The translations under genes and the position numbers were made by a program. Positions 1-64,000 of a DNA stretch of 64,000 nucleotides are shown here, piece by piece. Source of the stretch: Chryseolinea sp. H1M3-3 (GTDB lineage: Bacteria > Bacteroidota > Bacteroidia > Cytophagales > Cyclobacteriaceae); contig NZ_JARKMY010000014.1 of the NCBI RefSeq assembly GCF_029360725.1, positions 62,001-126,000 of the forward strand, given 5' to 3'. Below the pieces are notes generated by a model that saw nothing but the letters and a program-made list of their open reading frames with translations, was not told the DNA's origin and did no database searches. Position 1 is the stretch's first letter; the number at the start of each line of letters is the position of its first letter.

Positions 1-137
1 TCATTTAAAGGTTTATTTAATAGTGATGTGACTTTCAGGCGATATTAACATTTCAATATTGCCTGCAGACAATTACGGATGATTTCTCATCCGGACGAAA
101 TATCATTTTCTTATAAATCTTTAATAATCATTTCAAT

Positions 138-950
138 ATGAAAACTTCAACGTCATTATCTGATAATTTAAAATCTGTATTTGCAGCTGTAGTCATACCG
201 ATCGAATTGCTGCTCGCGATCGTCATCTATCTTTTTGTCCTGGGGAATCCAGACAACTTTCAAGGAAATGATCCGGCAAATCATCCGCTTCCTGGAAACT
301 ACCTGGGCATTGTGTACAAAGGTGGATTTATAGTTCCTATTCTGATTTCACTTCTAATGATGGTTCTAACGTTTGGTATAGAGCGCATACTTACCATTAG
401 CAAAGCCAAGGGAAAAGGAAACATTAAAAATTTCATACAAAAAATCAGAACACTCCTTTCCACGAACAATGTAAGCCAAGCCATAACCGAATGCGACCAG
501 CAAAAAGGATCGGTAGCAAATGTCGTCAAGGCCGGACTTACGAAATACGGTGAACTCTCAAAACACAACGGCATTGAATCGGACAAGAAGGTGCTCTTGA
601 TTCAAAAAGACATTGAAGAGACTACACAACTAGAGATGCCAATGCTCGAAAAAAACCTGGTCATAATTGCCACGATTGCATCCATTGCCACACTGTTGGG
701 ATTATTAGGAACGGTATTGGGTATGATTAAAGCCTTCGCCGCCCTCGCAACGGCAGGGGCACCCGATGCAGTTGCATTAGCAAACGGCATTTCCGAGGCC
801 CTGATCAATACAGCGCTGGGCATTGGCACATCTGCAATTGCTATCATTCTATACAACTACTTTACAAGTAAAATTGATGCGCTAACGTATGGAATAGACG
901 AAGCAAGCTATAGCATCATTCAGAATTTTACCGCCCATTCCAAAAATTAA
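138..950 (+). CDS. exbB: ExbB/TolQ/MotA-family proton channel subunit
   Basis: Inner-membrane proton-channel subunit that, with ExbD, harvests the proton gradient to energise TonB-dependent outer-membrane uptake. The 270-residue protein has an N-terminal membrane segment (about 15-37), a second (about 62-85), a cytoplasmic part, and the conserved C-terminal MotA_ExbB region (about 165-245) with two hydrophobic segments and the motif LLGLLGTVLGMIKAF followed by GISEALINTALGI. The long N-terminal extension before the second helix is common in Bacteroidota ExbB. First gene of an operon with two exbD genes and tonB; 14 nt separate it from the next gene. The start is the only ATG compatible with the first helix. 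Family assignment is firm; the identity of the transported substrates is unknown. Confidence 0.95.
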   Translation: MKTSTSLSDNLKSVFAAVVIPIELLLAIVIYLFVLGNPDNFQGNDPANHPLPGNYLGIVYKGGFIVPILISLLMMVLTFGIERILTISKAKGKGNIKNFIQKIRTLLSTNNVSQAITECDQQKGSVANVVKAGLTKYGELSKHNGIESDKKVLLIQKDIEETTQLEMPMLEKNLVIIATIASIATLLGLLGTVLGMIKAFAALATAGAPDAVALANGISEALINTALGIGTSAIAIILYNYFTSKIDALTYGIDEASYSIIQNFTAHSKN

Positions 951-964
951 TTTAGTATGAGGTT

Positions 965-1561
965 ATGGGAAAAGTAAAAGTAAACAGAAGCTCGACTTCT
1001 ATTGATATGACGCCTATGGTCGACCTGGCCTTTCTGCTGGTAACATTTTTTATGCTTACCACAAAATTTGCCCCGGAAGAACCACTGGCTGTCGATATGC
1101 CAACGTCAGTGTCAGAGATAAAACTTCCCGATACAGACATCCTTACTATTTCGGTATCGAAAGAAGGTATCGTGTTTTTCAATATGGATGGGAAATACAA
1201 CCGGGAAGAATTACTGACCAAGATGGGCGAAAAGTATGGGGTTGAATTTACACCACAAGAAGTACATGCATTTTCACTGCTTTCAAGTCTTGGAGTTCCT
1301 GTTGGAAACCTTAAACAATTTTTGAACCTCGAACCTGAGGCAAGAAAAATGACCAAACAACCGGGAATTCCGTGCGACTCGTTAAACAATGAACTCGCTG
1401 ACTGGGTAATTTATTCCAGGATCACAAATCCTAAAGTGCGTATAGCCATTAAGGGAGATCGAGATGCCTATTACCCTGCGATAAAAAGTGTGCTAACCAC
1501 GCTCATCGACAAAAAGGTAAATCGCTTTAATCTCATCACCAACATGGAAAAGGGCTCATGA
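965..1561 (+). CDS. exbD: ExbD/TolR-family protein (long form)
   Basis: Periplasm-facing partner of ExbB, with one N-terminal transmembrane helix (about 19-36). The helix carries the conserved proton-relay aspartate, Asp20, in the motif IDMTPMVDLAFLL. It is 198 residues, longer than the usual 130-150; the extra material is a region of roughly 60 residues (about 86-145) in the periplasmic domain, containing two cysteine-poor hydrophobic stretches and the segment GIPCDSLNNELADW. The C-terminal part (RIAIKGDRDAYYPAIKSVL) resembles the normal ExbD fold. Second gene of the tonB operon; 37 nt lie before a second exbD. Paired ExbD proteins are usual in Bacteroidota TonB clusters and may form a heteromer (inference). 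Confidence 0.94.
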   Translation: MGKVKVNRSSTSIDMTPMVDLAFLLVTFFMLTTKFAPEEPLAVDMPTSVSEIKLPDTDILTISVSKEGIVFFNMDGKYNREELLTKMGEKYGVEFTPQEVHAFSLLSSLGVPVGNLKQFLNLEPEARKMTKQPGIPCDSLNNELADWVIYSRITNPKVRIAIKGDRDAYYPAIKSVLTTLIDKKVNRFNLITNMEKGS

Positions 1562-1598
1562 TAAGCAACGTGATTATCACCACAAAAATACTATTGAA

Positions 1599-2105
1599 AT
1601 GGCAGAGATAAGCAGTCAAGGTGGCGGCAAAAATGGTAAAGTAAGGAGTAAAAAAACATCTACCCGGATCGACATGACGCCAATGGTAGACTTAGCATTC
1701 CTTTTACTAACTTTTTTTGTAATGACTACCACATTGAATAAACCTCAGACCATGGAGATTACCATGCCTGAGAAGCCTAAACAAGAAGATCAACAACCTA
1801 TGGTTAATGAAAAACGTGTGCTCACGCTTGTTCTGGGAGAAAATGACAAGATATACTGGTACCTCGGTATTACAGACCCGAAGGTAAACGTAACGAACTT
1901 CTCTAATGATGGTGTACGTAAAATTCTATTACGCGAAAATGGCCAGATTAAAGATATGGTCGTGCTCATAAAACCGGCTGATGAATCGAAGTACAAAAAC
2001 GTAGTCGATATACTGGATGAAATGAACATTAGTAATATCGCACGGTATGCTTTGGTGGATATCACCGCTGTGGATAAGGAACTCATCAAAGAATCAAATT
2101 TATGA
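1599..2105 (+). CDS. exbD: ExbD/TolR-family protein (second copy)
   Basis: Second ExbD-type subunit of the TonB motor, 168 residues. A basic N-terminus (about 1-25) precedes a single transmembrane helix with the same IDMTPMVDLAFLL motif as the upstream copy; the proton-relay aspartate is Asp31. The periplasmic part is of ordinary ExbD size. The stop codon overlaps the tonB start in an ATGA arrangement, so translation of the two is likely coupled. The two ExbD copies are clearly paralogous in the helix but diverge in the periplasmic domain, which suggests distinct contacts rather than a recent duplication. Confidence 0.94.
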   Translation: MAEISSQGGGKNGKVRSKKTSTRIDMTPMVDLAFLLLTFFVMTTTLNKPQTMEITMPEKPKQEDQQPMVNEKRVLTLVLGENDKIYWYLGITDPKVNVTNFSNDGVRKILLRENGQIKDMVVLIKPADESKYKNVVDILDEMNISNIARYALVDITAVDKELIKESNL

Positions 2106-2905
2106 AAACAAAAGAATTGGATTCATCTACATGGGAAGACATTGTCTTTGAAAACCGGAATAAGGCATATGGTGCATATTACCTCCGGAATACGTACAGA
2201 AGAAATATCGTGATTGCAGTGGCGATCGCAGTGACAATAATTGCATTTGTTTTGGCTTTTCCTGTCATCTCCGAATTCTTTAAGGATAACACTGATGCTG
2301 GGGAAGTTGAATTGAAACAAATCAAGTACAATGAATTGGCGCCTCCACCTCCGATTGATAAAAACACACCGCCGCCGCCGAAGCTCGATGTACCCCCGCC
2401 TGTTAAAACAATCATCAAGTTTCTTCCACCCAAAGTCACCGAGAAGGAAATTGTTGAAGAAGAGGAAATGCCTACCATTGAAGAGATCAAACAAAATGAT
2501 ACAGGCGCCGAAACGATGGAGGGTAATGGAGATATTGTTTTTGATGAACCTGTTGAAGAAGTGTTAAAGGAGAAAGGCGATGAAGATGTAATCTTCACCA
2601 TTGTAGAACAACAAGCTGAATTTCCAGGAGGATTCGAAGCGATGGTAAAATTTCTCGCGAAAAATATGAAGTATCCGGCAGCCGCAAGACGAATGGGCGT
2701 TGAAGGATCGGTCTTCGTAAGTTTCGTCATTGACCGCGAAGGGAATATCAGTGATCCACAGGTAATAAAAGGAATCAGTGCAGAATGCGATAAGGAAGCT
2801 ATTCGTGTGGTACAACTTATGCCACCATGGAAACCAGGCAAACAAAATGGAAAACCCGTACGATGCCGCTTTGTGCTGCCGATAAAGTTTAAGCTGGCAG
2901 TATGA
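2102..2905 (+). CDS. tonB: TonB energy transducer
   Basis: Transmits motor energy from ExbB/ExbD to TonB-dependent receptors in the outer membrane. The 267-residue protein has a cytoplasmic N-terminus with the Bacteroidota-typical motif FENRNKAYGAYYLR (about 15-28), one transmembrane helix (about 36-57), a proline-rich spacer (about 79-103, runs of PPPP), an acidic stretch (EEEEMPTIEE), and a C-terminal TonB_C domain (about 170-267) containing YPAAARRMGVEGSVFVSFVID. The periplasmic spacer is short compared with enterobacterial TonB. It overlaps both neighbours by ATGA junctions. Confidence 0.95.
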   Translation: MKTKELDSSTWEDIVFENRNKAYGAYYLRNTYRRNIVIAVAIAVTIIAFVLAFPVISEFFKDNTDAGEVELKQIKYNELAPPPPIDKNTPPPPKLDVPPPVKTIIKFLPPKVTEKEIVEEEEMPTIEEIKQNDTGAETMEGNGDIVFDEPVEEVLKEKGDEDVIFTIVEQQAEFPGGFEAMVKFLAKNMKYPAAARRMGVEGSVFVSFVIDREGNISDPQVIKGISAECDKEAIRVVQLMPPWKPGKQNGKPVRCRFVLPIKFKLAV

Positions 2906-3105
2906 AAACATTCGAAGTGATTTTAAAATACCTCGGATTCGCCATGGCCCTTATTTACATGGTTGCAGGTGTTACGGTGCTCTTACAGCCCGGTACACTT
3001 TTCAACATACCCAAACCTTATGTGGTGCCAATAGGCATAGCGTTAACAGGGTATGGTTTATTTAGGTCTTACCGGCTGTACCAAAAATATTTCAGACAAG
3101 TATGA
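2902..3105 (+). CDS. Small membrane protein in tonB operon
   Basis: A 67-residue protein with two predicted transmembrane helices (about 10-29 and 39-56) separated by a short loop with a conserved-looking PKPYVVPIGIALTGYGLFR. No named family recognised. ATGA overlaps with both tonB upstream and the PstS-like gene downstream show that it is a translated member of the operon. It might be a small accessory to the TonB motor or a spacer for translational coupling; nothing in the sequence decides this. Confidence 0.8.
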   Translation: MKTFEVILKYLGFAMALIYMVAGVTVLLQPGTLFNIPKPYVVPIGIALTGYGLFRSYRLYQKYFRQV

Positions 3106-4010
3106 AACAAATCATAATTGGTGCGCTTGGGATCATATTGCTGATGCGATGTGGGGATAAAGACAAACATGGAAATATGTTGGACACCCCAACAAGTGGC
3201 GCAATTACTATTACCGTGGACGAATCGCTTAAGCCCCTGATCGACGCTGAGATTAGCGCCTTTGAAGGAATATACCATAACGCCAAAGTCCATGTCGTAT
3301 ATACCAGCGAAAGTGAAGCAATTACCAGATTGCTCAATGACTCCGCGCGATTATCGATCATAACAAGAAAGTTACGTGAAAACGAGAAAGCAAATTTATT
3401 GCGCCAAGCCATCGTGCCGAGCCAATTAAAGTTGGCAACTGGAGGGATAGCGCTTATTTGTAACCCGGCATTCAACGATAGCTTGCTGTCGATTGCAAAG
3501 TTGAAAGCTCTCCTGTCGGGCGATAAAAATTCCATGTCGGTCACACCGGAAGCGGTTGTGTTCGATCAGCCTAACTCAGGCATCACTCGGTTTCTTACTG
3601 ATACGTTAAAACTAGTCGGCCCCTTGCCAAATTATTGCTTTGCCGTAAATGGGAATGCCGAAGTCGTCGATTACGTATCTAAAAACCGAAAGGCAATCGG
3701 GCTAATCGATATTAGCTGGATAAGTGATCGAGACGACTCCACGGCAAACGAGTTTCTTAAAACAATTAAAGTACTTGCCCTTGCAAACGATTCAGCATTT
3801 TATCGCCCCTATCAAGCTTACATGGCTCAAGGACAATATCCGCTACTTCGTGATGTGATGATCGTCAGTCGCGAGGCAAGAACAGGCTTGGCTAGCGGTT
3901 TCATGGCCTTTATGGCCAGCGATAAGGGTCAGCGAATTGTTTTAAAATCAGGACTCGTTCCGGCCACGATGCCTATTCGGATTATAGAAGTCAATCATGA
4001 ACCCTTTTAA
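3102..4010 (+). CDS. PstS-like substrate-binding lipoprotein
   Basis: A 302-residue periplasmic-binding-protein-fold protein of the PstS (phosphate-binding) type. It begins with a hydrophobic signal and a cysteine at position 17 (LLMRC, an imperfect lipobox with Arg at -1), so it is probably a lipoprotein. The mature part shows PstS-like features: ITVDESLKPLIDAEISAFE near the N-terminus, a serine/threonine-rich ligand region around FDQPNSGITRFLTD, and a C-terminal FMASDKGQRIVLKSGLVPA typical of the family. No pstCAB genes are nearby; its position inside the tonB operon, with a 4-nt overlap, suggests a role connected to TonB transport instead of a classical phosphate ABC importer (inference). 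Confidence 0.85.
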   Translation: MKQIIIGALGIILLMRCGDKDKHGNMLDTPTSGAITITVDESLKPLIDAEISAFEGIYHNAKVHVVYTSESEAITRLLNDSARLSIITRKLRENEKANLLRQAIVPSQLKLATGGIALICNPAFNDSLLSIAKLKALLSGDKNSMSVTPEAVVFDQPNSGITRFLTDTLKLVGPLPNYCFAVNGNAEVVDYVSKNRKAIGLIDISWISDRDDSTANEFLKTIKVLALANDSAFYRPYQAYMAQGQYPLLRDVMIVSREARTGLASGFMAFMASDKGQRIVLKSGLVPATMPIRIIEVNHEPF

Positions 4011-4099
4011 AACAGGGAAACAGTCAATGCGAAGCAGTCTCAAATGGCGGCACATTAGACACCTTAATTCACAAATACAAAACGTCAAAAATTAATTAA

Positions 4100-5710
4100 A
4101 TGAAAAAAAATATAATCGACCTCCTAAGCAGACTATGGTTCCCGATTTTGGTGCTGCTCTGCTGCCTTATACTAAGCATACGATTTGCCACAGGCCAGGA
4201 TATTGAATTGAAAGACGCCAAAAGATTGGTAGAAGTAGACCAGCAAAAAAAAGCAATTTCATTGTTGAATGCGGCAATCGAAAAATATCCACTTAATGCT
4301 CAAGTATGGTTCCACCATGGAATGGTGCATCTAAAAAATAAAAACGTCGATGTAGCAACAAAGTCTTTCGACAAAGGAATTCAACTCGACGAGAAAGAAC
4401 CCTTGAATTACATAGGGCGAGGATCAATCAGCCTTGCTGAAAACAACATCCAAAAAGCGGAAATAGATTTCACCAGGGCACAATCGCCTTCCAAGGGAAA
4501 AAATACTTCCGTTCTAAAAGTTCTGGGAGAAGCATATTTGCAGCACGCAAAGCTCCATGAAAAAGCTTTGGAAGTGTTATTGAAAGCAAAGGCCATTGAC
4601 AATCATGATCCGGAAACTTTTTTGCTTTTAGGTGATGCGTACCTTGCCCAGAATAATGGAGGTCTCGCGGTAACAAGTTATGAAAACGCAGCGATGCTGG
4701 ATTCAAAATCTGCCAGGCCACACTACAAGATTGGTCTTGTCTATTTGCGTTCCCGAAATTTTCCCGGAGCACAGGAAGCATTTGTTAAGGCTATTCAAAT
4801 TGACCCAGCCTACACGTTAGCTTACAAGGAGCTGGGTGAATTGTACTATCAAATGAAAGATGGTCCTAAGGCAGTTAAGGCGTACGAATCTTATCTTTCC
4901 CTTACAGACCAACCTGACGAAGGAAAAGTACGCTATGCTTTTTTTCTATTCATGGCTAAGGATTTCGCGAAGGCGAATTCAATCTTTTCCGCTTTAATAG
5001 ACAAAGGGTCCACTACCCCAACGATGCTGCGTTTTTATGCTTTCTCACTTTATGAAGCAGGCGATTTGCAACAAAGCCGAAAAATATTCGAGCAATATTT
5101 TACATCCGCCGCGACAGAAGAGATCGAGGCGTCCGATTATGCGTATTACGGCAAACTTTTGCTCAAACAAAACCAGGACTCAACAGCCATTGTTGCTTTC
5201 GGAAGAAGTCTTTCACTGGACGGAAATCAACCGGAGCTTCTTCAACTACAGGCGGAATCGTATTTCAAAATTAAAAAATATGCCCAGGCAATTGAATCAT
5301 ATGAAAAGTTGATGTCGATAAGGTCTAAGCCGTTATCGCAAGACCTTTATACACTTGGAAGGGCATATTATTTCAATCAAGAATATGATAAGGCGGAAGT
5401 CACTTTTCAAAAGTTGGTTGAACTTCAACCCAATATGACAGTAGGATATTTATGGACTGCCCGAACAAAATCTAACCTCGATCCTGAAAGTGAAAAGGGG
5501 TTAGCAAAACCATTCTACGAAACACTGATTGAGAAAGCGTTACCTACACCTGAAAAAAATAAGAACGATTTGATGGAGGCTTATTCATATTTAGGATATT
5601 ATCATTTCCTGAAACAAGAAGCTGCTATTTCAAAGAGTTATTGGAATAAGTTGTTGGAATTAAATCCCAATGACACGAGAGCGAAAGAAGCGTTGAAGGC
5701 TTTTCAATAG
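4100..5710 (+). CDS. Tetratricopeptide-repeat protein
   Basis: A 536-residue protein with an N-terminal membrane segment or signal peptide (about 13-33, ending near ATGQ) followed by about a dozen TPR units through to the C-terminus, for example PLNAQVWFHHGMVHLKNKN and the closing unit ending LELNPNDTRAKEALKAF. It is probably periplasmic or membrane-anchored and acts as a protein-interaction scaffold. It lies 89 nt after the PstS-like gene in the same direction and is likely the last gene of the tonB operon, an arrangement I recall as common in Bacteroidota. Specific partners are not deducible. Confidence 0.88.
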   Translation: MKKNIIDLLSRLWFPILVLLCCLILSIRFATGQDIELKDAKRLVEVDQQKKAISLLNAAIEKYPLNAQVWFHHGMVHLKNKNVDVATKSFDKGIQLDEKEPLNYIGRGSISLAENNIQKAEIDFTRAQSPSKGKNTSVLKVLGEAYLQHAKLHEKALEVLLKAKAIDNHDPETFLLLGDAYLAQNNGGLAVTSYENAAMLDSKSARPHYKIGLVYLRSRNFPGAQEAFVKAIQIDPAYTLAYKELGELYYQMKDGPKAVKAYESYLSLTDQPDEGKVRYAFFLFMAKDFAKANSIFSALIDKGSTTPTMLRFYAFSLYEAGDLQQSRKIFEQYFTSAATEEIEASDYAYYGKLLLKQNQDSTAIVAFGRSLSLDGNQPELLQLQAESYFKIKKYAQAIESYEKLMSIRSKPLSQDLYTLGRAYYFNQEYDKAEVTFQKLVELQPNMTVGYLWTARTKSNLDPESEKGLAKPFYETLIEKALPTPEKNKNDLMEAYSYLGYYHFLKQEAAISKSYWNKLLELNPNDTRAKEALKAFQ

Positions 5711-5840
5711 TAATTGAAATATTAGGAGGCCTTGACAAAGCGAGCCCGCTAAGTACTGAATAAGTTTAAGCGCTTGAGATTGTAGTCAGATGTGAACAAC
5801 GGTATGATTATGCTTTAGACAACGACGATGCAGGGTATGT

Positions 5841-7094
5841 TTATTCTTTGTTGAATTGCGTCAAACTATTTACAATGACAGAACCATAATTCTCCCACGT
5901 ATAGGTTGCAGCATGTTGCTTTGCGTTGATACCCATTTGCGGAATGGCAGATCGATTGTCCAGGAACCATGAGATTTTTTCGGCTATGGCTTGAGGAGAT
6001 CGGATTGGTACAAGAAAACCTGTTTTGCCTTCTTCCACTAAATCCGACCCACCGGTGTTCTCAGTGATGATGATCGGCAGGCCCTGGCTCATGGCTTCCT
6101 GCATCACGAGTGCCCGTCCCTCGACAATAGAGGGAAGACAAAACACATCACATGACCGCATCAATTCGAGCACTTGTTCGTTGGGACGGTTGGCCTCGTA
6201 TTGAAAGTTCGAAAATTCTTTTTTGTAAAAATCCATCGGAGCCAGCAGAGAACCAAGTACGACGAGTTCAATATTCTTGTTGTTCAGCATTTTGAACGCA
6301 TCGAAGAGATCTCCTAATCCTTTCCGCTGTCCCATGCTTCCAACGAATAAAACCCGAAGTGGTCGTTCAGCAGAAGGCTTGCGCTCGCGTTGGCTACTGG
6401 CTTGCCCTTCAGGAGACCCAAAAGGTGACACCACAATCTTTTTGTTTTTAGCCCATGATGGAAGGGAATTCATAACAAAACTTCCAGGCCCCACAACAAC
6501 ATCTGCGAGTTCCAACTCGCGAGTTTTTCGATTCAATTTTTCTTCCGAATCGGTTATACCCCCACCAAGTGTAATGGCCCAGGAAGGCTTACGTGTCGCC
6601 TCTTCAAGTAAAAGCTTCCGACTGGTTTCCCAATAAGCAATTGGCAAATCGTAAATACATTTTAACCCAAGGTTCTTTGCCCGTTTAAAAGTTTCGAAAG
6701 CACCGTCTTCATACCCATAAACAGCGTCAAACGGTTGTCTACGAAGTAATGAAGATAATCTTTTCGATACATTTTTATCAAGATCCCGGTATACAGCATC
6801 AATACTTGCAAAGCTTTTTTCACTTTGTGTAAATTTCGATAAGCCAAATTTCGGCAAAGCTAACCTAAGCCCTTCCAATATAGGGCGCGTTGTAACTCTG
6901 GAGGCAGGAATAGGATATGTCCTACGAAGCAATTCACTTCTTACTCCAGACGGCAATGCTTTTAGCCATGATGATGCGGCATCTACGTGAACCGTTGTAT
7001 TAAATTCCGCGAGTAAACCGGCCTTATCAAAACTGCTCAGCACAGCCCTCACATTTCTATTGCCTGTAGGATGTGTTACAATAATCTTCATCAA
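5841..7094 (-). CDS. Glycosyltransferase family 4-type enzyme (EPS cluster)
   Basis: A 417-residue GT-B glycosyltransferase. The C-terminal Rossmann domain shows the GT4 hallmarks: VLFVGSMGQRKGLGDLFDA, the SCDVFCLPS turn, and the E-x7-E motif EGRALVMQE, where the two glutamates contact the nucleotide sugar. It presumably adds one sugar to the lipid-linked exopolysaccharide repeat unit on the cytoplasmic face. It is the last gene of the minus-strand cluster, 30 nt after the epimerase gene. Donor and linkage cannot be read from the sequence. Confidence 0.9.
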   Translation of the reverse strand: MMKIIVTHPTGNRNVRAVLSSFDKAGLLAEFNTTVHVDAASSWLKALPSGVRSELLRRTYPIPASRVTTRPILEGLRLALPKFGLSKFTQSEKSFASIDAVYRDLDKNVSKRLSSLLRRQPFDAVYGYEDGAFETFKRAKNLGLKCIYDLPIAYWETSRKLLLEEATRKPSWAITLGGGITDSEEKLNRKTRELELADVVVGPGSFVMNSLPSWAKNKKIVVSPFGSPEGQASSQRERKPSAERPLRVLFVGSMGQRKGLGDLFDAFKMLNNKNIELVVLGSLLAPMDFYKKEFSNFQYEANRPNEQVLELMRSCDVFCLPSIVEGRALVMQEAMSQGLPIIITENTGGSDLVEEGKTGFLVPIRSPQAIAEKISWFLDNRSAIPQMGINAKQHAATYTWENYGSVIVNSLTQFNKE

Positions 7095-7124
7095 TTCGAT
7101 CTTATGGGGTACACCGCCGCAGCA

Positions 7125-8108
7125 TTAACCTCGAGGCGTCCTAATTTTATAACCTTTATAATCAATCAACCACTGAAGGGTTTTTTTAACCCCGTCTAGG
7201 CGGCTCACTGGAGCAGGTCCTGTAATTCTATAAATATCATCCAAGGGCAGAATATTATTGGTAGTCATATTGGACAACCTGAAACTTGTAATCGGAAATC
7301 TTATTTTAAGTTTAGATAAAATATCTCCACCCCATGCTGCCATTCTCATAACGAAGAAAGGAATTTTTTTAATGTTCCCTTTGCCCATTTCAACCGAAAT
7401 CTCATTTGCCCATTCAGAAATTTGAATCGGGGGAATGTCACCAAGGTAAAAGGTTTTCCCGTGAACAGTATCTGAGGCAATCAATCTCTGAATTTGAAAC
7501 ACCGTATTTTCAACAAAGCCATAGGTCTTTGTACAAGTGTTGCCGAAATCAAAATACTTTCCCTGGTATACAATGTTAAAGAAATCAATGTAAGGTATTT
7601 TGAACCAAGGACCCCAGATCGAAGTCGGTCTGACAATCACCCAGCTGTAGTTTGAATTACTTATCTTTTTTACTAATTGCTCACCTTTGACTTTACTCTC
7701 CCCATACAGTGTGTGAGGTTTATAATCATCATAGTCTTTGGGGATATATCCTGGTTTACATACATACATCGAGGAAGTAAAGATCACCTTTTCTAGTAAT
7801 GGCAACTTATTGCATACATCAATCAAATATTGCGTGCCTTCTACATTTGCACTATAGTATTGTTCGGTTTTTCCGTCAAGGTCTGTAACCGCGGCGAGGT
7901 GTAGGACAATCTCAGGATTGAATTTCAAAATTTCAGATTCAAGGTTCTGATAATCCAAAATGTCAACCTTCCTCCAATGTGAAAGATGTTGGTCTTTAAA
8001 AGGTTTGTCGCGATCCAGGTTCAGAACTATGTTTCCATCCTTCAATAAAGCATCCATCATATTGGTGCCTATAAAACCTGAACCGCCAGTGATAAGAATT
8101 CTTCTCAT
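7125..8108 (-). CDS. NAD-dependent epimerase/dehydratase
   Basis: A 327-residue extended short-chain dehydrogenase. The N-terminal NAD-binding glycine motif is GGSGFIG (residues about 8-14) and the catalytic pair is YGESK (YxxxK) near residue 135. A serine/threonine for the triad is present in FTSSMYV. It probably interconverts or dehydrates a nucleotide-activated sugar for the exopolysaccharide. It sits between the acetyltransferase (44 nt upstream) and the terminal glycosyltransferase. The exact nucleotide sugar is undetermined; the C-terminal region lacks features that would place it firmly as GalE or RmlB. Confidence 0.87.
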   Translation of the reverse strand: MRRILITGGSGFIGTNMMDALLKDGNIVLNLDRDKPFKDQHLSHWRKVDILDYQNLESEILKFNPEIVLHLAAVTDLDGKTEQYYSANVEGTQYLIDVCNKLPLLEKVIFTSSMYVCKPGYIPKDYDDYKPHTLYGESKVKGEQLVKKISNSNYSWVIVRPTSIWGPWFKIPYIDFFNIVYQGKYFDFGNTCTKTYGFVENTVFQIQRLIASDTVHGKTFYLGDIPPIQISEWANEISVEMGKGNIKKIPFFVMRMAAWGGDILSKLKIRFPITSFRLSNMTTNNILPLDDIYRITGPAPVSRLDGVKKTLQWLIDYKGYKIRTPRG

Positions 8109-8152
8109 TATTCAATCAAATCTTAATTATTTAATGTGTACAGACCATAAGT

Positions 8153-8707
8153 TTAAGACTGGGAGGGCCGGTCTCTGATGGGTGTTGCTGGAGTTCCAAC
8201 ACAAATTTTTCCCGGCGGCAAGTCTTTCAAGACGCTGCTTCGTGCGCCTACAATTGTTCCTTTTCCGATTGTTACGCCAGGCGCGACATAAACATCCGTG
8301 GTAATCCAACATTCATCTTCTATCACCAGGGGTTTAAAAAAAATGTCAAACGTTTTTTTGTCGTATTCGTGTCCCCCCGTATTGAAATAAACTTTGTGAG
8401 CGATGGCCACGTGACTGCCTATGCGAATATCTCCAAGGCTGTACAGCATGCAATCATCACCCACCCACGTATAATCTCCAATGGTGACTTTCCATGGATA
8501 AGTGACTTTGACCGTTGATCTGATCTTGGCATGTTTTCCAATGCGAGCACCAAACAATCTTAGCAAAAACGCCCGCCAGCCGTACAAGAACTGCGGCGAC
8601 CAGCTGAATAATGTTGCCTGAACAATCCACCAAAGTTGCACGGTGATTTTTGATCGGCCTCTAAATGAGTCCGGTACTTTGAATAAGCTTAAGTCTTGGT
8701 ATCGCAT
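8153..8707 (-). CDS. WcaF-like sugar O-acetyltransferase
   Basis: A 184-residue left-handed beta-helix acyltransferase of the WcaF/colanic-acid type. Hexapeptide repeats run from about residue 55 to 170, including IGDYTWVGDDCMLYSLGDI, IGSHVAIAHKVYFNTGGHEY (with the catalytic His in the family's loop) and APGVTIGKGTIVGARSSVL, ending in the usual GTPATPIR. The N-terminus (about 20-45) is basic and hydrophobic, as in WcaF. It likely acetylates a sugar of the repeat unit using acetyl-CoA. Located inside the EPS cluster, 28 nt after the upstream glycosyltransferase. Confidence 0.9.
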   Translation of the reverse strand: MRYQDLSLFKVPDSFRGRSKITVQLWWIVQATLFSWSPQFLYGWRAFLLRLFGARIGKHAKIRSTVKVTYPWKVTIGDYTWVGDDCMLYSLGDIRIGSHVAIAHKVYFNTGGHEYDKKTFDIFFKPLVIEDECWITTDVYVAPGVTIGKGTIVGARSSVLKDLPPGKICVGTPATPIRDRPSQS

Positions 8708-8735
8708 TTCCGTTTAAACCTAAATGAAAACTGGT

Positions 8736-9923
8736 CTACAAACTATTGATTTTTTCCAAAAACCTTCTCGACGCAGGTCCTTTTTCAAAGGAATTGATAA
8801 AGCAGTCTTTAGCATTCTTAACCATTGATTTTTTTGCCGTGTCAGGCATGCTATACCAACGTTCAAGCATATGCGTTGTCCCTTCCATCGTGTCGTCTGC
8901 GATAAGTCCACCCCCGCCAGATTCAATTTCGCGCCAGATGTTCACTTGATTTGAAATGAGAACAGGTTTAGCACATGCCAGTGCCTCAACCACGGCAATA
9001 CCAAAATTCTCTTGATGGCTTGGAAGGACAAATGCCTCGCAGCCATAAAAGGCCCCCCATTTCGCATCACCGGTAAGCATGCCAGGAAAGAATACCGACG
9101 AACCTAATCTTAGGGTGTCGTATGCCAAATGTTTCATATCCTGGCCATAATTACTTTCGAGGCCTGGACCCGCTATTACGAGTTTCGGCAACTGCGGAGT
9201 CCCTTTTACCTTTTTTGTAGCCAGCTCACCGTAAGCTTTTATCAGGAGGTCCACACCCTTTTTTTCGTGTATGCGACTAAGAAAAAGTATATATGCATCC
9301 ACACCAAGTTCCGGTACCTTTTCTGAAAAAGATTTTGCCATCGCCGGCGTATATGCAGGAGGTTGATCAGAACCTAGCCCTACTACCAACTCGCGTTTTG
9401 GCTTGTAAGGACGAAACGGCTCGCGCGCAAGACGGCATTCCTCTTCACAAGTAAACAGAATGCCGTCGGCCATGTTAATAAGTTTTCCTTCAATGAGTTT
9501 CCAGTAAATAAAATTTCGCAGGGCTTTTAGCTTTCTTCCAGCCGCTCGTTGAAAATAAGGATCCAGCATTCCGTGGGGCATCACGAATAATTTCGGCTTT
9601 TTTCCGGTTATCTCTCCTATCGCCTTTCTCACGGCGTAACCGTAATAAAGCCACAAGCCGTGGACGACGATTGCATCAAACCTTGGTAAGTTAACAACTA
9701 ACCAGGGAATGAGTTGGGGATGACGTGACCAAGGTCCCTGGCCAATTCCGATGCCATGCACCGGAAATGGATCCTCCTTTAGAAACTTGGCGTCAGACGC
9801 ATCGAGGCTTACCACTTCGTTTTCAACTCCCAACGTTGAGAGACCTGAGATAATCAATCGCACAGCCTGACAAACGCCGCCGAGTTTTGGATCCATGCTC
9901 GGGCTAACATGCAGTATCTTCAT
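8736..9923 (-). CDS. Glycosyltransferase family 4-type enzyme (EPS cluster)
   Basis: A 395-residue GT-B enzyme. The N-terminal domain starts with MKILHVSPSMDPKLGGVCQA, with the acceptor-side glycine loop of GT4 enzymes; the C-terminal domain shows LFLSRIHEKKGVDLLIKAY and the E-x7-E motif ENFGIAVVE. It presumably transfers one sugar of the exopolysaccharide repeat. About 116 nt separate it from the upstream glycosyltransferase, a somewhat longer gap than elsewhere in the cluster. Confidence 0.91.
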   Translation of the reverse strand: MKILHVSPSMDPKLGGVCQAVRLIISGLSTLGVENEVVSLDASDAKFLKEDPFPVHGIGIGQGPWSRHPQLIPWLVVNLPRFDAIVVHGLWLYYGYAVRKAIGEITGKKPKLFVMPHGMLDPYFQRAAGRKLKALRNFIYWKLIEGKLINMADGILFTCEEECRLAREPFRPYKPKRELVVGLGSDQPPAYTPAMAKSFSEKVPELGVDAYILFLSRIHEKKGVDLLIKAYGELATKKVKGTPQLPKLVIAGPGLESNYGQDMKHLAYDTLRLGSSVFFPGMLTGDAKWGAFYGCEAFVLPSHQENFGIAVVEALACAKPVLISNQVNIWREIESGGGGLIADDTMEGTTHMLERWYSMPDTAKKSMVKNAKDCFINSFEKGPASRRFLEKINSL

Positions 9924-10039
9924 GAAGCATTCCAGGTTTGCAATGGCGATATAAACAAGCTACGATGCATCTTGATTAACTTTAGGAACAATTTTTCGAA
10001 ACCCGCCATTATTGAAATCATAATTACACGATGCTTACA

Positions 10040-11188
10040 TTAAGAATTGTTAGGCATCAAACCATGCAATGCCAGATAACTGTTAATCATACGATCAACG
10101 CTGTACTCAGAAGCATTTGCAAAACCATTCCGTATCACATTTGCTCGAAAATTCTGATCTTTTAACTTTAAAAATGCTGCAGCAAATTCTTTAGGCTTTG
10201 TCGGGTCTGCGTGCAACGCAGTACCATTGCTTACCTCGGGCATGGGTTCAATCATACTCGCTATAACCGGTGCACCGCATGCCTGCGCCTCAATAAGAGG
10301 CCAACCGAATCCCTCCGAAAACGAAGGAAACACAAAAGCCTCGCATGCACTGTAAAGCGCAAGCAATGTTTGATGATCCGGATTAACAACGGAAAAAACC
10401 CGCTCACCTAGTCCTAACGCCTTTGCATGAGATCGTATGTCATCACCTATTCCTTGGCCCGCATAATATATATTTCCCGTCCATTGTGTCCCAAGTTCTG
10501 CCACCATGTCCATCAACATCTTCCTGTTTTTTCGGGGCTGATCAGATCCAACGTGGAGTATAAAAGGTACATCCGTTTTAACATTTGCTTTCACCAAGAG
10601 TGGAAGCCTTTGCTCGATTTCCAGTGGAGCGAACTTGGCATTAAATCCAAGATGAATTACGCGCCAATCTTTTTTAGCGTCTTGATGTGAAGAAAGATTT
10701 TCTAATTGCGACAGTGTGAGCCGTGAAGCGGCAGCCAGCAATCTTGACTTTGTTAAGTTACGTAGAATCCAGCGTTGAAGAATTTTGCCTGTGATCGAAG
10801 CCTCACAATAAGCATCCTGATAGCCCATAGCGCCACGTATGGCCAATACGTCATGACATGTAATACCGGTCCTGTCTTTAGGTAAAAATTTTAGATATGG
10901 TGAATTGGAATGGTCGCAGACATGAAATCTCGTACTTGCTTTCTTCAATTTCTTGTCACGCAGGCGCCACATCAACACAAGAGGGAAAATTATGTACTTA
11001 TCAATATAACCCAACCACTTGGCTATGCCTCCAGTCGTTTTATCAGTTAAGGCTCCCACGATAATGTCAGGTTTCCAGATCTCCGCTTTGTAACCCGCAT
11101 TTAATATTCCGCGGTTGAGCATTTCTGCAAATCGTTGCATACTTTCCTGCTTGTCATGAGAATAATTTCCAATCAAAATAATACGCAT
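10040..11188 (-). CDS. Glycosyltransferase family 4-type enzyme (EPS cluster)
   Basis: A 382-residue GT-B glycosyltransferase. Diagnostic motifs are ILHVGSDQPRKNRKML at the start of the C-terminal domain and EGFGWPLIE (E-x7-E) near residue 293, followed by ACGAPVIAS. The pattern is close to mannosyl- and rhamnosyl-transferases of GT4, but donor specificity cannot be fixed by eye. It follows the polymerase-like gene by 80 nt in the EPS operon. Confidence 0.9.
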   Translation of the reverse strand: MRIILIGNYSHDKQESMQRFAEMLNRGILNAGYKAEIWKPDIIVGALTDKTTGGIAKWLGYIDKYIIFPLVLMWRLRDKKLKKASTRFHVCDHSNSPYLKFLPKDRTGITCHDVLAIRGAMGYQDAYCEASITGKILQRWILRNLTKSRLLAAASRLTLSQLENLSSHQDAKKDWRVIHLGFNAKFAPLEIEQRLPLLVKANVKTDVPFILHVGSDQPRKNRKMLMDMVAELGTQWTGNIYYAGQGIGDDIRSHAKALGLGERVFSVVNPDHQTLLALYSACEAFVFPSFSEGFGWPLIEAQACGAPVIASMIEPMPEVSNGTALHADPTKPKEFAAAFLKLKDQNFRANVIRNGFANASEYSVDRMINSYLALHGLMPNNS

Positions 11189-11268
11189 ACGACCTCTATA
11201 CCTTCAGTTTGGGTTGAATTTGATCTACGGAATTCGAAAACATGACGGGGAGAAATTTCAATACCAGG

Positions 11269-12930
11269 TTAATTAATGCTAAAACCGATCTGTCGTTTTC
11301 GGCGAACAAAGAAGATACTAACGAGACGCGTGACGTGGAACATCACGAAGTATAACACCACGATCTGTATCCACCCGCGCATGAGATAGATAACTCCCTG
11401 AACGACTGTTTCGAAAAGTAAGAATTGATAAAAGGAGGTTAACGCTAATGCGCCGCAAAGGCTGAATTTAAATCGATCTTCCGGAGCTTGGGATACGGCT
11501 GATATGCCATCTTTTCTAGGGCGAAAGAATTTATCATTTAAGTAAAATATTGGCATCACAACAAGTCCCAGACAAAGCAAATACCACCAGCCAAATGTTG
11601 CCATACCAGTTCCGGCAACATGGCCGACACGCCAACCCGTTGGTGTTCCATAGCCTCCGGAGAGGACGTATAAGTAGTCCCCAAAGGAAAGCGCATGAAG
11701 TGTCTCTTTGTCTACATCAAAATTAAACATGTCGAGCACGGGACTTGGAAGCGCTGCTAATAACTGATCGACTGAAAATTCCTGCATATCCGGGTCGTGT
11801 GTACCAACCTTAGAGTATGTGATGAGATTGGAGTCGTTGAATTTAATATTTGCGAAACGGGCTGTGAATATATTATCAAGGTATCGCTCATCCCAATCGA
11901 AGTCGAGTGATTCACTTCTATCATCATTTTTTCTTGCCTCAATTGCCTTTTTATCATCTAAAGCTTCAATTGTAAGACTTAAAAGTTCTGTTGGAGAAAC
12001 ATCATTTCTTTGATCCCTCACAATAAGCATGGCTGTTCCCAAATCTGTGAAGGGGCCGGTCAACAACCAAAAGAGGACTCCGGCGACTGCAAAATTCCTG
12101 AACGTAAATAACTTGGTCTTGAACACCCCTAATAATAGACCAATTACATATGCAAAGGCAGGTGTTGTTAAACCGAAAATAAATGTACCTCTGCTATTCT
12201 GCGCAATACTCAAAATAAAAAGTAGCACGGCGTAACCAAGTATTAACAGCGGAAAGGCTTTACTTGGTTTTTCATTACTTCCATACAATTTGCCTAGCGG
12301 AATAAAAAAAGGCGCATACATGAATAAGGCGAGCGCTTGTAAGAATTTTGCAGCCGGATCGCCCGTAGCACCCTGGCCAACCTCCGGATTTGCTAAATGA
12401 ACATAGAATGATGAAGCCATGCCCAGCAACCCCATAAGCCACACCTGTAAGTTTGCGGGGGGCTGAAAAAAGCCCGCCTTCTCAAGTATGGAAAATGGTC
12501 GGTCAGGTGTAGCCTTCATTAAAAAACGATAGGCTGCGTGCGCTAGCACTAAAACCATCAGGCATAGGGTTGAGTGAAGAAATACTTCTTCGGGCATTTC
12601 CAGATTATGGATCAGCGGCTTATTTTCAATCGTAGTAAACAACAGGGGAAAATAAAACTGAGAAGCAGTGAACCCTAAAATCATAAACGTTGATAAGAGA
12701 TACGTTTGCAACATGTTCGCCTGAAGCCAAATTTTTGTCGTTAGCAGCCAGGCAAACAGCACTGCCGCCATGGCGATGATATTTGTAAGACTTGAAAAGA
12801 ATATTAATTGATATACAATGGAAAGTGACAATACAATCCACGAGAGCCGTACAATTTGTGAAAGAAAAGACGTTTCTTTCTTTCGAATACTCACATGTAA
12901 ATCTTCATTCAGTTGGCTCATTGCTTCCAT
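11269..12930 (-). CDS. Probable exopolysaccharide polymerase (Wzy-like)
   Basis: A 553-residue integral membrane protein with about twelve hydrophobic helices and one large hydrophilic region (about 320-420, with the acidic segment ESLDFDWDERYLDN), which is likely the periplasmic loop. Topology, size and position between the flippase and glycosyltransferase genes are those expected of a Wzy polymerase, which joins lipid-linked repeat units in the periplasm. Wzy proteins are too divergent for assignment by motif, so this rests on topology and context. It could alternatively be an O-antigen-ligase-type protein. The basic C-terminus (FVRRKRQIGFSIN) is cytoplasmic. Confidence 0.72.
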   Translation of the reverse strand: MEAMSQLNEDLHVSIRKKETSFLSQIVRLSWIVLSLSIVYQLIFFSSLTNIIAMAAVLFAWLLTTKIWLQANMLQTYLLSTFMILGFTASQFYFPLLFTTIENKPLIHNLEMPEEVFLHSTLCLMVLVLAHAAYRFLMKATPDRPFSILEKAGFFQPPANLQVWLMGLLGMASSFYVHLANPEVGQGATGDPAAKFLQALALFMYAPFFIPLGKLYGSNEKPSKAFPLLILGYAVLLFILSIAQNSRGTFIFGLTTPAFAYVIGLLLGVFKTKLFTFRNFAVAGVLFWLLTGPFTDLGTAMLIVRDQRNDVSPTELLSLTIEALDDKKAIEARKNDDRSESLDFDWDERYLDNIFTARFANIKFNDSNLITYSKVGTHDPDMQEFSVDQLLAALPSPVLDMFNFDVDKETLHALSFGDYLYVLSGGYGTPTGWRVGHVAGTGMATFGWWYLLCLGLVVMPIFYLNDKFFRPRKDGISAVSQAPEDRFKFSLCGALALTSFYQFLLFETVVQGVIYLMRGWIQIVVLYFVMFHVTRLVSIFFVRRKRQIGFSIN

Positions 12931-12966
12931 TGTAATAAAACAAATAAAATATTAAACAGTTGCGCT

Positions 12967-13893
12967 TCACTGGCAAGAGACTATATCCTCAATCTCTTTT
13001 GATAACACTTTTGCCCAGCGTCTCTGCCCCGTTTCATTTATGTGAATGTCATCCCGGAAATCACTCAGCTTTTCAGCAACGTCGATTCCGGTAATGACTT
13101 TGATATTGTTCTTCGCGCAGAATGACAAAATCGCTTCACCCTTCGAATTAAATTTTCCCTGCTCTACTTCTTTGCGCTCGGCGTGGAGGCAAACGAGTAA
13201 CGGGATGTTGTTAGCTTCACTATAAGTTTTAAAAAACTCAAAACCAGGATTAAACTCTGTACCATCCTTGTTAATCATCAATTCATTCGCATTATCTCCA
13301 GAGCCAATCGCATTCATAATTCGGGGCATAACATAACGGCTCATCAATTCTAACAATGCCAAAGGATATTGTTTCTCAGGATACGACTTATGAACACCAA
13401 CCGTTTTTTCGTGAGTCATATTGTCGTACGCGTCATGGCTGCTTACAAAAAGCAGAATCATCTTTGCGTTGAACGAACCGTACCTGTTTAAATAAGCTGC
13501 GCAATTATCAGGGCCCCAACTGGCAGCACTCACGTTAAGAAATCTTGCACCACTATAACTTTCTCTCAAAGATTTTTCAACGATGGTTGTGGCCAGACTA
13601 TCCTGATCCGTTAAAGTTCCGCCATTAAGAACCGAATCACCAAAGCCCAACACAATACATTTATCCTGCTCCGTAAGGGGAAGACTTCGCATCGAATATT
13701 CATTATAAATATTATCATTTCCGAACCGAACAACATGCTGATTCGGTTTTGCGATGTATTCAAAATCCCGATCCTCCTGAAAAAGTAACATCTCTCCAAA
13801 TCCCCATACATTTCTTAAAACTATCTCAACCACTATAAAAAGAATTCCGATGAACAAGAAAATAACAACTGCTCTAGTCCCTGACCTGTTCAT
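12967..13893 (-). CDS. SGNH/GDSL-family hydrolase, membrane anchored
   Basis: A 308-residue protein with one N-terminal transmembrane helix (about 8-28) and a periplasmic SGNH hydrolase domain. Block I is VLGFGDSVLNGG (nucleophile Ser in GDS), a glycine/asparagine region follows (SAASWGPDNCAAY), and the C-terminal catalytic pair is DIHIN (Asp-x-x-His type). It probably adds or removes acyl groups on the nascent exopolysaccharide. The first 20 nt overlap the end of the glycosyltransferase gene upstream, supporting co-translation. Confidence 0.82.
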   Translation of the reverse strand: MNRSGTRAVVIFLFIGILFIVVEIVLRNVWGFGEMLLFQEDRDFEYIAKPNQHVVRFGNDNIYNEYSMRSLPLTEQDKCIVLGFGDSVLNGGTLTDQDSLATTIVEKSLRESYSGARFLNVSAASWGPDNCAAYLNRYGSFNAKMILLFVSSHDAYDNMTHEKTVGVHKSYPEKQYPLALLELMSRYVMPRIMNAIGSGDNANELMINKDGTEFNPGFEFFKTYSEANNIPLLVCLHAERKEVEQGKFNSKGEAILSFCAKNNIKVITGIDVAEKLSDFRDDIHINETGQRRWAKVLSKEIEDIVSCQ

Positions 13894-14929
13894 GTGCGGG
13901 TTTCAATTTTGCCGAACTGATATATTCAATGTTTTCCACTTTATCGGATGTTAGCAGTTTTGACTTTTTTAGAATTTTTGTTGCCAGTCTTGAGGCCACC
14001 ACATATCGTAGCTCTTGTGATAATGCATAAGGCAAACATCGCATAAATTGCATTCGCCAGAAAATTGGTGATTGCAGTCGAAAGAATAGTTTAAGTGCTG
14101 TTAATCGGCCATAAAATGCAGATTTAATTGCATCGCGTAAATGATAGGAACAAACTTGCGTGTTATAAAATGCAATTAGCGTCTTACGATCACAGTGCTT
14201 TGACAACTCATCTATGATTTTCTCATATACACCTACGGATTCTTCATGATACTCCCCCTTTGTGATAGCATACGTAGCGGCAACGCGGTCGTGCCTGCGG
14301 ATATAAATCGCCTGCAACGTACTCAGGTAAATATTTTCTTTCTGAGTAAGCCGCAGCCAGAATTCGTAATCTGCGGAGAACTTAATATCATATAGAAAAT
14401 GCTGTCCTGCTACCAACGATGTTTTCCCGGACACCTCTGAAAAATTTCCGGGAATGTTTCCAAATAAAAAGAACGCAAAAGTTGAATCAATGCCTTTAAA
14501 TGTTTTGGGCAAGACTTCGTAAGAGAACGTTGTTAATTTGTCGTGCTTTAACTGTCGCTTTTTCCAATTGAATGATATCAAGCCAACATCAGCGCCGGCA
14601 CCCTTCCATTCATTCATTATTTTGGTTAAAGATCCAGGATAGAAATAATCGTCCGCACACAACCCAACAAACAAAGGTGCACGTGCCTTATTAAATAAGA
14701 AATAGATATTTCTATAAACGCCCAAATTTTTCTCATGGCGGTATACTTTGATTCTCGGATCGTTCAAAGATTGAAGAAATTCGGAGGTTCCGTCAGTAGA
14801 CGCATTGTCGCCAACGATCATTTCCCAGTCTTGAAAATCCTGTGCTAAGACTGACTCAACAGTTTCTTTGATGTAAGGGAGTCCATTCCATACAGGGGTT
14901 AGAATTGAAATTGCGGGCACTACAGACAT
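13874..14929 (-). CDS. Glycosyltransferase family 2 enzyme
   Basis: A 351-residue GT-A enzyme. The N-terminal part carries the classical GT2 pattern: ISILTPVWNGLPYIKETVESV, then VGDNASTDGTSEF, and the metal-binding DxD-type motif ADD in FVGLCADDYFYPG. The C-terminal 130 residues are basic, with weakly hydrophobic stretches, and may lie on the membrane surface. It probably extends the lipid-linked repeat unit. Its end overlaps the SGNH hydrolase gene by 20 nt. Confidence 0.9.
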   Translation of the reverse strand: MSVVPAISILTPVWNGLPYIKETVESVLAQDFQDWEMIVGDNASTDGTSEFLQSLNDPRIKVYRHEKNLGVYRNIYFLFNKARAPLFVGLCADDYFYPGSLTKIMNEWKGAGADVGLISFNWKKRQLKHDKLTTFSYEVLPKTFKGIDSTFAFFLFGNIPGNFSEVSGKTSLVAGQHFLYDIKFSADYEFWLRLTQKENIYLSTLQAIYIRRHDRVAATYAITKGEYHEESVGVYEKIIDELSKHCDRKTLIAFYNTQVCSYHLRDAIKSAFYGRLTALKLFFRLQSPIFWRMQFMRCLPYALSQELRYVVASRLATKILKKSKLLTSDKVENIEYISSAKLKPAHEQVRD

Positions 14930-15026
14930 ATATATTAAAATTTTTAAAGGCTCACTACTGTTCTATTCCATTAGTTATTCAATATCGTTTGTTACTAAAT
15001 AGGTTCCTGTTACTAAACAACTTACC

Positions 15027-16589
15027 CTATACTAAAAGCCATTTAACATCTAACAAAAATACCAATCGTTTGATACCGGGTACCCTATTAACGATGTTTT
15101 TAGCACTCTGAATGGCAACCGTCGGTAAGACCTGCCAATATTTCCAGAGGTTGATAAAACAGAGAACCAACGTTATCGAAAGTGTAACCCATTTCAAGTG
15201 CGGAAGTAAAATGATGCACACCAGACCGGCTGCAGCAATTACAACAGACAGCAAGGCAATATAAAATGGTCGTTTTGGCCACCTTAGATTATTTTCCCTT
15301 AGCCAACGTTCAGCTATAAATTTATAACCTACGGCAGCAACGACCTCAGCTGCCAATAATGCAATAGCGGCGCCGATAATACCAATGACCGGAACCAGTA
15401 TAGCCAGCAGGACAAGGACGGTTAAAGCGGCAAAGGCAGACAGCCATAGCTGTATCTTTGTTAAGTTATTTCCAATCACCACGGCCACGGCGGGCTGCAC
15501 TACGGCGTATACCAGAACACCAAGGGAGAGCAACGCAAACAGCAACGGATCAAATGTAATTTTCCCTTGGGTCCAGAACAAAAATAAGGGCTCAATAACT
15601 ATTTGAAGAAGAACTACACCAGGTGCAATACATGCTACTACAACTATCCATACCGTTGCAAAAGCGGCTTCACTGCGCGCCTGATCCCGGTCATGCAGGA
15701 ATCTCATCAGATCCGGAAGCATCGGATTAACAATAGTGTTCAATCCTTGCAATGCCATGTTCGCTCCCGTCCGCATTGTTGAAAATGCAGCTAATCCAGT
15801 TGCCCCTGCTAAAGGCGCGAGCACCAGACGTACGCCTTGTTGTCTTACGTTCTCAAATAAGGCTTTACCCAGCAAAGGCGTGGACTTTCGGAAATTAGAA
15901 ATCCCTAAGGCCACGGAAGGCTTGACAAGTATTATTCTTACCTTCTTCAGCAGTTTGTACAAGTCGACAAAGAAAATCAAGGCGTATAAAAAAGCCCCCA
16001 ACGTCAAGGCGATACCTGCCATAAGAAGATCGCCTCCCATCACAACCGCGATGAGCGGTGCTAAGGTTGTGATGATGGTATAAACAAATCCCCACCAAGC
16101 CATTCTGGGATAATATCCAAAGACTGCTAAACCTCTTACAATCAATCCTGAAAAAGACATGACGACAAGCCATGAAATACCTTGCAAAATCAATACTATT
16201 CCTGCTGCATTGATTAGGTCGATATCATTTGTGCCGGATTCGCCGAGCAGAAAAGTCATGATCCCTGTAAAAAAGAATAACACGATCAACAATATTTGTC
16301 CAACGCTAATCAGAACTGACACCACAATAGCTGACCAAAGCGCTTTGCTCAAATCCAGTATATTTTTACTGCCGAGTCGCAGAAATTCGAAGCCCATATA
16401 ATTTTGATGACCGAGATCCAGCATAGAGAGTGCGCTCATTATTCCCTGAATAGCAAGCCAAATACCATACGTTTTGACACTCCAATAATTGAGGTATACC
16501 GGCACCAGCACAATCTGAGCAGCGACTGTTGCAGCAATCTGTGCCCACGAAGCTGCACTCCCGGAAATCAAACGCGCAGCTGTGGACAT
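15027..16589 (-). CDS. Wzx-type polysaccharide flippase
   Basis: A 520-residue membrane protein with about 12-14 transmembrane helices, beginning with the family-typical segment LISGSAASWAQIAATVAAQI and containing EFLRLG and loops rich in basic residues on the cytoplasmic side. It belongs to the polysaccharide-export MOP/MATE superfamily and would move undecaprenyl-linked repeat units across the inner membrane. Its neighbours (co-polymerase/kinase 52 nt upstream and glycosyltransferases downstream) fit. About 97 nt separate it from the downstream GT2 gene. Confidence 0.88.
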   Translation of the reverse strand: MSTAARLISGSAASWAQIAATVAAQIVLVPVYLNYWSVKTYGIWLAIQGIMSALSMLDLGHQNYMGFEFLRLGSKNILDLSKALWSAIVVSVLISVGQILLIVLFFFTGIMTFLLGESGTNDIDLINAAGIVLILQGISWLVVMSFSGLIVRGLAVFGYYPRMAWWGFVYTIITTLAPLIAVVMGGDLLMAGIALTLGAFLYALIFFVDLYKLLKKVRIILVKPSVALGISNFRKSTPLLGKALFENVRQQGVRLVLAPLAGATGLAAFSTMRTGANMALQGLNTIVNPMLPDLMRFLHDRDQARSEAAFATVWIVVVACIAPGVVLLQIVIEPLFLFWTQGKITFDPLLFALLSLGVLVYAVVQPAVAVVIGNNLTKIQLWLSAFAALTVLVLLAILVPVIGIIGAAIALLAAEVVAAVGYKFIAERWLRENNLRWPKRPFYIALLSVVIAAAGLVCIILLPHLKWVTLSITLVLCFINLWKYWQVLPTVAIQSAKNIVNRVPGIKRLVFLLDVKWLLV

Positions 16590-16641
16590 ATATACCTCAT
16601 ATTAATTCACTTCATTGCCTTTACTACTCTTCAGCGTCTAA

Positions 16642-18963
16642 CTAAAGATTAACGAGGCTAATCTGTTCCTTTTCAATTTCATGACTCTTGTATCCATACC
16701 CGCTTGCTTCTTTGGAGTCATTAAGGACGATCATAGGATGAGGGAATTTTTTATTAACATAAATGTCATCTATTAGCTCAATGTTTGCCCTAGTGGTATG
16801 GTTATATCTCAGGATATAAATTACAGAGTCCACGACGGAGTTGAGACTGAATGCATCGGCCACTTTTCCAACAGGAGGAGTATCAATAATGATATAATCA
16901 AATTTTTCTCTAAGCTCCGTGATGAAGTTAGCCAAATTTTTTGAGGTCATTAACTCCGAAGGATTTGGAGGGATTGAACCTGATAGAGCAATGAACATAC
17001 CACGAACAGATTTATGTTGTTTAATGATATCTTCAAGCCCATACTTTTCTTTACCAATCAGGTAATTTGTAATACCCAATCCTGGTTTCAATCCAAGCTG
17101 TTTTGCCATTGTAGGTCTTCTTAAATCAAGTTCAAGAACCACTACTGATTTTCCAATCAATGCAAGGCTTGCAGCCAAGTTGATTGAGAAAAATGTTTTT
17201 CCTTCTCCGGGCATGCTTGACGTAATCATCAGAACTTTGTTCTCCTGCCCTGCCGTTGCAAAATAAAGATTTGAACGAATAAGGCGGAAAAGCTCTGCCA
17301 AAGGCGAGGTACTATCTTTAGTTATCACCAGGCTATTACCGGATGAGTTGCGCGAAATTTCTCCCAAAATCGGCGTACGGGTAAGCCGTTGTACTTCGCG
17401 TTTTGATCGAATTTTGTTGTTCAGTGCGTTTTGGATGTATATCCCCGAAAAAGGCAAACCGAGACCAACGATTATTGCGAACAAATACACCAATGACTTT
17501 TTAGGACTGACGGGTTTATCTTCTACTAACGCAGGATCGATCATACGAGACTTAGCGACGGTTGCTTCAAGGGCCAATGCAGCCTGTTCACGCTTTTCTA
17601 ACAAATAGAGATAAAGATTTCCTTTTGTTCCCTGTTGTCTATTGATTTCCAAAAGCTCTCGTTCAATAGTAGGTACCTTACTGATTTGAGTCCGGAATTT
17701 GCCTGACGTTGATTGCATATTCCTCCGGCTGATCATTAAGCCTTGCTTAATGGTGTGAAGGTTTTCAAGGATGCTCAAGTGTAGTGATGCAAGCTGATCG
17801 TTAAGATCCTGAACCAGTGGATTGCTTGGCAGTGCCGTACGCAACATCCGTTCACGTTCCAATTGAAGTTCATTAAATTTAGAAATCAACGTTTCTAATG
17901 TCGGCTCACTTATACTTAGGGTACTTGGCACAACTTCATACTTGCCACCCCGCTCCTGTAAATATTTCTCAAGTGATTCAAGAACATCTATCTGATTGTT
18001 CAACTCAGCAAGCTGCTGATTATACGTAGATGCCTGTTTCAAATATTCATCGGTGTCAGACGTTACGTTAGTTACCAGGTTGTCACGTTTGAATGCTTCC
18101 ACATCCTTTTCAACATTTGTCAATTCATCTGTAAGATATTTTAATCGTTCATCGATAAACTGAATGGTTGTGTTGGCAAGCCGGTTTCTATCTTCTAAGG
18201 CTTCCTTGCTATAAACTTCTAATAATTTGTTTATAATATCCCTGCCCTTCTCGGGAACAGCTTCAATTACACTTAGTCTGATTACACTGGCCCTCTTATT
18301 CACTGCTTCAATTGTCAGTCCTTCACTATAATCATTAGCGAGCTTAACGATATCATGAAACTTTACAATAATGGGTTGTGCTGTACGTCTTTTCGCTGCC
18401 GAATCCAGCGGTGCAGCTATTACAGTAAAGAGACCATAAGGCATACTGATTTCTTCACCATACTTATGACTTACAGGTTTCTGACCTTCCTCCTGTATTG
18501 TAAACATGGTACTGGTTTTCCTGGTGATCGTAATGGAACGACCGTATGCAGTAGGGTGCAATTTGGTAATACTCAATTTCAACGGAAGTTCGGCACCATA
18601 GATTTCTTTGGTTTTGAATCCTTCCTCAATATGGTAAGTTACAGAGAGCGAAAGCTCCGAAAATACACGATGCAGTAAGCTTTTCGCATTTAAAACCTCG
18701 AGTTCGTTATCGATATTCTGCTTTGTATTAAAAAGCGTTACATCGGTTGGATCAGAGTTCCTCAGTGTATTCTGATTTTCTTCATTTTTCAAAAGTATGC
18801 TGCTGCTGACGCGATACTTGGGCGGCGCAAAATATAAATACACAAATGCGAGGCCTAAGCTCAATATCAATCCGAGGAGGAATAAATACCAACGGCGTGA
18901 ATAATTTTTAACCACCTGAATGGCATCAACATATTCCGCGGAATCCTTTTCTCTCTTGTCCAT
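16642..18963 (-). CDS. Polysaccharide co-polymerase with BY-kinase domain (Wzc-like)
   Basis: A 773-residue inner-membrane protein controlling exopolysaccharide chain length and export. The order is: N-terminal Wzz domain with first helix (about 32-51), long periplasmic coiled-coil region (about 260-450), second helix (about 490-510), and a cytoplasmic tyrosine-kinase domain. The kinase shows Walker A SSMPGEGKTFF (about 578-588), the A' motif VVVLELDLRRP, and Walker B DYIIIDTPPVG (about 694). The C-terminal tail, where Wzc-type kinases carry a tyrosine cluster, has only two closely spaced tyrosines (SGYGYKSHE). Only 5 nt separate it from the export protein gene upstream. Confidence 0.92.
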   Translation of the reverse strand: MDKREKDSAEYVDAIQVVKNYSRRWYLFLLGLILSLGLAFVYLYFAPPKYRVSSSILLKNEENQNTLRNSDPTDVTLFNTKQNIDNELEVLNAKSLLHRVFSELSLSVTYHIEEGFKTKEIYGAELPLKLSITKLHPTAYGRSITITRKTSTMFTIQEEGQKPVSHKYGEEISMPYGLFTVIAAPLDSAAKRRTAQPIIVKFHDIVKLANDYSEGLTIEAVNKRASVIRLSVIEAVPEKGRDIINKLLEVYSKEALEDRNRLANTTIQFIDERLKYLTDELTNVEKDVEAFKRDNLVTNVTSDTDEYLKQASTYNQQLAELNNQIDVLESLEKYLQERGGKYEVVPSTLSISEPTLETLISKFNELQLERERMLRTALPSNPLVQDLNDQLASLHLSILENLHTIKQGLMISRRNMQSTSGKFRTQISKVPTIERELLEINRQQGTKGNLYLYLLEKREQAALALEATVAKSRMIDPALVEDKPVSPKKSLVYLFAIIVGLGLPFSGIYIQNALNNKIRSKREVQRLTRTPILGEISRNSSGNSLVITKDSTSPLAELFRLIRSNLYFATAGQENKVLMITSSMPGEGKTFFSINLAASLALIGKSVVVLELDLRRPTMAKQLGLKPGLGITNYLIGKEKYGLEDIIKQHKSVRGMFIALSGSIPPNPSELMTSKNLANFITELREKFDYIIIDTPPVGKVADAFSLNSVVDSVIYILRYNHTTRANIELIDDIYVNKKFPHPMIVLNDSKEASGYGYKSHEIEKEQISLVNL

Positions 18964-18968
18964 AATTT

Positions 18969-19781
18969 CTACCTGTTATAATAAATCGTAACTATTACAA
19001 AACCCAATGTTGAAATAATCGATGCCCATATCGGGATATATCGATTATTTGGATTTATTTCTGCTGCTTTTTCACGGTTCGATGGCTCAACATAAACAAT
19101 ATCATTTTGCTGTAAGTAGAAAAATGGTGAGTTGAGCACGTCCTTGTTATTTAAATTAATCCTGGTAGCGCGGCGCACACCTTGTTGTTCTCGAATGATT
19201 AAAACATTTTCACGCTTTCCAAATGCAGTCATATCGCCCGCTAAGCCTAACGCCTCTAAAACATTAATTTTTTCAGTCTCAACTGTGAAGGTAGACGGTG
19301 CGTTAACTTCACCAATAACTGTGATTTTAAAATTTAAGAATCTAACATTCACAATGGGATTTTTAACATGGGTTTTTATTTCCGAAGTCAATTTATCGGT
19401 CGCCTGCTCTTTAGTTAAACCAGCAAGCATTACTTTTCCAATGACTGGGAAATTGATATATCCGGTCTTATCAACCAAATAACCTTCACTTACTTTCGTA
19501 GCTGCTATAACGTTGCCGTTATTCGCAGTAGCCGGCAGGATAACATTATTAAAAAGGACATTGGACTCTGGATTCAAACTGCTTACCGTAATACTTAAAA
19601 TATCATCCGGTTGAATTGTTGGTTGTACATAATTCTTGATCGGTGCTTCATGTGCTGATCCTGTAGGTAAGTCGCTGAAATAAACTAAATTTCTTTGAGC
19701 GCATGAAGTTCCCAAGAATATCATAAGAACAAAAAGAAGTTTGATGTTCATCCTACCGTAGTAGTTATACATGTTTTTCAC
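18969..19781 (-). CDS. Polysaccharide export outer-membrane lipoprotein (Wza-like)
   Basis: A 270-residue protein of the polysaccharide export (Poly_export plus SLBB) family that forms the outer-membrane exit channel. A lipobox ends at Cys27 (FLGTSC). The export domain begins at QPDDILSITVSSLNPES, SLBB-like segments follow (ITVIGEVNAPSTFTVE), and a C-terminal hydrophobic helix (about 248-267) matches the membrane-spanning helix of Wza. A start at 19751, directly before the hydrophobic region, would give a shorter, more usual signal peptide and is equally plausible. It is shorter than E. coli Wza (about 380), as is usual in Bacteroidota. Confidence 0.91.
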   Translation of the reverse strand: MKNMYNYYGRMNIKLLFVLMIFLGTSCAQRNLVYFSDLPTGSAHEAPIKNYVQPTIQPDDILSITVSSLNPESNVLFNNVILPATANNGNVIAATKVSEGYLVDKTGYINFPVIGKVMLAGLTKEQATDKLTSEIKTHVKNPIVNVRFLNFKITVIGEVNAPSTFTVETEKINVLEALGLAGDMTAFGKRENVLIIREQQGVRRATRINLNNKDVLNSPFFYLQQNDIVYVEPSNREKAAEINPNNRYIPIWASIISTLGFVIVTIYYNR

Positions 19782-19846
19782 AGAGCAAGTGGTTTGTTGG
19801 ATAATATTTATTAATTGTCAGTTCGAGTGTTCTACGTAATCTTAAA

Positions 19847-21211
19847 TTAGTTATTTATTTTGATTGTTAGTTTTGACTTCGGCTCCTTCATTTCTTTTAT
19901 TTTGGAACTCAATGCCCCAACCTTTGCAACAGAAACATCAGACAAAATATTTTCTTGACCGACCCTCTTACTTTGAATGAATGATTCGTATGCATTTAGA
20001 ATCTTATCACCTCGGAGATATTCCTCAGCATATTTCCGGGCATTAATATTCATCGCCGAGTAATCATTGTTTACGATGTTAAGAATACATGCCTTTAGTT
20101 CATCTATGTTTTCTGCACTTACCAAGACGCCAATTTTATGTTCTTTAATCAATGTATGAAGACCTGAGCCGGGATTAGCAGTAACAATGGCCAAACCACC
20201 AACAGCTAAAATTGCAGAAAGCTTAGATGGCATCACCAGGTCCACAGCACTTGCTTTTTGCAATACCAAGTGGATATCAGCAAGATTGAGAAAATCATTA
20301 AATTCCGAAGGCGGTTGCAACGGCATAAAATTGACGTTACTAAGTTTCAATCTTTTAGCTAAATCCTGCAATTCTTTTTTATAAGGTCCAGAGCCGCAGA
20401 TAATAAATTTAATATTTTTAAGGCTCCTTAACTGGTTGGCAATCGTCAAGATTGAATCCAAGCCCTGCTTTTCTCCAATTGCACCAGAATATAAAACGAT
20501 TTTATCGGAAGGTTCGTAAGAAAATTTCTTTTTAAGATTTGATTTGTCTTCAATGGGATAAAATGAATTGACGTCCGTCCAATTAGGAAATAGTAGAACA
20601 TCCTTTTTAGCTTTATTTCTCACCTTAACCACCATACCTGGGGAAATGGTACTGATAACATCACATTTATTGAATATGTATTTTTCAACTTTGAAGAGGA
20701 GATTGATGACGCCTTTGGATTTAATTAATTTCAAATCCTTCGCAGCTTCAATTTGTAAGTCTTGAATATGATAAAGGAATTTCGCCTTATGCAATTTTCT
20801 AAAGAGTATGCCAAACAAACCTAGTTGAAAGGAAGGCGCAACAGTCATGACATAATCAAATTTTTTACCGGCCAACAACTTTAGCACGGGAAAAAAAGCA
20901 GACGTCAAAAACGATAAATCCAAAACCATTCTTTTCAACCCGGAAGGATTGTTCGGAACGTATTGCGGGCATCTGTAAATTTCAAGAGATCCACCCGAAT
21001 TTGCATCCACCGTTTTTTCAATGGTATAACGAAAACGTCTTTTATAATAAGGCTCCTGAATTTTCCAAAAGGGATAATAAGGATAGGATGTCACCACGGT
21101 ACAATCGTATCCTTGGCTTACAAACCAAGAAACCATTTCACCACTGTATTTACCAATACCTGTTGGCTCTGGATAGAAATTATATCCAATTAATAATAAT
21201 CGATTCTTCAT
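19847..21211 (-). CDS. WcaI-family glycosyltransferase
   Basis: A 454-residue GT-B glycosyltransferase resembling WcaI of colanic acid synthesis. It starts with LLLIGYNFYPEPTGIGKYSG, the family signature in which the glycine loop binds the acceptor, continues with TVVTSYPYYPFWK, and has the C-terminal motif DLVMPSKLSAILAVGG, where WcaI proteins diverge from the canonical E-x7-E. The last 35 residues are lysine-rich and look like an extension. It is the promoter-proximal gene of the EPS cluster; the export protein gene follows after 65 nt. Confidence 0.9.
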   Translation of the reverse strand: MKNRLLLIGYNFYPEPTGIGKYSGEMVSWFVSQGYDCTVVTSYPYYPFWKIQEPYYKRRFRYTIEKTVDANSGGSLEIYRCPQYVPNNPSGLKRMVLDLSFLTSAFFPVLKLLAGKKFDYVMTVAPSFQLGLFGILFRKLHKAKFLYHIQDLQIEAAKDLKLIKSKGVINLLFKVEKYIFNKCDVISTISPGMVVKVRNKAKKDVLLFPNWTDVNSFYPIEDKSNLKKKFSYEPSDKIVLYSGAIGEKQGLDSILTIANQLRSLKNIKFIICGSGPYKKELQDLAKRLKLSNVNFMPLQPPSEFNDFLNLADIHLVLQKASAVDLVMPSKLSAILAVGGLAIVTANPGSGLHTLIKEHKIGVLVSAENIDELKACILNIVNNDYSAMNINARKYAEEYLRGDKILNAYESFIQSKRVGQENILSDVSVAKVGALSSKIKEMKEPKSKLTIKINN

Positions 21212-22112
21212 AAACGGGGTTTTTACAGCAGCAAGGGTTTACATTTTCTTATTTTTTTATATTAATACTTGGTTTAATTTTCAATTAACTAATGACCTTG
21301 GCCCGTTATTCATAATGGGACACAAATCGATCGTGTATTGAATTTTACTCCACCCAACATACAGCTAAACGTGATTAAATTAGCTTTTCAAGCTGAATTC
21401 CCACAAAGTTTAAAACTGAATGTGCCACCGCTGCCTTTCTCATTAACATTTATATCAACGAAAGGGATAATTTGCTACTGCGTTAACCCTCATGTTCAAT
21501 CAAAAACGGCTTGAAAAAACCTATAAATAACGATTTTCTCAATGACCCCGGTTTTGATTAGTCGATGATATTGCTCATGGGCTATTGAATATTCGGGGAA
21601 TAACTTCCTTTATTCCTAATTTCAAACGGTAGCATAAACATTATCTTTCATCTGATTGCGAGTGGATTTTTTTAATTCATTTTGAAAATTCCCGAAGCTC
21701 CGGTGACATTAACATGATAAAATATGAAATGTTTAGGATAACGGTCGACTATACTTAACACCCCAACAACTAAGATTTTACATAACCCATTTGATGTACG
21801 TGTTGCTCATACGCCGCCTTTAAATTGCAAAAATTGATAAATTCGGGATCAAAGAATGAATGTGTCGCAAAAACACTCGCCGCCGCCAACTCTAAATTGA
21901 CACTTTTATCTACAAATAAGGTGCTTTATCGAAAGCACTTTTACCTCCATTATTAATGGGCCCATATTGTAACATCTTTTTAAGATCTACATCCATCGAG
22001 AGTTGAATGACTTTCGAAAAAAAATATGAGAGTGAATGATAATTTTTACTCTTCATTAAATTTTTTCAACAAAATTTTTAATCTAAGTTTTTTGAGACTT
22101 TAGAAAGTTCTG
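21212..22112. other. Long intergenic region between EPS cluster and PorP/SprF gene
   Basis: About 900 bases without a convincing protein gene on either strand. It separates two divergent transcription units, so it must hold the promoters of the EPS cluster (minus) and of the small-protein/PorP-SprF pair (plus). I found no clean TAnnTTTG element at a sensible distance from either gene. The sequence is AT-rich with a terminator-like stem-loop near 21921-21942. A small RNA or regulatory leader is possible, but not shown by the sequence alone. Confidence 0.6.
21921..21942 (+). terminator. Stem-loop with short T-run, possible intrinsic terminator
   Basis: Arms GTGCTTT and GAAAGCAC form a seven-base stem around a very short loop (ATC), followed on the plus strand by CTTTTA. 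The opposite strand also carries a T-rich flank, so it could act in both directions. It lies in the middle of the 900-base non-coding region, with no gene ending immediately before it, which is why an unannotated short transcript is considered. Confidence 0.4.
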
Positions 22113-22382
22113 ATGAGGCGGATAACATTACTAATCCTTTGTGTAGTTACCGGAAGTGCAAGTTCTTTTGCGCTCACCCAACCATACGGCACATCTCACG
22201 AACTTCCGTTGAGCGGAGGTTGCAATCATGCTCCCGCCGATTTGATAACATCCAAATTTAAAAATACGAATCCTGGTAAGTTAGAGAGAGTCATACTCAG
22301 TGAGGAATTCAGCTATGCTGCGATCCATTGGAGTGGTGAGTATGATGTGAAGGCAGCCAGACAATTCGCTAACATTTTTTGA
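22113..22382 (+). CDS. Small secreted protein upstream of PorP/SprF gene
   Basis: An 89-residue reading frame with a good signal peptide (MRRITLLILCVVTGSASSFA, cleavage after about residue 20) and a mature part of about 69 residues with a single cysteine and no recognised domain. The stop lies three bases before the ATG of the PorP/SprF gene, which argues for translation. In many Bacteroidota a large SprB-like adhesin precedes sprF-like genes; this short gene could be a small partner or the remnant of such an adhesin. Unknown function. Confidence 0.55.
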   Translation: MRRITLLILCVVTGSASSFALTQPYGTSHELPLSGGCNHAPADLITSKFKNTNPGKLERVILSEEFSYAAIHWSGEYDVKAARQFANIF

Positions 22383-22385
22383 GCC

Positions 22386-23813
22386 ATGAAAAAAAGACTT
22401 CTCGCACTCGCATTAATCACTGTTGGGCTAGTGTACAATATACAAGCGCAGACGCCCGGGCATAGACCTTATCGTCAATTCTTTGCCAACTCTTATCTTT
22501 TCAATCCTGCATACGTTGGAATAAACAATCAGGCCGAACTTAATCTTTCATATCGTCAACAGTGGGTAAATTTTAAAGATGCACCCGTAATAACAGGGCT
22601 AAATCTTCAACTGCCAACAAATAACCGGGTTGCGTTAGGCTTTAGTATCACCAGCGACAAACAGGTTTTACTTCGCAATTCAACGTTCATGGCTACGTTT
22701 GGATATGTGGTGCCGATTGCAGACAATCAATCTATACGATTCGGACTTTCCGGCGGAGTGGGCATGAATCAATTGGATTTAACTTCAGAAGAATTGAATA
22801 CAAACGATCCCGCTATTATCAATGCAGCTGATAATAATTTTTATGTTGATGGAAACGTAGGCGTTGTTTATGCCCACTCAGGGTTTAAACTGGGCTTTGC
22901 GTTTACAGAACTTTTTAGTTCCAATTCATTCAATCATGATTCATTTAGCAAATTCGCATTTTCAAATTTAAAGAATCGCCTGTACTCTATGAGCTATCGC
23001 TTCAACTTAGGAATGATGCAAAATTTTGCCATGGAGCCTTATGTTTTGTATCGCCAAAGTGCCGATGGTTTACAAGACGCATGGGAAGCAGCGTCCCTGG
23101 TTTATTATAAAGACAAAGTATGGACGGGTGCTGGATTTAACCAAAATAAAGGTTTAGCGCTTTTCTTTGGTATGAATGTGAAGGATAAATTCAGATTCAG
23201 CTACAGTTACGATTTCCCTCCCTTTAAATCGGGCGTAAGTGCAACGAGTGCCCATGAGTTACACCTGAGTTTGAAATTTGGAAAGAAGAAGACTTTCCCG
23301 TTTGTGAAGAGCAAACCAAAACCTGCAATTTATTCACGGCCTGCTACCGAAGTAGCGAATGCTAATACTCCGAAAACAGATAGCATTGAGACGATGAATA
23401 AGGAAGCTAAAATAGCAAAGAAGTCACCTTCGAATGATGCGAAGAAAATTACGCCTCAAAGTGATCCTTCCCAAAACAATGCAAAACGAAACCCTGAAGA
23501 GTATGTAGTAGACAATAAATCCATCGCAAAAACAGAGATTAAAAAACCTGCCGGCCGACCTGCAAAGAGCTTTACTATCACGAAAGGGCATTATGTGGTC
23601 GTCGGGGTGTTCAGTATGATGGACCACTCTACACGATTTACCAAACAATTGCTGAAAGAAGGCTATGATGTTAACGTAGCACTCAATCCCAAGAACAAGT
23701 TCTACTACGTCTACATCTTCTCCTCATACGATATTGAGGAAGCGAAAAAGATTAGAAACCAATATCGCTGGAAAAATCTATTCAAAGAAGCATGGGTCTT
23801 CACAATGGAATAA
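22386..23813 (+). CDS. PorP/SprF-family outer-membrane protein with C-terminal SPOR domain
   Basis: A 475-residue fusion. A signal peptide (about 1-21, ending at QA) is followed by a PorP/SprF-type beta-barrel domain (about 22-300) with the family opening YRQFFANSYLFNPAYVGINN. A linker of about 100 residues rich in Lys, Asn, Ser and Pro leads to a C-terminal SPOR-like domain (about 400-475: HYVVVGVFSMMDHSTRFTKQ to EAWVFTME), a fold that binds glycan strands lacking stem peptides. PorP/SprF proteins anchor or help secrete type IX cargo and gliding adhesins. The SPOR end could tether the barrel to peptidoglycan (inference). It converges with the downstream LRR operon with 15 nt between stops. 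Confidence 0.88.
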   Translation: MKKRLLALALITVGLVYNIQAQTPGHRPYRQFFANSYLFNPAYVGINNQAELNLSYRQQWVNFKDAPVITGLNLQLPTNNRVALGFSITSDKQVLLRNSTFMATFGYVVPIADNQSIRFGLSGGVGMNQLDLTSEELNTNDPAIINAADNNFYVDGNVGVVYAHSGFKLGFAFTELFSSNSFNHDSFSKFAFSNLKNRLYSMSYRFNLGMMQNFAMEPYVLYRQSADGLQDAWEAASLVYYKDKVWTGAGFNQNKGLALFFGMNVKDKFRFSYSYDFPPFKSGVSATSAHELHLSLKFGKKKTFPFVKSKPKPAIYSRPATEVANANTPKTDSIETMNKEAKIAKKSPSNDAKKITPQSDPSQNNAKRNPEEYVVDNKSIAKTEIKKPAGRPAKSFTITKGHYVVVGVFSMMDHSTRFTKQLLKEGYDVNVALNPKNKFYYVYIFSSYDIEEAKKIRNQYRWKNLFKEAWVFTME

Positions 23814-23828
23814 GAACGAAGGTTCTAC

Positions 23829-26258
23829 TTAGCGATAGTAAACGACATTACATTCAGGAATACGACTCTTAAGTTTCTCAACTTCCTTACTAGACACTCG
23901 AGTGTTATAACACTTGAGTGTTTTTAGTGGAAGACCAAAAAGTGGTTCCAGCTTTTTTACATTCGTATTCGAACAGTCAAGAGATTCCAAAGACAAATTA
24001 TCCAATGGGCTAAGGCTGCTTACCTGCGTCCCGGAGCAATTTAATACGCGGAGGTTTTCAAGGGCGCTCAATGGTTTTAGCTCTTCAATTGGCGTATTTG
24101 AAATGTCCAGCTCTTCCAAGTTGTTTAGCTGGGCTAACGGTCCCAGATCCCGAAGAGGGCTGTTTGTCGCGGACAATTTTTTAATGGTCTTTAAATTTAC
24201 CAACGGGGAAATATCAGACAGCGCTGTTCCGGAGAAACTTAGGTTTGTAAGCCTGATGAATACTCCCAATGTTGACAGGTCATTAACAGCGACATCCTTA
24301 AACTGGAGGGTCTCAAGTTCAATAAGCCGATGGAGGTCCTCTCGCCTTGACTTTGATTGAATAGAAACCTGCGCATTAAAAATTGCTTTCCAATCTTCTG
24401 AAAGCTCATTCCACCAGGTTAGCAACGTATCTGTTTTATAAACAATCAGGCAGTCAGAATTTTTTCTTAAAAAATTTTGGACGTCTGTATCGTCAACGCC
24501 CGTCTCGTCTGCATATATTTTTTTAAGACTACGCAGGCCTACAAGAGGTTCCAGGTCTTGTATTTTGCTTTGGTCAGCCTTAAGCATTGTAAGATTGCCG
24601 AACTGCGGCAATAAAGAAATATCACTCACTGCTGTGTTGCTGATGTCGAGTGTTTTTATTCGCTTGTGCTCTTGCAAAGGCGATAGATTATTAATGCCGG
24701 TGCCGCTCGCAAGTAAGACCTGCAATTTCTGCAACCGCTGCAATGGTTCAACATCTTTCAGGTCATTGTTATCCGTAACGTTGATAGAATCAAGATTGGT
24801 TATTTTCACTAACTCCTCGTTCGTGGGTAACGTACCTGTACCTGCAGCGTCACGAAATACTTTTTGCCACGCCTGAGAAAGCGAATCCCACCATCCCTTT
24901 AAATCTTTCGAATCATAAATAACCAGTACGCCCTTTCTTGAAGCCATGAAGGATTCAGCAACGGACCGATTAATTTTCGTTTGATCACAATAAATCCTTT
25001 CAATATTAGGCAGATCGTGAAAAGCATTTAAATCTGAAATCAATGTGTTGTTAAGTCTGACAATTTTCAAATTTTTTAAATCAGACAAAGGTTTAATGTA
25101 AGAAACCTGCGTGCTATCCAAGTTGAGCACGGTTAAATTATTCAATCCTTTTAGTGGATTAACATTTTCTGTCAAGGTCCGCGATGCATTTAATTCGTTG
25201 AGGTTGAACAACGAATCCAACGGTGAAAGATTCGATATTTTTGCTTTCTCCAGATTCAAATATTTTAATGCGGTGAGATAACTAAGTGGTGTAAATTCGG
25301 TCACGTTTGTTCCACTCAAATCCAGATTTTCGAGTCGTGACATTCTTTCAAGAACCGTGATATCACTGATAGCCGTGCCGTTAAGATTTAGTTTTACGAG
25401 TTTATCGGCATACTTGAGTGCAGCGATATCTTCCAACTTCGTGTTCGACAAATTTAAATCCACGAGGTCTGTAAGATTTCTTATTGGACTTATGTCAGTG
25501 ACAGAACTGTTGGATAGATTCAGCGCTTGTAAACCCGACAACTGCGTTAAAGGCTCGATGTCTTGTATAAACTGATTGCCGGTAAGGTCAAGTGCTTCAA
25601 TAGAAGCAATGTTCTGAAGATCGGTTAAATCTACGCTATCAGTAATGTTTAACTTTCGTTGAAGTATCGATTGCCACTCAAACGATAACTGTTTCCACCA
25701 ACTAAGCAGGGCGCCCTTTTCATCAAACTGATTTGTATAGATGCTAACGATCTTGAGATCCTGATCTTTAGGATCGTAATTAATCTCTATGTACCGGGGA
25801 ATTGTATTGTTAACAAGTTTACCTTCAACGGTTGTGCCTTGAATATTTCTTATCAACGAGACCTTATAAAACAGTCTGTCATTAGCGTTAACCTTCCCCT
25901 GAATGTCTTTTATCGTAAACTCGAACTTCAGATTATCGTAAAAAAAATCAACGTCTTTTAAATAGGCTTGAACATCCTTGTTGGTAATAACATTTCTTTT
26001 TTCAACAAGATCATCTTCTATCTGAACTTTGGCGTCGCGAAAAATCTTGGTATAACTTTCCGTAATCAACACATCTTTATCGCGGGCTGACGTTGTTCCA
26101 CTGCCTATAGTATTGAGGACGTACTCCAGAAAGGCGACCATGTCCCTGACTTTTTGCTCGTGCTTTTTTGTGTCAGGTTTGGATTGCTGGGCTTGCACCT
26201 CCACACCTGCTATGAAAATAAAAAAAGCCGAAAGAAACCACCATTTATTTTGTCTCAT
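23829..26258 (-). CDS. Secreted leucine-rich-repeat protein with three repeated modules
   Basis: An exported protein of about 809 residues; an upstream ATG at 26297 would add 13 residues. The start at 26258 gives a clean signal peptide (MRQNKWWFLSAFFIFIAGVE, ending VQA). An N-terminal domain (about 25-185) resembles the small secreted protein encoded two genes upstream. The rest is three modules, each opening with a tryptophan-rich cap (SWWKQLSFEW, GWWDSLSQAW, TWWNELSEDW), followed by 22-residue LRRs of the LxxLxLSxTxVSDISPL type, and closing with a hydrophobic cap (GVLVIY, DCLIVY, ECNVVYY). LRRs suggest protein or ligand binding. The start overlaps the upstream gene by 14 nt. Confidence 0.88.
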   Translation of the reverse strand: MRQNKWWFLSAFFIFIAGVEVQAQQSKPDTKKHEQKVRDMVAFLEYVLNTIGSGTTSARDKDVLITESYTKIFRDAKVQIEDDLVEKRNVITNKDVQAYLKDVDFFYDNLKFEFTIKDIQGKVNANDRLFYKVSLIRNIQGTTVEGKLVNNTIPRYIEINYDPKDQDLKIVSIYTNQFDEKGALLSWWKQLSFEWQSILQRKLNITDSVDLTDLQNIASIEALDLTGNQFIQDIEPLTQLSGLQALNLSNSSVTDISPIRNLTDLVDLNLSNTKLEDIAALKYADKLVKLNLNGTAISDITVLERMSRLENLDLSGTNVTEFTPLSYLTALKYLNLEKAKISNLSPLDSLFNLNELNASRTLTENVNPLKGLNNLTVLNLDSTQVSYIKPLSDLKNLKIVRLNNTLISDLNAFHDLPNIERIYCDQTKINRSVAESFMASRKGVLVIYDSKDLKGWWDSLSQAWQKVFRDAAGTGTLPTNEELVKITNLDSINVTDNNDLKDVEPLQRLQKLQVLLASGTGINNLSPLQEHKRIKTLDISNTAVSDISLLPQFGNLTMLKADQSKIQDLEPLVGLRSLKKIYADETGVDDTDVQNFLRKNSDCLIVYKTDTLLTWWNELSEDWKAIFNAQVSIQSKSRREDLHRLIELETLQFKDVAVNDLSTLGVFIRLTNLSFSGTALSDISPLVNLKTIKKLSATNSPLRDLGPLAQLNNLEELDISNTPIEELKPLSALENLRVLNCSGTQVSSLSPLDNLSLESLDCSNTNVKKLEPLFGLPLKTLKCYNTRVSSKEVEKLKSRIPECNVVYYR

Positions 26259-27078
26259 AATAGACGTACTTTCTGAGAAGATTTTTTTCAGACTCATTTT
26301 TTACCTTAACAAGATTAGAGATCAACCATCCTGTATTATATCCGGAGCGGTTAAATTCGGCCAGTTCAAAATACCATCCATTAATCTGAAAAAAGTGAAA
26401 TTTCACCTCTTCAACAGTCTTGAATTTCATGTTTCCTTTCCTTATCTCATACAAAAAAACGGATAGATGATCAGGAATGAATTTTTTTAATGTGTATTGA
26501 TTTACACTATCTGCATTGCTAAAGGCCTTTCTCAAGTTCATGAAATCCAGTTCATGACTTAAGGGATGAAGAAATTTTCCAACCTTGACGGTGTCTTTTT
26601 CAAAGACAGATTTGAAGACTTCGGAATAGACGCGGCTGATCACCCAGCGTGTACCCAGGTGGTGTTTTTCCAATTCCATGAATAGGGTAACAGGTACATC
26701 TTTTCCGTTCATCGTGAAAAGTGTGTGTACTTCAGAAAACCAGTTGGCCCCATGAAAATTCAAAATAACGGGTTTATCCTTGTTAAGGACTTCTTTCGCG
26801 AATTCTACTTTTAGCTCCGGACTAATACCTGGATTGCTGGCGTCAAACAACATTCCGATATACTTTTTCCGGAGCTTTTCACTGCGATATTGTCTGTCTT
26901 TTGGATAATACCTTTCACCCTTCTCATCCTCCTCGCCATTAAAGCGCCTGAAGAACTGATTTACTTGCTTATTCTCAGCATAGAGCCTGCTCTCATCCTC
27001 CATCTCCTCTACAAGCTGTGCGTGCAAGGAATTGGACAGTAATATTCCTACAATGAAGACTATGAATTTTATTCTCAT
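26245..27078 (-). CDS. Exported protein of unknown function
   Basis: A 277-residue protein with a signal peptide (about 1-20, SNSLHA|Q). The mature part is highly charged: KQVNQFFRRFNGEEDEKGER near the N-terminus, a middle beta-rich segment with NFHGANWFSEVHTLFTMNGK, and a C-terminal segment with FHFFQINGWYFELAEFNRSG. No named family recognised. The start codon overlaps the preceding gene's stop by 4 nt and its end overlaps the LRR gene by 14 nt, so the three are translationally linked. Function unknown; the context implies action in the same envelope process as the LRR protein. Confidence 0.82.
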   Translation of the reverse strand: MRIKFIVFIVGILLSNSLHAQLVEEMEDESRLYAENKQVNQFFRRFNGEEDEKGERYYPKDRQYRSEKLRKKYIGMLFDASNPGISPELKVEFAKEVLNKDKPVILNFHGANWFSEVHTLFTMNGKDVPVTLFMELEKHHLGTRWVISRVYSEVFKSVFEKDTVKVGKFLHPLSHELDFMNLRKAFSNADSVNQYTLKKFIPDHLSVFLYEIRKGNMKFKTVEEVKFHFFQINGWYFELAEFNRSGYNTGWLISNLVKVKNESEKNLLRKYVYYETK

Positions 27079-27653
27079 GCACTCGTTTCGGCCACCCTGA
27101 TATCACCCAGCAACACATCCCAGAATTCGATTGTCCTCCCTTGAATCTGTGTTTTTTTCTTTTCGACGTAGATCGTGATGTCCTTTTTTGTGGTGTCCTT
27201 ATATTTTAATCCGTCATCAGATGATCCTTCAAATCGTTGATAAATTGTGACAACACCGACATACCTTCCATCTGGTTGTCTTTCCAGATCGCTGATGTAA
27301 TGAATATCGTACCATGAAATTGTAACACGGTCATAGTTAAGTGCCATTAAGCGCTCAAAATATTTACGCACTTTATAGTAGTTGATTTCTTTTCTGTTCA
27401 AAGAAGAAACACCCATTTCGCTGTCGGGGGCAAACAATTCTTCCGCCCTATCCATGACACGTGTTGCTTCTGAGAACGGCGTTTTCTTATTTCCGATAAT
27501 GCTGATGTATTTACTTAAGTCTCTTACCTTTTCCAACGCAAGAGAGTCAATTGCCTGTTTTCGGGCTGGGCTTATATCATCCTTCTGTGCAAATGCAAAG
27601 CTTACGATACACAGGCCGAGGAACAGCGTAGATAAAAATTTATAGTTAAGCAT
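27075..27653 (-). CDS. Small exported protein related to the LRR protein's N-terminal domain
   Basis: A 192-residue protein with a signal peptide (about 1-22, ending SFAFA|Q). The mature part begins with a helical region (RKQAIDSLALEKVRDLSKYI) and continues into alternating strands (YDRVTISWYDIHYISDLE, GRYVGVVTIYQRFEG). By eye it aligns with residues 25-185 of the LRR protein of the same operon: both have a KVRD start, a helix, and strand pairs ending YQRFEG or RNIQGT. The layout is compatible with an NTF2-like fold, which I infer and cannot prove. It overlaps the downstream gene by 4 nt. Confidence 0.82.
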   Translation of the reverse strand: MLNYKFLSTLFLGLCIVSFAFAQKDDISPARKQAIDSLALEKVRDLSKYISIIGNKKTPFSEATRVMDRAEELFAPDSEMGVSSLNRKEINYYKVRKYFERLMALNYDRVTISWYDIHYISDLERQPDGRYVGVVTIYQRFEGSSDDGLKYKDTTKKDITIYVEKKKTQIQGRTIEFWDVLLGDIRVAETSA

Positions 27654-27677
27654 GTTATTGTTTTTTAAGAATTTGAA

Positions 27678-28211
27678 TTATTTCTGTTTTACCAATTCTA
27701 CCTCAGTGATTTTTCCTGCGTTGTCGAATTGGAGGTTTCCAATTTTATCGGCTTGCTTCTTCTGATCTTTTAAGTAGTGAAGGTAATTCCGGATTGTTGT
27801 TGGCCTGTCATAATCCTTTTGACCACCTGCTTCATGAATCACGATCAGCACAGGGGTATCGGGCGATGCAAACATCGATAATGCTTCATTGATGCTGCTA
27901 TTGGCCGATGCCTCATTAGATGAATTTGATATCGCGCCGAAATATTGCTCCAGCTGGCTTTGAGGATTTTTCTTTTTTGCGTCTTCAGCGGCCCTTCTTG
28001 CTGCTTCTTCATCAGCTTCTCTCTGCCTGCGTGCTTCTTCTTCCTGTTGTTTTTTGAGCGCTGCTGCTTCCTGCTCCATTCTGGCTTTTTCAGCAGCTGC
28101 GGCAGCTTCAGCTGCCTTCTTTTTACTCTTACAGCCTCCCGCCGTCGCCATGAGAACGACGAGCAAGGCCAACATGATGAATCGTGATGTGTTTCGGATT
28201 ACTTGTACCAT
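27678..28211 (-). CDS. Alanine/glutamate-rich coiled-coil lipoprotein
   Basis: A lipoprotein of about 177 residues. I place the start at 28211 because that ATG is followed by a lipoprotein signal with lipobox TAGGC (Cys27); a longer frame to 28430 would bury the signal peptide after 73 residues. A charged coiled coil (about 28-82), rich in Ala, Glu, Arg and Lys, follows. A small globular C-terminal domain (about 88-177) contains NEALSMFASPDTPVLIVIHE and RNYLHYLKDQKKQADK. First gene of the four-gene operon; the next starts 24 nt on. No family recognised. Confidence 0.8.
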   Translation of the reverse strand: MVQVIRNTSRFIMLALLVVLMATAGGCKSKKKAAEAAAAAEKARMEQEAAALKKQQEEEARRQREADEEAARRAAEDAKKKNPQSQLEQYFGAISNSSNEASANSSINEALSMFASPDTPVLIVIHEAGGQKDYDRPTTIRNYLHYLKDQKKQADKIGNLQFDNAGKITEVELVKQK

Positions 28212-28593
28212 GGGTTGTCTAGTTTTTAAAAATGAGGACTCCTGAATATTGGTAATTTTTGTGCCAATTTTTTTTGATGGCTCGAAAGTAAAAAAACTTA
28301 ACGAACTAACCTTGTAAATTACATAAACGCAATATGCAAAAGATGTGTAGAAAAAATCTACAACATTTGTAATTTTTAGCTGCTGCAACGATTGTATAAA
28401 TTTATCCAGGCGTTTGAGCCACGAAGACAAATTATGTTAATGTATTTTTACCGCTTGTAACACATTAAAAGTACATCACTAAACACAAATTATATGTCTT
28501 TCACACGCTGGGTCAATTATCTGAACATAGGGTATTCTATCGAGCCTCTTCCTTCCTAATCGGAATCCATTATTTAATGCATCGCTTTCGTTC

Positions 28594-28601
28594 TACCTTT
28601 G
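28594..28601 (+). promoter_or_regulatory. Candidate Bacteroidota -7 element
   Basis: TACCTTTG matches the TAnnTTTG -7 consensus of Bacteroidota sigma-ABfr. It lies about 125 nt before the ATG of the beta-helix gene. No TTTG -33 element was seen at the expected spacing, so this is a partial match; the leader would be about 115 nt long. Confidence 0.4.
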
Positions 28602-28725
28602 ACCAGCATTTGTAGTTTAACCACTTGAAACAAACTACACTACCTAATGTTAGAATCGTACAAAGTCTATTATCCATTAACACCCATTTAGTGTTACTAA
28701 TCTCAATTTTTTTAAACTTAAAAGG

Positions 28726-31700
28726 ATGAATAGGATAATTCTCTCGATCTTATTAGTTGTGGGCTTTTGTGATGTAATCGCCAGAGATTATTATGTGGGT
28801 GGAACCGGTGCTTCCGATAATAACCCAGGCACAGCAGCACAGCCTTTCGCTACCATCCAAAAGGCTGCTAGTGTTGCCGTCGCCGGTGACATTGTTAAAA
28901 TTCGCTCAGGTACCTATCGGGAAACTATTGTTCCTGCCAATTCAGGCGCCGCAGGAAACCCAATCATTTATCAACCCGATGGAAATGCAACCGTCTTAAT
29001 CAGCGGTTTGAATGAAGTAGGCACTACGGGTTGGACCCTGCACAATGGTAATGTTTATAAGAAAAGCATTACACTTCCGGTTAACGGGTTTAACACAAGT
29101 ACCACGCGTATAGAAAACAATACAACCATTTATGCCAACCAGATCTTTAAGGATGGTGAAATGATGTTTGAAGCACGGTGGCCTAAAATAGATAAATTTG
29201 CCGACCTGCTTGATCGTAATAAATTCAGACAAAGATCCAGCATGGTCATCTGGGAACCTGGATATCTTCAAGATAACGGTTTACCCCTCCCCGCCCCTCA
29301 GTTACAAGGTGCTACTTTAGTATCCAACGGTTGGTTCATAACGGAAACAAGAACGATTACTTCTCATTCCGGCAATCAGCTTAATCATGCTGACATTTGG
29401 AACAACACAGCAACGGGAAAATGGAGCCGTCAACGTTATTATGTAACAGGCAAACTGGCCTTGCTAACACAAGCAAAAGAATGGCATTACGAAAACGGTA
29501 CTTTATATTTCTGGCAACCAGGCGGCGGAATCCCATCTGGTACCATTGAATATAAAGCAAGAAACTGGGCTTTCGATATTCGTGGAAAATCAAACATTAC
29601 CATTGCAGGCCTGACTTTTAAAGGATGCGAGCCCGCCGTAGGTAATGCTGCCAGTGTGAATACACTCCTCGATAATATCCGGGCATCTTACATGAATCAC
29701 CATGTTAGGCATGACGTTGGAGAATGGCAGGGCGTCGGCATGTCTAAAATATTTGGAATTAAATTACTTGGCGCAAACAGCGTTATCAAAAACAGTGAGC
29801 TACATTCCTCAGGTTCATCTGGCGTATGGCTTGGACCAAACTGCCGCGCAGAAAATAATTTGATGCACGATATGGGATATGTCGGATTCTGGGCGAATCC
29901 GATAAGTTTATGGGACCGCGATGGCGGGCAAGTTATCACACGGAACACCATATACAGGACTGGCCGATCCTGCTTTGATTTTGGTTACAATTGGAATGGT
30001 CAGCATTTCAATGTAGAAATTAGCTACAACGATTTTTCACAATGGGGACTCATCAGCCAGGATGTTGGAGCAACTTACGCTTGGGGCCAATGTAATTTAA
30101 CAGGAATGAATTATCACCACAACTGGATTCACGATACTGGCGCACCTGATGGGCCAGACGTTGGAGCAAACGTGGGCATTTACTTTGACCAGGCTACAGG
30201 GCCTGGAACTATACATCATAATGTTACCTGGAATTGTGGTGCGGCAGATGTGTATCACGAGGTAGTGAATGAGACGCGAAATTCAACCCATGGACTGGGC
30301 ACACCGAGTACCATAAATTTTTACAACAATACTTTTGCGAACACCGGTGGTTCATATCCAAGATCATACATCACTTATCGTACAAGTCCTTTCGATATAC
30401 AAAGAAATAATATTTACAGAAGTCAGATCATCATCGGACCTGGGCTTCCTGGCGATATTGCAAACGCCTTGTTACCCGCTATCAATCCGCAGTTTGTTAA
30501 CTCCGGGCAAGGAGGCTTGATATACAGACCTAACACAGGCTCGCCTGCAATCAACGCGGGTGTTATTATACCTGGTATAACTGATGGCAGCGTTGGCGCA
30601 CCTGATATCGGTGCTTATGAATTCGGTGGCGAAGCCTGGGTACCTGGTTATAAACCAGTGCAGTTTAATTATGGTGGCGCAAGCAATAGTCAGCCTGTAG
30701 GGAGCATTACAAGCCCGGCAAATAATACCTCATTTGCACAAGGCACACCCATCACCATTACAGCGAGCGCATCCGACCCGGACGGAACAGTAACTAAAGT
30801 TGAGTTTTTCAACGGTACTACTAAACTTGGAGAAGACACAGCCGCTCCCTATACCTTTGTCTGGAACAACGCACCTAATGGAACGCATAGCCTTACAGTT
30901 AAAGTGACGGACAATCTCAATGCTGTTATAACCTCAGCTGCCAGAAGTATCACGGTCAGTGCCAACAGCGCACCTGGCGTCTCCATCACAGCACCTGCTA
31001 ACAATGCTCAATTTAATACTGGTGTGCCCATCACCATTACGGCTACTGCTTCGGATACGAACGGCAGCGTAACCAAGGTTGAATTCTTCAATGGAACAAC
31101 TAAACTAGGCGAAGACCTTACAAGTCCCTACAGCTTTACCTGGAATAACGCAGCAGCGGGAACACACGCATTAACCGCAAAAGCTACTGATAATGCTAAT
31201 AGTGTTACAACGTCAGCATCAGTAAGCATTACGGTGGGAACCGGGAATATTCCGCCCGCGGTTGCCATTATCACGCCTGCAAACAACTCACAGTTTAATT
31301 CTGGTGCTTCCATAACCATCACGGCAACAGCCTCGGATTCTAACGGGTCGGTAAGTAAAGTTGAATTCTTTAATGGAGCGACCAAACTTGGCGAAGATCT
31401 TACCGCGCCGTACAGTTTCACCTGGAGAAGTGCACCACTGGGCACACATGCTTTAACGGCAAAAGCGACGGACAATCAAAATAGCGTGACAACGTCAAGT
31501 GTTGTTAGTGTTGTTGTAGGAGCTGCTAATGTTCCCCCGACCGTTGCTTTAATAACGCCATCAAACAATGCAAGATATAATAACGGTGCACCTATTGTAC
31601 TTTCAGCTACGGCTGCAGACGCGAACGGCTCTATAACTAAAGTAGAATTCTTTAACGGAACCACGAAAATCGGCGAAGACCTGACCGCTCCTTACAGTTT

Positions 31701-32631
31701 CACCTGGAACGGCGCACCCGCAGGGACACATACCTTGAGAGCCAAGGCTACTGACAATCAAAACGCCGTGACTACATCTGCATCAGTAAGTATTACAGTG
31801 GGTGGGGTAAATTCAGCACCAACAATATCCATTACAAGTCCATTGAACAACTCTCAGTTCAATACTGGAACGATAACCATCACAGCAACGGCTTCTGATG
31901 CAAACGGTACTGTTTCCAAAGTTGAGTTCTTCAACGGCACGGTTAAATTAGGCGAAGATTTAATAAGTCCATACAGCTTCATCTGGGCCAATGTTGCCGC
32001 GGGGAGCTATGAATTAACAGCAACAGCAACCGATAACTCGAATGCTGTTTCAACATCGGAGGTTATTTCTATTACTGTTGGAGGTGGCATATCTCCGGTC
32101 GCGAACGCAGGAGATGATATTATACTTGTTTTGCCAAACAATTCGACAACACTCTCTGCACCTAGAGAAAATCCGGATGGCCCTTCACTTGAATATACCT
32201 GGCAACAGGTTGAAGGACCCAGCTCTCCTATTTTCAATCCGCAACATACCGAGATTATCCTGTCAGACCTGGTTGAAGGAACCTATGTGTTTGAACTGAC
32301 CGTCGTCGGTGAAGACGGGATGTCAAGCAGTGATCTTGTCAATGTAATAGTTCAGTCTTCTTCGGAGTCGGAAGGTATTATCCCTCGGGTTTTTACACCC
32401 AATGGGGATGGCAAAGAAGATTATTGGATTTGGCCTGATGACGAACGTTATAAAAATTCCAGGTTAACAATTCTTAATCAGGCAGGACAGATCGTGTATG
32501 AGGCAGTGTCTTACAACAATACCTGGGATGGAACGATGGGAGGCCAACCTCTCCAGGAAGGACAATATCAATACGTCATTCATCTTCCTGACTCCACCCC
32601 TATAAAGGCATCTGTAAGAATTAGAAGATAA
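28726..32631 (+). CDS. Secreted parallel beta-helix protein with five Ig-like repeats and T9SS-type C-terminus
   Basis: A 1301-residue exported protein. A signal peptide (about 1-19) is followed by a right-handed parallel beta-helix domain (about 20-640) of the pectate-lyase-like/DUF1565 type, opening with YYVGGTGASDNNPGTAAQPF and containing many NNT/HHN turns. Five Ig-like domains (Big family; about 658-1125) repeat every 94 residues, each with the core KVEFFNGTTKLGED. A PKD-like domain (about 1123-1212) and a CHU_C-type gliding/T9SS sorting domain (about 1213-1301, PRVFTPNGDGKEDYW) complete it. The helix is typical of polysaccharide lyases or sugar-binding proteins; the substrate is unknown. 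Export is probably through T9SS with a type B signal. Confidence 0.9.
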   Translation: MNRIILSILLVVGFCDVIARDYYVGGTGASDNNPGTAAQPFATIQKAASVAVAGDIVKIRSGTYRETIVPANSGAAGNPIIYQPDGNATVLISGLNEVGTTGWTLHNGNVYKKSITLPVNGFNTSTTRIENNTTIYANQIFKDGEMMFEARWPKIDKFADLLDRNKFRQRSSMVIWEPGYLQDNGLPLPAPQLQGATLVSNGWFITETRTITSHSGNQLNHADIWNNTATGKWSRQRYYVTGKLALLTQAKEWHYENGTLYFWQPGGGIPSGTIEYKARNWAFDIRGKSNITIAGLTFKGCEPAVGNAASVNTLLDNIRASYMNHHVRHDVGEWQGVGMSKIFGIKLLGANSVIKNSELHSSGSSGVWLGPNCRAENNLMHDMGYVGFWANPISLWDRDGGQVITRNTIYRTGRSCFDFGYNWNGQHFNVEISYNDFSQWGLISQDVGATYAWGQCNLTGMNYHHNWIHDTGAPDGPDVGANVGIYFDQATGPGTIHHNVTWNCGAADVYHEVVNETRNSTHGLGTPSTINFYNNTFANTGGSYPRSYITYRTSPFDIQRNNIYRSQIIIGPGLPGDIANALLPAINPQFVNSGQGGLIYRPNTGSPAINAGVIIPGITDGSVGAPDIGAYEFGGEAWVPGYKPVQFNYGGASNSQPVGSITSPANNTSFAQGTPITITASASDPDGTVTKVEFFNGTTKLGEDTAAPYTFVWNNAPNGTHSLTVKVTDNLNAVITSAARSITVSANSAPGVSITAPANNAQFNTGVPITITATASDTNGSVTKVEFFNGTTKLGEDLTSPYSFTWNNAAAGTHALTAKATDNANSVTTSASVSITVGTGNIPPAVAIITPANNSQFNSGASITITATASDSNGSVSKVEFFNGATKLGEDLTAPYSFTWRSAPLGTHALTAKATDNQNSVTTSSVVSVVVGAANVPPTVALITPSNNARYNNGAPIVLSATAADANGSITKVEFFNGTTKIGEDLTAPYSFTWNGAPAGTHTLRAKATDNQNAVTTSASVSITVGGVNSAPTISITSPLNNSQFNTGTITITATASDANGTVSKVEFFNGTVKLGEDLISPYSFIWANVAAGSYELTATATDNSNAVSTSEVISITVGGGISPVANAGDDIILVLPNNSTTLSAPRENPDGPSLEYTWQQVEGPSSPIFNPQHTEIILSDLVEGTYVFELTVVGEDGMSSSDLVNVIVQSSSESEGIIPRVFTPNGDGKEDYWIWPDDERYKNSRLTILNQAGQIVYEAVSYNNTWDGTMGGQPLQEGQYQYVIHLPDSTPIKASVRIRR
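30697..32100 (+). repeat. Five tandem 282-bp repeats encoding Ig-like domains
   Basis: Repeat units begin at 30697, 30979, 31261, 31543 and 31825, an exact spacing of 282 bases (94 codons). The protein motif KVEFFNG occurs in every unit. Codon use differs between units although the protein is conserved, so the array is old enough for synonymous drift while its length is held constant. Copy number in the array could vary between strains by recombination. Confidence 0.9.
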
Positions 32632-32636
32632 GATTT

Positions 32637-33353
32637 TTAGTCACCCTTTGGCAGTCCTTCGATCAAACGCCTCAAAGTTTGCAATGGAAGGACTGCAGCA
32701 GGTGCACCTTCCCGTACAATTTTTCCTTGCTCCATCAGGTAAACATGTTTCGAAAGCCTGATAACTTCAAAGATATCATGGCTTACTAAAATGGTTGTCA
32801 GGTTGTATTGCCGATGCACCTGAAGAATATAATCCTGTATCTTTAAACGTAAGACGGTGTCCAACGCAGACATGGGTTCATCAAGAAGTAAAATTTTCGG
32901 CCTGCGCACCAATGCTCTCGCAATGGCTACACGCTGTCGCTGCCCACCTGAAAGAAATCCTGGTTTTTTGTCATGGAAACTAGTCAGTTCCATCAGTTCC
33001 AGCAAATCATTAACAATATCTTTCGATTGGTTCTTTCCCAGGGCATAGGTTAAATTTTCTCTAACGGTCATGTTTGGAAATAGTGCATAGTCCTGAAAAA
33101 CAATTCCTACATTGCGCTGTTGCGGTTTCAGGTTAATCTTCTTCTCATGGTCAAACCAGGTTTCATCTTGTACCATCACAGAACCCCCATCCGGATTAGT
33201 TAGCCCACAGACCATTCTTAGTAACGTAGTTTTACCTGCTCCTGACGCGCCGTAGAGTGTAACCAATTCCCCAGTATTGACTTTGAAATCAACGTCGAGA
33301 TTCATGTCACCCCGCGACGAAAATAATTTCTTTTTAAGACAAATGTGGATCAT
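32637..33353 (-). CDS. modC: Molybdate ABC transporter ATP-binding protein
   Basis: ATPase of the molybdate/tungstate importer, 238 residues. It has Walker A GASGAGKTTLL, Q-loop FQDYALFPNMT, signature LSGGQRQRVAIARAL, Walker B ILLLDEPMSALD and the switch histidine in LVSHD. Typical ModC is about 350 residues with a C-terminal TOBE (molbindin) domain; that domain is absent here. The start overlaps modB by 4 nt. Its stop lies 5 nt from the end of the convergent beta-helix gene. Confidence 0.9.
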   Translation of the reverse strand: MIHICLKKKLFSSRGDMNLDVDFKVNTGELVTLYGASGAGKTTLLRMVCGLTNPDGGSVMVQDETWFDHEKKINLKPQQRNVGIVFQDYALFPNMTVRENLTYALGKNQSKDIVNDLLELMELTSFHDKKPGFLSGGQRQRVAIARALVRRPKILLLDEPMSALDTVLRLKIQDYILQVHRQYNLTTILVSHDIFEVIRLSKHVYLMEQGKIVREGAPAAVLPLQTLRRLIEGLPKGD

Positions 33354-34024
33354 GCAACGCGGTTAATAGTGGATCGATTGTTAACCAGGTATACCACTAA
33401 CAGGGTAAGGAAAGCAAATAGAAGAAGTGAAATGGCGTACAAGTGCGCTTGTCCATAATTCATTGCTTCAACTTCGTCATACAGTGCAATAGATACGACA
33501 CGCGTTTCCCGTGGTATATTTCCTCCTACCATTAAGACAACCCCAAACTCGCCTACAGTATGCGCAAAGGTGAGAATACTTCCGGTGATCAAGGACGTAC
33601 GAATATTTGGAAGTAATATTTTTCTTAGCGTAGTCATGCGACCTTTTCCAAGTGTGTAAGAAGCTTCCAGCAAAGATGATGGCAACATCTTAAAGCCGTT
33701 GTACAAAGGCTGGATCATGAAGGGAAGACTATATAATATAGAAGCTACGACAAGACCTGGAAATGTAAAGACGAGTCTCACCTCGAAATATTCATCAAGA
33801 AACTTCCCAAAAGAATTCTGTGGGCTGAATGCCAGAAGCAAATAAAACCCCAACACGGAGGGAGGCAAGATCAGAGGGAGACTAACTAACGCTTCTACAA
33901 CATATTTTATTTTATACCGACTGTAGGTTAGCCAATATGCAAGTGGAATGCCGATTAAAAAAAGTATAATAGTAGTGACTGTCGCAAGTTTAAAAGTAAG
34001 AACAAAAGGATCTAGTTCTATCAT
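33350..34024 (-). CDS. modB: Molybdate ABC transporter permease
   Basis: A 224-residue inner-membrane permease with about five helices. The cytoplasmic EAA-type loop, ASYTLGKGRMTTLRKILLP, contacts the ATPase. The segment AHTVGEFGVVLMVGGNIPRETR is characteristic of ModB. It overlaps modA and modC by 4 nt each (ATGA-type junctions), indicating a single operon. Confidence 0.93.
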   Translation of the reverse strand: MIELDPFVLTFKLATVTTIILFLIGIPLAYWLTYSRYKIKYVVEALVSLPLILPPSVLGFYLLLAFSPQNSFGKFLDEYFEVRLVFTFPGLVVASILYSLPFMIQPLYNGFKMLPSSLLEASYTLGKGRMTTLRKILLPNIRTSLITGSILTFAHTVGEFGVVLMVGGNIPRETRVVSIALYDEVEAMNYGQAHLYAISLLLFAFLTLLVVYLVNNRSTINRVA

Positions 34025-34794
34025 GAGCCCCCTTTGTTAATTTTAGCGAAACCGAAATAAGAAAGAATGTCAGTCGCTTGTTTTGAAAGGACAAAATCTC
34101 TGAACATCGGCGCCAACGAATTATGCTCAGCATGCTTTAGCATGACGAAACCCTGCTCCAGCCGTCTGTGTGACGCTTCCGGGATGACGTAGTAATGTCC
34201 TATGTGCTTTTTCATGGTTGGAGAAAGCGCCAATGACAACGCGATGATACCGATGTCTGCTGCACCTGCAGTAACGAATTGTGCAGCCTGTGAAATATTT
34301 TCACCATAGACGAGTTTTGAACTTACACCCTCATAAACCTTATAAAATTTTAGCGCTTCTTCCGCCCTCTTTCCATACGGGGCATGCTTTGGATTTGCCA
34401 TGGAGATTTTCAAAACATCTTTATCCAGAAGTATATTTATACCTGTTCGATTTGGATCGAACTGTTTGCTCCAGATAACGATCCTACCAATGCCATAGGG
34501 GTATACTTCTGAAATAGTAAACCCATTTTTCTTAAGACTGATCGGATATTCATTATCGGCGGAAAAGAAAAAGTCAAACGGCGCCGAATGGCTGATCTGC
34601 TCATAAAGTTTTCCGGACGATCCATACGTAACATTGATGTCTATACCTGGATGTTCTTTTTTAAAAACTAATACTATGGAGTCCATCGCAAATTTTAAAT
34701 CAGAAGCCGCCGCGATCAAGATCTTTTCGGATGGCTGCGCATAAGTCAATACTGCACTCCATATCACGAAAATTAAAAAAATCAATTTCTTCAT
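34021..34794 (-). CDS. modA: Molybdate-binding periplasmic protein
   Basis: Solute-binding protein of the molybdate importer, 257 residues, with a signal peptide cleaved near TYA|Q (about residue 19). It shows ModA hallmarks: IAAASDLKFAMDSIVLVFKK, the oxyanion-contacting GSSGKLYEQI, and FDFFFSADNEYP. The mature protein has the expected length for the family. Probable ModE operator upstream (34817-34840). First of the three mod genes in this transcript. Confidence 0.93.
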   Translation of the reverse strand: MKKLIFLIFVIWSAVLTYAQPSEKILIAAASDLKFAMDSIVLVFKKEHPGIDINVTYGSSGKLYEQISHSAPFDFFFSADNEYPISLKKNGFTISEVYPYGIGRIVIWSKQFDPNRTGINILLDKDVLKISMANPKHAPYGKRAEEALKFYKVYEGVSSKLVYGENISQAAQFVTAGAADIGIIALSLALSPTMKKHIGHYYVIPEASHRRLEQGFVMLKHAEHNSLAPMFRDFVLSKQATDILSYFGFAKINKGGS

Positions 34795-34816
34795 GCTCGG
34801 GCGTCTGTTATCTCAA

Positions 34817-34840
34817 CGATATGTACGGATGGGTATAACG
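34817..34840 (-). promoter_or_regulatory. Candidate ModE operator upstream of modA
   Basis: An imperfect palindrome: half-sites CGATATGTA and GGTATAACG separated by six bases. This resembles the CG-n-TATATA ... TATATA-n-CG arrangement I recall for E. coli ModE sites; outer bases CGnTAT/ATAnCG match on both sides, inner bases differ. It lies 23 bases before the modA start, where bound repressor would block transcription or initiation. A ModE-type gene is immediately upstream. Confidence 0.5.
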
Positions 34841-34890
34841 CAAGATAATAATATTAACAAAAATTTCGGAACCAATATACAGAACCGGCA

Positions 34891-35244
34891 TCAGATCAGT
34901 TTTAGAATATCGATGTTGCTTTCAACAATCGAAAACAATCGTTTATTCAGTTTTTGGTAGGACTTTAACATCTTTAACCCAGCCGGGGTGACTTCTGCTC
35001 CTCCACCCTGCTGGCCACCTTTATGAGAAATGACGTAGGGTTTACTTCCGTTGGCATTTAATCCATCGACCATGGTCCAGGCTTTTTTGTACGACATGCC
35101 CATTGCCTTTGCAGCCTTAGAAATGGAGCCCGTTTCGTGTATCAACGCTAACAATTCCGCGCGGCCAGGACCAAAGAAGCGTTCACCATCGATGTCAATC
35201 CAACAACGAAATCTAAGCTGTTTACCTTTTGATTTGGCGCTCAT
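34891..35244 (-). CDS. ModE-type winged-helix regulator, HTH only
   Basis: A 117-residue regulator with the N-terminal LysR-like winged helix of ModE. Landmarks are FGPGRAELLALIHETGSISK, AAKAMGMSYKKAWTMVDGLN and GGQQGGGAEVTPAGLKMLK. Full-length ModE (about 260 residues) also has two molbindin domains; these are missing, so how it would sense molybdate is unclear. It is located 96 nt upstream of modA, with a candidate operator between, and 14 nt after the enolase-superfamily gene, with which it may be cotranscribed. Confidence 0.88.
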   Translation of the reverse strand: MSAKSKGKQLRFRCWIDIDGERFFGPGRAELLALIHETGSISKAAKAMGMSYKKAWTMVDGLNANGSKPYVISHKGGQQGGGAEVTPAGLKMLKSYQKLNKRLFSIVESNIDILKLI

Positions 35245-35258
35245 AGGTGCAGAGGAAA

Positions 35259-36554
35259 TTAACTCGTGATAACTTGTTGGCTTTCAATTTTAGCTTCGTC
35301 CAATGCTATCCCGAAGCCAGGCTTTTGTGGCAACGGGAGAATACCGTTAGTCGTAAGCAAGGGTTCTTTTTGAAAATGCATTTTATGCGCAACATGATTA
35401 ATAAGGTATTCCACTAAAGGACAGACTTCGGGAGATTGGCTTGCTACAACGTGAAGTGTTGCATGGATTGCATGACCATGAGGAAAAACTTTTGCACCGA
35501 ATGACGACGCTATATTACAGATCTTCACTAATTCACTTACACCGCCGCACCATTCAGGATCAGCCTGAACAATTTGAATGGCACCTTCGCGCAAAAAGTT
35601 TTGAGCTTCCCAACGGCCATAGAAATGTTCCCCGGTTGCCACCGGAATTGAAGTGCTTCTTGACAGTTGAATAAAATTATCGAGGCGTTCTGGGCTGAAA
35701 GCCTCCTCAATCCAATAAGGCCGAAATTTTTCTACGGCTTTACACCATGCAGTAGCAAAGGGTAAGTCCCACCCCATGTATGCGTCGAACATGATTTCCG
35801 CGTCAAAACCTAAAGCTGCGCGTAATTCCTCTACCAGGTCAATGTTTTTTTTTAGTCCTGCGTTCCCATCTCCAGGGCTATACGCAAGAAACCATTTCTG
35901 GTGCAGAAAACCTTGGTCGTACAGTTGCTTCGCCCTAGGCGCAACCTTCCCTTTTTCTACAGTAAATCCAAGGCAACTTCCGTACACCCGGACGTCTTTC
36001 CTCGTCGGGCCTCCCAGCAATTCATAGACCGGTGCATTAAATTTTTTGCCTCGTAAATCCCACAATGTATTGTCTACGGCGCTCAGGGCCATCATATAAT
36101 GCCCTGCTCTGGCGTGTCGGTTATTTCGGTACAACTGATCCCAAAGTGTTTCGCCTGCAAGGGCATCCTTTCCTATCAAGAATGGTCGGAGTTGTTTTAA
36201 GATCGGTGTAATCGCTTCAGCATCTATCGCACCGTACATTCCCGACAGCCCACCCTTTGTGCGAATGCGAAGATAATCGTGTACTAATTTTTCTGTGGTT
36301 TCCTTGGCGTTAACATTATCAGAATACGGTGCCGGATGCTGATCCGGATAAATGTGAATCGGTTTTGCCTGATACTGACGATGTAAACCAGGAATAACTT
36401 TATGAGAGCCTGTCAGCCTCACAATTTCAACTTCATCAATAATAGTGTCTTGATTAACAGAAGACGCCGCAAAAAGGTCTTGAACGTGTAAAGGCAAAAA
36501 AGCGAGCGTAGATGCTTGCGACAGCTGAGAAATGAATCGCCGGCGTGTACTCAT
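35259..36554 (-). CDS. Enolase-superfamily dehydratase, L-rhamnonate-dehydratase-like, with twin-arginine leader
   Basis: A 431-residue member of the mandelate racemase group of the enolase superfamily, which removes water from sugar acids using a Mg2+-stabilised enolate. The N-terminus has a twin-arginine signal-like stretch (TRRRFIS then a hydrophobic run). Visible metal ligands and bases: Asp in MFDAYMGWDLPFA, Glu in YWIEEAFSPE, Glu in ATGEHFYGRWEA, Asp in VQADPEWCGG, and His in VFPHGHAIHA. The pattern resembles L-rhamnonate dehydratase. An AraC regulator is encoded 88 nt upstream. Confidence 0.86.
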   Translation of the reverse strand: MSTRRRFISQLSQASTLAFLPLHVQDLFAASSVNQDTIIDEVEIVRLTGSHKVIPGLHRQYQAKPIHIYPDQHPAPYSDNVNAKETTEKLVHDYLRIRTKGGLSGMYGAIDAEAITPILKQLRPFLIGKDALAGETLWDQLYRNNRHARAGHYMMALSAVDNTLWDLRGKKFNAPVYELLGGPTRKDVRVYGSCLGFTVEKGKVAPRAKQLYDQGFLHQKWFLAYSPGDGNAGLKKNIDLVEELRAALGFDAEIMFDAYMGWDLPFATAWCKAVEKFRPYWIEEAFSPERLDNFIQLSRSTSIPVATGEHFYGRWEAQNFLREGAIQIVQADPEWCGGVSELVKICNIASSFGAKVFPHGHAIHATLHVVASQSPEVCPLVEYLINHVAHKMHFQKEPLLTTNGILPLPQKPGFGIALDEAKIESQQVITS

Positions 36555-36642
36555 AAGTCAGGAGGGTTTCAGATTGTGCGCAGCAATGTAAAAAACTTTA
36601 AAGATTATATCCAACAAGACACTGTCTCCAGCCAGGTAACGG

Positions 36643-37641
36643 TCATGATAAATAATTGCCTGGTGCTTTTCCCGTCCATCGTTTAAAAGCACGTGAGAAG
36701 GCGCTCAATTCGTTATAACCCAGCATGTGGGAAATTTCCTTTACAGGATGTTTTCCTGATTCCAAATAATGTAATGCCAGTAACTTGCGTACATCATCCG
36801 ACAACTGCTGAAAAGTGGCGCCCTCCGCCTGAAGCCTACGTTGCAAACTCCGTGGTGTGATGTTAAAATTCGCTGCTACATCTTGTAAAGAAGGGATTCC
36901 AAGATATGCGTTACTCAATAAATGTTGAAAAATTTGCTCGCGATATTTCGGTGTTGCAGCGTCCCGTAAAGAGCTCTTCACTTTTTGCAATAGAAATTGC
37001 TGCAGTTCATAATCCGCTGATAAAATGGGTTCGCCCCAATACTTACTGTTAAAATAAATGGCACACTCATTTTTCTGTACAGTGGGCACACATCTTAAAA
37101 TGCGTGTGTATTCTTGGATTTCTGAAATCGGATAAGCATATACGACCTTCTCCGGCTTGACCTTTTCAAAAACAAGTCCATCTAACTCGTGAATAGAAAA
37201 TACCATCAACAAATCCATGAATTGGCGTTCAAAAAAATTGTCACGCAACGGTTTAACTACCAGGCGAATTCGGATTTTAAACCATTCATTGGACCGTATT
37301 ACTTCAATAACGAATCTGTCGGTTATAAGCGGTGTTAGCGAGGCTGCAATAGTAATTGCTTCACCGACTGTTCTGCTACCCTTAATGATCTCACCAACAA
37401 TACCTAATGCCGACAGCTGAAGTGACTCACCAAAGTGAAGTCCGAACAACGGATCGCTACATAAATGACTTGCCTGAAACCATAGGTCTTCGACTTGTTT
37501 ATCTGTAATGATATACGCCGGGTCGTTTTTAACTGCAGCAAAGTCAACGTTCGAATATGTGCAAAGTTGCTGTGCATTAATATCTCGCTGCACTGCATAG
37601 CCAATCAAGCTTTGTACAAATTGTTTCCGTTGATTATCCAT
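36643..37641 (-). CDS. AraC-family regulator with arabinose_bd-type sensor domain
   Basis: A 332-residue transcription factor. The N-terminal about 190 residues match the family that senses small ligands in AraC regulators of the Arabinose_bd type (FVQSLIGYAVQRDINAQQLC; LHFGESLQLSALGIVGEI). The C-terminal part (about 240-332) holds two helix-turn-helix motifs: SLQDVAANFNITPRSLQRRL and VKEISHMLGYNELSAFSRAF, then KRWTGKAPGNYL. It probably controls the dehydratase gene downstream or itself. A near-consensus promoter ends four bases before its start codon. Confidence 0.9.
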   Translation of the reverse strand: MDNQRKQFVQSLIGYAVQRDINAQQLCTYSNVDFAAVKNDPAYIITDKQVEDLWFQASHLCSDPLFGLHFGESLQLSALGIVGEIIKGSRTVGEAITIAASLTPLITDRFVIEVIRSNEWFKIRIRLVVKPLRDNFFERQFMDLLMVFSIHELDGLVFEKVKPEKVVYAYPISEIQEYTRILRCVPTVQKNECAIYFNSKYWGEPILSADYELQQFLLQKVKSSLRDAATPKYREQIFQHLLSNAYLGIPSLQDVAANFNITPRSLQRRLQAEGATFQQLSDDVRKLLALHYLESGKHPVKEISHMLGYNELSAFSRAFKRWTGKAPGNYLS

Positions 37642-37645
37642 GCTA

Positions 37646-37675
37646 CAAAAATATTTTTTTCATCCATCATTCAAA
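37646..37675 (-). promoter_or_regulatory. Bacteroidota consensus promoter of the AraC-type gene
   Basis: On the minus strand, -33 TTTG (37672-37675) and -7 TATTTTTG (37646-37653) are 18 bases apart, a close match to TTTG-N19-TAnnTTTG. The -7 element ends four bases before the ATG at 37641, so transcription would begin at or within a few bases of the start codon, suggesting a leaderless or nearly leaderless mRNA. Confidence 0.6.
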
Positions 37676-37750
37676 CACCCGCGAAGCACTTTGTCATGAA
37701 ATGATAAATTGTTGACGTAAAAAGGTAAACCTGATGCCTCGGGCCTGGAA

Positions 37751-37758
37751 TACCTTTG
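37751..37758 (+). promoter_or_regulatory. Candidate -7 element of the small membrane-protein gene
   Basis: TACCTTTG fits the Bacteroidota -7 consensus and lies about 23 bases before the ATG at 37782, which makes any start upstream of it (for example 37734) unlikely. No convincing -33 TTTG was seen at the expected distance. Confidence 0.45.
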
Positions 37759-37781
37759 TCTCACACTCAACAAAAAACTAT

Positions 37782-38174
37782 ATGGATATGAAAACACTCA
37801 AAAATGTATTGCTTGTCAACGGGCTAAGTTCCGGTGCGACTGGCGTTGTATTATTGGTATTTGCTGATCAGATTGCCACGCTTTTCACGGTGCACAACAG
37901 CACGCCTTTTATAGCAGTGGGAATTTTCCTTGTTGCATTTGCGACCATGGTATTTTTTGAAAGCAGAAGGCTAGCTCACAACGTAAAAATGGTAAAGGTT
38001 ATCATTACCATGGATTGCCTTTGGATAATTGCAAGTGCATCGATTGTCGTTTTGCAATTGTTCAACTTATCGCCGTTGGGATATGGCCTCATTGGCGCTG
38101 TCGCCGTGTGGGTTATGTTGATGGCTTACCTGCAATTTACGGGCGTCAAAAACATCGGTGTCGAGAAACTTTAG
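37782..38174 (+). CDS. Four-helix membrane protein of unknown function
   Basis: A 130-residue protein with four predicted transmembrane helices (about 7-27, 36-56, 70-92 and 98-119) and short loops. No catalytic motif is visible. The start at 37782 is chosen because the reading frame upstream runs through a probable -7 promoter element; a second ATG at 37788 is also possible. It is transcribed alone, divergently from the AraC gene, with a terminator-like stem-loop just past its stop. Confidence 0.8.
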   Translation: MDMKTLKNVLLVNGLSSGATGVVLLVFADQIATLFTVHNSTPFIAVGIFLVAFATMVFFESRRLAHNVKMVKVIITMDCLWIIASASIVVLQLFNLSPLGYGLIGAVAVWVMLMAYLQFTGVKNIGVEKL

Positions 38175-38183
38175 GTGATGAAA

Positions 38184-38216
38184 TTAAGATCAGCGTGTAG
38201 CATACGCTGATCTTAA
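38184..38216 (+). terminator. Thirteen-base-pair stem-loop after the small membrane-protein gene
   Basis: Arms TTAAGATCAGCGT and ACGCTGATCTTAA pair perfectly around the seven-base loop GTAGCAT, ten bases after the stop codon. The downstream flank is only weakly T-rich (CTATTGTT). It likely ends transcription of the plus-strand gene and may also serve the convergent gene. Confidence 0.6.
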
Positions 38217-38274
38217 CTATTGTTACAACAATTATTGTTAATCAATTGAATGCGAAGTAAAACGAATCTGTCCC

Positions 38275-38568
38275 TCAAGCGTGTATATCGGATAACTCCA
38301 TACTTACCTCTTCAGACAAGTCCTCTCCAAGAAATGGCCCATCATCCGGCAATATCTCTGCATCATACCCGAAACTTTTAACAACACTTATTATTTGGCA
38401 AATATCCGTTTCACCAGTAATTCCTTTTACACGGAGAATTCTGTCACAGTCGTCCAGGTCGAAGTTAACACAACAATGACACAGGACGCGCTCTATTCGA
38501 TCCGCTAGCTTACCTGCTTGTTCTCTATCCGAAACGTTGGTTTTGAATACTTCAATCATACTGCTCAT
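38275..38568 (-). CDS. Small HMA-like protein with a Cys-His-Cys-Cys motif
   Basis: A 97-residue protein, possibly starting at 38559 (ATG preceding IEVFKTNVSD). The pattern of strand-helix-strand-strand-helix-strand in residues 4-75 is ferredoxin-like, as in heavy-metal-associated domains. The motif LCHCC near residue 29 might bind a metal, but is not placed as the canonical MxCxxC loop. The last 20 residues are acidic. It is a common type of small cytosolic protein in Bacteroidota; function unknown. Confidence 0.7.
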   Translation of the reverse strand: MSSMIEVFKTNVSDREQAGKLADRIERVLCHCCVNFDLDDCDRILRVKGITGETDICQIISVVKSFGYDAEILPDDGPFLGEDLSEEVSMELSDIHA

Positions 38569-38685
38569 ACTTTACTATTAAGACTACCAAAATACTTTTC
38601 ATAATGACACAGATTTGATATGAGGCGTTGTAATTGTACATTCTTGCCTGTTGTGATACTTTGACAATGCGAATGTACCCATATT

Positions 38686-39093
38686 TTATTTTTTCTTTTG
38701 CTTTGATTTACGTTCTAAGAGTATCGTCTCATTTTCCTGCATCCTGGCCTTTACTATCTTCTTAACAAGGTTCGCCGGAAGTGGTTTATCCTGAGCGAAT
38801 CGAATGGTGCCCTTCGAAGTATCATAATCTTTCAAGTCATCCTTAAATAAATCCATTACCTGCGGACTCATAACATAAAACGCACAATGATTCTTTGCTG
38901 CGCCGAGACCGACAAGAGGGCCGTTGTTTTTAAAAACCGGAATGCCATAGCTAACTGCCTCTTCCGATTTCGGCGCTGCAGCCTTAATTGTACTACGCAT
39001 CTTTTCTAGTGTAGCACGTACCTGCGCAGGTAACGCATCGTAATACGCGTCGATGGTTACATTCGATGTCATTTTGGATGCCGCTGCTTTCAT
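38686..39093 (-). CDS. DUF1801 (YdhG-like) family protein
   Basis: A 135-residue cytosolic protein of the DUF1801 fold. It shows the family core AYYDALPAQVRATLEKMRST, AVSYGIPVFKNNGPLVGLGA and the typical HCAFYVMSPQVM. A basic tail ends in KSKQKKK. The biochemical role of the family is not established. It is the third of four small minus-strand genes (38.3-40.0 kb) with 24 nt before it. Confidence 0.85.
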   Translation of the reverse strand: MKAAASKMTSNVTIDAYYDALPAQVRATLEKMRSTIKAAAPKSEEAVSYGIPVFKNNGPLVGLGAAKNHCAFYVMSPQVMDLFKDDLKDYDTSKGTIRFAQDKPLPANLVKKIVKARMQENETILLERKSKQKKK

Positions 39094-39117
39094 AGTGTTA
39101 TTTATTTATTACGCTTT

Positions 39118-39522
39118 TTAAGATTGAGGACCTGCGGGATCCGTGTACAACACTTCCCAAAGATGTCCATCGGGATCCTGAAAACTCCAGCTATACATCC
39201 AACCATAATCCTGAGGATCATTTGATCTCGCGCCGCCGGCTTTAAATGCTTTATTTACAAGTTCGTCGACTTCCTTTTTGCTTTCTACAGAAATTGCAAT
39301 AATGACTTCAGTAGCTTTACTGGCGTCGGTAATCTCCTTTTTTGTGAATGTTTTAAAAAAAGGTTCTGTGAGTAACATCGCATAGATCGTATCGCTGATT
39401 ACAAGGCAGCCGGCTTTGTCGTCGGTAAACTGCGGATTAAAACTATAACCTAAAGCTTCAAAAAAAGCTATTGACCTGGAAAGATTTTTTACCGGAAGAT
39501 TAACAAAAATTTGAGTAGCCAT
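39118..39522 (-). CDS. VOC-superfamily (glyoxalase/bleomycin-resistance fold) protein
   Basis: A 134-residue single VOC domain made of two paired beta-alpha-beta-beta-beta units: FVNLPVKNLSRSIAFFEALG at the start and SFQDPDGHLWEVLYTDP at the end, the latter with the usual metal-binding Glu (WEV). It resembles the Bacteroidota 'glyoxalase/extradiol dioxygenase-like' proteins. Substrate unknown. Lies 24 nt upstream of the DUF1801 gene and is likely cotranscribed. Confidence 0.85.
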   Translation of the reverse strand: MATQIFVNLPVKNLSRSIAFFEALGYSFNPQFTDDKAGCLVISDTIYAMLLTEPFFKTFTKKEITDASKATEVIIAISVESKKEVDELVNKAFKAGGARSNDPQDYGWMYSWSFQDPDGHLWEVLYTDPAGPQS

Positions 39523-39577
39523 TCAATATTGATTAAGATTCAAGTATTTACAATTATTTTTAATTCTACCTCGCCTA

Positions 39578-40000
39578 TCACTTCTCATCATTGCTCACCA
39601 TCCATTGGATATCGTACTTATCGGTACACATACCAAAGTATGAGCCCCAAAACGTTTTACCCAACGGCACGGTTATCCTACCACCTGCGGATAAACCAGT
39701 AAAAATCCTTTTCGTTTCATCATTACTATCTGTGCTAATCGAAAGGTGCATATTATTTCCATTTGTCAATGAACGCTCGGCAGATTCCAATGCATCAGTG
39801 GCCATTAGAATGTTTGCCTCACCTATCGGCAAGGAAATGTGCATAATTTTTTCCTGGTCATTAGTTGCAACACTGTCCTTTTCCGGAGTGTCTTTGAACC
39901 GCTGAAGAACAATAAATTCTCCGCCGAAAACAGATCTATAAAAATTAAAAGCTTCTTCAGCATTTCCATTAAAATTGAGGTACGGATTTACGGAGATCAT
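39578..40000 (-). CDS. PhnB-like VOC-family protein
   Basis: A 140-residue VOC protein of the PhnB/3-demethylubiquinone-methyltransferase-like type. The core is ISVNPYLNFNGNAEEAFNFY, then KIMHISLPIGEANILMATDA, and TFWGSYFGMCTDKYDIQWMV at the end. The start at 40000 matches where the domain begins; an in-frame ATG at 40051 would add a lysine/asparagine-rich stretch that is not part of the family. Function unknown. Confidence 0.86.
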   Translation of the reverse strand: MISVNPYLNFNGNAEEAFNFYRSVFGGEFIVLQRFKDTPEKDSVATNDQEKIMHISLPIGEANILMATDALESAERSLTNGNNMHLSISTDSNDETKRIFTGLSAGGRITVPLGKTFWGSYFGMCTDKYDIQWMVSNDEK

Positions 40001-40254
40001 GTTGTTAAATATTTGATTTTTTAGCCCATTTTTTTTTGATTTTTTGATCACGATACATGTGTGAACTTGTATTCCTCTCTTGAAGCGGTGCCGTTGTTAG
40101 TAATTGGTGTTGTGTGTCAAAATACTTTGCACTCCTTCTGCATTGTCCTTCCAAGAGTTTTAAATGAAGGATACGGATTCAAAAGTAAACGATATTAACA
40201 GGTTTGGTGGGTTGCAATTCCGACATTATGTAGGGCCGATTACGCCATACTTTG

Positions 40255-40262
40255 TATCTTTG
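40255..40262 (+). promoter_or_regulatory. Candidate -7 element of the GlxA-type regulator gene
   Basis: TATCTTTG fits TAnnTTTG and lies 47 bases before the ATG at 40310. No -33 TTTG is present at the expected spacing. Confidence 0.4.
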
Positions 40263-40309
40263 ACCTGATAAAAATTTAACAGTATTAAAATCGAAAATTG
40301 TCTTCCAGT

Positions 40310-41290
40310 ATGAAACACATTTCCATTATAGTACCGAACGAAGCTGTACTAGCGAGCATTGAAGATCCACGATATATGTTTACAGCTGCGAATGAATTTC
40401 TAGAAGCTATGGGTAGGCAGCCGGTGTTTAAAGTTCAACTTGTGGGATTATCAAAAGAGGTAAGGTTGCACAATGGATCTTTTACAGTTCATATCGACGA
40501 ATTAATCAGCGATGTTAAAAAAACCGATTTGATATTTGTGCCAGCATTGTTTGGTGAAATGAAGAAGGCGCTGGAAGTAAATCAGGATTTTATTCCATGG
40601 ATCGTTAAGCAATACAGGCAAGGCGCAGAAGTCGCGAGTCTGTGCATAGGAGCATTTTTATTGGCATCGACAGGATTATTAAACGGAAAGCAATGTTCAA
40701 CACATTGGCGCTCCGCGAATCTTTTCCGGAGCATGTTCCCTGAAGTAAATTTAGTCGACGATCGAATCATCACTGAAGAACAGGGTCTCTACTCAAGCGG
40801 TGGGGCGAATTCCTACTGGAACCTGTTGCTTTATCTTTTAGAAAAATATACGGATCGAGAAATTGCTATCGTTGCTGCCAAGGTATTTGCTGTTGAATTC
40901 GATCGAAAAAGTCAGTCACCATTTATTATGTTCAACGGCCAAAAGGGACATGAAGATGAATCGGTCAAAAAGGCTCAAGAATTCATAGAAAATAACGTGG
41001 CGTATCGAATTTCTGTTGAAGATCTTGCAATGAGGCTTGCTGTGGGTAAACGAAATTTTGAGAGACGTTTTAAGAAGGCAACCAACAATACGCCGGTCGA
41101 GTATATGCAACGCGTTAAAATTGAAGTAGCAAAAAAATGTCTTGAGACCAGCCGGAAAAGTGTGAATGAAATTATGTATGACGTTGGTTATACCGACACC
41201 AAAGCATTTAGAAGCGTGTTCAAGAAAATTACAGGGCTATCGCCGGTTGATTATCGGAACAAGTACAGCAAGATTGCTGTGGCGGTATAA
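40310..41290 (+). CDS. GlxA-family AraC-type regulator with DJ-1/PfpI-like domain
   Basis: A 326-residue regulator. The N-terminal about 200 residues form a DJ-1/PfpI (class I glutamine amidotransferase-like) domain with the nucleophile-elbow cysteine in SLCIGAFLLASTGLLNGK, followed by STHWRSA as in GlxA proteins. The C-terminal AraC DNA-binding part has VEDLAMRLAVGKRNFERRF and VNEIMYDVGYTDTKAFRSVF, then KKITGLSPVDYRNKY. The start is the first ATG; a TTG at 40298 is less likely. Ligand and targets unknown; the divergent VOC genes nearby are possible targets. Confidence 0.9.
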   Translation: MKHISIIVPNEAVLASIEDPRYMFTAANEFLEAMGRQPVFKVQLVGLSKEVRLHNGSFTVHIDELISDVKKTDLIFVPALFGEMKKALEVNQDFIPWIVKQYRQGAEVASLCIGAFLLASTGLLNGKQCSTHWRSANLFRSMFPEVNLVDDRIITEEQGLYSSGGANSYWNLLLYLLEKYTDREIAIVAAKVFAVEFDRKSQSPFIMFNGQKGHEDESVKKAQEFIENNVAYRISVEDLAMRLAVGKRNFERRFKKATNNTPVEYMQRVKIEVAKKCLETSRKSVNEIMYDVGYTDTKAFRSVFKKITGLSPVDYRNKYSKIAVAV

Positions 41291-41629
41291 GCGCTACGTA
41301 TAAGCGTGACGTTGCATGGTAACGTTAATGATCTACTAACTATGGTCATAGTAGAGAAGTCTGAATAAAAGACGAAAAACTTGTAACTTTTTACGCCCAC
41401 ATATGGGTTAGGCTTATCATTGTGCAGTGGTTCCGTGTTTGAACACCATCTAAAGGGAGTGAAACTTGGGCTTTGGAAGGTGGCATGGGTTTAAGAATGT
41501 CTGCATCGTAATTTGTTGTTACGATTGCATTGCCTCTTGTTCTGACTACGCCATCATAAAATATTTGTAACGTACCCTCCATTGTTCTATGGAACTAGCC
41601 TTGAAGATGCCTATCGATTCCGCGATCCT

Positions 41630-41653
41630 TGCATCAGAATCGGTTTTGATGCA
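41630..41653. repeat. Inverted repeat 1 of a tandem pair
   Basis: Arms TGCATCA and TGATGCA surround a ten-base spacer (GAATCGGTTT). The flanks CCT and GG extend the symmetry imperfectly. The arm sequence differs from that of the next inverted repeat by one base (TGCATCA versus TGCGTCA). Confidence 0.6.
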
Positions 41654-41658
41654 GGAAC

Positions 41659-41698
41659 CTTGCGTCAACAGGGGCACCTATCGGAAGCCTGACGCAAG
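41659..41698. repeat. Inverted repeat 2 of a tandem pair
   Basis: Perfect nine-base arms CTTGCGTCA and TGACGCAAG surround a 22-base spacer. Just five bases separate it from the first inverted repeat. It could form a hairpin in RNA or be a binding site for a dimeric protein; no T-run follows on either strand, so a simple terminator is not favoured. Confidence 0.65.
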
Positions 41699-41850
41699 AA
41701 CGACGCATAGACCATGCAACCTCGACGGAAGGGACACAGATGCTATACGATAGTCTATAAGCGAAAGGTAAAATCCGCATTTGAAATTAATTGCACTGTG
41801 AACTACTTCACTATCAATAACTTTTTTGGGTCATCCGAACAAAATCCAGA

Positions 41851-42933
41851 TCAGAAATTCTTTCCGAACAAACTATGCTGGCTTGCCGTATGGAAATTTC
41901 GCCAGACGCGGTTGATTTCATTTCGCATATCGGCAGCCTCCAGGCCACAGTAACCATAAAATTCATTAATGAGCACCCGTGTCCGATGCACCAATTGATG
42001 GCTCAAATTGCTAACATTAATCAGGACTGCCTCGGAAACATGATTTTTAGATATCAACTCGTCCCATGCAGTCTCAACACCAAAATAAAATTCAGCTCTG
42101 ATGTCATCTTGATTTTTACGGCTACTGCAAAGTTTTGTATGAAGTGCCTTGCTCTTTTTTGTTGAAAACAATTCCCCACATAACTCCAAAAAGCGATAAC
42201 CTATCCCCGACAAATTTACCGCTAAGGTTGTTTCAGCAAGTTGCAAAAAAGGGAACTTAAAAATGTGTTGGCTTAATGTTGTATGCGATGGATGTATTTG
42301 GAAAGAACGATTTAACGGTACGACAACATTTTTCACTTCGATAGCATGACTGCCGGTCGCGATCATTCCCATGCACGTCCAGGTATCATGAACAACCACT
42401 TCCTCCCTCTTTAATAAGAACGATGTAACTACGGGAGATCCATCCGAATTATATAATAGGTTACCATTCTCTCTTACCTGGCAGTTTACCGTGAAAACAG
42501 AAGCCAGTAACGAACCCGTTGCATATTTCCAATGTCCTTCGATTGCATAACCTCTTTTTGTCTTATTTGCTGTACCTGTTACGGCGCCGCTACCTGCAAA
42601 GCAAACATTAGGGTGAGCAAATACTTCCTTGGCCAAAGCTGGGTCAATAAATCCTACAAACCACGCTGCCCCGCTACAAAGGGTTACTACCCAGGCGGTA
42701 CTTCCATCTGCCCAACCAAGGCATTCTTCTATTCTCAAAATTTCGGGCAGCGAAAGTTCCAGCCCACCATAAACCTTCGGGACATATAAATTAAACCAGT
42801 TTTGCTGATGAATAATCTTTCGCTGTGTGTCGGTAAGATTCCTGTGTCGCTCGGCTTCACTACTTTCTTTCATAATTTCAGCCGTCACTGATTTTGATAA
42901 GAATATGGATGGATGCTGGATTGTATTGCTCAT
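41851..42933 (-). CDS. Acyl-CoA-dehydrogenase-fold flavoprotein (possible group D monooxygenase)
   Basis: A 360-residue protein of the acyl-CoA dehydrogenase superfamily. It has an N-terminal helical part with FNLYVPKVYGGLELSLPEIL, a central beta domain (CFAGSGAVTGTANKTKRGYA then EGHWKYATGS, FAD/FMN-facing), and a C-terminal helical part ending in RVWRNFHTASQHSLF. The last motif and the missing catalytic Glu region of true dehydrogenases resemble the HpaB/HsaA/DszC flavin-dependent monooxygenases. It begins two bases after the pnuT-like gene and so is under the same TPP riboswitch. A thiamine-related oxidation is an inference from context only. Confidence 0.8.
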   Translation of the reverse strand: MSNTIQHPSIFLSKSVTAEIMKESSEAERHRNLTDTQRKIIHQQNWFNLYVPKVYGGLELSLPEILRIEECLGWADGSTAWVVTLCSGAAWFVGFIDPALAKEVFAHPNVCFAGSGAVTGTANKTKRGYAIEGHWKYATGSLLASVFTVNCQVRENGNLLYNSDGSPVVTSFLLKREEVVVHDTWTCMGMIATGSHAIEVKNVVVPLNRSFQIHPSHTTLSQHIFKFPFLQLAETTLAVNLSGIGYRFLELCGELFSTKKSKALHTKLCSSRKNQDDIRAEFYFGVETAWDELISKNHVSEAVLINVSNLSHQLVHRTRVLINEFYGYCGLEAADMRNEINRVWRNFHTASQHSLFGKNF

Positions 42934-42935
42934 AT

Positions 42936-43574
42936 TTAAAAGGTGGTCACACTTTCTCTAATCATTCTCTTCCGCGCGATTTTAAGCCAGCCAAAATATC
43001 CTTTGCATGCTACGATGAACAGAAACAAGGTGAGTAGACCCAGTAGCGGAAGTCCCTTGTAAAAGAGCAAAGGAATAGCGAATGCGTTGGAAATATTTAG
43101 CAGTAACCAGTTTTCAATTTTACGTTTCGCTAACAGCCACATACCCGCCCACCCTGTTGCACTTACCCACGCATCCCAGGCAGGAACTTGAGAATCGGTC
43201 ATGTTTGAAAGAAATAAGAACAACACAACGGACCCGCCAAACACAATGACAAATGTAATGATCCAGTCTTTGGATGACGTAAACGTTATCTCTACCGCTT
43301 TTGCGTTTTTTTTTTTCGCAGCCCAATACCACCACCCATAGATGCTCATGACAAGGTAGTATGCATGCAATAAGCATTCGGCATACAGCTGTGCTGAAAA
43401 CAAACTAAAGATTCCCAATATTGTAGCAATTATACCGGTAGGATAAAGCAAAATGTTGTTCGCTCTGGCCAGCAGAACTTCTGAAACGCCAAATATTAAA
43501 ACGGCAACCTGAATCGCGTCAATGTGTAGTAATTCCTGCCTGAAAAGCTCAAGCCATTCGTGAACATAATGCAT
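42936..43574 (-). CDS. pnuT: PnuC-family transporter, probable thiamine transporter (PnuT)
   Basis: A 212-residue inner-membrane facilitator of the PnuC family with seven hydrophobic helices. The signature is YYLVMSIYGWWYWAAKKK, with the tryptophan-rich helix of PnuC/PnuT proteins; the C-terminal helix ends with a basic stretch (GWLKIARKRMIRE). PnuC family members take up nicotinamide riboside, riboflavin or thiamine; the TPP riboswitch 60 nt upstream points to thiamine. Phosphorylation inside the cell would trap the vitamin. The symbol rests on the riboswitch context. It is followed by the flavoprotein gene after two bases. Confidence 0.88.
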   Translation of the reverse strand: MHYVHEWLELFRQELLHIDAIQVAVLIFGVSEVLLARANNILLYPTGIIATILGIFSLFSAQLYAECLLHAYYLVMSIYGWWYWAAKKKNAKAVEITFTSSKDWIITFVIVFGGSVVLFLFLSNMTDSQVPAWDAWVSATGWAGMWLLAKRKIENWLLLNISNAFAIPLLFYKGLPLLGLLTLFLFIVACKGYFGWLKIARKRMIRESVTTF

Positions 43575-43634
43575 GCTTTGGGTCGTTTAGTCATGCTCAC
43601 GAAGTGTACCTATAGGAGTACGGTCTTGTGATTT

Positions 43635-43759
43635 CTCTCCCTACGCTGGTATTATCCAGATCAGGTATATGGAAGTTTATTTCATCCTCCAATGGGTATA
43701 ATCTCAGCCTGTTTTTCAGCGAATGCATTTTTAATGCATTCACAAGGGCACCCCATGAG
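43635..43759 (-). promoter_or_regulatory. TPP riboswitch (THI element)
   Basis: Read on the minus strand, the region contains the TPP aptamer core in order: GGGGTGCC, a hairpin with arms GAATGCATT and AATGCATTC, GCTGAGATTATACCC, then ACCTGATCTGGATAATACCA and GCGTAGGGA. These are the conserved P2/P3/P4/P5 segments of the class. The expression platform, about 60 nt before the transporter start, shows no clear T-run, so control is probably at translation. Binding of thiamine pyrophosphate would lower expression of the transporter and the coupled flavoprotein. Confidence 0.96.
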
Positions 43760-43767
43760 CAGTGATG

Positions 43768-43775
43768 TAAAGGTA
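43768..43775 (-). promoter_or_regulatory. Candidate -7 element for the riboswitch transcript
   Basis: TACCTTTA on the minus strand, one mismatch from TAnnTTTG, ends nine bases before the 5' limit of the aptamer, which is where the transcription start should lie. No clear -33 TTTG. Confidence 0.4.
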
Positions 43776-43958
43776 ATGTTTTTTAGGATCGGAACATAAA
43801 TAATTCCAGAAAGCGCAACCGAGGTTAGGGAATTTAACTTTACCTAACGATCGCGTGACCCTAGCTAAGATAAATTTTGAGAAAGCTTTTATCTTGATCC
43901 CGCTGCCATGCTGACTTATTGAAAAAAAATTTCAGTTAAAATATTTATTGAATAGCCA

Positions 43959-44549
43959 TTAAACATTCATGGCCTTCACCTTCTCATGCTCAAACACACT
44001 TACATTATTAAGTACCCTTTCAGCTTGCAAAACGTGTCGTTCAATGTGATAGGTGTAAAACCGTAAAGTATCCCCTAATCTTAATTTGATAAATGAAGTT
44101 AAAGAAATGGAGGTCTTCGTTTTCGTCAAGTCAATTGCGCGGCATTTATTCAATAGATCTACAAGCCTTTCCTGCTGCTTAAGAAAACGGCTAATTGTTG
44201 TAGTAGTCAACGTGGTATTTGAGGGATTTTTATCTTTAGGCGATTTCATTTTTTTAATTTTTCCATCTTTCACCTCCATTAAATTCGCAAAATAGTTTCC
44301 GATCAAACCACTTTTAAATTTTGTTGATCCAGCTTTGTATGGGCTCGCCAGAATTTGTTTTTCTATCTCAACAAGATAAAAATCGCCGTACAAATTTAAA
44401 TGTTCAAGGCATTCCAAAATACTCCATTGGCTTTCGGCCTTGAAGCGCAGTTGTTCCAAGGATAACGATTCGAATTGCTTTACCTTGTTTGTACAGTTTT
44501 CAATACGTCTCAGCAGGTCATTGACTAAAACATTGTTATCGATTTGCAT
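43959..44549 (-). CDS. DinB-superfamily protein
   Basis: A 196-residue four-helix-bundle protein of the DinB_2 type. The first metal-site segment is WSILECLEHLNLYGDFYLVE (His in EHLN) and the last is TYHIERHVLQAERVL (His-x3-His). Such proteins are often metal-dependent thiol transferases or of unknown function. The next gene upstream, a Crp/Fnr regulator, is 54 nt away in the same direction and may be cotranscribed. Confidence 0.85.
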   Translation of the reverse strand: MQIDNNVLVNDLLRRIENCTNKVKQFESLSLEQLRFKAESQWSILECLEHLNLYGDFYLVEIEKQILASPYKAGSTKFKSGLIGNYFANLMEVKDGKIKKMKSPKDKNPSNTTLTTTTISRFLKQQERLVDLLNKCRAIDLTKTKTSISLTSFIKLRLGDTLRFYTYHIERHVLQAERVLNNVSVFEHEKVKAMNV

Positions 44550-44603
44550 ATTGTTTTTTTTAACAAAGCTCTGGACTAATCAATTTCCCCGCATTGATTC
44601 AAA

Positions 44604-45152
44604 TCAAGAATTCCGAATCCGGCTAAGGGTTTCGGGTGTCATTCTTAGATAAGATGCAATGTACTTCAGCGGAATTTCCTGGAATAAATTAGGACTTCTT
44701 TCCAAAACGCGTTGCAACCTTTTGGTAGGTGATTCAGTCAACAAATCAATCTCACGTTCAATTTGCTGAACGATGAGCGCTTCCAACAGTTTGTTGTATT
44801 GGACCATACTTTCCATGTCCTGATTTGCAACTTGAGACAAATGATGTTTCGGAATTATTCTCAGCGTTGTTTTTCTAAGAGCCTCTATGTAAAACTCAGA
44901 GGGCTTCCCTGTGATAAATGATGATAATGAAGTTATGATGGAACCTTCGTATCCAAAACGAATGGTCTGTTCTTCAAACTCTGTAACATGAAAAACCCTG
45001 ACAGCGCCAGTCTCTATAACGTAAAACGACTGTTCTACTTGACCTTCGCGAATGATGTAGTCCCCTTTTGAAAAAATTTTTAAAATAGATGAGTCATGCG
45101 CTGAATCCAAAAGCTTCTTAATAAAAATTTTGTCTGGCGTCATTTGATGCAA
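44604..45152 (-). CDS. Crp/Fnr-family transcriptional regulator
   Basis: A 182-residue regulator with an N-terminal cyclic-nucleotide-binding beta-roll (about 15-125: FSKGDYIIREGQVEQSFYVI, EQTIRFGYEGSIITSL) and a short C-terminal HTH (EIPLKYIASYLRMTPETLSR) that ends directly after the recognition helix (IRNS). Truncated wing regions of this sort are common in Bacteroidota Crp homologues. The phosphate-binding cassette of true cAMP receptors is not conserved, so the ligand is unknown. Confidence 0.9.
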   Translation of the reverse strand: MHQMTPDKIFIKKLLDSAHDSSILKIFSKGDYIIREGQVEQSFYVIETGAVRVFHVTEFEEQTIRFGYEGSIITSLSSFITGKPSEFYIEALRKTTLRIIPKHHLSQVANQDMESMVQYNKLLEALIVQQIEREIDLLTESPTKRLQRVLERSPNLFQEIPLKYIASYLRMTPETLSRIRNS

Positions 45153-45268
45153 GATTCTTCATGTTAAATTAAACAATCCTAAACTTCCTTTTTAACTAAT
45201 GTAGCGACCAATATATAACTTCATGCCAATCACCTACAATGCCGCTTTAAGTTTCACCCAATAACGCT

Positions 45269-45276
45269 TACCTTTG
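45269..45276 (+). promoter_or_regulatory. -7 element of the ABC-F gene
   Basis: TACCTTTG matches the Bacteroidota -7 consensus and lies 20 bases before the ATG at 45297. GTTTC at the -33 position is near, but not equal, to TTTG. The mRNA leader would be about 14 nt. Confidence 0.55.
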
Positions 45277-45296
45277 CCGCCTTATTTTAGCAAATC

Positions 45297-46934
45297 ATGA
45301 TTTCAGTTGACGCGGTCAGTGTTGAGTTTAATGGGTCGGCGCTTTTTAGCAATATCACTTTTAACATCAACGAAAACGATAGAATCGCCCTAATGGGCAA
45401 AAACGGTGCGGGAAAATCCACGCTGTTAAAAATAATTGCCGGAGCTAGTAAACCTACCCGTGGAAAGGTATCAGCGCCAAAAGATGCGATAATTGCTTAC
45501 TTGCCCCAGCATCTGCTGACAAAAGATGATGCCACAGTTTTTGAAGAGGCTTCAAAAGCTTTTTCGAAGATTTTAGGCATGAAGCAACAGATGGAAGACC
45601 TTAACCGTCAGCTAGAAACCAGAACTGATTATGAATCGGATGAATATTCCAAAATTATTGAACAGGTCTCGGAATTGAGTGAAAAATACTATTCCATTGA
45701 AGAAATCAACTTTGACGCTGAAGTTGAAAAAACGTTGATGGGATTGGGATTCCTAAGATCAGATTTTACCCGGCCAACTTCCGAATTCAGCGGTGGCTGG
45801 CGGATGCGAATTGAGCTGGCAAAAATCCTTTTGCAAAAACCTGATTTGATCCTTCTGGATGAGCCCACCAATCACATGGACATAGAATCAATTCAGTGGT
45901 TGGAAGAATTCCTGGTCAATAATGCTAAGGCGGTAATTGTGATTAGTCACGACAAAACGTTTGTTGACAACCTTACAAATCGTACAATCGAGATAACCAT
46001 GGGTCGCATCTATGATTATAAGACCAACTACACCCATTATTTGCAATTACGAAAAGAAAGACGCGAACAACAACAAAAGCAATTTGAAGATCAGGCCAAA
46101 CAAATTGCCGACATCCAGCAATTTATTGATCGATTTAAAGGAACTTATTCAAAAACGCTCCAGGTACAATCTCGGGTAAAAATGCTTGAAAAAATTGAGA
46201 TTGTAGAAGTAGACGAAGTTGACACCTCAGCGCTTAACCTCAAATTTCCGCCTGCGCCGCGGTCTGGTAGCTATCCCGTTATTGTTGACGGGCTCACGAA
46301 AAAGTATGGTGATCACGTTGTATTTAAAGATGCATCGTTCACCATCGCCCGAGGTGAAAAAGTTGCGTTCGTTGGAAAAAACGGTGAAGGAAAATCCACA
46401 TTGGTAAAAGCCATTATGGGTGAAATCGATTTTGAGGGCAAACTTCAGATGGGCCACAACGCAATGATCGGCTACTTTGCACAGAATCAGGCGTCGTTAT
46501 TGGATCAAGAGCTTACCGTATTTCAAACCATAGACCAAATTGCCGAAGGTGATATTCGTACCAAGATCAAAGACATTTTGGGCGCCTTTATGTTCAGCGG
46601 GGAAACAATTGACAAAAAAGTAAAAATGCTTTCCGGCGGAGAACGTACGCGTCTGGCAATGATCAAACTGTTGCTTCAACCCGTTAATTTGTTAATTCTG
46701 GATGAGCCCACAAATCACCTGGACATTAAGACTAAGGATATTTTAAAAGACGCATTAAAAGCGTTTGATGGAACACTCATCCTCGTATCTCATGATCGAG
46801 ATTTTCTGGATGGCCTTGCAAATAAAGTGTTTGAGTTTGGCAACAAACGCATCAAGGAACATTTTGAAGACATAACTGGATTTTTGCGAAACAAAAAAAT
46901 CGAAAACTTAAAAGAAATTGAGCGAAAGAACTGA
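45297..46934 (+). CDS. ABC-F family ATPase (ribosome-associated)
   Basis: A 545-residue soluble protein with two ABC ATPase domains and no membrane segments. Walker A motifs are GKNGAGKST and GKNGEGKST; signatures are FSGGWRMRIELAK and LSGGERTRLAMIK; Walker B motifs are LILLDEPTNHMD and LLILDEPTNHLD. The linker between domains (about 240-320), rich in Arg, Lys and Gln (RKERREQQQKQFEDQAKQIA), is the P-site tRNA-interaction motif of ABC-F factors. These act on stalled ribosomes or in translation control; no antibiotic resistance role can be read. Transcribed alone. Confidence 0.93.
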   Translation: MISVDAVSVEFNGSALFSNITFNINENDRIALMGKNGAGKSTLLKIIAGASKPTRGKVSAPKDAIIAYLPQHLLTKDDATVFEEASKAFSKILGMKQQMEDLNRQLETRTDYESDEYSKIIEQVSELSEKYYSIEEINFDAEVEKTLMGLGFLRSDFTRPTSEFSGGWRMRIELAKILLQKPDLILLDEPTNHMDIESIQWLEEFLVNNAKAVIVISHDKTFVDNLTNRTIEITMGRIYDYKTNYTHYLQLRKERREQQQKQFEDQAKQIADIQQFIDRFKGTYSKTLQVQSRVKMLEKIEIVEVDEVDTSALNLKFPPAPRSGSYPVIVDGLTKKYGDHVVFKDASFTIARGEKVAFVGKNGEGKSTLVKAIMGEIDFEGKLQMGHNAMIGYFAQNQASLLDQELTVFQTIDQIAEGDIRTKIKDILGAFMFSGETIDKKVKMLSGGERTRLAMIKLLLQPVNLLILDEPTNHLDIKTKDILKDALKAFDGTLILVSHDRDFLDGLANKVFEFGNKRIKEHFEDITGFLRNKKIENLKEIERKN

Positions 46935-46949
46935 GTAGCATTTAAAGTG

Positions 46950-46991
46950 AAAGCAGAAAGTTTAAGCTTTAACAAGCCAACTTTCTGCTTT
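46950..46991. terminator. Thirteen-base-pair stem-loop between convergent genes
   Basis: Perfect arms AAAGCAGAAAGTT and AACTTTCTGCTTT around a 16-base loop, between the stop of the ABC-F gene and the end of the convergent DUF2167 gene. There is no long T-run, but position and symmetry suit a bidirectional terminator. Confidence 0.55.
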
Positions 46992-47013
46992 GTGATTGAA
47001 GCTTGTTTATCTG

Positions 47014-47904
47014 TCAGCTTTCTATTTTTCTTACCGTAGGTGTTTCCGTTTTCTTCTTATACCATCTCCATATACCGGTAGCCAGTCCACCGATGGCTAA
47101 TGCAATCAATTTGATGTTCTTTAAAACCAAAGCGAAGATGCCGGCTTTCGCAAGTACTTTACCAGCCACAAGGCCACCGATTGTCCACGCCGCTACTTCG
47201 TCCATTTCCGGATTGAAATCGGCATACTTATTACCATCGGCATAGCTGATGGACGCGAGTACGGGCTCGATGTTTTGTTGAACATCGGGCAACTCCATCA
47301 TCGATGCAACAGCATTTAGGACAATTACGCCTTTGCGTCCAAGAATCCGCACGTTATAATTCAGTGTGGTGCCTTCGCTTTCGCCAAATTTTATCTCCTT
47401 CGCCCAGTGCAATACTTTTTTCTCGCTATCGTAATAAGGTTTTGCGGCCCATCCCACGATGGCTATTGATTCATAACCCTCCTTAGCACGCTCCTCATTC
47501 GCTGCGGCAGCATCGCTTTGCATTTCTTTCAGCAAATCATCATAATCGATATCATCGGCGTCATCATCTTTTACATAGCCCATTTCTTCATAGGTAATAA
47601 TGAAGGCCCATGATCGCTCCTCGGTGATACCTATATTTTCGGGAACGATCATTCCCAATGTACCTTCACCGTGAGGATTACCCCATAGATCGTGAATGAT
47701 ATAAGCTGCCTGCTTAGGATCAAGATAGCGAAAACCTTCAGGAACGTTTAACGTCCCTATGCCATCGTCAAGCTTAATTTCCCCATGCTGATACGTGAAG
47801 GAAGCTTCGAGGCTGTCAAAAAATAGTTTTGCACTATCTGTCTCAATAGCTGCAACTGCGTGCACAACCGACACGCACAAGAGAAGCGCGATAACTTTTT
47901 TCAT
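47014..47904 (-). CDS. DUF2167 membrane protein
   Basis: A 296-residue protein starting at 47904, where a signal peptide begins (MKKVIALLLCVSVVHAVAA). The mature part matches the DUF2167 family: GIGTLNVPEGFRYLDPKQAA, VLHDLWGNP-type segment (IIHDLWGNPHGEGTLGMIVP), ITYEEMGYVKDDDADDIDYD, and a C-terminal membrane region (about 255-285) with GKVLAKAGIFALVLKNIKLIAL then KKKTET. The family is widespread and uncharacterised. An ATG 11 codons further upstream exists, but would disturb the signal peptide. Confidence 0.87.
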   Translation of the reverse strand: MKKVIALLLCVSVVHAVAAIETDSAKLFFDSLEASFTYQHGEIKLDDGIGTLNVPEGFRYLDPKQAAYIIHDLWGNPHGEGTLGMIVPENIGITEERSWAFIITYEEMGYVKDDDADDIDYDDLLKEMQSDAAAANEERAKEGYESIAIVGWAAKPYYDSEKKVLHWAKEIKFGESEGTTLNYNVRILGRKGVIVLNAVASMMELPDVQQNIEPVLASISYADGNKYADFNPEMDEVAAWTIGGLVAGKVLAKAGIFALVLKNIKLIALAIGGLATGIWRWYKKKTETPTVRKIES

Positions 47905-47937
47905 GTTTATAAAGTGTTGAAGTTTTGGTGCCTGCAT

Positions 47938-48345
47938 ACCGCAGGTAGGTTTGAAGTGTTGAAGTTTCTAAAGATTCGGCTTGTACCTCGAGTAACGATA
48001 ACAGCTTCGGTGGTTTGGTTTATTGTATAATGAAGAAAGCCAAACCACCGAAAAAAAGGAAGTGGTTGTAAGGTTTCTTACTATTGCTCAGCAGCTTTTT
48101 GGCGTATCCCGTTTAAGCGACAATAACAAACACGAAATGCATTTATAGGATTTAAATCACATAAATTTTACGACAACGAACCAAAGAAAAACTTACCAGG
48201 TAGGGATTTATAGTGGAAGATAAAAAATATAAGGCAGTGTTGTAATTGACTGCCTACACGCATAAATTCTCAAGATTACACATTGCAAAGGATTGAAAAA
48301 TTGGAAAAATATGGCAGATTGTATTCTGATTTATAACGCCACCCT
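47938..48345. other. Intergenic region between DUF2167 and oxidoreductase genes
   Basis: About 400 bases with no supported gene. It contains the 13-base inverted repeat at 48006-48052 and, together with the adjacent bases, two copies of AAGTGTTGAAGTTT at 47912 and 47954, a direct repeat flanking the DUF2167 start side. No TAnnTTTG element was found near either divergent start. Confidence 0.55.
48006..48052. repeat. Thirteen-base inverted repeat upstream of DUF2167 gene
   Basis: Arms TTCGGTGGTTTGG and CCAAACCACCGAA are perfect, with a 21-base spacer. On the plus strand the right arm is followed by an A-run, not a T-run, so it is not an intrinsic terminator in that direction. It lies about 100 bases upstream of the DUF2167 start and 300 bases before the oxidoreductase gene; a binding site for a dimeric regulator is possible. 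Confidence 0.5.
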
Positions 48346-49509
48346 ATGCACGCTAACAGACGCAAATTTTTGAGACAGTCACTGGCAACAGCGGCTGGAA
48401 TAATTTCGGCCGCTGACCTTTCAGCTTATGATGCAATGAAATCCAGGCCCATTCGGCATGAGGGTTTTGAGACCAAACCCGTTTCCAAACATACCGCTCC
48501 CATTAGATTTTCAGTTATCGGTTTAAACCATGGGCACATCTACGGCCAGTCGGAAGCGATGATCAGAAATGGCGCACAACTGGTATCTTTTTATGCGAAG
48601 GAACCTGAACTGATAAGCGGTTTTACCAAACGATTCCCTGATGCTAAGCTAGCCAGAAGTGAAAAAGAAATCCTAGAAGATTCAACCATTCAATTGATTG
48701 TAAGCGCATCCATTCCCATTGATCGGGCCCCACTCGGAATACAGGTGATGAAACATGGAAAGGATTTTATGGTCGACAAACCGGGGATCGTTACGCTCGA
48801 GCAGCTTGAAGAAGTGAGAAAAGTACAAAAGGAAACCAAGCGAATATATTCCATCATGTACAGTGAACGCTTCGAGAATAGGGCAACCGTTAAAGCGGGA
48901 GAACTGGTAAAAGCAGGCGCTATCGGAAATGTGATTCAAACTATCGGGCTTGGGCCGCACCGGATAAATCTAAAATCAAGACCAGAATGGTTTTTCGATA
49001 AAAAACATTTTGGCGGAATCATTTGTGACATCGGCTCCCATCAATGTGATCAATTTCTCTTCTTTACAGGATCGACACAAGCAGAGGTCGTTGCATCACA
49101 ATTTGGAAATGTACATTATCCTCAATATCCAAATTTTGAAGATTTTGGTGACATGACGGTGCGGGGTAATGGCGGAACCGGGTACATCCGCGTTGATTGG
49201 TTTACACCGGATGGGCTGAATACATGGGGAGACGGGCGCCTTACAATTCTTGGTACCGAAGGATACATGGAGCTGCGTAAAAATGTTGACATCGCAGGGC
49301 GGGAGGGTGGTAATCATCTGTTCCTTGTTGATAAAAAAGAAACACGGTATTTTGATTGCAGCAAAGATCCACTACCCTATGGACAACAGCTCATTGATGA
49401 CATTACCAACAGAACGGAAACCGCAATGACGCAAGCACATTGTTTTCTAGCTACTGAGTTAGCCTTGAAAGCTCAGCAACAAGCGCGCAAGCTTGACTTA
49501 AAAAAATAA
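48346..49509 (+). CDS. Gfo/Idh/MocA-family oxidoreductase with twin-arginine leader
   Basis: A 387-residue NAD(P)-dependent oxidoreductase. The N-terminus has a Tat-like leader (NRRKFLRQSLATAAG). The Rossmann-fold part begins at IRFSVIGLNHGHIYGQSEAM, with the GLNHGH loop in place of the usual GxGxxG; the catalytic-region equivalent of EKP is VDKPG, and IICDIGSHQCDQ marks the C-terminal substrate domain. Members act on sugars or sugar acids. It is followed after 109 nt by an enolase-superfamily dehydratase, so the pair probably work on one sugar-acid pathway. Confidence 0.88.
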   Translation: MHANRRKFLRQSLATAAGIISAADLSAYDAMKSRPIRHEGFETKPVSKHTAPIRFSVIGLNHGHIYGQSEAMIRNGAQLVSFYAKEPELISGFTKRFPDAKLARSEKEILEDSTIQLIVSASIPIDRAPLGIQVMKHGKDFMVDKPGIVTLEQLEEVRKVQKETKRIYSIMYSERFENRATVKAGELVKAGAIGNVIQTIGLGPHRINLKSRPEWFFDKKHFGGIICDIGSHQCDQFLFFTGSTQAEVVASQFGNVHYPQYPNFEDFGDMTVRGNGGTGYIRVDWFTPDGLNTWGDGRLTILGTEGYMELRKNVDIAGREGGNHLFLVDKKETRYFDCSKDPLPYGQQLIDDITNRTETAMTQAHCFLATELALKAQQQARKLDLKK

Positions 49510-49618
49510 GTGAGTCGCGGGTAGTAAAAAAGTAAGTGGTGGTCAAAGCTAAACTTACTATCTGCACCTTCACTCTTGATACCGGTTACCCAATAACGAT
49601 TACCAACCTAATCAACCT

Positions 49619-50938
49619 ATGAAAACCAACTTTTCCCGAAGAACGTGGATGAAATATTTATCTGCGGGCATGGGCGGCCTTTTGCTTACCGAGCAACAAG
49701 CAACAGCGATGTCTGTCCAGCAACCACCGGCGCCCTTTAATAATAATCTGGCCATGATCGCGCCACGTGATAACATTAAAATAACCAAGCTTGAAATCAT
49801 ACCTGTACATACCTGCCGTACGATCTTCGTGAAAATGCATACCGATGCCGGTATTGTTGGAATCGGGGAAGGCACAGTTGAGGGCCGTATACCTACAACA
49901 GTGACAGCAATACAGGAGTTAGAAAAATATCTTATTGGAAAGGATCCAAGACAACCAGCACATCATTGGCAGGCTATGTACCGCCATGCATTCTACCGCG
50001 GAGGCATTATTCTAACGAGCGCCCTATCTGCTATCGATATTGCCATGTGGGATATTAAAGGTAAAGCGCTAGGCGTACCTGTTTATGAGTTGTTAGGTGG
50101 GCCAACGCGCGACCGGATTCGGGTATATGGCCAGGCAGGATCTCCGGAGGGCGCCAAAGAGGTAATGGCAGAAGGCTATCAATCCATGAAAGTAAGTGTG
50201 ACTTCAAGCCGCGGGCGACTTTCAAGATATGTTGAAAATCCTGACTTCGTTCAAGGTGTAGTCGAGAACGTCAAGGCTATACGCGACACAATCGGCCCCA
50301 AAGTAGATATGGGCATTGAACTTCATGGCGACCACCAGCCGCAAACCTCGATGATATTAATCAAAGCCCTGGAACCCTTTCAACCTTGGTTCTATGAGGA
50401 GCCGATCCAGTTCCAGAACCTTCCACTGATGGCTGAGATGTCGAAAAAAACGCATATACCTTTCGCGACAGGAGAACGTATGGTTACAAAATGGCAATTC
50501 AGAGAACTGCTAACCTTAGGCGCTGCTTCTCTGTTACAGCCCGACATTACGCATTGCGGTGGAATAACAGAACTAAAAGCCATTGCCACTCTTGCTGAAG
50601 CATTTTATGCAGGCATGCTTCCCCATGCAAAGGAAGGAATCGTTGGAGCCGTTGCATCCATGCATGTCGCCGCTTCCATTCCTAACCTCGTTGCGCACGA
50701 ACTTCCAAGCTTACAGGCTGCTCCAAAAGACAAGGTAGAACGCAGCTATCTCGGAAAAAGCTACATTAAGAAACCTTTGGTAATGGACGACGGCCATATT
50801 ATTGTTAAAAAGAATTTTGGTGGGCCAGGCTTAGGCATCGAACTCGACGACAACCTTGTTGAAAATGAACGCGGCGTTCCTGAATGGGAGTTCCCTGAAA
50901 TGTGGGATAACTATGACGGCTCCGTATTGGATCATTGA
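49619..50938 (+). CDS. Enolase-superfamily dehydratase, D-galactonate-dehydratase-like, with twin-arginine leader
   Basis: A 439-residue mandelate-racemase-group enzyme. The leader contains SRRTWMKYLSAGMGG, Tat-like. The barrel shows IAMWDIKGKALGVPVYELLG, the ligand region GIELHGDHQPQ, where galactonate dehydratases have Asp-x-His (here Glu replaces the first Asp), Glu in WFYEEPIQFQN, Glu in ATGERMVTKWQ, Asp in LQPDITHCGG and the base His in LPHAKEG. The overall pattern is closest to GalD; the Glu-for-Asp ligand change makes the substrate uncertain. Probably cotranscribed with the upstream oxidoreductase. Confidence 0.85.
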   Translation: MKTNFSRRTWMKYLSAGMGGLLLTEQQATAMSVQQPPAPFNNNLAMIAPRDNIKITKLEIIPVHTCRTIFVKMHTDAGIVGIGEGTVEGRIPTTVTAIQELEKYLIGKDPRQPAHHWQAMYRHAFYRGGIILTSALSAIDIAMWDIKGKALGVPVYELLGGPTRDRIRVYGQAGSPEGAKEVMAEGYQSMKVSVTSSRGRLSRYVENPDFVQGVVENVKAIRDTIGPKVDMGIELHGDHQPQTSMILIKALEPFQPWFYEEPIQFQNLPLMAEMSKKTHIPFATGERMVTKWQFRELLTLGAASLLQPDITHCGGITELKAIATLAEAFYAGMLPHAKEGIVGAVASMHVAASIPNLVAHELPSLQAAPKDKVERSYLGKSYIKKPLVMDDGHIIVKKNFGGPGLGIELDDNLVENERGVPEWEFPEMWDNYDGSVLDH

Positions 50939-51132
50939 GTTTAATTTGGTGATAAGAAATTCAGCTAGAGTGCTACCATGACGCGGCGGAAGGTTCTTAA
51001 ATAGTTCATGACTTCATTCAGCAGCATCATCCTAAAGCTGTCACACTAATGGTTACTTCTTTTATTCGCAATTTTTTAACTTCATAAAATTTTCAGCGTA
51101 TAAGGCTTTGTTCTATTAAGTAAGTAAAAACA

Positions 51133-52356
51133 ATGACCTCAACAATAACTGCAACTGCACCGCTCACACAAGACTCGTTGGTTGGCAAACCGCGGATTGC
51201 TTCTATCGACATTATGAGAGGAATAGTAATGGTAATTATGGCTCTTGATCACACAAGAGATTTTTATCATCATGCAACGGGCGTGTTCGATCCGACGGAT
51301 TTAACGAAAACAAATCCGGCGCTGTTCTTTACCAGGATTGTTACACATTTTTGCGCTCCAACGTTTGTCTTTCTTTCGGGGATGTCAGCTTACATCAGCT
51401 CTCAACGAAAATCATTAAAAGAGTTGTCGTTGTTTCTATTGACACGGGGTTTGTGGCTGATTTTTCTTGAATTCACTGTGGTGCGTTTTGGACTCGTTTT
51501 CAATTTATACTACGACTTTATCATCTTCCAGGTGATATGGGTGATCGGTGCTTCGATGGTGGTGCTTGCAGGCCTCATCTTTTTGGGATACCGCGTCGTT
51601 CTAACCATTGGCCTTATCCTGGTATTTGGTCACAACCTTTTGGATGTTATTCAACTGGGTCCGGAAGATAACGGGTACATGGGGTGGTTGATTTTCCAGC
51701 AGTCGGGCTTCGTCGCTTCCGGGTCAGGAGAATTTTATCTTATAGCTTATCCGTTGCTACCGTGGCTGGGAATCATGCTAACTGGCTATGGCGCCGGTTT
51801 GATATACAACCGAACTTTTGATAGTGCAAGGCGGAAAAAAATTCTCATGTACACGGGTCTAGCGTCAATTTTTATTTTTATTGTATTACGTTATACCAAT
51901 GTGTATGGCGATCCAAGCTCGTGGTCGACACAAAAAAATATGATGTTTACTTTCATGAGTTTCGTGAATGTCACAAAATATCCGGTGTCCTTGCAGTATA
52001 CTTTAATGACACTTGGCCCCGTGTTGATTATTATGTCTTGGATGGAAAACCTTAAAACAAATATCCTGGAACCTATGCGCATCATTGGCCGGGTTCCGTT
52101 ATTCTATTACATCCTTCATTTTTACATCATCCATTTTACATCCCTTTGTGTTTATACGATTGTCAGTAATGTTTCATGGTCGGATATTGATTTTCATTTT
52201 TCAAAAGGCTTCGGCGGCATCCCCGCAGGCACAGGCTATGCGTTGGGCTGGGTCTATGTAGCATGGATATCCATAGTAGTTGCCTTATATCCGCTTTGTC
52301 GCTGGTATCATCGTTACAAAAGCACCCGCCAGCATTGGTGGCTGGGATACCTGTAG
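51133..52356 (+). CDS. DUF1624/HGSNAT-like membrane acyltransferase
   Basis: A 407-residue membrane protein with about ten helices. It opens with RIASIDIMRGIVMVIMALDH followed by TRDFYHH, the signature of the heparan-alpha-glucosaminide N-acetyltransferase-like (DUF1624) family, with the conserved Asp and His on the first helix. APTFVFLSGMSAY is the second family landmark. Such proteins transfer acyl groups across the membrane to sugars; the acceptor is unknown. It is separated by 194 nt from the dehydratase gene. Confidence 0.84.
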   Translation: MTSTITATAPLTQDSLVGKPRIASIDIMRGIVMVIMALDHTRDFYHHATGVFDPTDLTKTNPALFFTRIVTHFCAPTFVFLSGMSAYISSQRKSLKELSLFLLTRGLWLIFLEFTVVRFGLVFNLYYDFIIFQVIWVIGASMVVLAGLIFLGYRVVLTIGLILVFGHNLLDVIQLGPEDNGYMGWLIFQQSGFVASGSGEFYLIAYPLLPWLGIMLTGYGAGLIYNRTFDSARRKKILMYTGLASIFIFIVLRYTNVYGDPSSWSTQKNMMFTFMSFVNVTKYPVSLQYTLMTLGPVLIIMSWMENLKTNILEPMRIIGRVPLFYYILHFYIIHFTSLCVYTIVSNVSWSDIDFHFSKGFGGIPAGTGYALGWVYVAWISIVVALYPLCRWYHRYKSTRQHWWLGYL

Positions 52357-52531
52357 CGTTAAACGATTTTGCTAGCTATCACTTCGCTTTAACACCGTTG
52401 ATCATCCACGAGAAGCTATCGTCTCTTTCACATTCACGGTTAGCGATTAATTATTTATTTTGCGGGGAAGGCGTTTATTGTAAAGACAACACCTAGAAAA
52501 AAATAAAGACCCTTAATCTAATCCCTATTCG

Positions 52532-53329
52532 ATGAAAGTAAAGTTAACCTTGTTCGCTGTCATATTATTATTACTCAATTCTTGCGATAATACCTCGACA
52601 ACTTCAACACCCGCTGAACAAACACTCTCAAAATCGGATGACACATTTTATCACTACTCCATTTGGTGGGCATTTGTAAATAAAGTTTTTGATGGAACGC
52701 TAACAGCAAAAGAACTAAAAACGAAAGGCGATATTGGGCTGGGATCTTACAACGCACTGGATGGTGAACTTGTTATGCTGGACAACGTACCCTACAAAGT
52801 AACTGAAGATGGTGTTGTGAGTGTAGCAAAGGATGATGAATTGATCGTGTACGCAAATGCCGTTCATTTTACACCCGAACAAAGCTTTACAGTCGATTCA
52901 ACCGTACATCATCAAGGATTAAGAGATGCCATTAACAGTCAGCTTAAAAGCAAAAATGTATTTTATGCTTTTAAGATCCATGGCGAATTCAGCGCCATTA
53001 AATTAGGTGGGCTCCACAAACAGCAGAAACCGTATGAAACAGGACTAGACGTATTAATCCCCAACCGGCCCGTATTCGAAGGTGAAAATGTAACAGGAAC
53101 GATTGTAGGGTTTTTCTGCCCCGAATACATCGGCAATATCGGCGTCGCCAACTATCATTTTCATTTTATATCAGACGATAAAAAATTGGGGGGACATGTG
53201 ATGGAACTCACCGGCAAAAACTTAAAAGTGGAAGTAGACCCCATTCATAAGTACACATTTGAGTTACCGCAAACCCCTGAATTTATCAATGGTAAGTTTG
53301 ATAAGGAGTTTCAGTATAATAATAAATAA
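52532..53329 (+). CDS. budA: Alpha-acetolactate decarboxylase, lipoprotein form
   Basis: A 265-residue protein homologous to alpha-acetolactate decarboxylase, which converts acetolactate to acetoin. The domain (about 45-255) shows FDGTLTAKELKTKGDIGLGS, DGELVMLDNVPYKV, GTIVGFFCPEYIGNIGVANY, and the zinc-binding HFHFISDDKKLGGHVME (His-x-His plus the later His). It begins with a lipoprotein signal ending LLLLNSC (Cys18), so the enzyme is probably exported and membrane-attached, unlike most BudA proteins. No acetolactate synthase gene is nearby. Start at the ATG before the signal. Confidence 0.9.
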   Translation: MKVKLTLFAVILLLLNSCDNTSTTSTPAEQTLSKSDDTFYHYSIWWAFVNKVFDGTLTAKELKTKGDIGLGSYNALDGELVMLDNVPYKVTEDGVVSVAKDDELIVYANAVHFTPEQSFTVDSTVHHQGLRDAINSQLKSKNVFYAFKIHGEFSAIKLGGLHKQQKPYETGLDVLIPNRPVFEGENVTGTIVGFFCPEYIGNIGVANYHFHFISDDKKLGGHVMELTGKNLKVEVDPIHKYTFELPQTPEFINGKFDKEFQYNNK

Positions 53330-53411
53330 CATGCGTTGACCTGACAAAACTTCATACCACAGTACCTTAGCAGAGACTAGAAATAATCGTTCAAAACAAA
53401 AAAGCTTTCAT

Positions 53412-56063
53412 ATGCTTCAAAGAATTTGCTTTTATTTAATCCTCTGCGGCAGCTTCACCCAAGTCTTTGGCCAGCAATCCGTTGATATTTACTATAAAGA
53501 ATCGTCTGAAGTAGCATTTGCCGTTGTTAAAATAAGCGCAAGTTTAAAGCAACAGGGATACGAAGTAAAAACCAATCTCAAAGCAAGCCAGCGCGCAAAA
53601 GGAAAAGGAATTAACATTATCTTCAATAAGATTGGTGACACGGGGTGGACGAAATCCATTACTCATGTGTCACCATCTGTGACTTCCACCATTGAGCCAG
53701 AAGGCTTTAACATTCAGCAGAACATAAACGAAGGAGTATCCAACATCTTTGTTAGCGCACAAGATCAGGCCGGCTTGATGTATGGGGGCCTTGAGTTAGC
53801 AGAACTGATAAAATTTAAAGGAATACCATCAATCACCAATATTCATCAAAATCCCTACATGAAAAAGCGTGGTGTAAAGATGAATATCCCCCTGGATGTC
53901 CGGACGCCTAGCTACACCGATATGTCTGACGCTGCCCAACAAAACATTCCTGAAATGTGGAGCATGGAATTCTGGAAAGAATATATGGATAGTTTGGCTA
54001 GCTACCGATATAACTTCGTTTCATTGTGGAGCCTGCATCCCTTTCCATCACTCATAAAGGTGCCCGAGTATCCAGATGTAGCATTAGATGATGTACATCG
54101 TTCAAAGGCAAAATTCCAGGAGTACTATTCTACCCGCGCAACGGGATTCGACGCTCCGGAAATCATAAACAACTATGAGATTGTTAAAAAAATATCAATC
54201 GATGAAAAAATCAAATTCTGGCAGGCTGTGATGCAATATGGAAAAGAGCGGAACATACAGTTTTACATCGTTACCTGGAATATTTATACCTGTGGTACCA
54301 ATGGAAAATATGGCATTACCGACGATATCAAAAACGACGTTACAAAAGACTATTTCAGGAAAAGTATCAAACAGTTATTCTTAACCTATCCTTTGCTGGC
54401 AGGCATTGGTTTAACCACGGGTGAAAATATGCCCGGTGCCGATTTCCAAGCGAAGGAAGACTGGTCATTTGATACCTATGCGCAAGGGGTTATCGACGTA
54501 ACAAAAATTCAACCCGAACGCAAAATCACACTGATCCATCGGCAGCACGAGGCAGGTGCACTCGACATCGTTAAAAAATTCAGTCCCCTCATCGAAAACA
54601 AAAATATCAATTTCGTTTTCAGTTTTAAGTATGCCCAGGCCCATGTGTATAGTTCCACAAAACAAATTCACCATCATGAATTCGTAAAACAGATCCAGGA
54701 AACTGAAAAATTCAAAACCTTATGGACGCTGCGCAACGACGACGTATATTACTTCCGTTGGGGGTCACCAGACTTTGTAAGGGATTTCATCACGAATATT
54801 CCGATGGACGTTACTGAAGGATATTACTATGGATCCGATCAATACGTTTGGGGGCGTGAGTTTCTGGATAAATACCCGGATACAAAAAGACCGATTGAAA
54901 TTGCAAAACATTGGTATCAGTGGATGCTTTGGGGTAGACTTGGATATAATCCGACAATCAACAACAGCTTGTTTATAAATTATCTTGAGCAGAAATATCC
55001 TGAAACAGAAGCGAAAAAACTTTTTGAAGCTTGGCATTCCGCATCCATGATCTATCCGCTTACCACAGGGTTTCACTACGGGGCACTTGACTTTCAATGG
55101 TACATCGAGGCCAGTAAGTCAAGACCAGAACCCGCACAAACGGCCTCCGGCTTTCATGACGTCAACCGCTTCATTACCCTGCCGCCCTATAAAGCAACGG
55201 ACTTTCTTTCAATTCCGGATTATGTTCAAATGAAATCTGCTAATACCTCATTTACAGGTACAACACCTTTTGAAGTCGCAGAAAATATAAATCACTCAGC
55301 CAACGATGCATTGAGATTTGCAACGCGAGTTTCCCCGCATGACAACGACGAATTGTTTAAGACAATTGAAGACATAAAAGCGATGGCGTATCTGGGAAAA
55401 TATTACGCTCATAAAATAAATGCAGCTACTTATCTTGCTTTGTTTAGGAAAAATGAAGGCAACAATCATCATGTGGAAATGATCGATGAATTAAACAACG
55501 CTGCATTGTATTGGCGCTACTATTCGTCGACTGCTCTAGCAAGGTATAAAAATCCTCTATGGACAAATCGTGTCGGCCATGTCGATTGGCGCGACATATA
55601 CAGGTACGTGATTAAAGATATCCTCGATCAACAGGGTGAAGTTCATTTACCGAATATGGAAACAACGCCTGGCGGAACAATCCTTGAAGCAGAGGCAGCC
55701 ATCCTTGAAAATGCTAAGGTGTCTTCAGAAACGCCAGGTTTTACCGGCGAGGGATATGTATTTAGCTCGGATTCTGCTAACAAAATTACCTTAAGCTATA
55801 TTGCTCCCACAACTGGAAAATATATTATCGAATTCCGTTACGCATGGAAACCTACTGTTGATATTAGCAAAAATTCATTTGCTACGATAACAGTAAACAC
55901 GAATAATGGCCCCTCCAATGACATTACCTTCTGGCCAAGTGGAACTGCCCAAAATTGGGTTTGGGACCAAATTGAAGTCAGCTTCACCAAAGGTGAGCAA
56001 AGACTATCGTTTACCCTACCAGAAGAAGTTCAGTTAGATCATGTTAATGTGTATAGGCGGTAG
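53412..56063 (+). CDS. Large secreted glycoside-hydrolase-like protein
   Basis: An 883-residue exported protein (signal about 1-20, FGQQ). Residues 21-140 resemble the GH20b/GH67 N-terminal domain (NIFVSAQDQAGLMYGGLELA). A TIM-barrel-like region (about 150-560) includes MKKRGVKMNIPLDVRTPSYT, YRYNFVSLWSLHPFPSL, FYIVTWNIYTCGT, GIGLTTGENMPGADF and TEGYYYGSDQYVWGREF, with many acidic residues at strand ends. A C-terminal CBM6/35-like beta-sandwich (about 755-883) starts ILEAEAAILENA. It may be an alpha-glucuronidase-like (GH67-related) enzyme, which I cannot confirm by eye. It is 83 nt downstream of budA. Confidence 0.75.
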   Translation: MLQRICFYLILCGSFTQVFGQQSVDIYYKESSEVAFAVVKISASLKQQGYEVKTNLKASQRAKGKGINIIFNKIGDTGWTKSITHVSPSVTSTIEPEGFNIQQNINEGVSNIFVSAQDQAGLMYGGLELAELIKFKGIPSITNIHQNPYMKKRGVKMNIPLDVRTPSYTDMSDAAQQNIPEMWSMEFWKEYMDSLASYRYNFVSLWSLHPFPSLIKVPEYPDVALDDVHRSKAKFQEYYSTRATGFDAPEIINNYEIVKKISIDEKIKFWQAVMQYGKERNIQFYIVTWNIYTCGTNGKYGITDDIKNDVTKDYFRKSIKQLFLTYPLLAGIGLTTGENMPGADFQAKEDWSFDTYAQGVIDVTKIQPERKITLIHRQHEAGALDIVKKFSPLIENKNINFVFSFKYAQAHVYSSTKQIHHHEFVKQIQETEKFKTLWTLRNDDVYYFRWGSPDFVRDFITNIPMDVTEGYYYGSDQYVWGREFLDKYPDTKRPIEIAKHWYQWMLWGRLGYNPTINNSLFINYLEQKYPETEAKKLFEAWHSASMIYPLTTGFHYGALDFQWYIEASKSRPEPAQTASGFHDVNRFITLPPYKATDFLSIPDYVQMKSANTSFTGTTPFEVAENINHSANDALRFATRVSPHDNDELFKTIEDIKAMAYLGKYYAHKINAATYLALFRKNEGNNHHVEMIDELNNAALYWRYYSSTALARYKNPLWTNRVGHVDWRDIYRYVIKDILDQQGEVHLPNMETTPGGTILEAEAAILENAKVSSETPGFTGEGYVFSSDSANKITLSYIAPTTGKYIIEFRYAWKPTVDISKNSFATITVNTNNGPSNDITFWPSGTAQNWVWDQIEVSFTKGEQRLSFTLPEEVQLDHVNVYRR

Positions 56064-56088
56064 GTGGTAATGGTAGCATAAAACAATT

Positions 56089-58557
56089 TCACTCATACTT
56101 AATTGCTTTGATTGGATCGGCCACCGAAGCCTTAAAGGTTTCATAGCTAACCGTCAATAGTGTAATGATCATCAGCGCAGCAATACAAAATACAAATATC
56201 ATGGCGCTCAACGGTATCCGATAAGCAAAGCCGCTTAGCCATTGATCTGACAGGTACCACGATAAAGGTATGGCAACAGCGCTGGCAATTAAAAATAAAA
56301 CTATAAAGTTCTTTAGAAACATTTTCACTATTTGGCTGGACGACGCCCCCATCACTTTACGGATACCAACCTCCTTTGTTTTTTGTTCTGCTGTGTAAGA
56401 AGCAAGACCATATAGACCAAGTATGGTTATTGCTAATGCCAGCACAGCAAAACTTTTCGCCATGCCTGAAATTCTGCGCTCCGTTTCATACATCCTGTTG
56501 AACTCGTCTCTTAGAAACCAATAATCAAACCCAACTCCAGGTATAACTTCTTTCCATGTTTTTTCCAGGAAGGCGATCTTTTCGGCAATCTTTCCTGCAG
56601 GTAGTTGAACGTAAACAATTTTATCGATCTGATGCGGCCGGGGATTAAGAACCAAGGGTTCAATTGTATAGTGCGCCGATCGGAAGGGAAAATCTTTTAT
56701 TACCCCGATAACATTTCCATGTCGTCGAGATTGAACATGTTCAGCAGAAAGCCCTATCACGTCCTCTGGTGTTTTATTCAGCGCTTTAACGGCTGCTTCA
56801 TTCATCAGAAATGCGGATGAATCGGCGGTATTATTAGGATCAAAATTTCTTCCCGCGATAAATTCAAGATCATAGGTCGCAGGAAAATCAAAATCTACGT
56901 TAAGTTGATTCCATTGGTATTCCTGATCACTGACATCTGCAAATCTATATACAGCGCCTGTCGGACCAAAAAAATCAAGCCGAGGCAAGTGATTTCCAAT
57001 AGTAACATGTTCAATATCCGGGTCCGACAAAACAGCGTTCTTAAATGGCTGATACTTTTCCGGAGGAGCGCTTCCGCCATATCGGATTGATAAAATTTGA
57101 TCTCCTTTTTCATTGAGCTTCGACTCCTGCATTAAATTCATTTGCTTTAGAATTACAACGGTAGCGATCACCAGAATCATCGCTACACTGAATTGAAGGG
57201 TAACCAGTGACGTACGGAACAGGTCTGCACCCTTTCCCTTGGTAAGCTTACCCTTCAAAACTTCGGCTGGCTTGAAAGCCGAAAGAAAAAAAGCGGGATA
57301 GCTGCCGCCTACAATGGTGACAAACACAACGGTGAGACTGATGATCAAAATTATTTGAGGATTGAACAGATCCAGTATTCCAAATGACTTGTTTGAAAGT
57401 GTGTTAAACGCGGGAAGTAAAACTACTACCAAGACCATGGCGACAACCAGCGATAAAAGCGTGACCAATCCGGATTCTTGAATGAATTGAAACGCTAATT
57501 CCGAGCGCATGCCGCCGAGTGACTTTCGCATGCCGACCTCCTTCGCGCGTTTAGATGAACGGGCTGTAGCGAGGTTCATATAATTTATGCAAGCGATAAC
57601 CAATATTAGAATTGCAACACCACTGAAAATTGCAAGGTAAGTTTTATCTCCTCTGGTGTTGGCTTCCCAACTCATGCGTGAATCAAAATGAATATCTTTC
57701 ATATTGACAACATCAAATCCCAGTTTACCCCCCTGTGCCTGAAATGCCGAATCAGTCTTAAACGTTTCTTCCGTCAGCCTGGCCAACTCAGTTCTTAAAT
57801 TTTTGGTGTCCGATCCTGGTGTTAATTTCACGTAAGTGTAAAAGAAACCACTGTTAAAGCTCATGCTGTTGTAATACTGCTCAAAACCATTTGCCTGCTG
57901 CTGATCAAAAATCATTTTTACAGACAGGCTATTGATGATGTATTTTGGCTTGAAGTGAGAGTTTGATGGATAGTTTTTGTATACGCCCGTTACCACGAGT
58001 TCAATCTCTTGACCATTCCCCAGGAAAGGGTGCTTCATAGTAATGGGCTGATTCAACGCTTCCTGATTACCAAAAAGGGTTTTCGCACCTTCCTCGCTCA
58101 GCAATATGCTATTGGATAATTCTAACGCTTTTTTCGGGTTACCATTGATCAATGGAATATTCAGTACTTCTCCAAAGCCATTGCTAACCCACCGGATTTC
58201 TTCCGTTAAAATAATTTTATCTGTTGGCTTGTGATGCAAAGTAGTAGGATAACCAAACCAATCTTCTTTGGCAACCGATTCAACCTCGGGCAAAGTTTGC
58301 TTCAGACGATTCGCCCAGCCACCAGGTACCAATGGAAAATAATCAATTCGTCCTTCCCGGTTATGAATGCTTACAGCCAATGCATAAATGTCCTCGTAAC
58401 CAGGATGGTTAGTGTTGTAGCTCAACTCATCTTCTACGTATAGAAAAATGCATATGGCACTGGCAAGCCCAACCGCCAAGCCAAAAACATTGATAAATGT
58501 ATACGACTTTTGTTTTAGAAAATTTCTGAAGGCGATAACAAAGTAATTGCGTAACAT
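56089..58557 (-). CDS. FtsX/MacB-type ABC transporter permease
   Basis: An 822-residue permease with four or more cytoplasm-adjacent helices: N-terminal helix (NVFGLAVGLASAICIFLYV), a large MacB_PCD periplasmic domain (about 45-270), three core helices (about 285-440), a second periplasmic domain and the C-terminal three helices. The characteristic RAKEVGMRKSLGG and TKEVGIRKVMGAS FtsX motifs are both present, showing an internal duplication of the permease half. Bacteroidota carry many such genes, usually for efflux or lipoprotein handling. No ATPase gene is adjacent. Confidence 0.9.
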   Translation of the reverse strand: MLRNYFVIAFRNFLKQKSYTFINVFGLAVGLASAICIFLYVEDELSYNTNHPGYEDIYALAVSIHNREGRIDYFPLVPGGWANRLKQTLPEVESVAKEDWFGYPTTLHHKPTDKIILTEEIRWVSNGFGEVLNIPLINGNPKKALELSNSILLSEEGAKTLFGNQEALNQPITMKHPFLGNGQEIELVVTGVYKNYPSNSHFKPKYIINSLSVKMIFDQQQANGFEQYYNSMSFNSGFFYTYVKLTPGSDTKNLRTELARLTEETFKTDSAFQAQGGKLGFDVVNMKDIHFDSRMSWEANTRGDKTYLAIFSGVAILILVIACINYMNLATARSSKRAKEVGMRKSLGGMRSELAFQFIQESGLVTLLSLVVAMVLVVVLLPAFNTLSNKSFGILDLFNPQIILIISLTVVFVTIVGGSYPAFFLSAFKPAEVLKGKLTKGKGADLFRTSLVTLQFSVAMILVIATVVILKQMNLMQESKLNEKGDQILSIRYGGSAPPEKYQPFKNAVLSDPDIEHVTIGNHLPRLDFFGPTGAVYRFADVSDQEYQWNQLNVDFDFPATYDLEFIAGRNFDPNNTADSSAFLMNEAAVKALNKTPEDVIGLSAEHVQSRRHGNVIGVIKDFPFRSAHYTIEPLVLNPRPHQIDKIVYVQLPAGKIAEKIAFLEKTWKEVIPGVGFDYWFLRDEFNRMYETERRISGMAKSFAVLALAITILGLYGLASYTAEQKTKEVGIRKVMGASSSQIVKMFLKNFIVLFLIASAVAIPLSWYLSDQWLSGFAYRIPLSAMIFVFCIAALMIITLLTVSYETFKASVADPIKAIKYE

Positions 58558-58696
58558 ATAATGACGTTATGTTCCTGAAATTAACGAACGATTTACAGTT
58601 TCGATACCTTACTGAATGGATTTCAATAAAAATACCACAAGGTGGTGGATCAAAAAGCACTTACCTCACGAATTGTAAGTTCGGATTTTCCTTTTA

Positions 58697-61600
58697 TCAG
58701 ATATCTATTCCCGACTCAATTTTCGTCATGTACTCTGATGGACTTAAACCAAATTGTTTTTTGAAACAAGTTCGAAAGTATTGCAAATCATTGAAGCCAA
58801 CATTATAAGTTACTTCGGCGACTGTCAATTTTTGTTGCTTCAGTAATTGAGCGGCGCGTTTCAAGCGGATGGTTCGTATAAACTCGACCGCGGTTTGACC
58901 AGTGAGTGCCTTTATCTTACGATATACTGCCAGGGAATCCATTTCAAGTTCTTTTCCCAGACTCTCTACTCTGAAATTTGAATCAGCAATATTTTTTTCA
59001 ATGATCAACAGTACGTTCTTTAAAAATTTTTCGTCCAGAGAAGTTATACTGATCTCCTTAGGTTCCAGTATCAACTTTTTGCTTTCGGTAAATCTTGCCC
59101 TCAATATTTCACGGGATCGGATTAAATTTTTTGCCCGAACCTTCAACTCATATGAGTTAAATGGTTTTGATAAATATTCATCAGCTCCTGTTTCAAGTCC
59201 TTCGATTTTGCTTTCTAAATCCGCCTTTGCAGTCAATAATAAGATAGGAATATGCGAAGTGTAAATATTATTCTTCAATGTCCGGCATAACGTTATTCCG
59301 TCCATGCCTGGCATCATGACATCTGAAATAATCAAGTCGGGAATCATTTCCATTCCTTTCTTAACGCCATCATTGCCATCTGCTGATTCAAATATCTGAA
59401 AGCATTCTTCCAGGCTTTGTCTGATGTACGTGCGCATATCCGTATTGTCTTCCACTATGAGGATGCGCGGCAAATCATTGTGTCCTTCATTTTCCGTTGT
59501 CATTTCCAATGAGGGTGCCGGCCCCAAAGCATAGATGTTATCAAACCCAATAATAGTTTTATTGCCGGCAACAATTGGCCCATCACTTTCATCAATTTCT
59601 GCCGCGGTCAAATGATCTTTGCCCAATAAAAACAATACTTTAAAGGAAGATCCTTTTCCTTCAATGCTTTCAACACGTATTTCGCCCTTGTGCAATTCCA
59701 CTAACTCTTTTGTCAGCGACAATCCAATACCCGAGCCCTCCGAGTTGCTATGGTGAGCAACCTGATAGAAGTGATCAAAGATTGAACTGATGTACTCTTG
59801 AGGAATTCCAGCGCCACTGTCTGTTACTGCAATTTCTATCTTCTTATTAAAATCTTTGTCTTTCGATTTTTCTGGCAAAGCAATAACTCTTACCGATAAC
59901 TTTATTTCACCTTCGGGTGTAAACTTAAATGCATTTGATAAAAGGTTGGTGATGATCTTTTCAAACTTATCGGGATCAAAATAAACCAGCACTGGCTCAA
60001 CGGGAAATTCGAAAATAAATTTAATCTTCATCCGCTGCGCGTAGGAATCAAATGCCGCGACAATTGGTTTCAGAAATTGAACGACATCCAGACAGGAAGT
60101 TTTCAACTTCATGCTTCCTGCTCCCAGTTTGGAAAGGTCCAGGAGCTGGTTGATAAGCCTCAGCAGGCGTTCTCCGTTCCGAATAACCATTTGATATTGT
60201 TTCCGGATATCGCCTTTAAAGTTTCCTGCAGCCATATCTCTTATCGGACTAAGAATCAACGTGAGGGGTGTACGAAACTCGTGCGAGATGTTTGCAAAGA
60301 AATATGATTTCAGTTTATCCATTTCCTGCATTTTTGTTAATTCAAGGTGTTCTACCTTAAGATCATTCTTGAGACGTTCACGGTTGATGAGGTTTTGTCG
60401 GTACCATAAAAACAAAGCTATAACCGCCATAACATAAACTGTGTATGCCCACCAAGTCTTCCACCACGGTGGATTAACAATAATTCGCAAGGTGGTTCCT
60501 TTGTCATTCCAAACACCATCGTTGTTCGTGGCTTTTACACGGAATGTATACGACCCAGGCGGCACTTTTGCATAGCTAGCCTTACGTTGAGGACCTGCAT
60601 CGTGCCAGTTCTTGTCATACCCCTCCAGATAATATGAGTACCTGTTTTTGAATGCTTGCGAATAATTTAAGGCGGCAAATTCAAATGTGAATTCGTTTTG
60701 TGTGTAGGGCAAGATGATTTCTTCCGTTTCGGTAATGTTCGACTCTAAAGGCGAATCAGCCAAGCCGGGTTTTATAAGATCATTGTAAATCCAGAAGTTA
60801 GTTATATAAACCGGAGGAATATTGGGATTGTCGGTAATCTCATTGGGATAAAAAGAATTGAACCCGTTAACGCCACCAAAGAAAAACTCGCCCGACTTAC
60901 TTTTCAAAAACGATCCGCGAATAAATTCCTGCGCTTGTAAGCCGTCGGCCGTATTATAATTTTCGACGTGAGTGTTTACTGGGTCAAACTTGCTTATACC
61001 TTGATTGGTGCTCACCCAAAAATTTCCATCACCATCTTCAATTATTCCATACACTACATTGTCTGCCAATCCGTCCTCTTTCCTAAATGCTTTAAATGTT
61101 TTTGTCTGATAATCGAATTTGTTCAATCCTGCCCAGGTTCCAATCCATAGATTGTGCCGGCTGTCTTCGTAGATAGCGTTGATCAAATTGCTACTGAGGC
61201 TTGTCGGGTCTTTGGGATTATAGCGGTAACTGGTGAAGATAGGTTGGTCCCTTTCATCTTTTTCCATGTGTATTAGTCCGCCACCCTCTGTGCCTATCCA
61301 CATATTCTTTTTACTGTCTTCAAACATGGTAAACACCCTGTTGTGACCGATAGCCCTTGGGTTGCTCACGTCGCGTTTGAAATGAATAAATGAGTCTGTT
61401 GTCCTGTCATACAAATCCAACCCTTCGTAAAATGCGCTCACCCACAATTTTCCAGCACTATCTTCAAAAATTGAAAACACATAATTCGATCCAATACTTT
61501 TAGGATCATTAGGATCATTATAATAGCGATGGAAGATGCCGGTCTTTTTATCCAACCTGTTCAATCCGCCCTCCCAGGTTCCAACCCACAGATCGCCATA

Positions 61601-62914
61601 GCTATCAAGTTCAAGTGAAATTACAGAGTTACTACTTAAACTTTTAGAATCGCTGGGATCATGGACATAGTGTGTGTATTTATTTGTTTTCCTGTCCAGG
61701 TAATTGAGTCCGCCGCCGTCTGTCCCTATCCACAAATTTCCTTCGTTGTCCTCGACGAAACAGAGTACGTCATTGTTTGCAAGTTTATGATTGCCGGAAG
61801 GCGGAAGTATATGATGTACGAATTTTGTATGATACTTGTCCCATTTGTTGATACCGCGGTTTCTTGCCCCGATCCAAATGGTGCCCATTTTATCTTTATA
61901 AACCGACCATATTGAATTGCTGCCAATGCTTGTTGGATCAAGGGGATTTGGCCAAAAATTAGAAAACGTCTCAGTTTTTTTATCGTAAATGGTTAATGCG
62001 CCATTCTCCATTCCTATCCAGAGTCTTCCTAGGTTATCTTCCGCAATGCTCAATACAATGTTATGAATGAGCCCTGTAGGGTCTTTTATGTTTGGTTTAT
62101 ACCTTTTGAAACTATAGCCATTTTCGTTTTCTACAATAAGATTCAATCCTTCGCGTGTACCCACCCAGGTATTTCCTTCAGAATCCTTTAATGAAGAATA
62201 TAAATAGTTGCTGCTGATTGTCGATTCATTTTGCGGGTCATGCCGATGGTGGATGAACTTATTTTGCTTACGATCGAAAAGATCGAGGCCACCGCCATAA
62301 GTTCCTACCCATAAGTTTGATTTTGCGTCTTCGAAAATCACCCGGACATGGTTGTTGCTAAGGCTGAAATTATTGTAAGGGTCTTTTTTAAAATGTTTGA
62401 ATTTCGTCGATCCTGGTTCTAATAGATCCAGCCCTTCCTTCTCGGTGCCGATCCACAAATTATTTTTGCTATCACGGTACAGGTCCGATATCCAGTTATC
62501 ACTGAGCGTGTTTGGGTCGCCGGCTTTCGGCTGATACCGAATAAAAATATCCCTTTTTCGATCGTATAAATTCAGACCTGCATCCACCGTTCCTACCCAA
62601 AGGTTTCCCAAGCTGTCCTCAACCAACGAGTTTATAAAGTTCCCACTCAAGCTTGTGGTATCATCGTATACAAATTCATAGATCTTAAATTCCACACCAT
62701 CATACCGATTCAATCCATTCCGCGTCCCAAACCACATAAAACCTTTTTGATCCTGAAGTATACAGGTGACTGATTTTTCGGAAAGACCTTCAGAGAGCTG
62801 TTCGAACTTGATATTGCTAATGGTGTTGGAATACTGGCCAAACGAATTGAAATGGGTACAGAAAATTAACCCTGATACCACGCATATTAATGTGGATAAC
62901 CTAAATAAAATCAT
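58697..62914 (-). CDS. Hybrid two-component system regulator
   Basis: A 1405-residue one-protein sensor-regulator. The start at 62914 gives a signal peptide (MILFRLSTLICVV...); an ATG at 62962 would put 16 charged residues before it. The periplasmic part has 14 Reg_prop repeats (NLWIGT-type), enough for two seven-bladed propellers, and a Y_Y_Y domain. Then come a transmembrane helix (about 825), HisKA with FFANISHEFRTPLTL (phospho-His about 877), HATPase, a receiver with phospho-Asp in DLIISDVMMPGMDG (about 1196) and a C-terminal AraC HTH. Such proteins detect oligosaccharides and switch on polysaccharide utilisation loci. Confidence 0.95.
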   Translation of the reverse strand: MILFRLSTLICVVSGLIFCTHFNSFGQYSNTISNIKFEQLSEGLSEKSVTCILQDQKGFMWFGTRNGLNRYDGVEFKIYEFVYDDTTSLSGNFINSLVEDSLGNLWVGTVDAGLNLYDRKRDIFIRYQPKAGDPNTLSDNWISDLYRDSKNNLWIGTEKEGLDLLEPGSTKFKHFKKDPYNNFSLSNNHVRVIFEDAKSNLWVGTYGGGLDLFDRKQNKFIHHRHDPQNESTISSNYLYSSLKDSEGNTWVGTREGLNLIVENENGYSFKRYKPNIKDPTGLIHNIVLSIAEDNLGRLWIGMENGALTIYDKKTETFSNFWPNPLDPTSIGSNSIWSVYKDKMGTIWIGARNRGINKWDKYHTKFVHHILPPSGNHKLANNDVLCFVEDNEGNLWIGTDGGGLNYLDRKTNKYTHYVHDPSDSKSLSSNSVISLELDSYGDLWVGTWEGGLNRLDKKTGIFHRYYNDPNDPKSIGSNYVFSIFEDSAGKLWVSAFYEGLDLYDRTTDSFIHFKRDVSNPRAIGHNRVFTMFEDSKKNMWIGTEGGGLIHMEKDERDQPIFTSYRYNPKDPTSLSSNLINAIYEDSRHNLWIGTWAGLNKFDYQTKTFKAFRKEDGLADNVVYGIIEDGDGNFWVSTNQGISKFDPVNTHVENYNTADGLQAQEFIRGSFLKSKSGEFFFGGVNGFNSFYPNEITDNPNIPPVYITNFWIYNDLIKPGLADSPLESNITETEEIILPYTQNEFTFEFAALNYSQAFKNRYSYYLEGYDKNWHDAGPQRKASYAKVPPGSYTFRVKATNNDGVWNDKGTTLRIIVNPPWWKTWWAYTVYVMAVIALFLWYRQNLINRERLKNDLKVEHLELTKMQEMDKLKSYFFANISHEFRTPLTLILSPIRDMAAGNFKGDIRKQYQMVIRNGERLLRLINQLLDLSKLGAGSMKLKTSCLDVVQFLKPIVAAFDSYAQRMKIKFIFEFPVEPVLVYFDPDKFEKIITNLLSNAFKFTPEGEIKLSVRVIALPEKSKDKDFNKKIEIAVTDSGAGIPQEYISSIFDHFYQVAHHSNSEGSGIGLSLTKELVELHKGEIRVESIEGKGSSFKVLFLLGKDHLTAAEIDESDGPIVAGNKTIIGFDNIYALGPAPSLEMTTENEGHNDLPRILIVEDNTDMRTYIRQSLEECFQIFESADGNDGVKKGMEMIPDLIISDVMMPGMDGITLCRTLKNNIYTSHIPILLLTAKADLESKIEGLETGADEYLSKPFNSYELKVRAKNLIRSREILRARFTESKKLILEPKEISITSLDEKFLKNVLLIIEKNIADSNFRVESLGKELEMDSLAVYRKIKALTGQTAVEFIRTIRLKRAAQLLKQQKLTVAEVTYNVGFNDLQYFRTCFKKQFGLSPSEYMTKIESGIDI

Positions 62915-62962
62915 ATGACAGTCACGGTTGCGCACGCCCAATATTCGTTGCCTTTCGCACAT

Positions 62963-63229
62963 TTGCTTCTTATAAAATAATAAGAAAATAATGGTCTAAG
63001 CTATCGATTGGTGGAAAATTCCCGTGAATTTTATGCAGGTGGTCATAAAAAGAAAAAAGACTTTAAAGGCAACTAAAAAAGCACAGTTGCATGAGACCTT
63101 GAGGCTGTTTGATTCTGAAAAGTCTATTCATAATAAAAGCAATAGGCCGAAGCCTATTGCTACTTACTCATCACAAAACCCAATTAACGTGATGAAAGAC
63201 CTGTAACTCTTTAGGGTTTTAAATGCAAT
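62963..63229. other. Intergenic region between hybrid regulator and TolB-like gene
   Basis: About 270 bases without a supported gene. The stem-loop at 63134-63161 is the terminator of the TolB-like gene. No clear promoter consensus for the hybrid regulator was seen. Confidence 0.5.
63134..63161 (-). terminator. Intrinsic terminator with UUCG loop
   Basis: On the minus strand, AGCAATAGGC and GCCTATTGCT pair perfectly (10 bp) around a TTCG tetraloop and are followed by TTTTATTA. The hairpin lies about 70 nt after the stop of the TolB-like gene, as expected for its terminator. Confidence 0.85.
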
Positions 63230-64000
63230 TTATTTACCTGAATTGCTCACGAAAGCAATGCTTTTACTGTCGGGCGACCAGGATGGAACATTGATTGTTC
63301 CCTGGCCACCATACAGATAAGCAATTACTTTCGGAGCTCCTCCAGCCGTTGGCATTAACTTTAATGTTACTCTCTTATAAGACGGGTGACTGTTGACCGG
63401 AATATCATAAGGGAATGATATATATGCGATCCACTTTCCATCTGGTGATATGTGCGGAAACCAATTATTGTATTGGTCGAAAGTCAGCTGTTCATGTCCG
63501 GTTCCATCTGGTTTCATCCGCCAGATTTGCATGGTCCCGGATTGGCTACCATTGTAGTAAATATATTTTCCATCGGGTGAATACTCGCAGCCATCGACAT
63601 GTTCATTTTTAGCAGTATTGGTAAGCATTACTTCTTTGCTTTTTCCATCAATAGTTTTTTTGTAGATGTCGTACGTTGGATTGTCGGGGCGTGTCGCGAC
63701 ATAGACAACTTCTTTATTGTTCGGCGCCCAGCCATGCAGATAAGACGGTGTTTCCTCCGTGATCAGCCTTGGCTCACCACCTTCAACCGGAAGGACATAG
63801 ACGGCTGAACCACCACCTGTTGCTCCTTCGCGATGATTGCTGATGGCAATCATTTTACCGTTAAATGAGATCACATGATCATTATTAAGCCTGTTGGCGC
63901 TTCCCGTATTTAATTTTTGAGGCTCTCCGCCTTCTACCGGAACTGTGTACAATGAGCCATCCATGTTGATCAACAATTTTTTACCATCAGTCATCCAGTT
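63230..64000 (-). CDS. TolB-like beta-propeller protein, 5' end outside window
   Basis: The last 257 residues of a longer protein; the reading frame continues open past position 64000, so an ATG at 63994 is only internal (Asn-Trp precede it). It consists of WD40-like PD40 repeats: HVDGCEYSPDGKYIYYNGSQ, QYNNWFPHISPDGKWIAYIS and INVPSWSPDSKSIAFVSNSG, each a propeller blade motif. Typical hosts are TolB-type periplasmic propellers or exported WD40 peptidase-like proteins. No catalytic motif is visible in this part. Direction is toward the hybrid regulator, and a terminator follows. Confidence 0.85.
   Translation of the reverse strand, partial: NWMTDGKKLLINMDGSLYTVPVEGGEPQKLNTGSANRLNNDHVISFNGKMIAISNHREGATGGGSAVYVLPVEGGEPRLITEETPSYLHGWAPNNKEVVYVATRPDNPTYDIYKKTIDGKSKEVMLTNTAKNEHVDGCEYSPDGKYIYYNGSQSGTMQIWRMKPDGTGHEQLTFDQYNNWFPHISPDGKWIAYISFPYDIPVNSHPSYKRVTLKLMPTAGGAPKVIAYLYGGQGTINVPSWSPDSKSIAFVSNSGK

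Follow-up and report, generated by a model that had tools for sequence, protein, structure and literature searches.

A conserved four-gene operon of Chryseolinea probably encoding a cell-envelope complex, with distant copies beside T6SSiii clusters

Two T6SS-associated systems, TagQRST-PpkA and TssNQOPR, are among the closest known relatives in kind of the operon described here. TagR of the former is FGE-like. TagQRST-PpkA is the threonine phosphorylation pathway of the Pseudomonas H1-T6SS (PMC11881912), and TssNQOPR is the T6SSiii membrane complex of Bacteroidota, for which PKD folds were predicted in TssP and vWA in TssR (PMC10781749). The window, a 64,000-nucleotide stretch of the Chryseolinea sp. 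H1M3-3 genome, contains an operon that resembles TagQRST-PpkA in combining a lipoprotein with presumably periplasmic proteins. Some diverged copies of this operon are located in T6SSiii clusters together with kinase, PP2C, and FHA genes, and the cluster carrying one of them (L284) includes an FGE-domain gene. However, a TssC profile search of the window genome gave no T6SSiii match, and no Hanks kinase (Pkinase) exceeded the cut-off, the one sub-threshold match scoring 21.8 bits. The link to T6SS and kinases hence belongs only to the diverged copies. The window operon also lacks an ABC gene, and scans of its four proteins detected no FGE domain. The likeness to TssNQOPR consists in an envelope complex with a lipoprotein and periplasmic domains, and in the diverged P2/P3 genes found in or beside T6SSiii clusters. 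In contrast, neither PKD nor vWA was seen in the window proteins, Pfam and NCBIfam scans named none of TssN, O, P, Q, and R for P2, P3, or the LRR protein, and most genomes that carry the core operon have no T6SSiii.

The four genes form a tight operon on the minus strand. The first (27678..28211) encodes a lipoprotein of 177 aa, in which an Ala/Glu/Lys-rich coil precedes a C-terminal domain, and is separated by 24 nt from the gene of a 192-aa exported protein, P2 (27075..27653), with a predicted NTF2-like fold. The third gene (26245..27078), which encodes a 277-aa exported protein, P3, overlaps that of P2 by 4 nt. The fourth (23829..26258) encodes an 809-aa exported protein composed of a P2-related N-domain and LRRs, and overlaps the P3 gene by 14 nt when the ATG at 26258 is taken. 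The coordinates thus confirm the head-to-tail arrangement and both overlaps noted in the first-pass annotation; an alternative upstream ATG at 26297 gives an overlap of 53 nt. Signal peptides and the lipid cysteine were assigned by eye. Purifying selection is apparent on all four genes in comparison with the nearest relative (L093), for which pN was 0.05–0.16 and pS, which is saturated, was 0.77–0.88.

The presumed lipidated residue of the lipoprotein, identified by eye, is Cys27 (28131..28133, minus strand), followed by K-S-K-K-K. Cys27 and Lys28 are nearly invariant (at least 90% among 41 aligned sequences). An acidic signal following the cysteine, K-(D/E)2 or Q-A-(D/E)2, was reported to expose lipoproteins on the surface of Bacteroidota, as defined in other genera (PMC5080379). 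It is absent here, where the sequence reads C-K-S-K-K-K, and no T9SS C-terminal signal (Por_Secre_tail or CHU_C) was detected at E ≤ 1 in any of the four. A periplasmic complex is therefore likelier than a surface one, as judged from these sequence signals, which favors the first half of the earlier proposal of an assembled periplasmic or surface complex.

The LRR protein begins with a P2-related N-domain (residues 30–180; 25719..26171, minus strand, by profile search), and continues with three LRR arrays whose limits were set by eye, each preceded by a cap. On the minus strand, array 1 spans about residues 206–450 (24909..25643) after WWKQLSFEW at residue 187, array 2 about residues 475–610 (24429..24836) after WWDSLSQAW at residue 456, and array 3 about residues 634–809 (23832..24359) after WWNELSEDW at residue 615. 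Three internalin-type NCBIfam models match this protein at 144–188 bits, and its LRR units are similar to those of class 1 internalins. It differs from them in its N-domain and its three capped arrays, and its best score of 188.1 bits against a cut-off of 1050 is far under the class 1 thresholds (1050 and more).

For an exported protein, P2 shows high conservation (71–93% identity across the family's full-length core copies, two excepted), yet it falls under every Pfam and NCBIfam cut-off, as does P3. Structure comparison assigned the predicted P2 model to the cone-like alpha+beta fold of the NTF2-like superfamily, with the domain covering residues 28–192 (27078..27572, minus strand). This superfamily includes the CaMKII association domain, ketosteroid isomerase, scytalone dehydratase, and others, with which P2 shares 2–19% identity among the matches listed. 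The invariant residues, as read by eye, include aromatic positions and a Y-x-D-x-T-x-K strand (Y151, D153, T155, and K157). The P3 model (pLDDT 86.9) consists of two helix-plus-three-strand units, and Foldseek found no reliable PDB match for it. Searches of PDB sequences with the P2, P3, and LRR N-domain profiles found nothing credible; a match of the LRR N-domain to 14-3-3 (E about 0.02, over about 50 residues) was dismissed. The weak Pfam matches of the lipoprotein and P2 (E 0.0026–1; e.g., TAF4 and RnlA_toxin) were likewise rejected as below cut-off and fitting a coiled coil or chance.

By sequence comparison, P2, the LRR N-domain, and the lipoprotein C-terminal domain (residues 82–176; 27684..27968, minus strand) are one related domain. 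In a test set of 823 proteins, which retained the diverged or second-copy loci L073–L080, the profiles of these three recovered one another and hardly anything else. Because each profile was built from the same loci that it was searched against, the E-values of these cross-matches are within-set. At E ≤ 0.05, the P2 profile matched 31 of 63 lipoproteins, and the LRR N-domain profile matched 34 of 69 P2 proteins, nearly always in one register, and none of 556 unlabeled neighbors. Gene calls in the relatives were longest-ORF picks, so that the 556 include spurious ORFs, and ORFs at contig ends were missed. The lipoprotein profile matched two of the 556, the kinase of L078 and, according to an earlier list, a 224-aa ORF of L142. 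Reversed-sequence decoys gave two matches (E 0.039 and 0.047). In whole-genome searches, P2 profile matches within LRR ORFs had E-values of 6.8e-6 and weaker. The lipoprotein domain aligned to P2 with an hhalign probability of 84% (E 7.2e-6, 85 columns). Pairwise BLASTP gave nothing useful in two of the three pairs, and a single 23-residue match (E 0.002) between the lipoprotein and P2. The segment order that had been noticed by eye in P2 and the LRR N-terminus, and the similar run at the lipoprotein C-terminus, thus reflect a relationship that profile–profile and profile–sequence comparisons detect. The profile searches proposed at that time linked three of the four proteins with near-silent decoys; P3 showed no sequence link to the other three in profile comparisons. 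Homology to P2 extends the NTF2-like prediction to the N-domain of the LRR protein and the C-domain of the lipoprotein.

A gene-neighborhood survey, also suggested by the first-pass annotation, bore out its expectation of conserved gene order: lipoprotein-P2-P3-LRR was kept in 56 of 64 loci. These were obtained from 72 sequences (the window slice and 71 loci) by dropping the eight diverged or second-copy loci L073–L080, and represent fewer than 64 genomes, as G063 and G073 contribute two each. Among 98 genomes of the window's family, P2 and P3 occur in the same 62 and the LRR N-domain in 62, with 61 shared. In a draw from the order, P2 was found in 96 of 242 genomes, including all 61 whose LRR match was strong (E ≤ 1e-50; Fisher p 1.5e-32, ignoring shared ancestry). 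Seven genomes of family f53 had their best LRR and P2 matches on separate contigs of draft assemblies and retain both genes; in seven P2 loci that were read, no LRR gene was seen nearby. G009 and G090 also hold second copies, about 60% identical and arranged lipoprotein-P2-LRR, which were left out of the diverged class.

The diverged module consists of a P2-like protein, a P3-like or OmpA-type ORF, and an N-domain protein with a non-LRR C-terminus. For the third genes of L073–L078, the N-domain label came from an iterated profile; the narrower LRR N-domain profile labeled only that of L077, and the P2 profile labeled that of L076. An ORF of 427–476 aa follows P2 in 16 of 20 f3 loci, and the one scanned (L278) is an OmpA-family protein. 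Using Pfam TssC only, a diverged P2 was found within 30 kb of T6SSiii genes at 17 of the 35 P2 loci that belong to genomes with TssC. The P2 list behind this count, with positions transferred by hand, includes every listed locus of the 22 order-level genomes in which both genes occur, and some further loci. Such linkage (≤30 kb) was present in 13 of these 22 genomes and was not found in nine. In the family, TssC was detected in three of five genomes with diverged P2-P3 copies versus two of 93 others (p 6e-4); Fisher and binomial values in these tests ignore shared ancestry. One diverged copy in G025 and that of G091 adjoin a T6SSiii cluster, the latter with kinase, PP2C, and FHA genes, and that of G071 lies far from the TssC of its genome. 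Labels for TssK, Hcp, and ClpV rest on single query sequences named by eye, of which the TssK query, like another presumed Hcp ORF, had no Pfam match at 1e-5. In the order draw, TssC was present in three of 61 LRR genomes and never near P2. In the family, four genomes carry TssC as well as the core operon, more than 250 kb apart or on separate contigs. Some diverged copies have a Ser/Thr kinase, PP2C, or FHA gene next to them; in the f3 loci, kinase labels were rare (two of 20), and PP2C was assigned in four of 20. Four kinases were considered as carriers of the lipoprotein domain in their ectodomains, which was rejected: the L078 match was weak (domain i-E 0.002), that of L076 was noise, and two were unreported. 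Sharing of this domain between kinases and the lipoprotein is therefore not claimed.

Since the operon is kept together, a domain is shared among its products, and distant copies stand beside T6SS clusters, it probably encodes an unstudied cell-envelope complex. Our main reading, to which we assign a probability of roughly 0.45, is that the four genes specify an envelope-sensing or scaffolding complex that was reused as a T6SS-associated module; the formation of the complex, its location, and its role are what we infer. The lipoprotein would anchor it in a membrane, most likely the outer membrane, through its lipid and coil, and its C-domain would dock with P2. As the most conserved subunit, P2 is the presumed hub, which P3 would join. 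The LRR protein would dock by its own P2-related N-domain, so that the three LRR arrays could face an envelope partner, and the complex may report on, or position, an envelope machine according to the envelope state. Diverged copies beside T6SSiii would be expected of a trigger or an envelope part of that system.

A non-sensing housekeeping scaffold of peptidoglycan or the outer membrane, such as a tether or helper of wall synthesis, is possible, although we consider it rather unlikely. In L083, L085, and L086, a PBP1A-type gene comes immediately after the LRR gene (gaps of −22, 1, and 46), Pfam Transgly and Transpeptidase having been assigned for that of L083 only, and the OmpA-family ORF of L278 would also suit a scaffold. 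The T6SS-linked copies would then be only an envelope part, perhaps replacing TssO, TssQ, and TssR, which scans did not find in a significant number of T6SSiii, with co-option of other genes named as one possibility (PMC10781749). However, the PBP1A-type neighbor occurs in only three of 64 loci, and Pfam and NCBIfam scans detected no PG-binding domain in the four window proteins. NTF2-like folds often have a hydrophobic pocket. Many structural matches of P2 are ligand-binding or catalytic members, which could point to a periplasmic set for binding or transporting small molecules or lipids, but the invariant P2 residues include no catalytic pair recognizable by eye, and three related domains plus LRRs resemble parts of an assembly, making this improbable. 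A role as a type IX secretion accessory is very improbable. It was considered because a PorP/SprF gene and a T9SS type B cargo gene flank the operon in the window (22386–23813 and 28726–32631), and a same-named cargo-like ORF was seen by eye upstream in the closest relative (L093); it was set aside because the flanking genes vary across the family (64 loci, by eye).

A wider form of the sensing or scaffolding reading is more tentative, and we regard it as doubtful. It supposes an undescribed Cytophagales system of several NTF2-like subunits, with a housekeeping version bearing an interchangeable LRR recognizer and versions wired to T6SSiii and Ser/Thr kinases. The latter might sense damage and set off firing, or might supply a periplasmic component missing from the T6SSiii membrane complex of clades in which TssO/Q/R were not found. 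A keyword literature search found no description of such an NTF2-like/LRR periplasmic system or of an NTF2-like link to T6SS. If the complex and its wiring are real, it is a candidate for the triggering or anchoring of some Bacteroidota T6SSiii, which the 2024 TssNQOPR paper leaves open (PMC10781749), and a periplasmic module would be common to housekeeping and weapon systems. As a separate observation, fusions to outer-membrane barrels were assigned by eye.

The four minus-strand genes, encoding a lipoprotein (177 aa), the predicted NTF2-like protein P2 (192 aa), P3 (277 aa) and an LRR protein (809 aa), were confirmed at the positions assigned in the first-pass annotation, including the overlaps of 4 and 14 nt. 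The genome assembly of the window comprises 19 contigs (6.88 Mb). Compared with the nearest relative, the four genes exhibited pS of 0.77–0.88 and pN of only 0.05–0.16, and this low pN indicates that they look real and under selection. The proposed operon was also retained in the neighbourhood survey, in which the order lipoprotein-P2-P3-LRR was observed on one strand in 56 of 64 loci; the eight exceptions comprise five loci that are fragmented or at contig ends, two in G063 with a split operon, and one without a called lipoprotein. Two extra copies (L079 and L080) lack P3. P2 and P3 were present in the same 62 of 98 family genomes, and the N-terminal domain of the LRR protein (LRR-N) also in 62, of which 61 are common to both sets; the mismatched genomes are G027, which holds a diverged P2-P3 copy only, and G069, with a short contig. 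P2 identity was 71–93% among full-length core copies (93% for a same-genus relative), except two at 63% and 65%, while family-wide values were 41–83% for P3 and 32–87% for LRR-N. In the order, a wide P2 profile matched 96 of 242 genomes, including all 61 having a strong LRR match; in the phylum it matched 11 of 395, of which eight belong to the order and three gave weak matches (~1e-15). In seven genomes of family f53, P2 and LRR lie on different contigs, for which the P2 side was examined in seven and the LRR side in three. Both are kept although the contigs are separate, which argues for a P2-LRR coupling extending past gene order.

The domain that had been proposed by eye to be common to the operon proteins was supported by profiles for P2 with LRR-N and P2 with the lipoprotein, but not for P3. 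Pairwise BLASTP between the operon proteins was uninformative. Profile-profile comparison gave a probability of 84% over 85 columns for P2 and the lipoprotein, and 33%, yet with an E-value of 4.6e-4 over 141 columns, for P2 and LRR-N; the lipoprotein matched LRR-N (18%) via its coil only, and P3 gave 2.6% against LRR-N and 0.4% against P2. In a profile-sequence test of 823 proteins with reversed decoys (E ≤ 0.05), the LRR-N profile matched 34/69 P2 and 0/556 other proteins, the P2 profile 31/63 lipoproteins, 21/68 LRR-type and 0/556 others, and the lipoprotein profile 13/69 P2, no LRR and 2/556 others, while the P3 profile matched nothing but P3. About half of the possible protein pairs were hence detected at this threshold, and the decoys gave two matches (E = 0.039 and 0.047). 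P2-profile matches in whole-genome searches also fell within LRR ORFs. Two shorter ORFs, G450:C40 (361 aa) and G426:C61 (232 aa), matched the segment comprising the WW cap and the initial LRR units, without an N-domain match.

The residues after the putative lipid Cys of the lipoprotein are K-S-K-K-K and lack the acidic lipoprotein export signal outlined in PMC5080379, and a T9SS signal was absent from all four proteins; because both signals are missing, we infer a periplasmic complex. The favoured reading is that the operon encodes a periplasmic complex, anchored to a membrane, with a sensing or positioning role; P2 would be its hub and the LRR protein an exchangeable recogniser. N-domain relatives are fused to TPR and FGE domains and, judging by eye, to C-termini of OM-barrel or other type. 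Those of L274, L275, L276 and L282 include a probable OM barrel (L274 and L276, by eye) and an FGE-sulfatase domain (L282), so the N-domain may be a general periplasmic adaptor.

Diverged P2 genes, many encoding longer proteins, adjoin genes of the type VI secretion system T6SSiii. Of 35 P2 loci in TssC-bearing genomes, 17 lie within 30 kb of TssC, a proximity observed in 13 of the 22 genomes possessing both and not seen in nine. Pfam identified TssN, TssF and VgrG-type proteins in the G284 cluster, and TssC and PAAR in that of G530. Some clusters also hold kinase, PP2C or FHA genes; among 20 loci of family f3, a kinase was found in two and PP2C in four. At L331, L335, L344, L346 and others of L330–L349, P2-like, ~430-aa and N-domain genes are placed amid T6SSiii genes, and the P2-like proteins carry an additional N-terminal stretch that makes them longer. 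In the family of the window, TssC occurs in 5 of 98 genomes, which include three of the five carrying diverged P2-P3 copies (p = 6e-4); the diverged copy adjoins the TssC cluster in G025 (one copy) and G091, and is far from it in G071. The core operon showed no such linkage, with TssC in 3 of 61 LRR genomes and none near P2, and the genome of the window has neither TssC nor kinase above the cut-off.

The operon flanks are variable among loci. A gatB-like and thioredoxin-like gene pair (named by eye) lies upstream in part of the family, and the LRR gene is immediately followed by a PBP1A-type gene in L083 (12168–14567, the one given Pfam support), L085 (11219–13585) and L086 (12320–14614). In the window, the plus-strand gene at 22386–23813 encodes a T9SS membrane protein of the PorP/SprF family; a SPOR domain at its C-terminus (22.5 bits, cut-off 21) makes it a possible peptidoglycan-binding fusion. 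The plus-strand gene at 28726–32631, divergent to the operon, encodes a T9SS type B cargo of 1301 residues, in which five stretches of Big_7 Ig type, a PKD-like domain and a CHU_C tail were identified.
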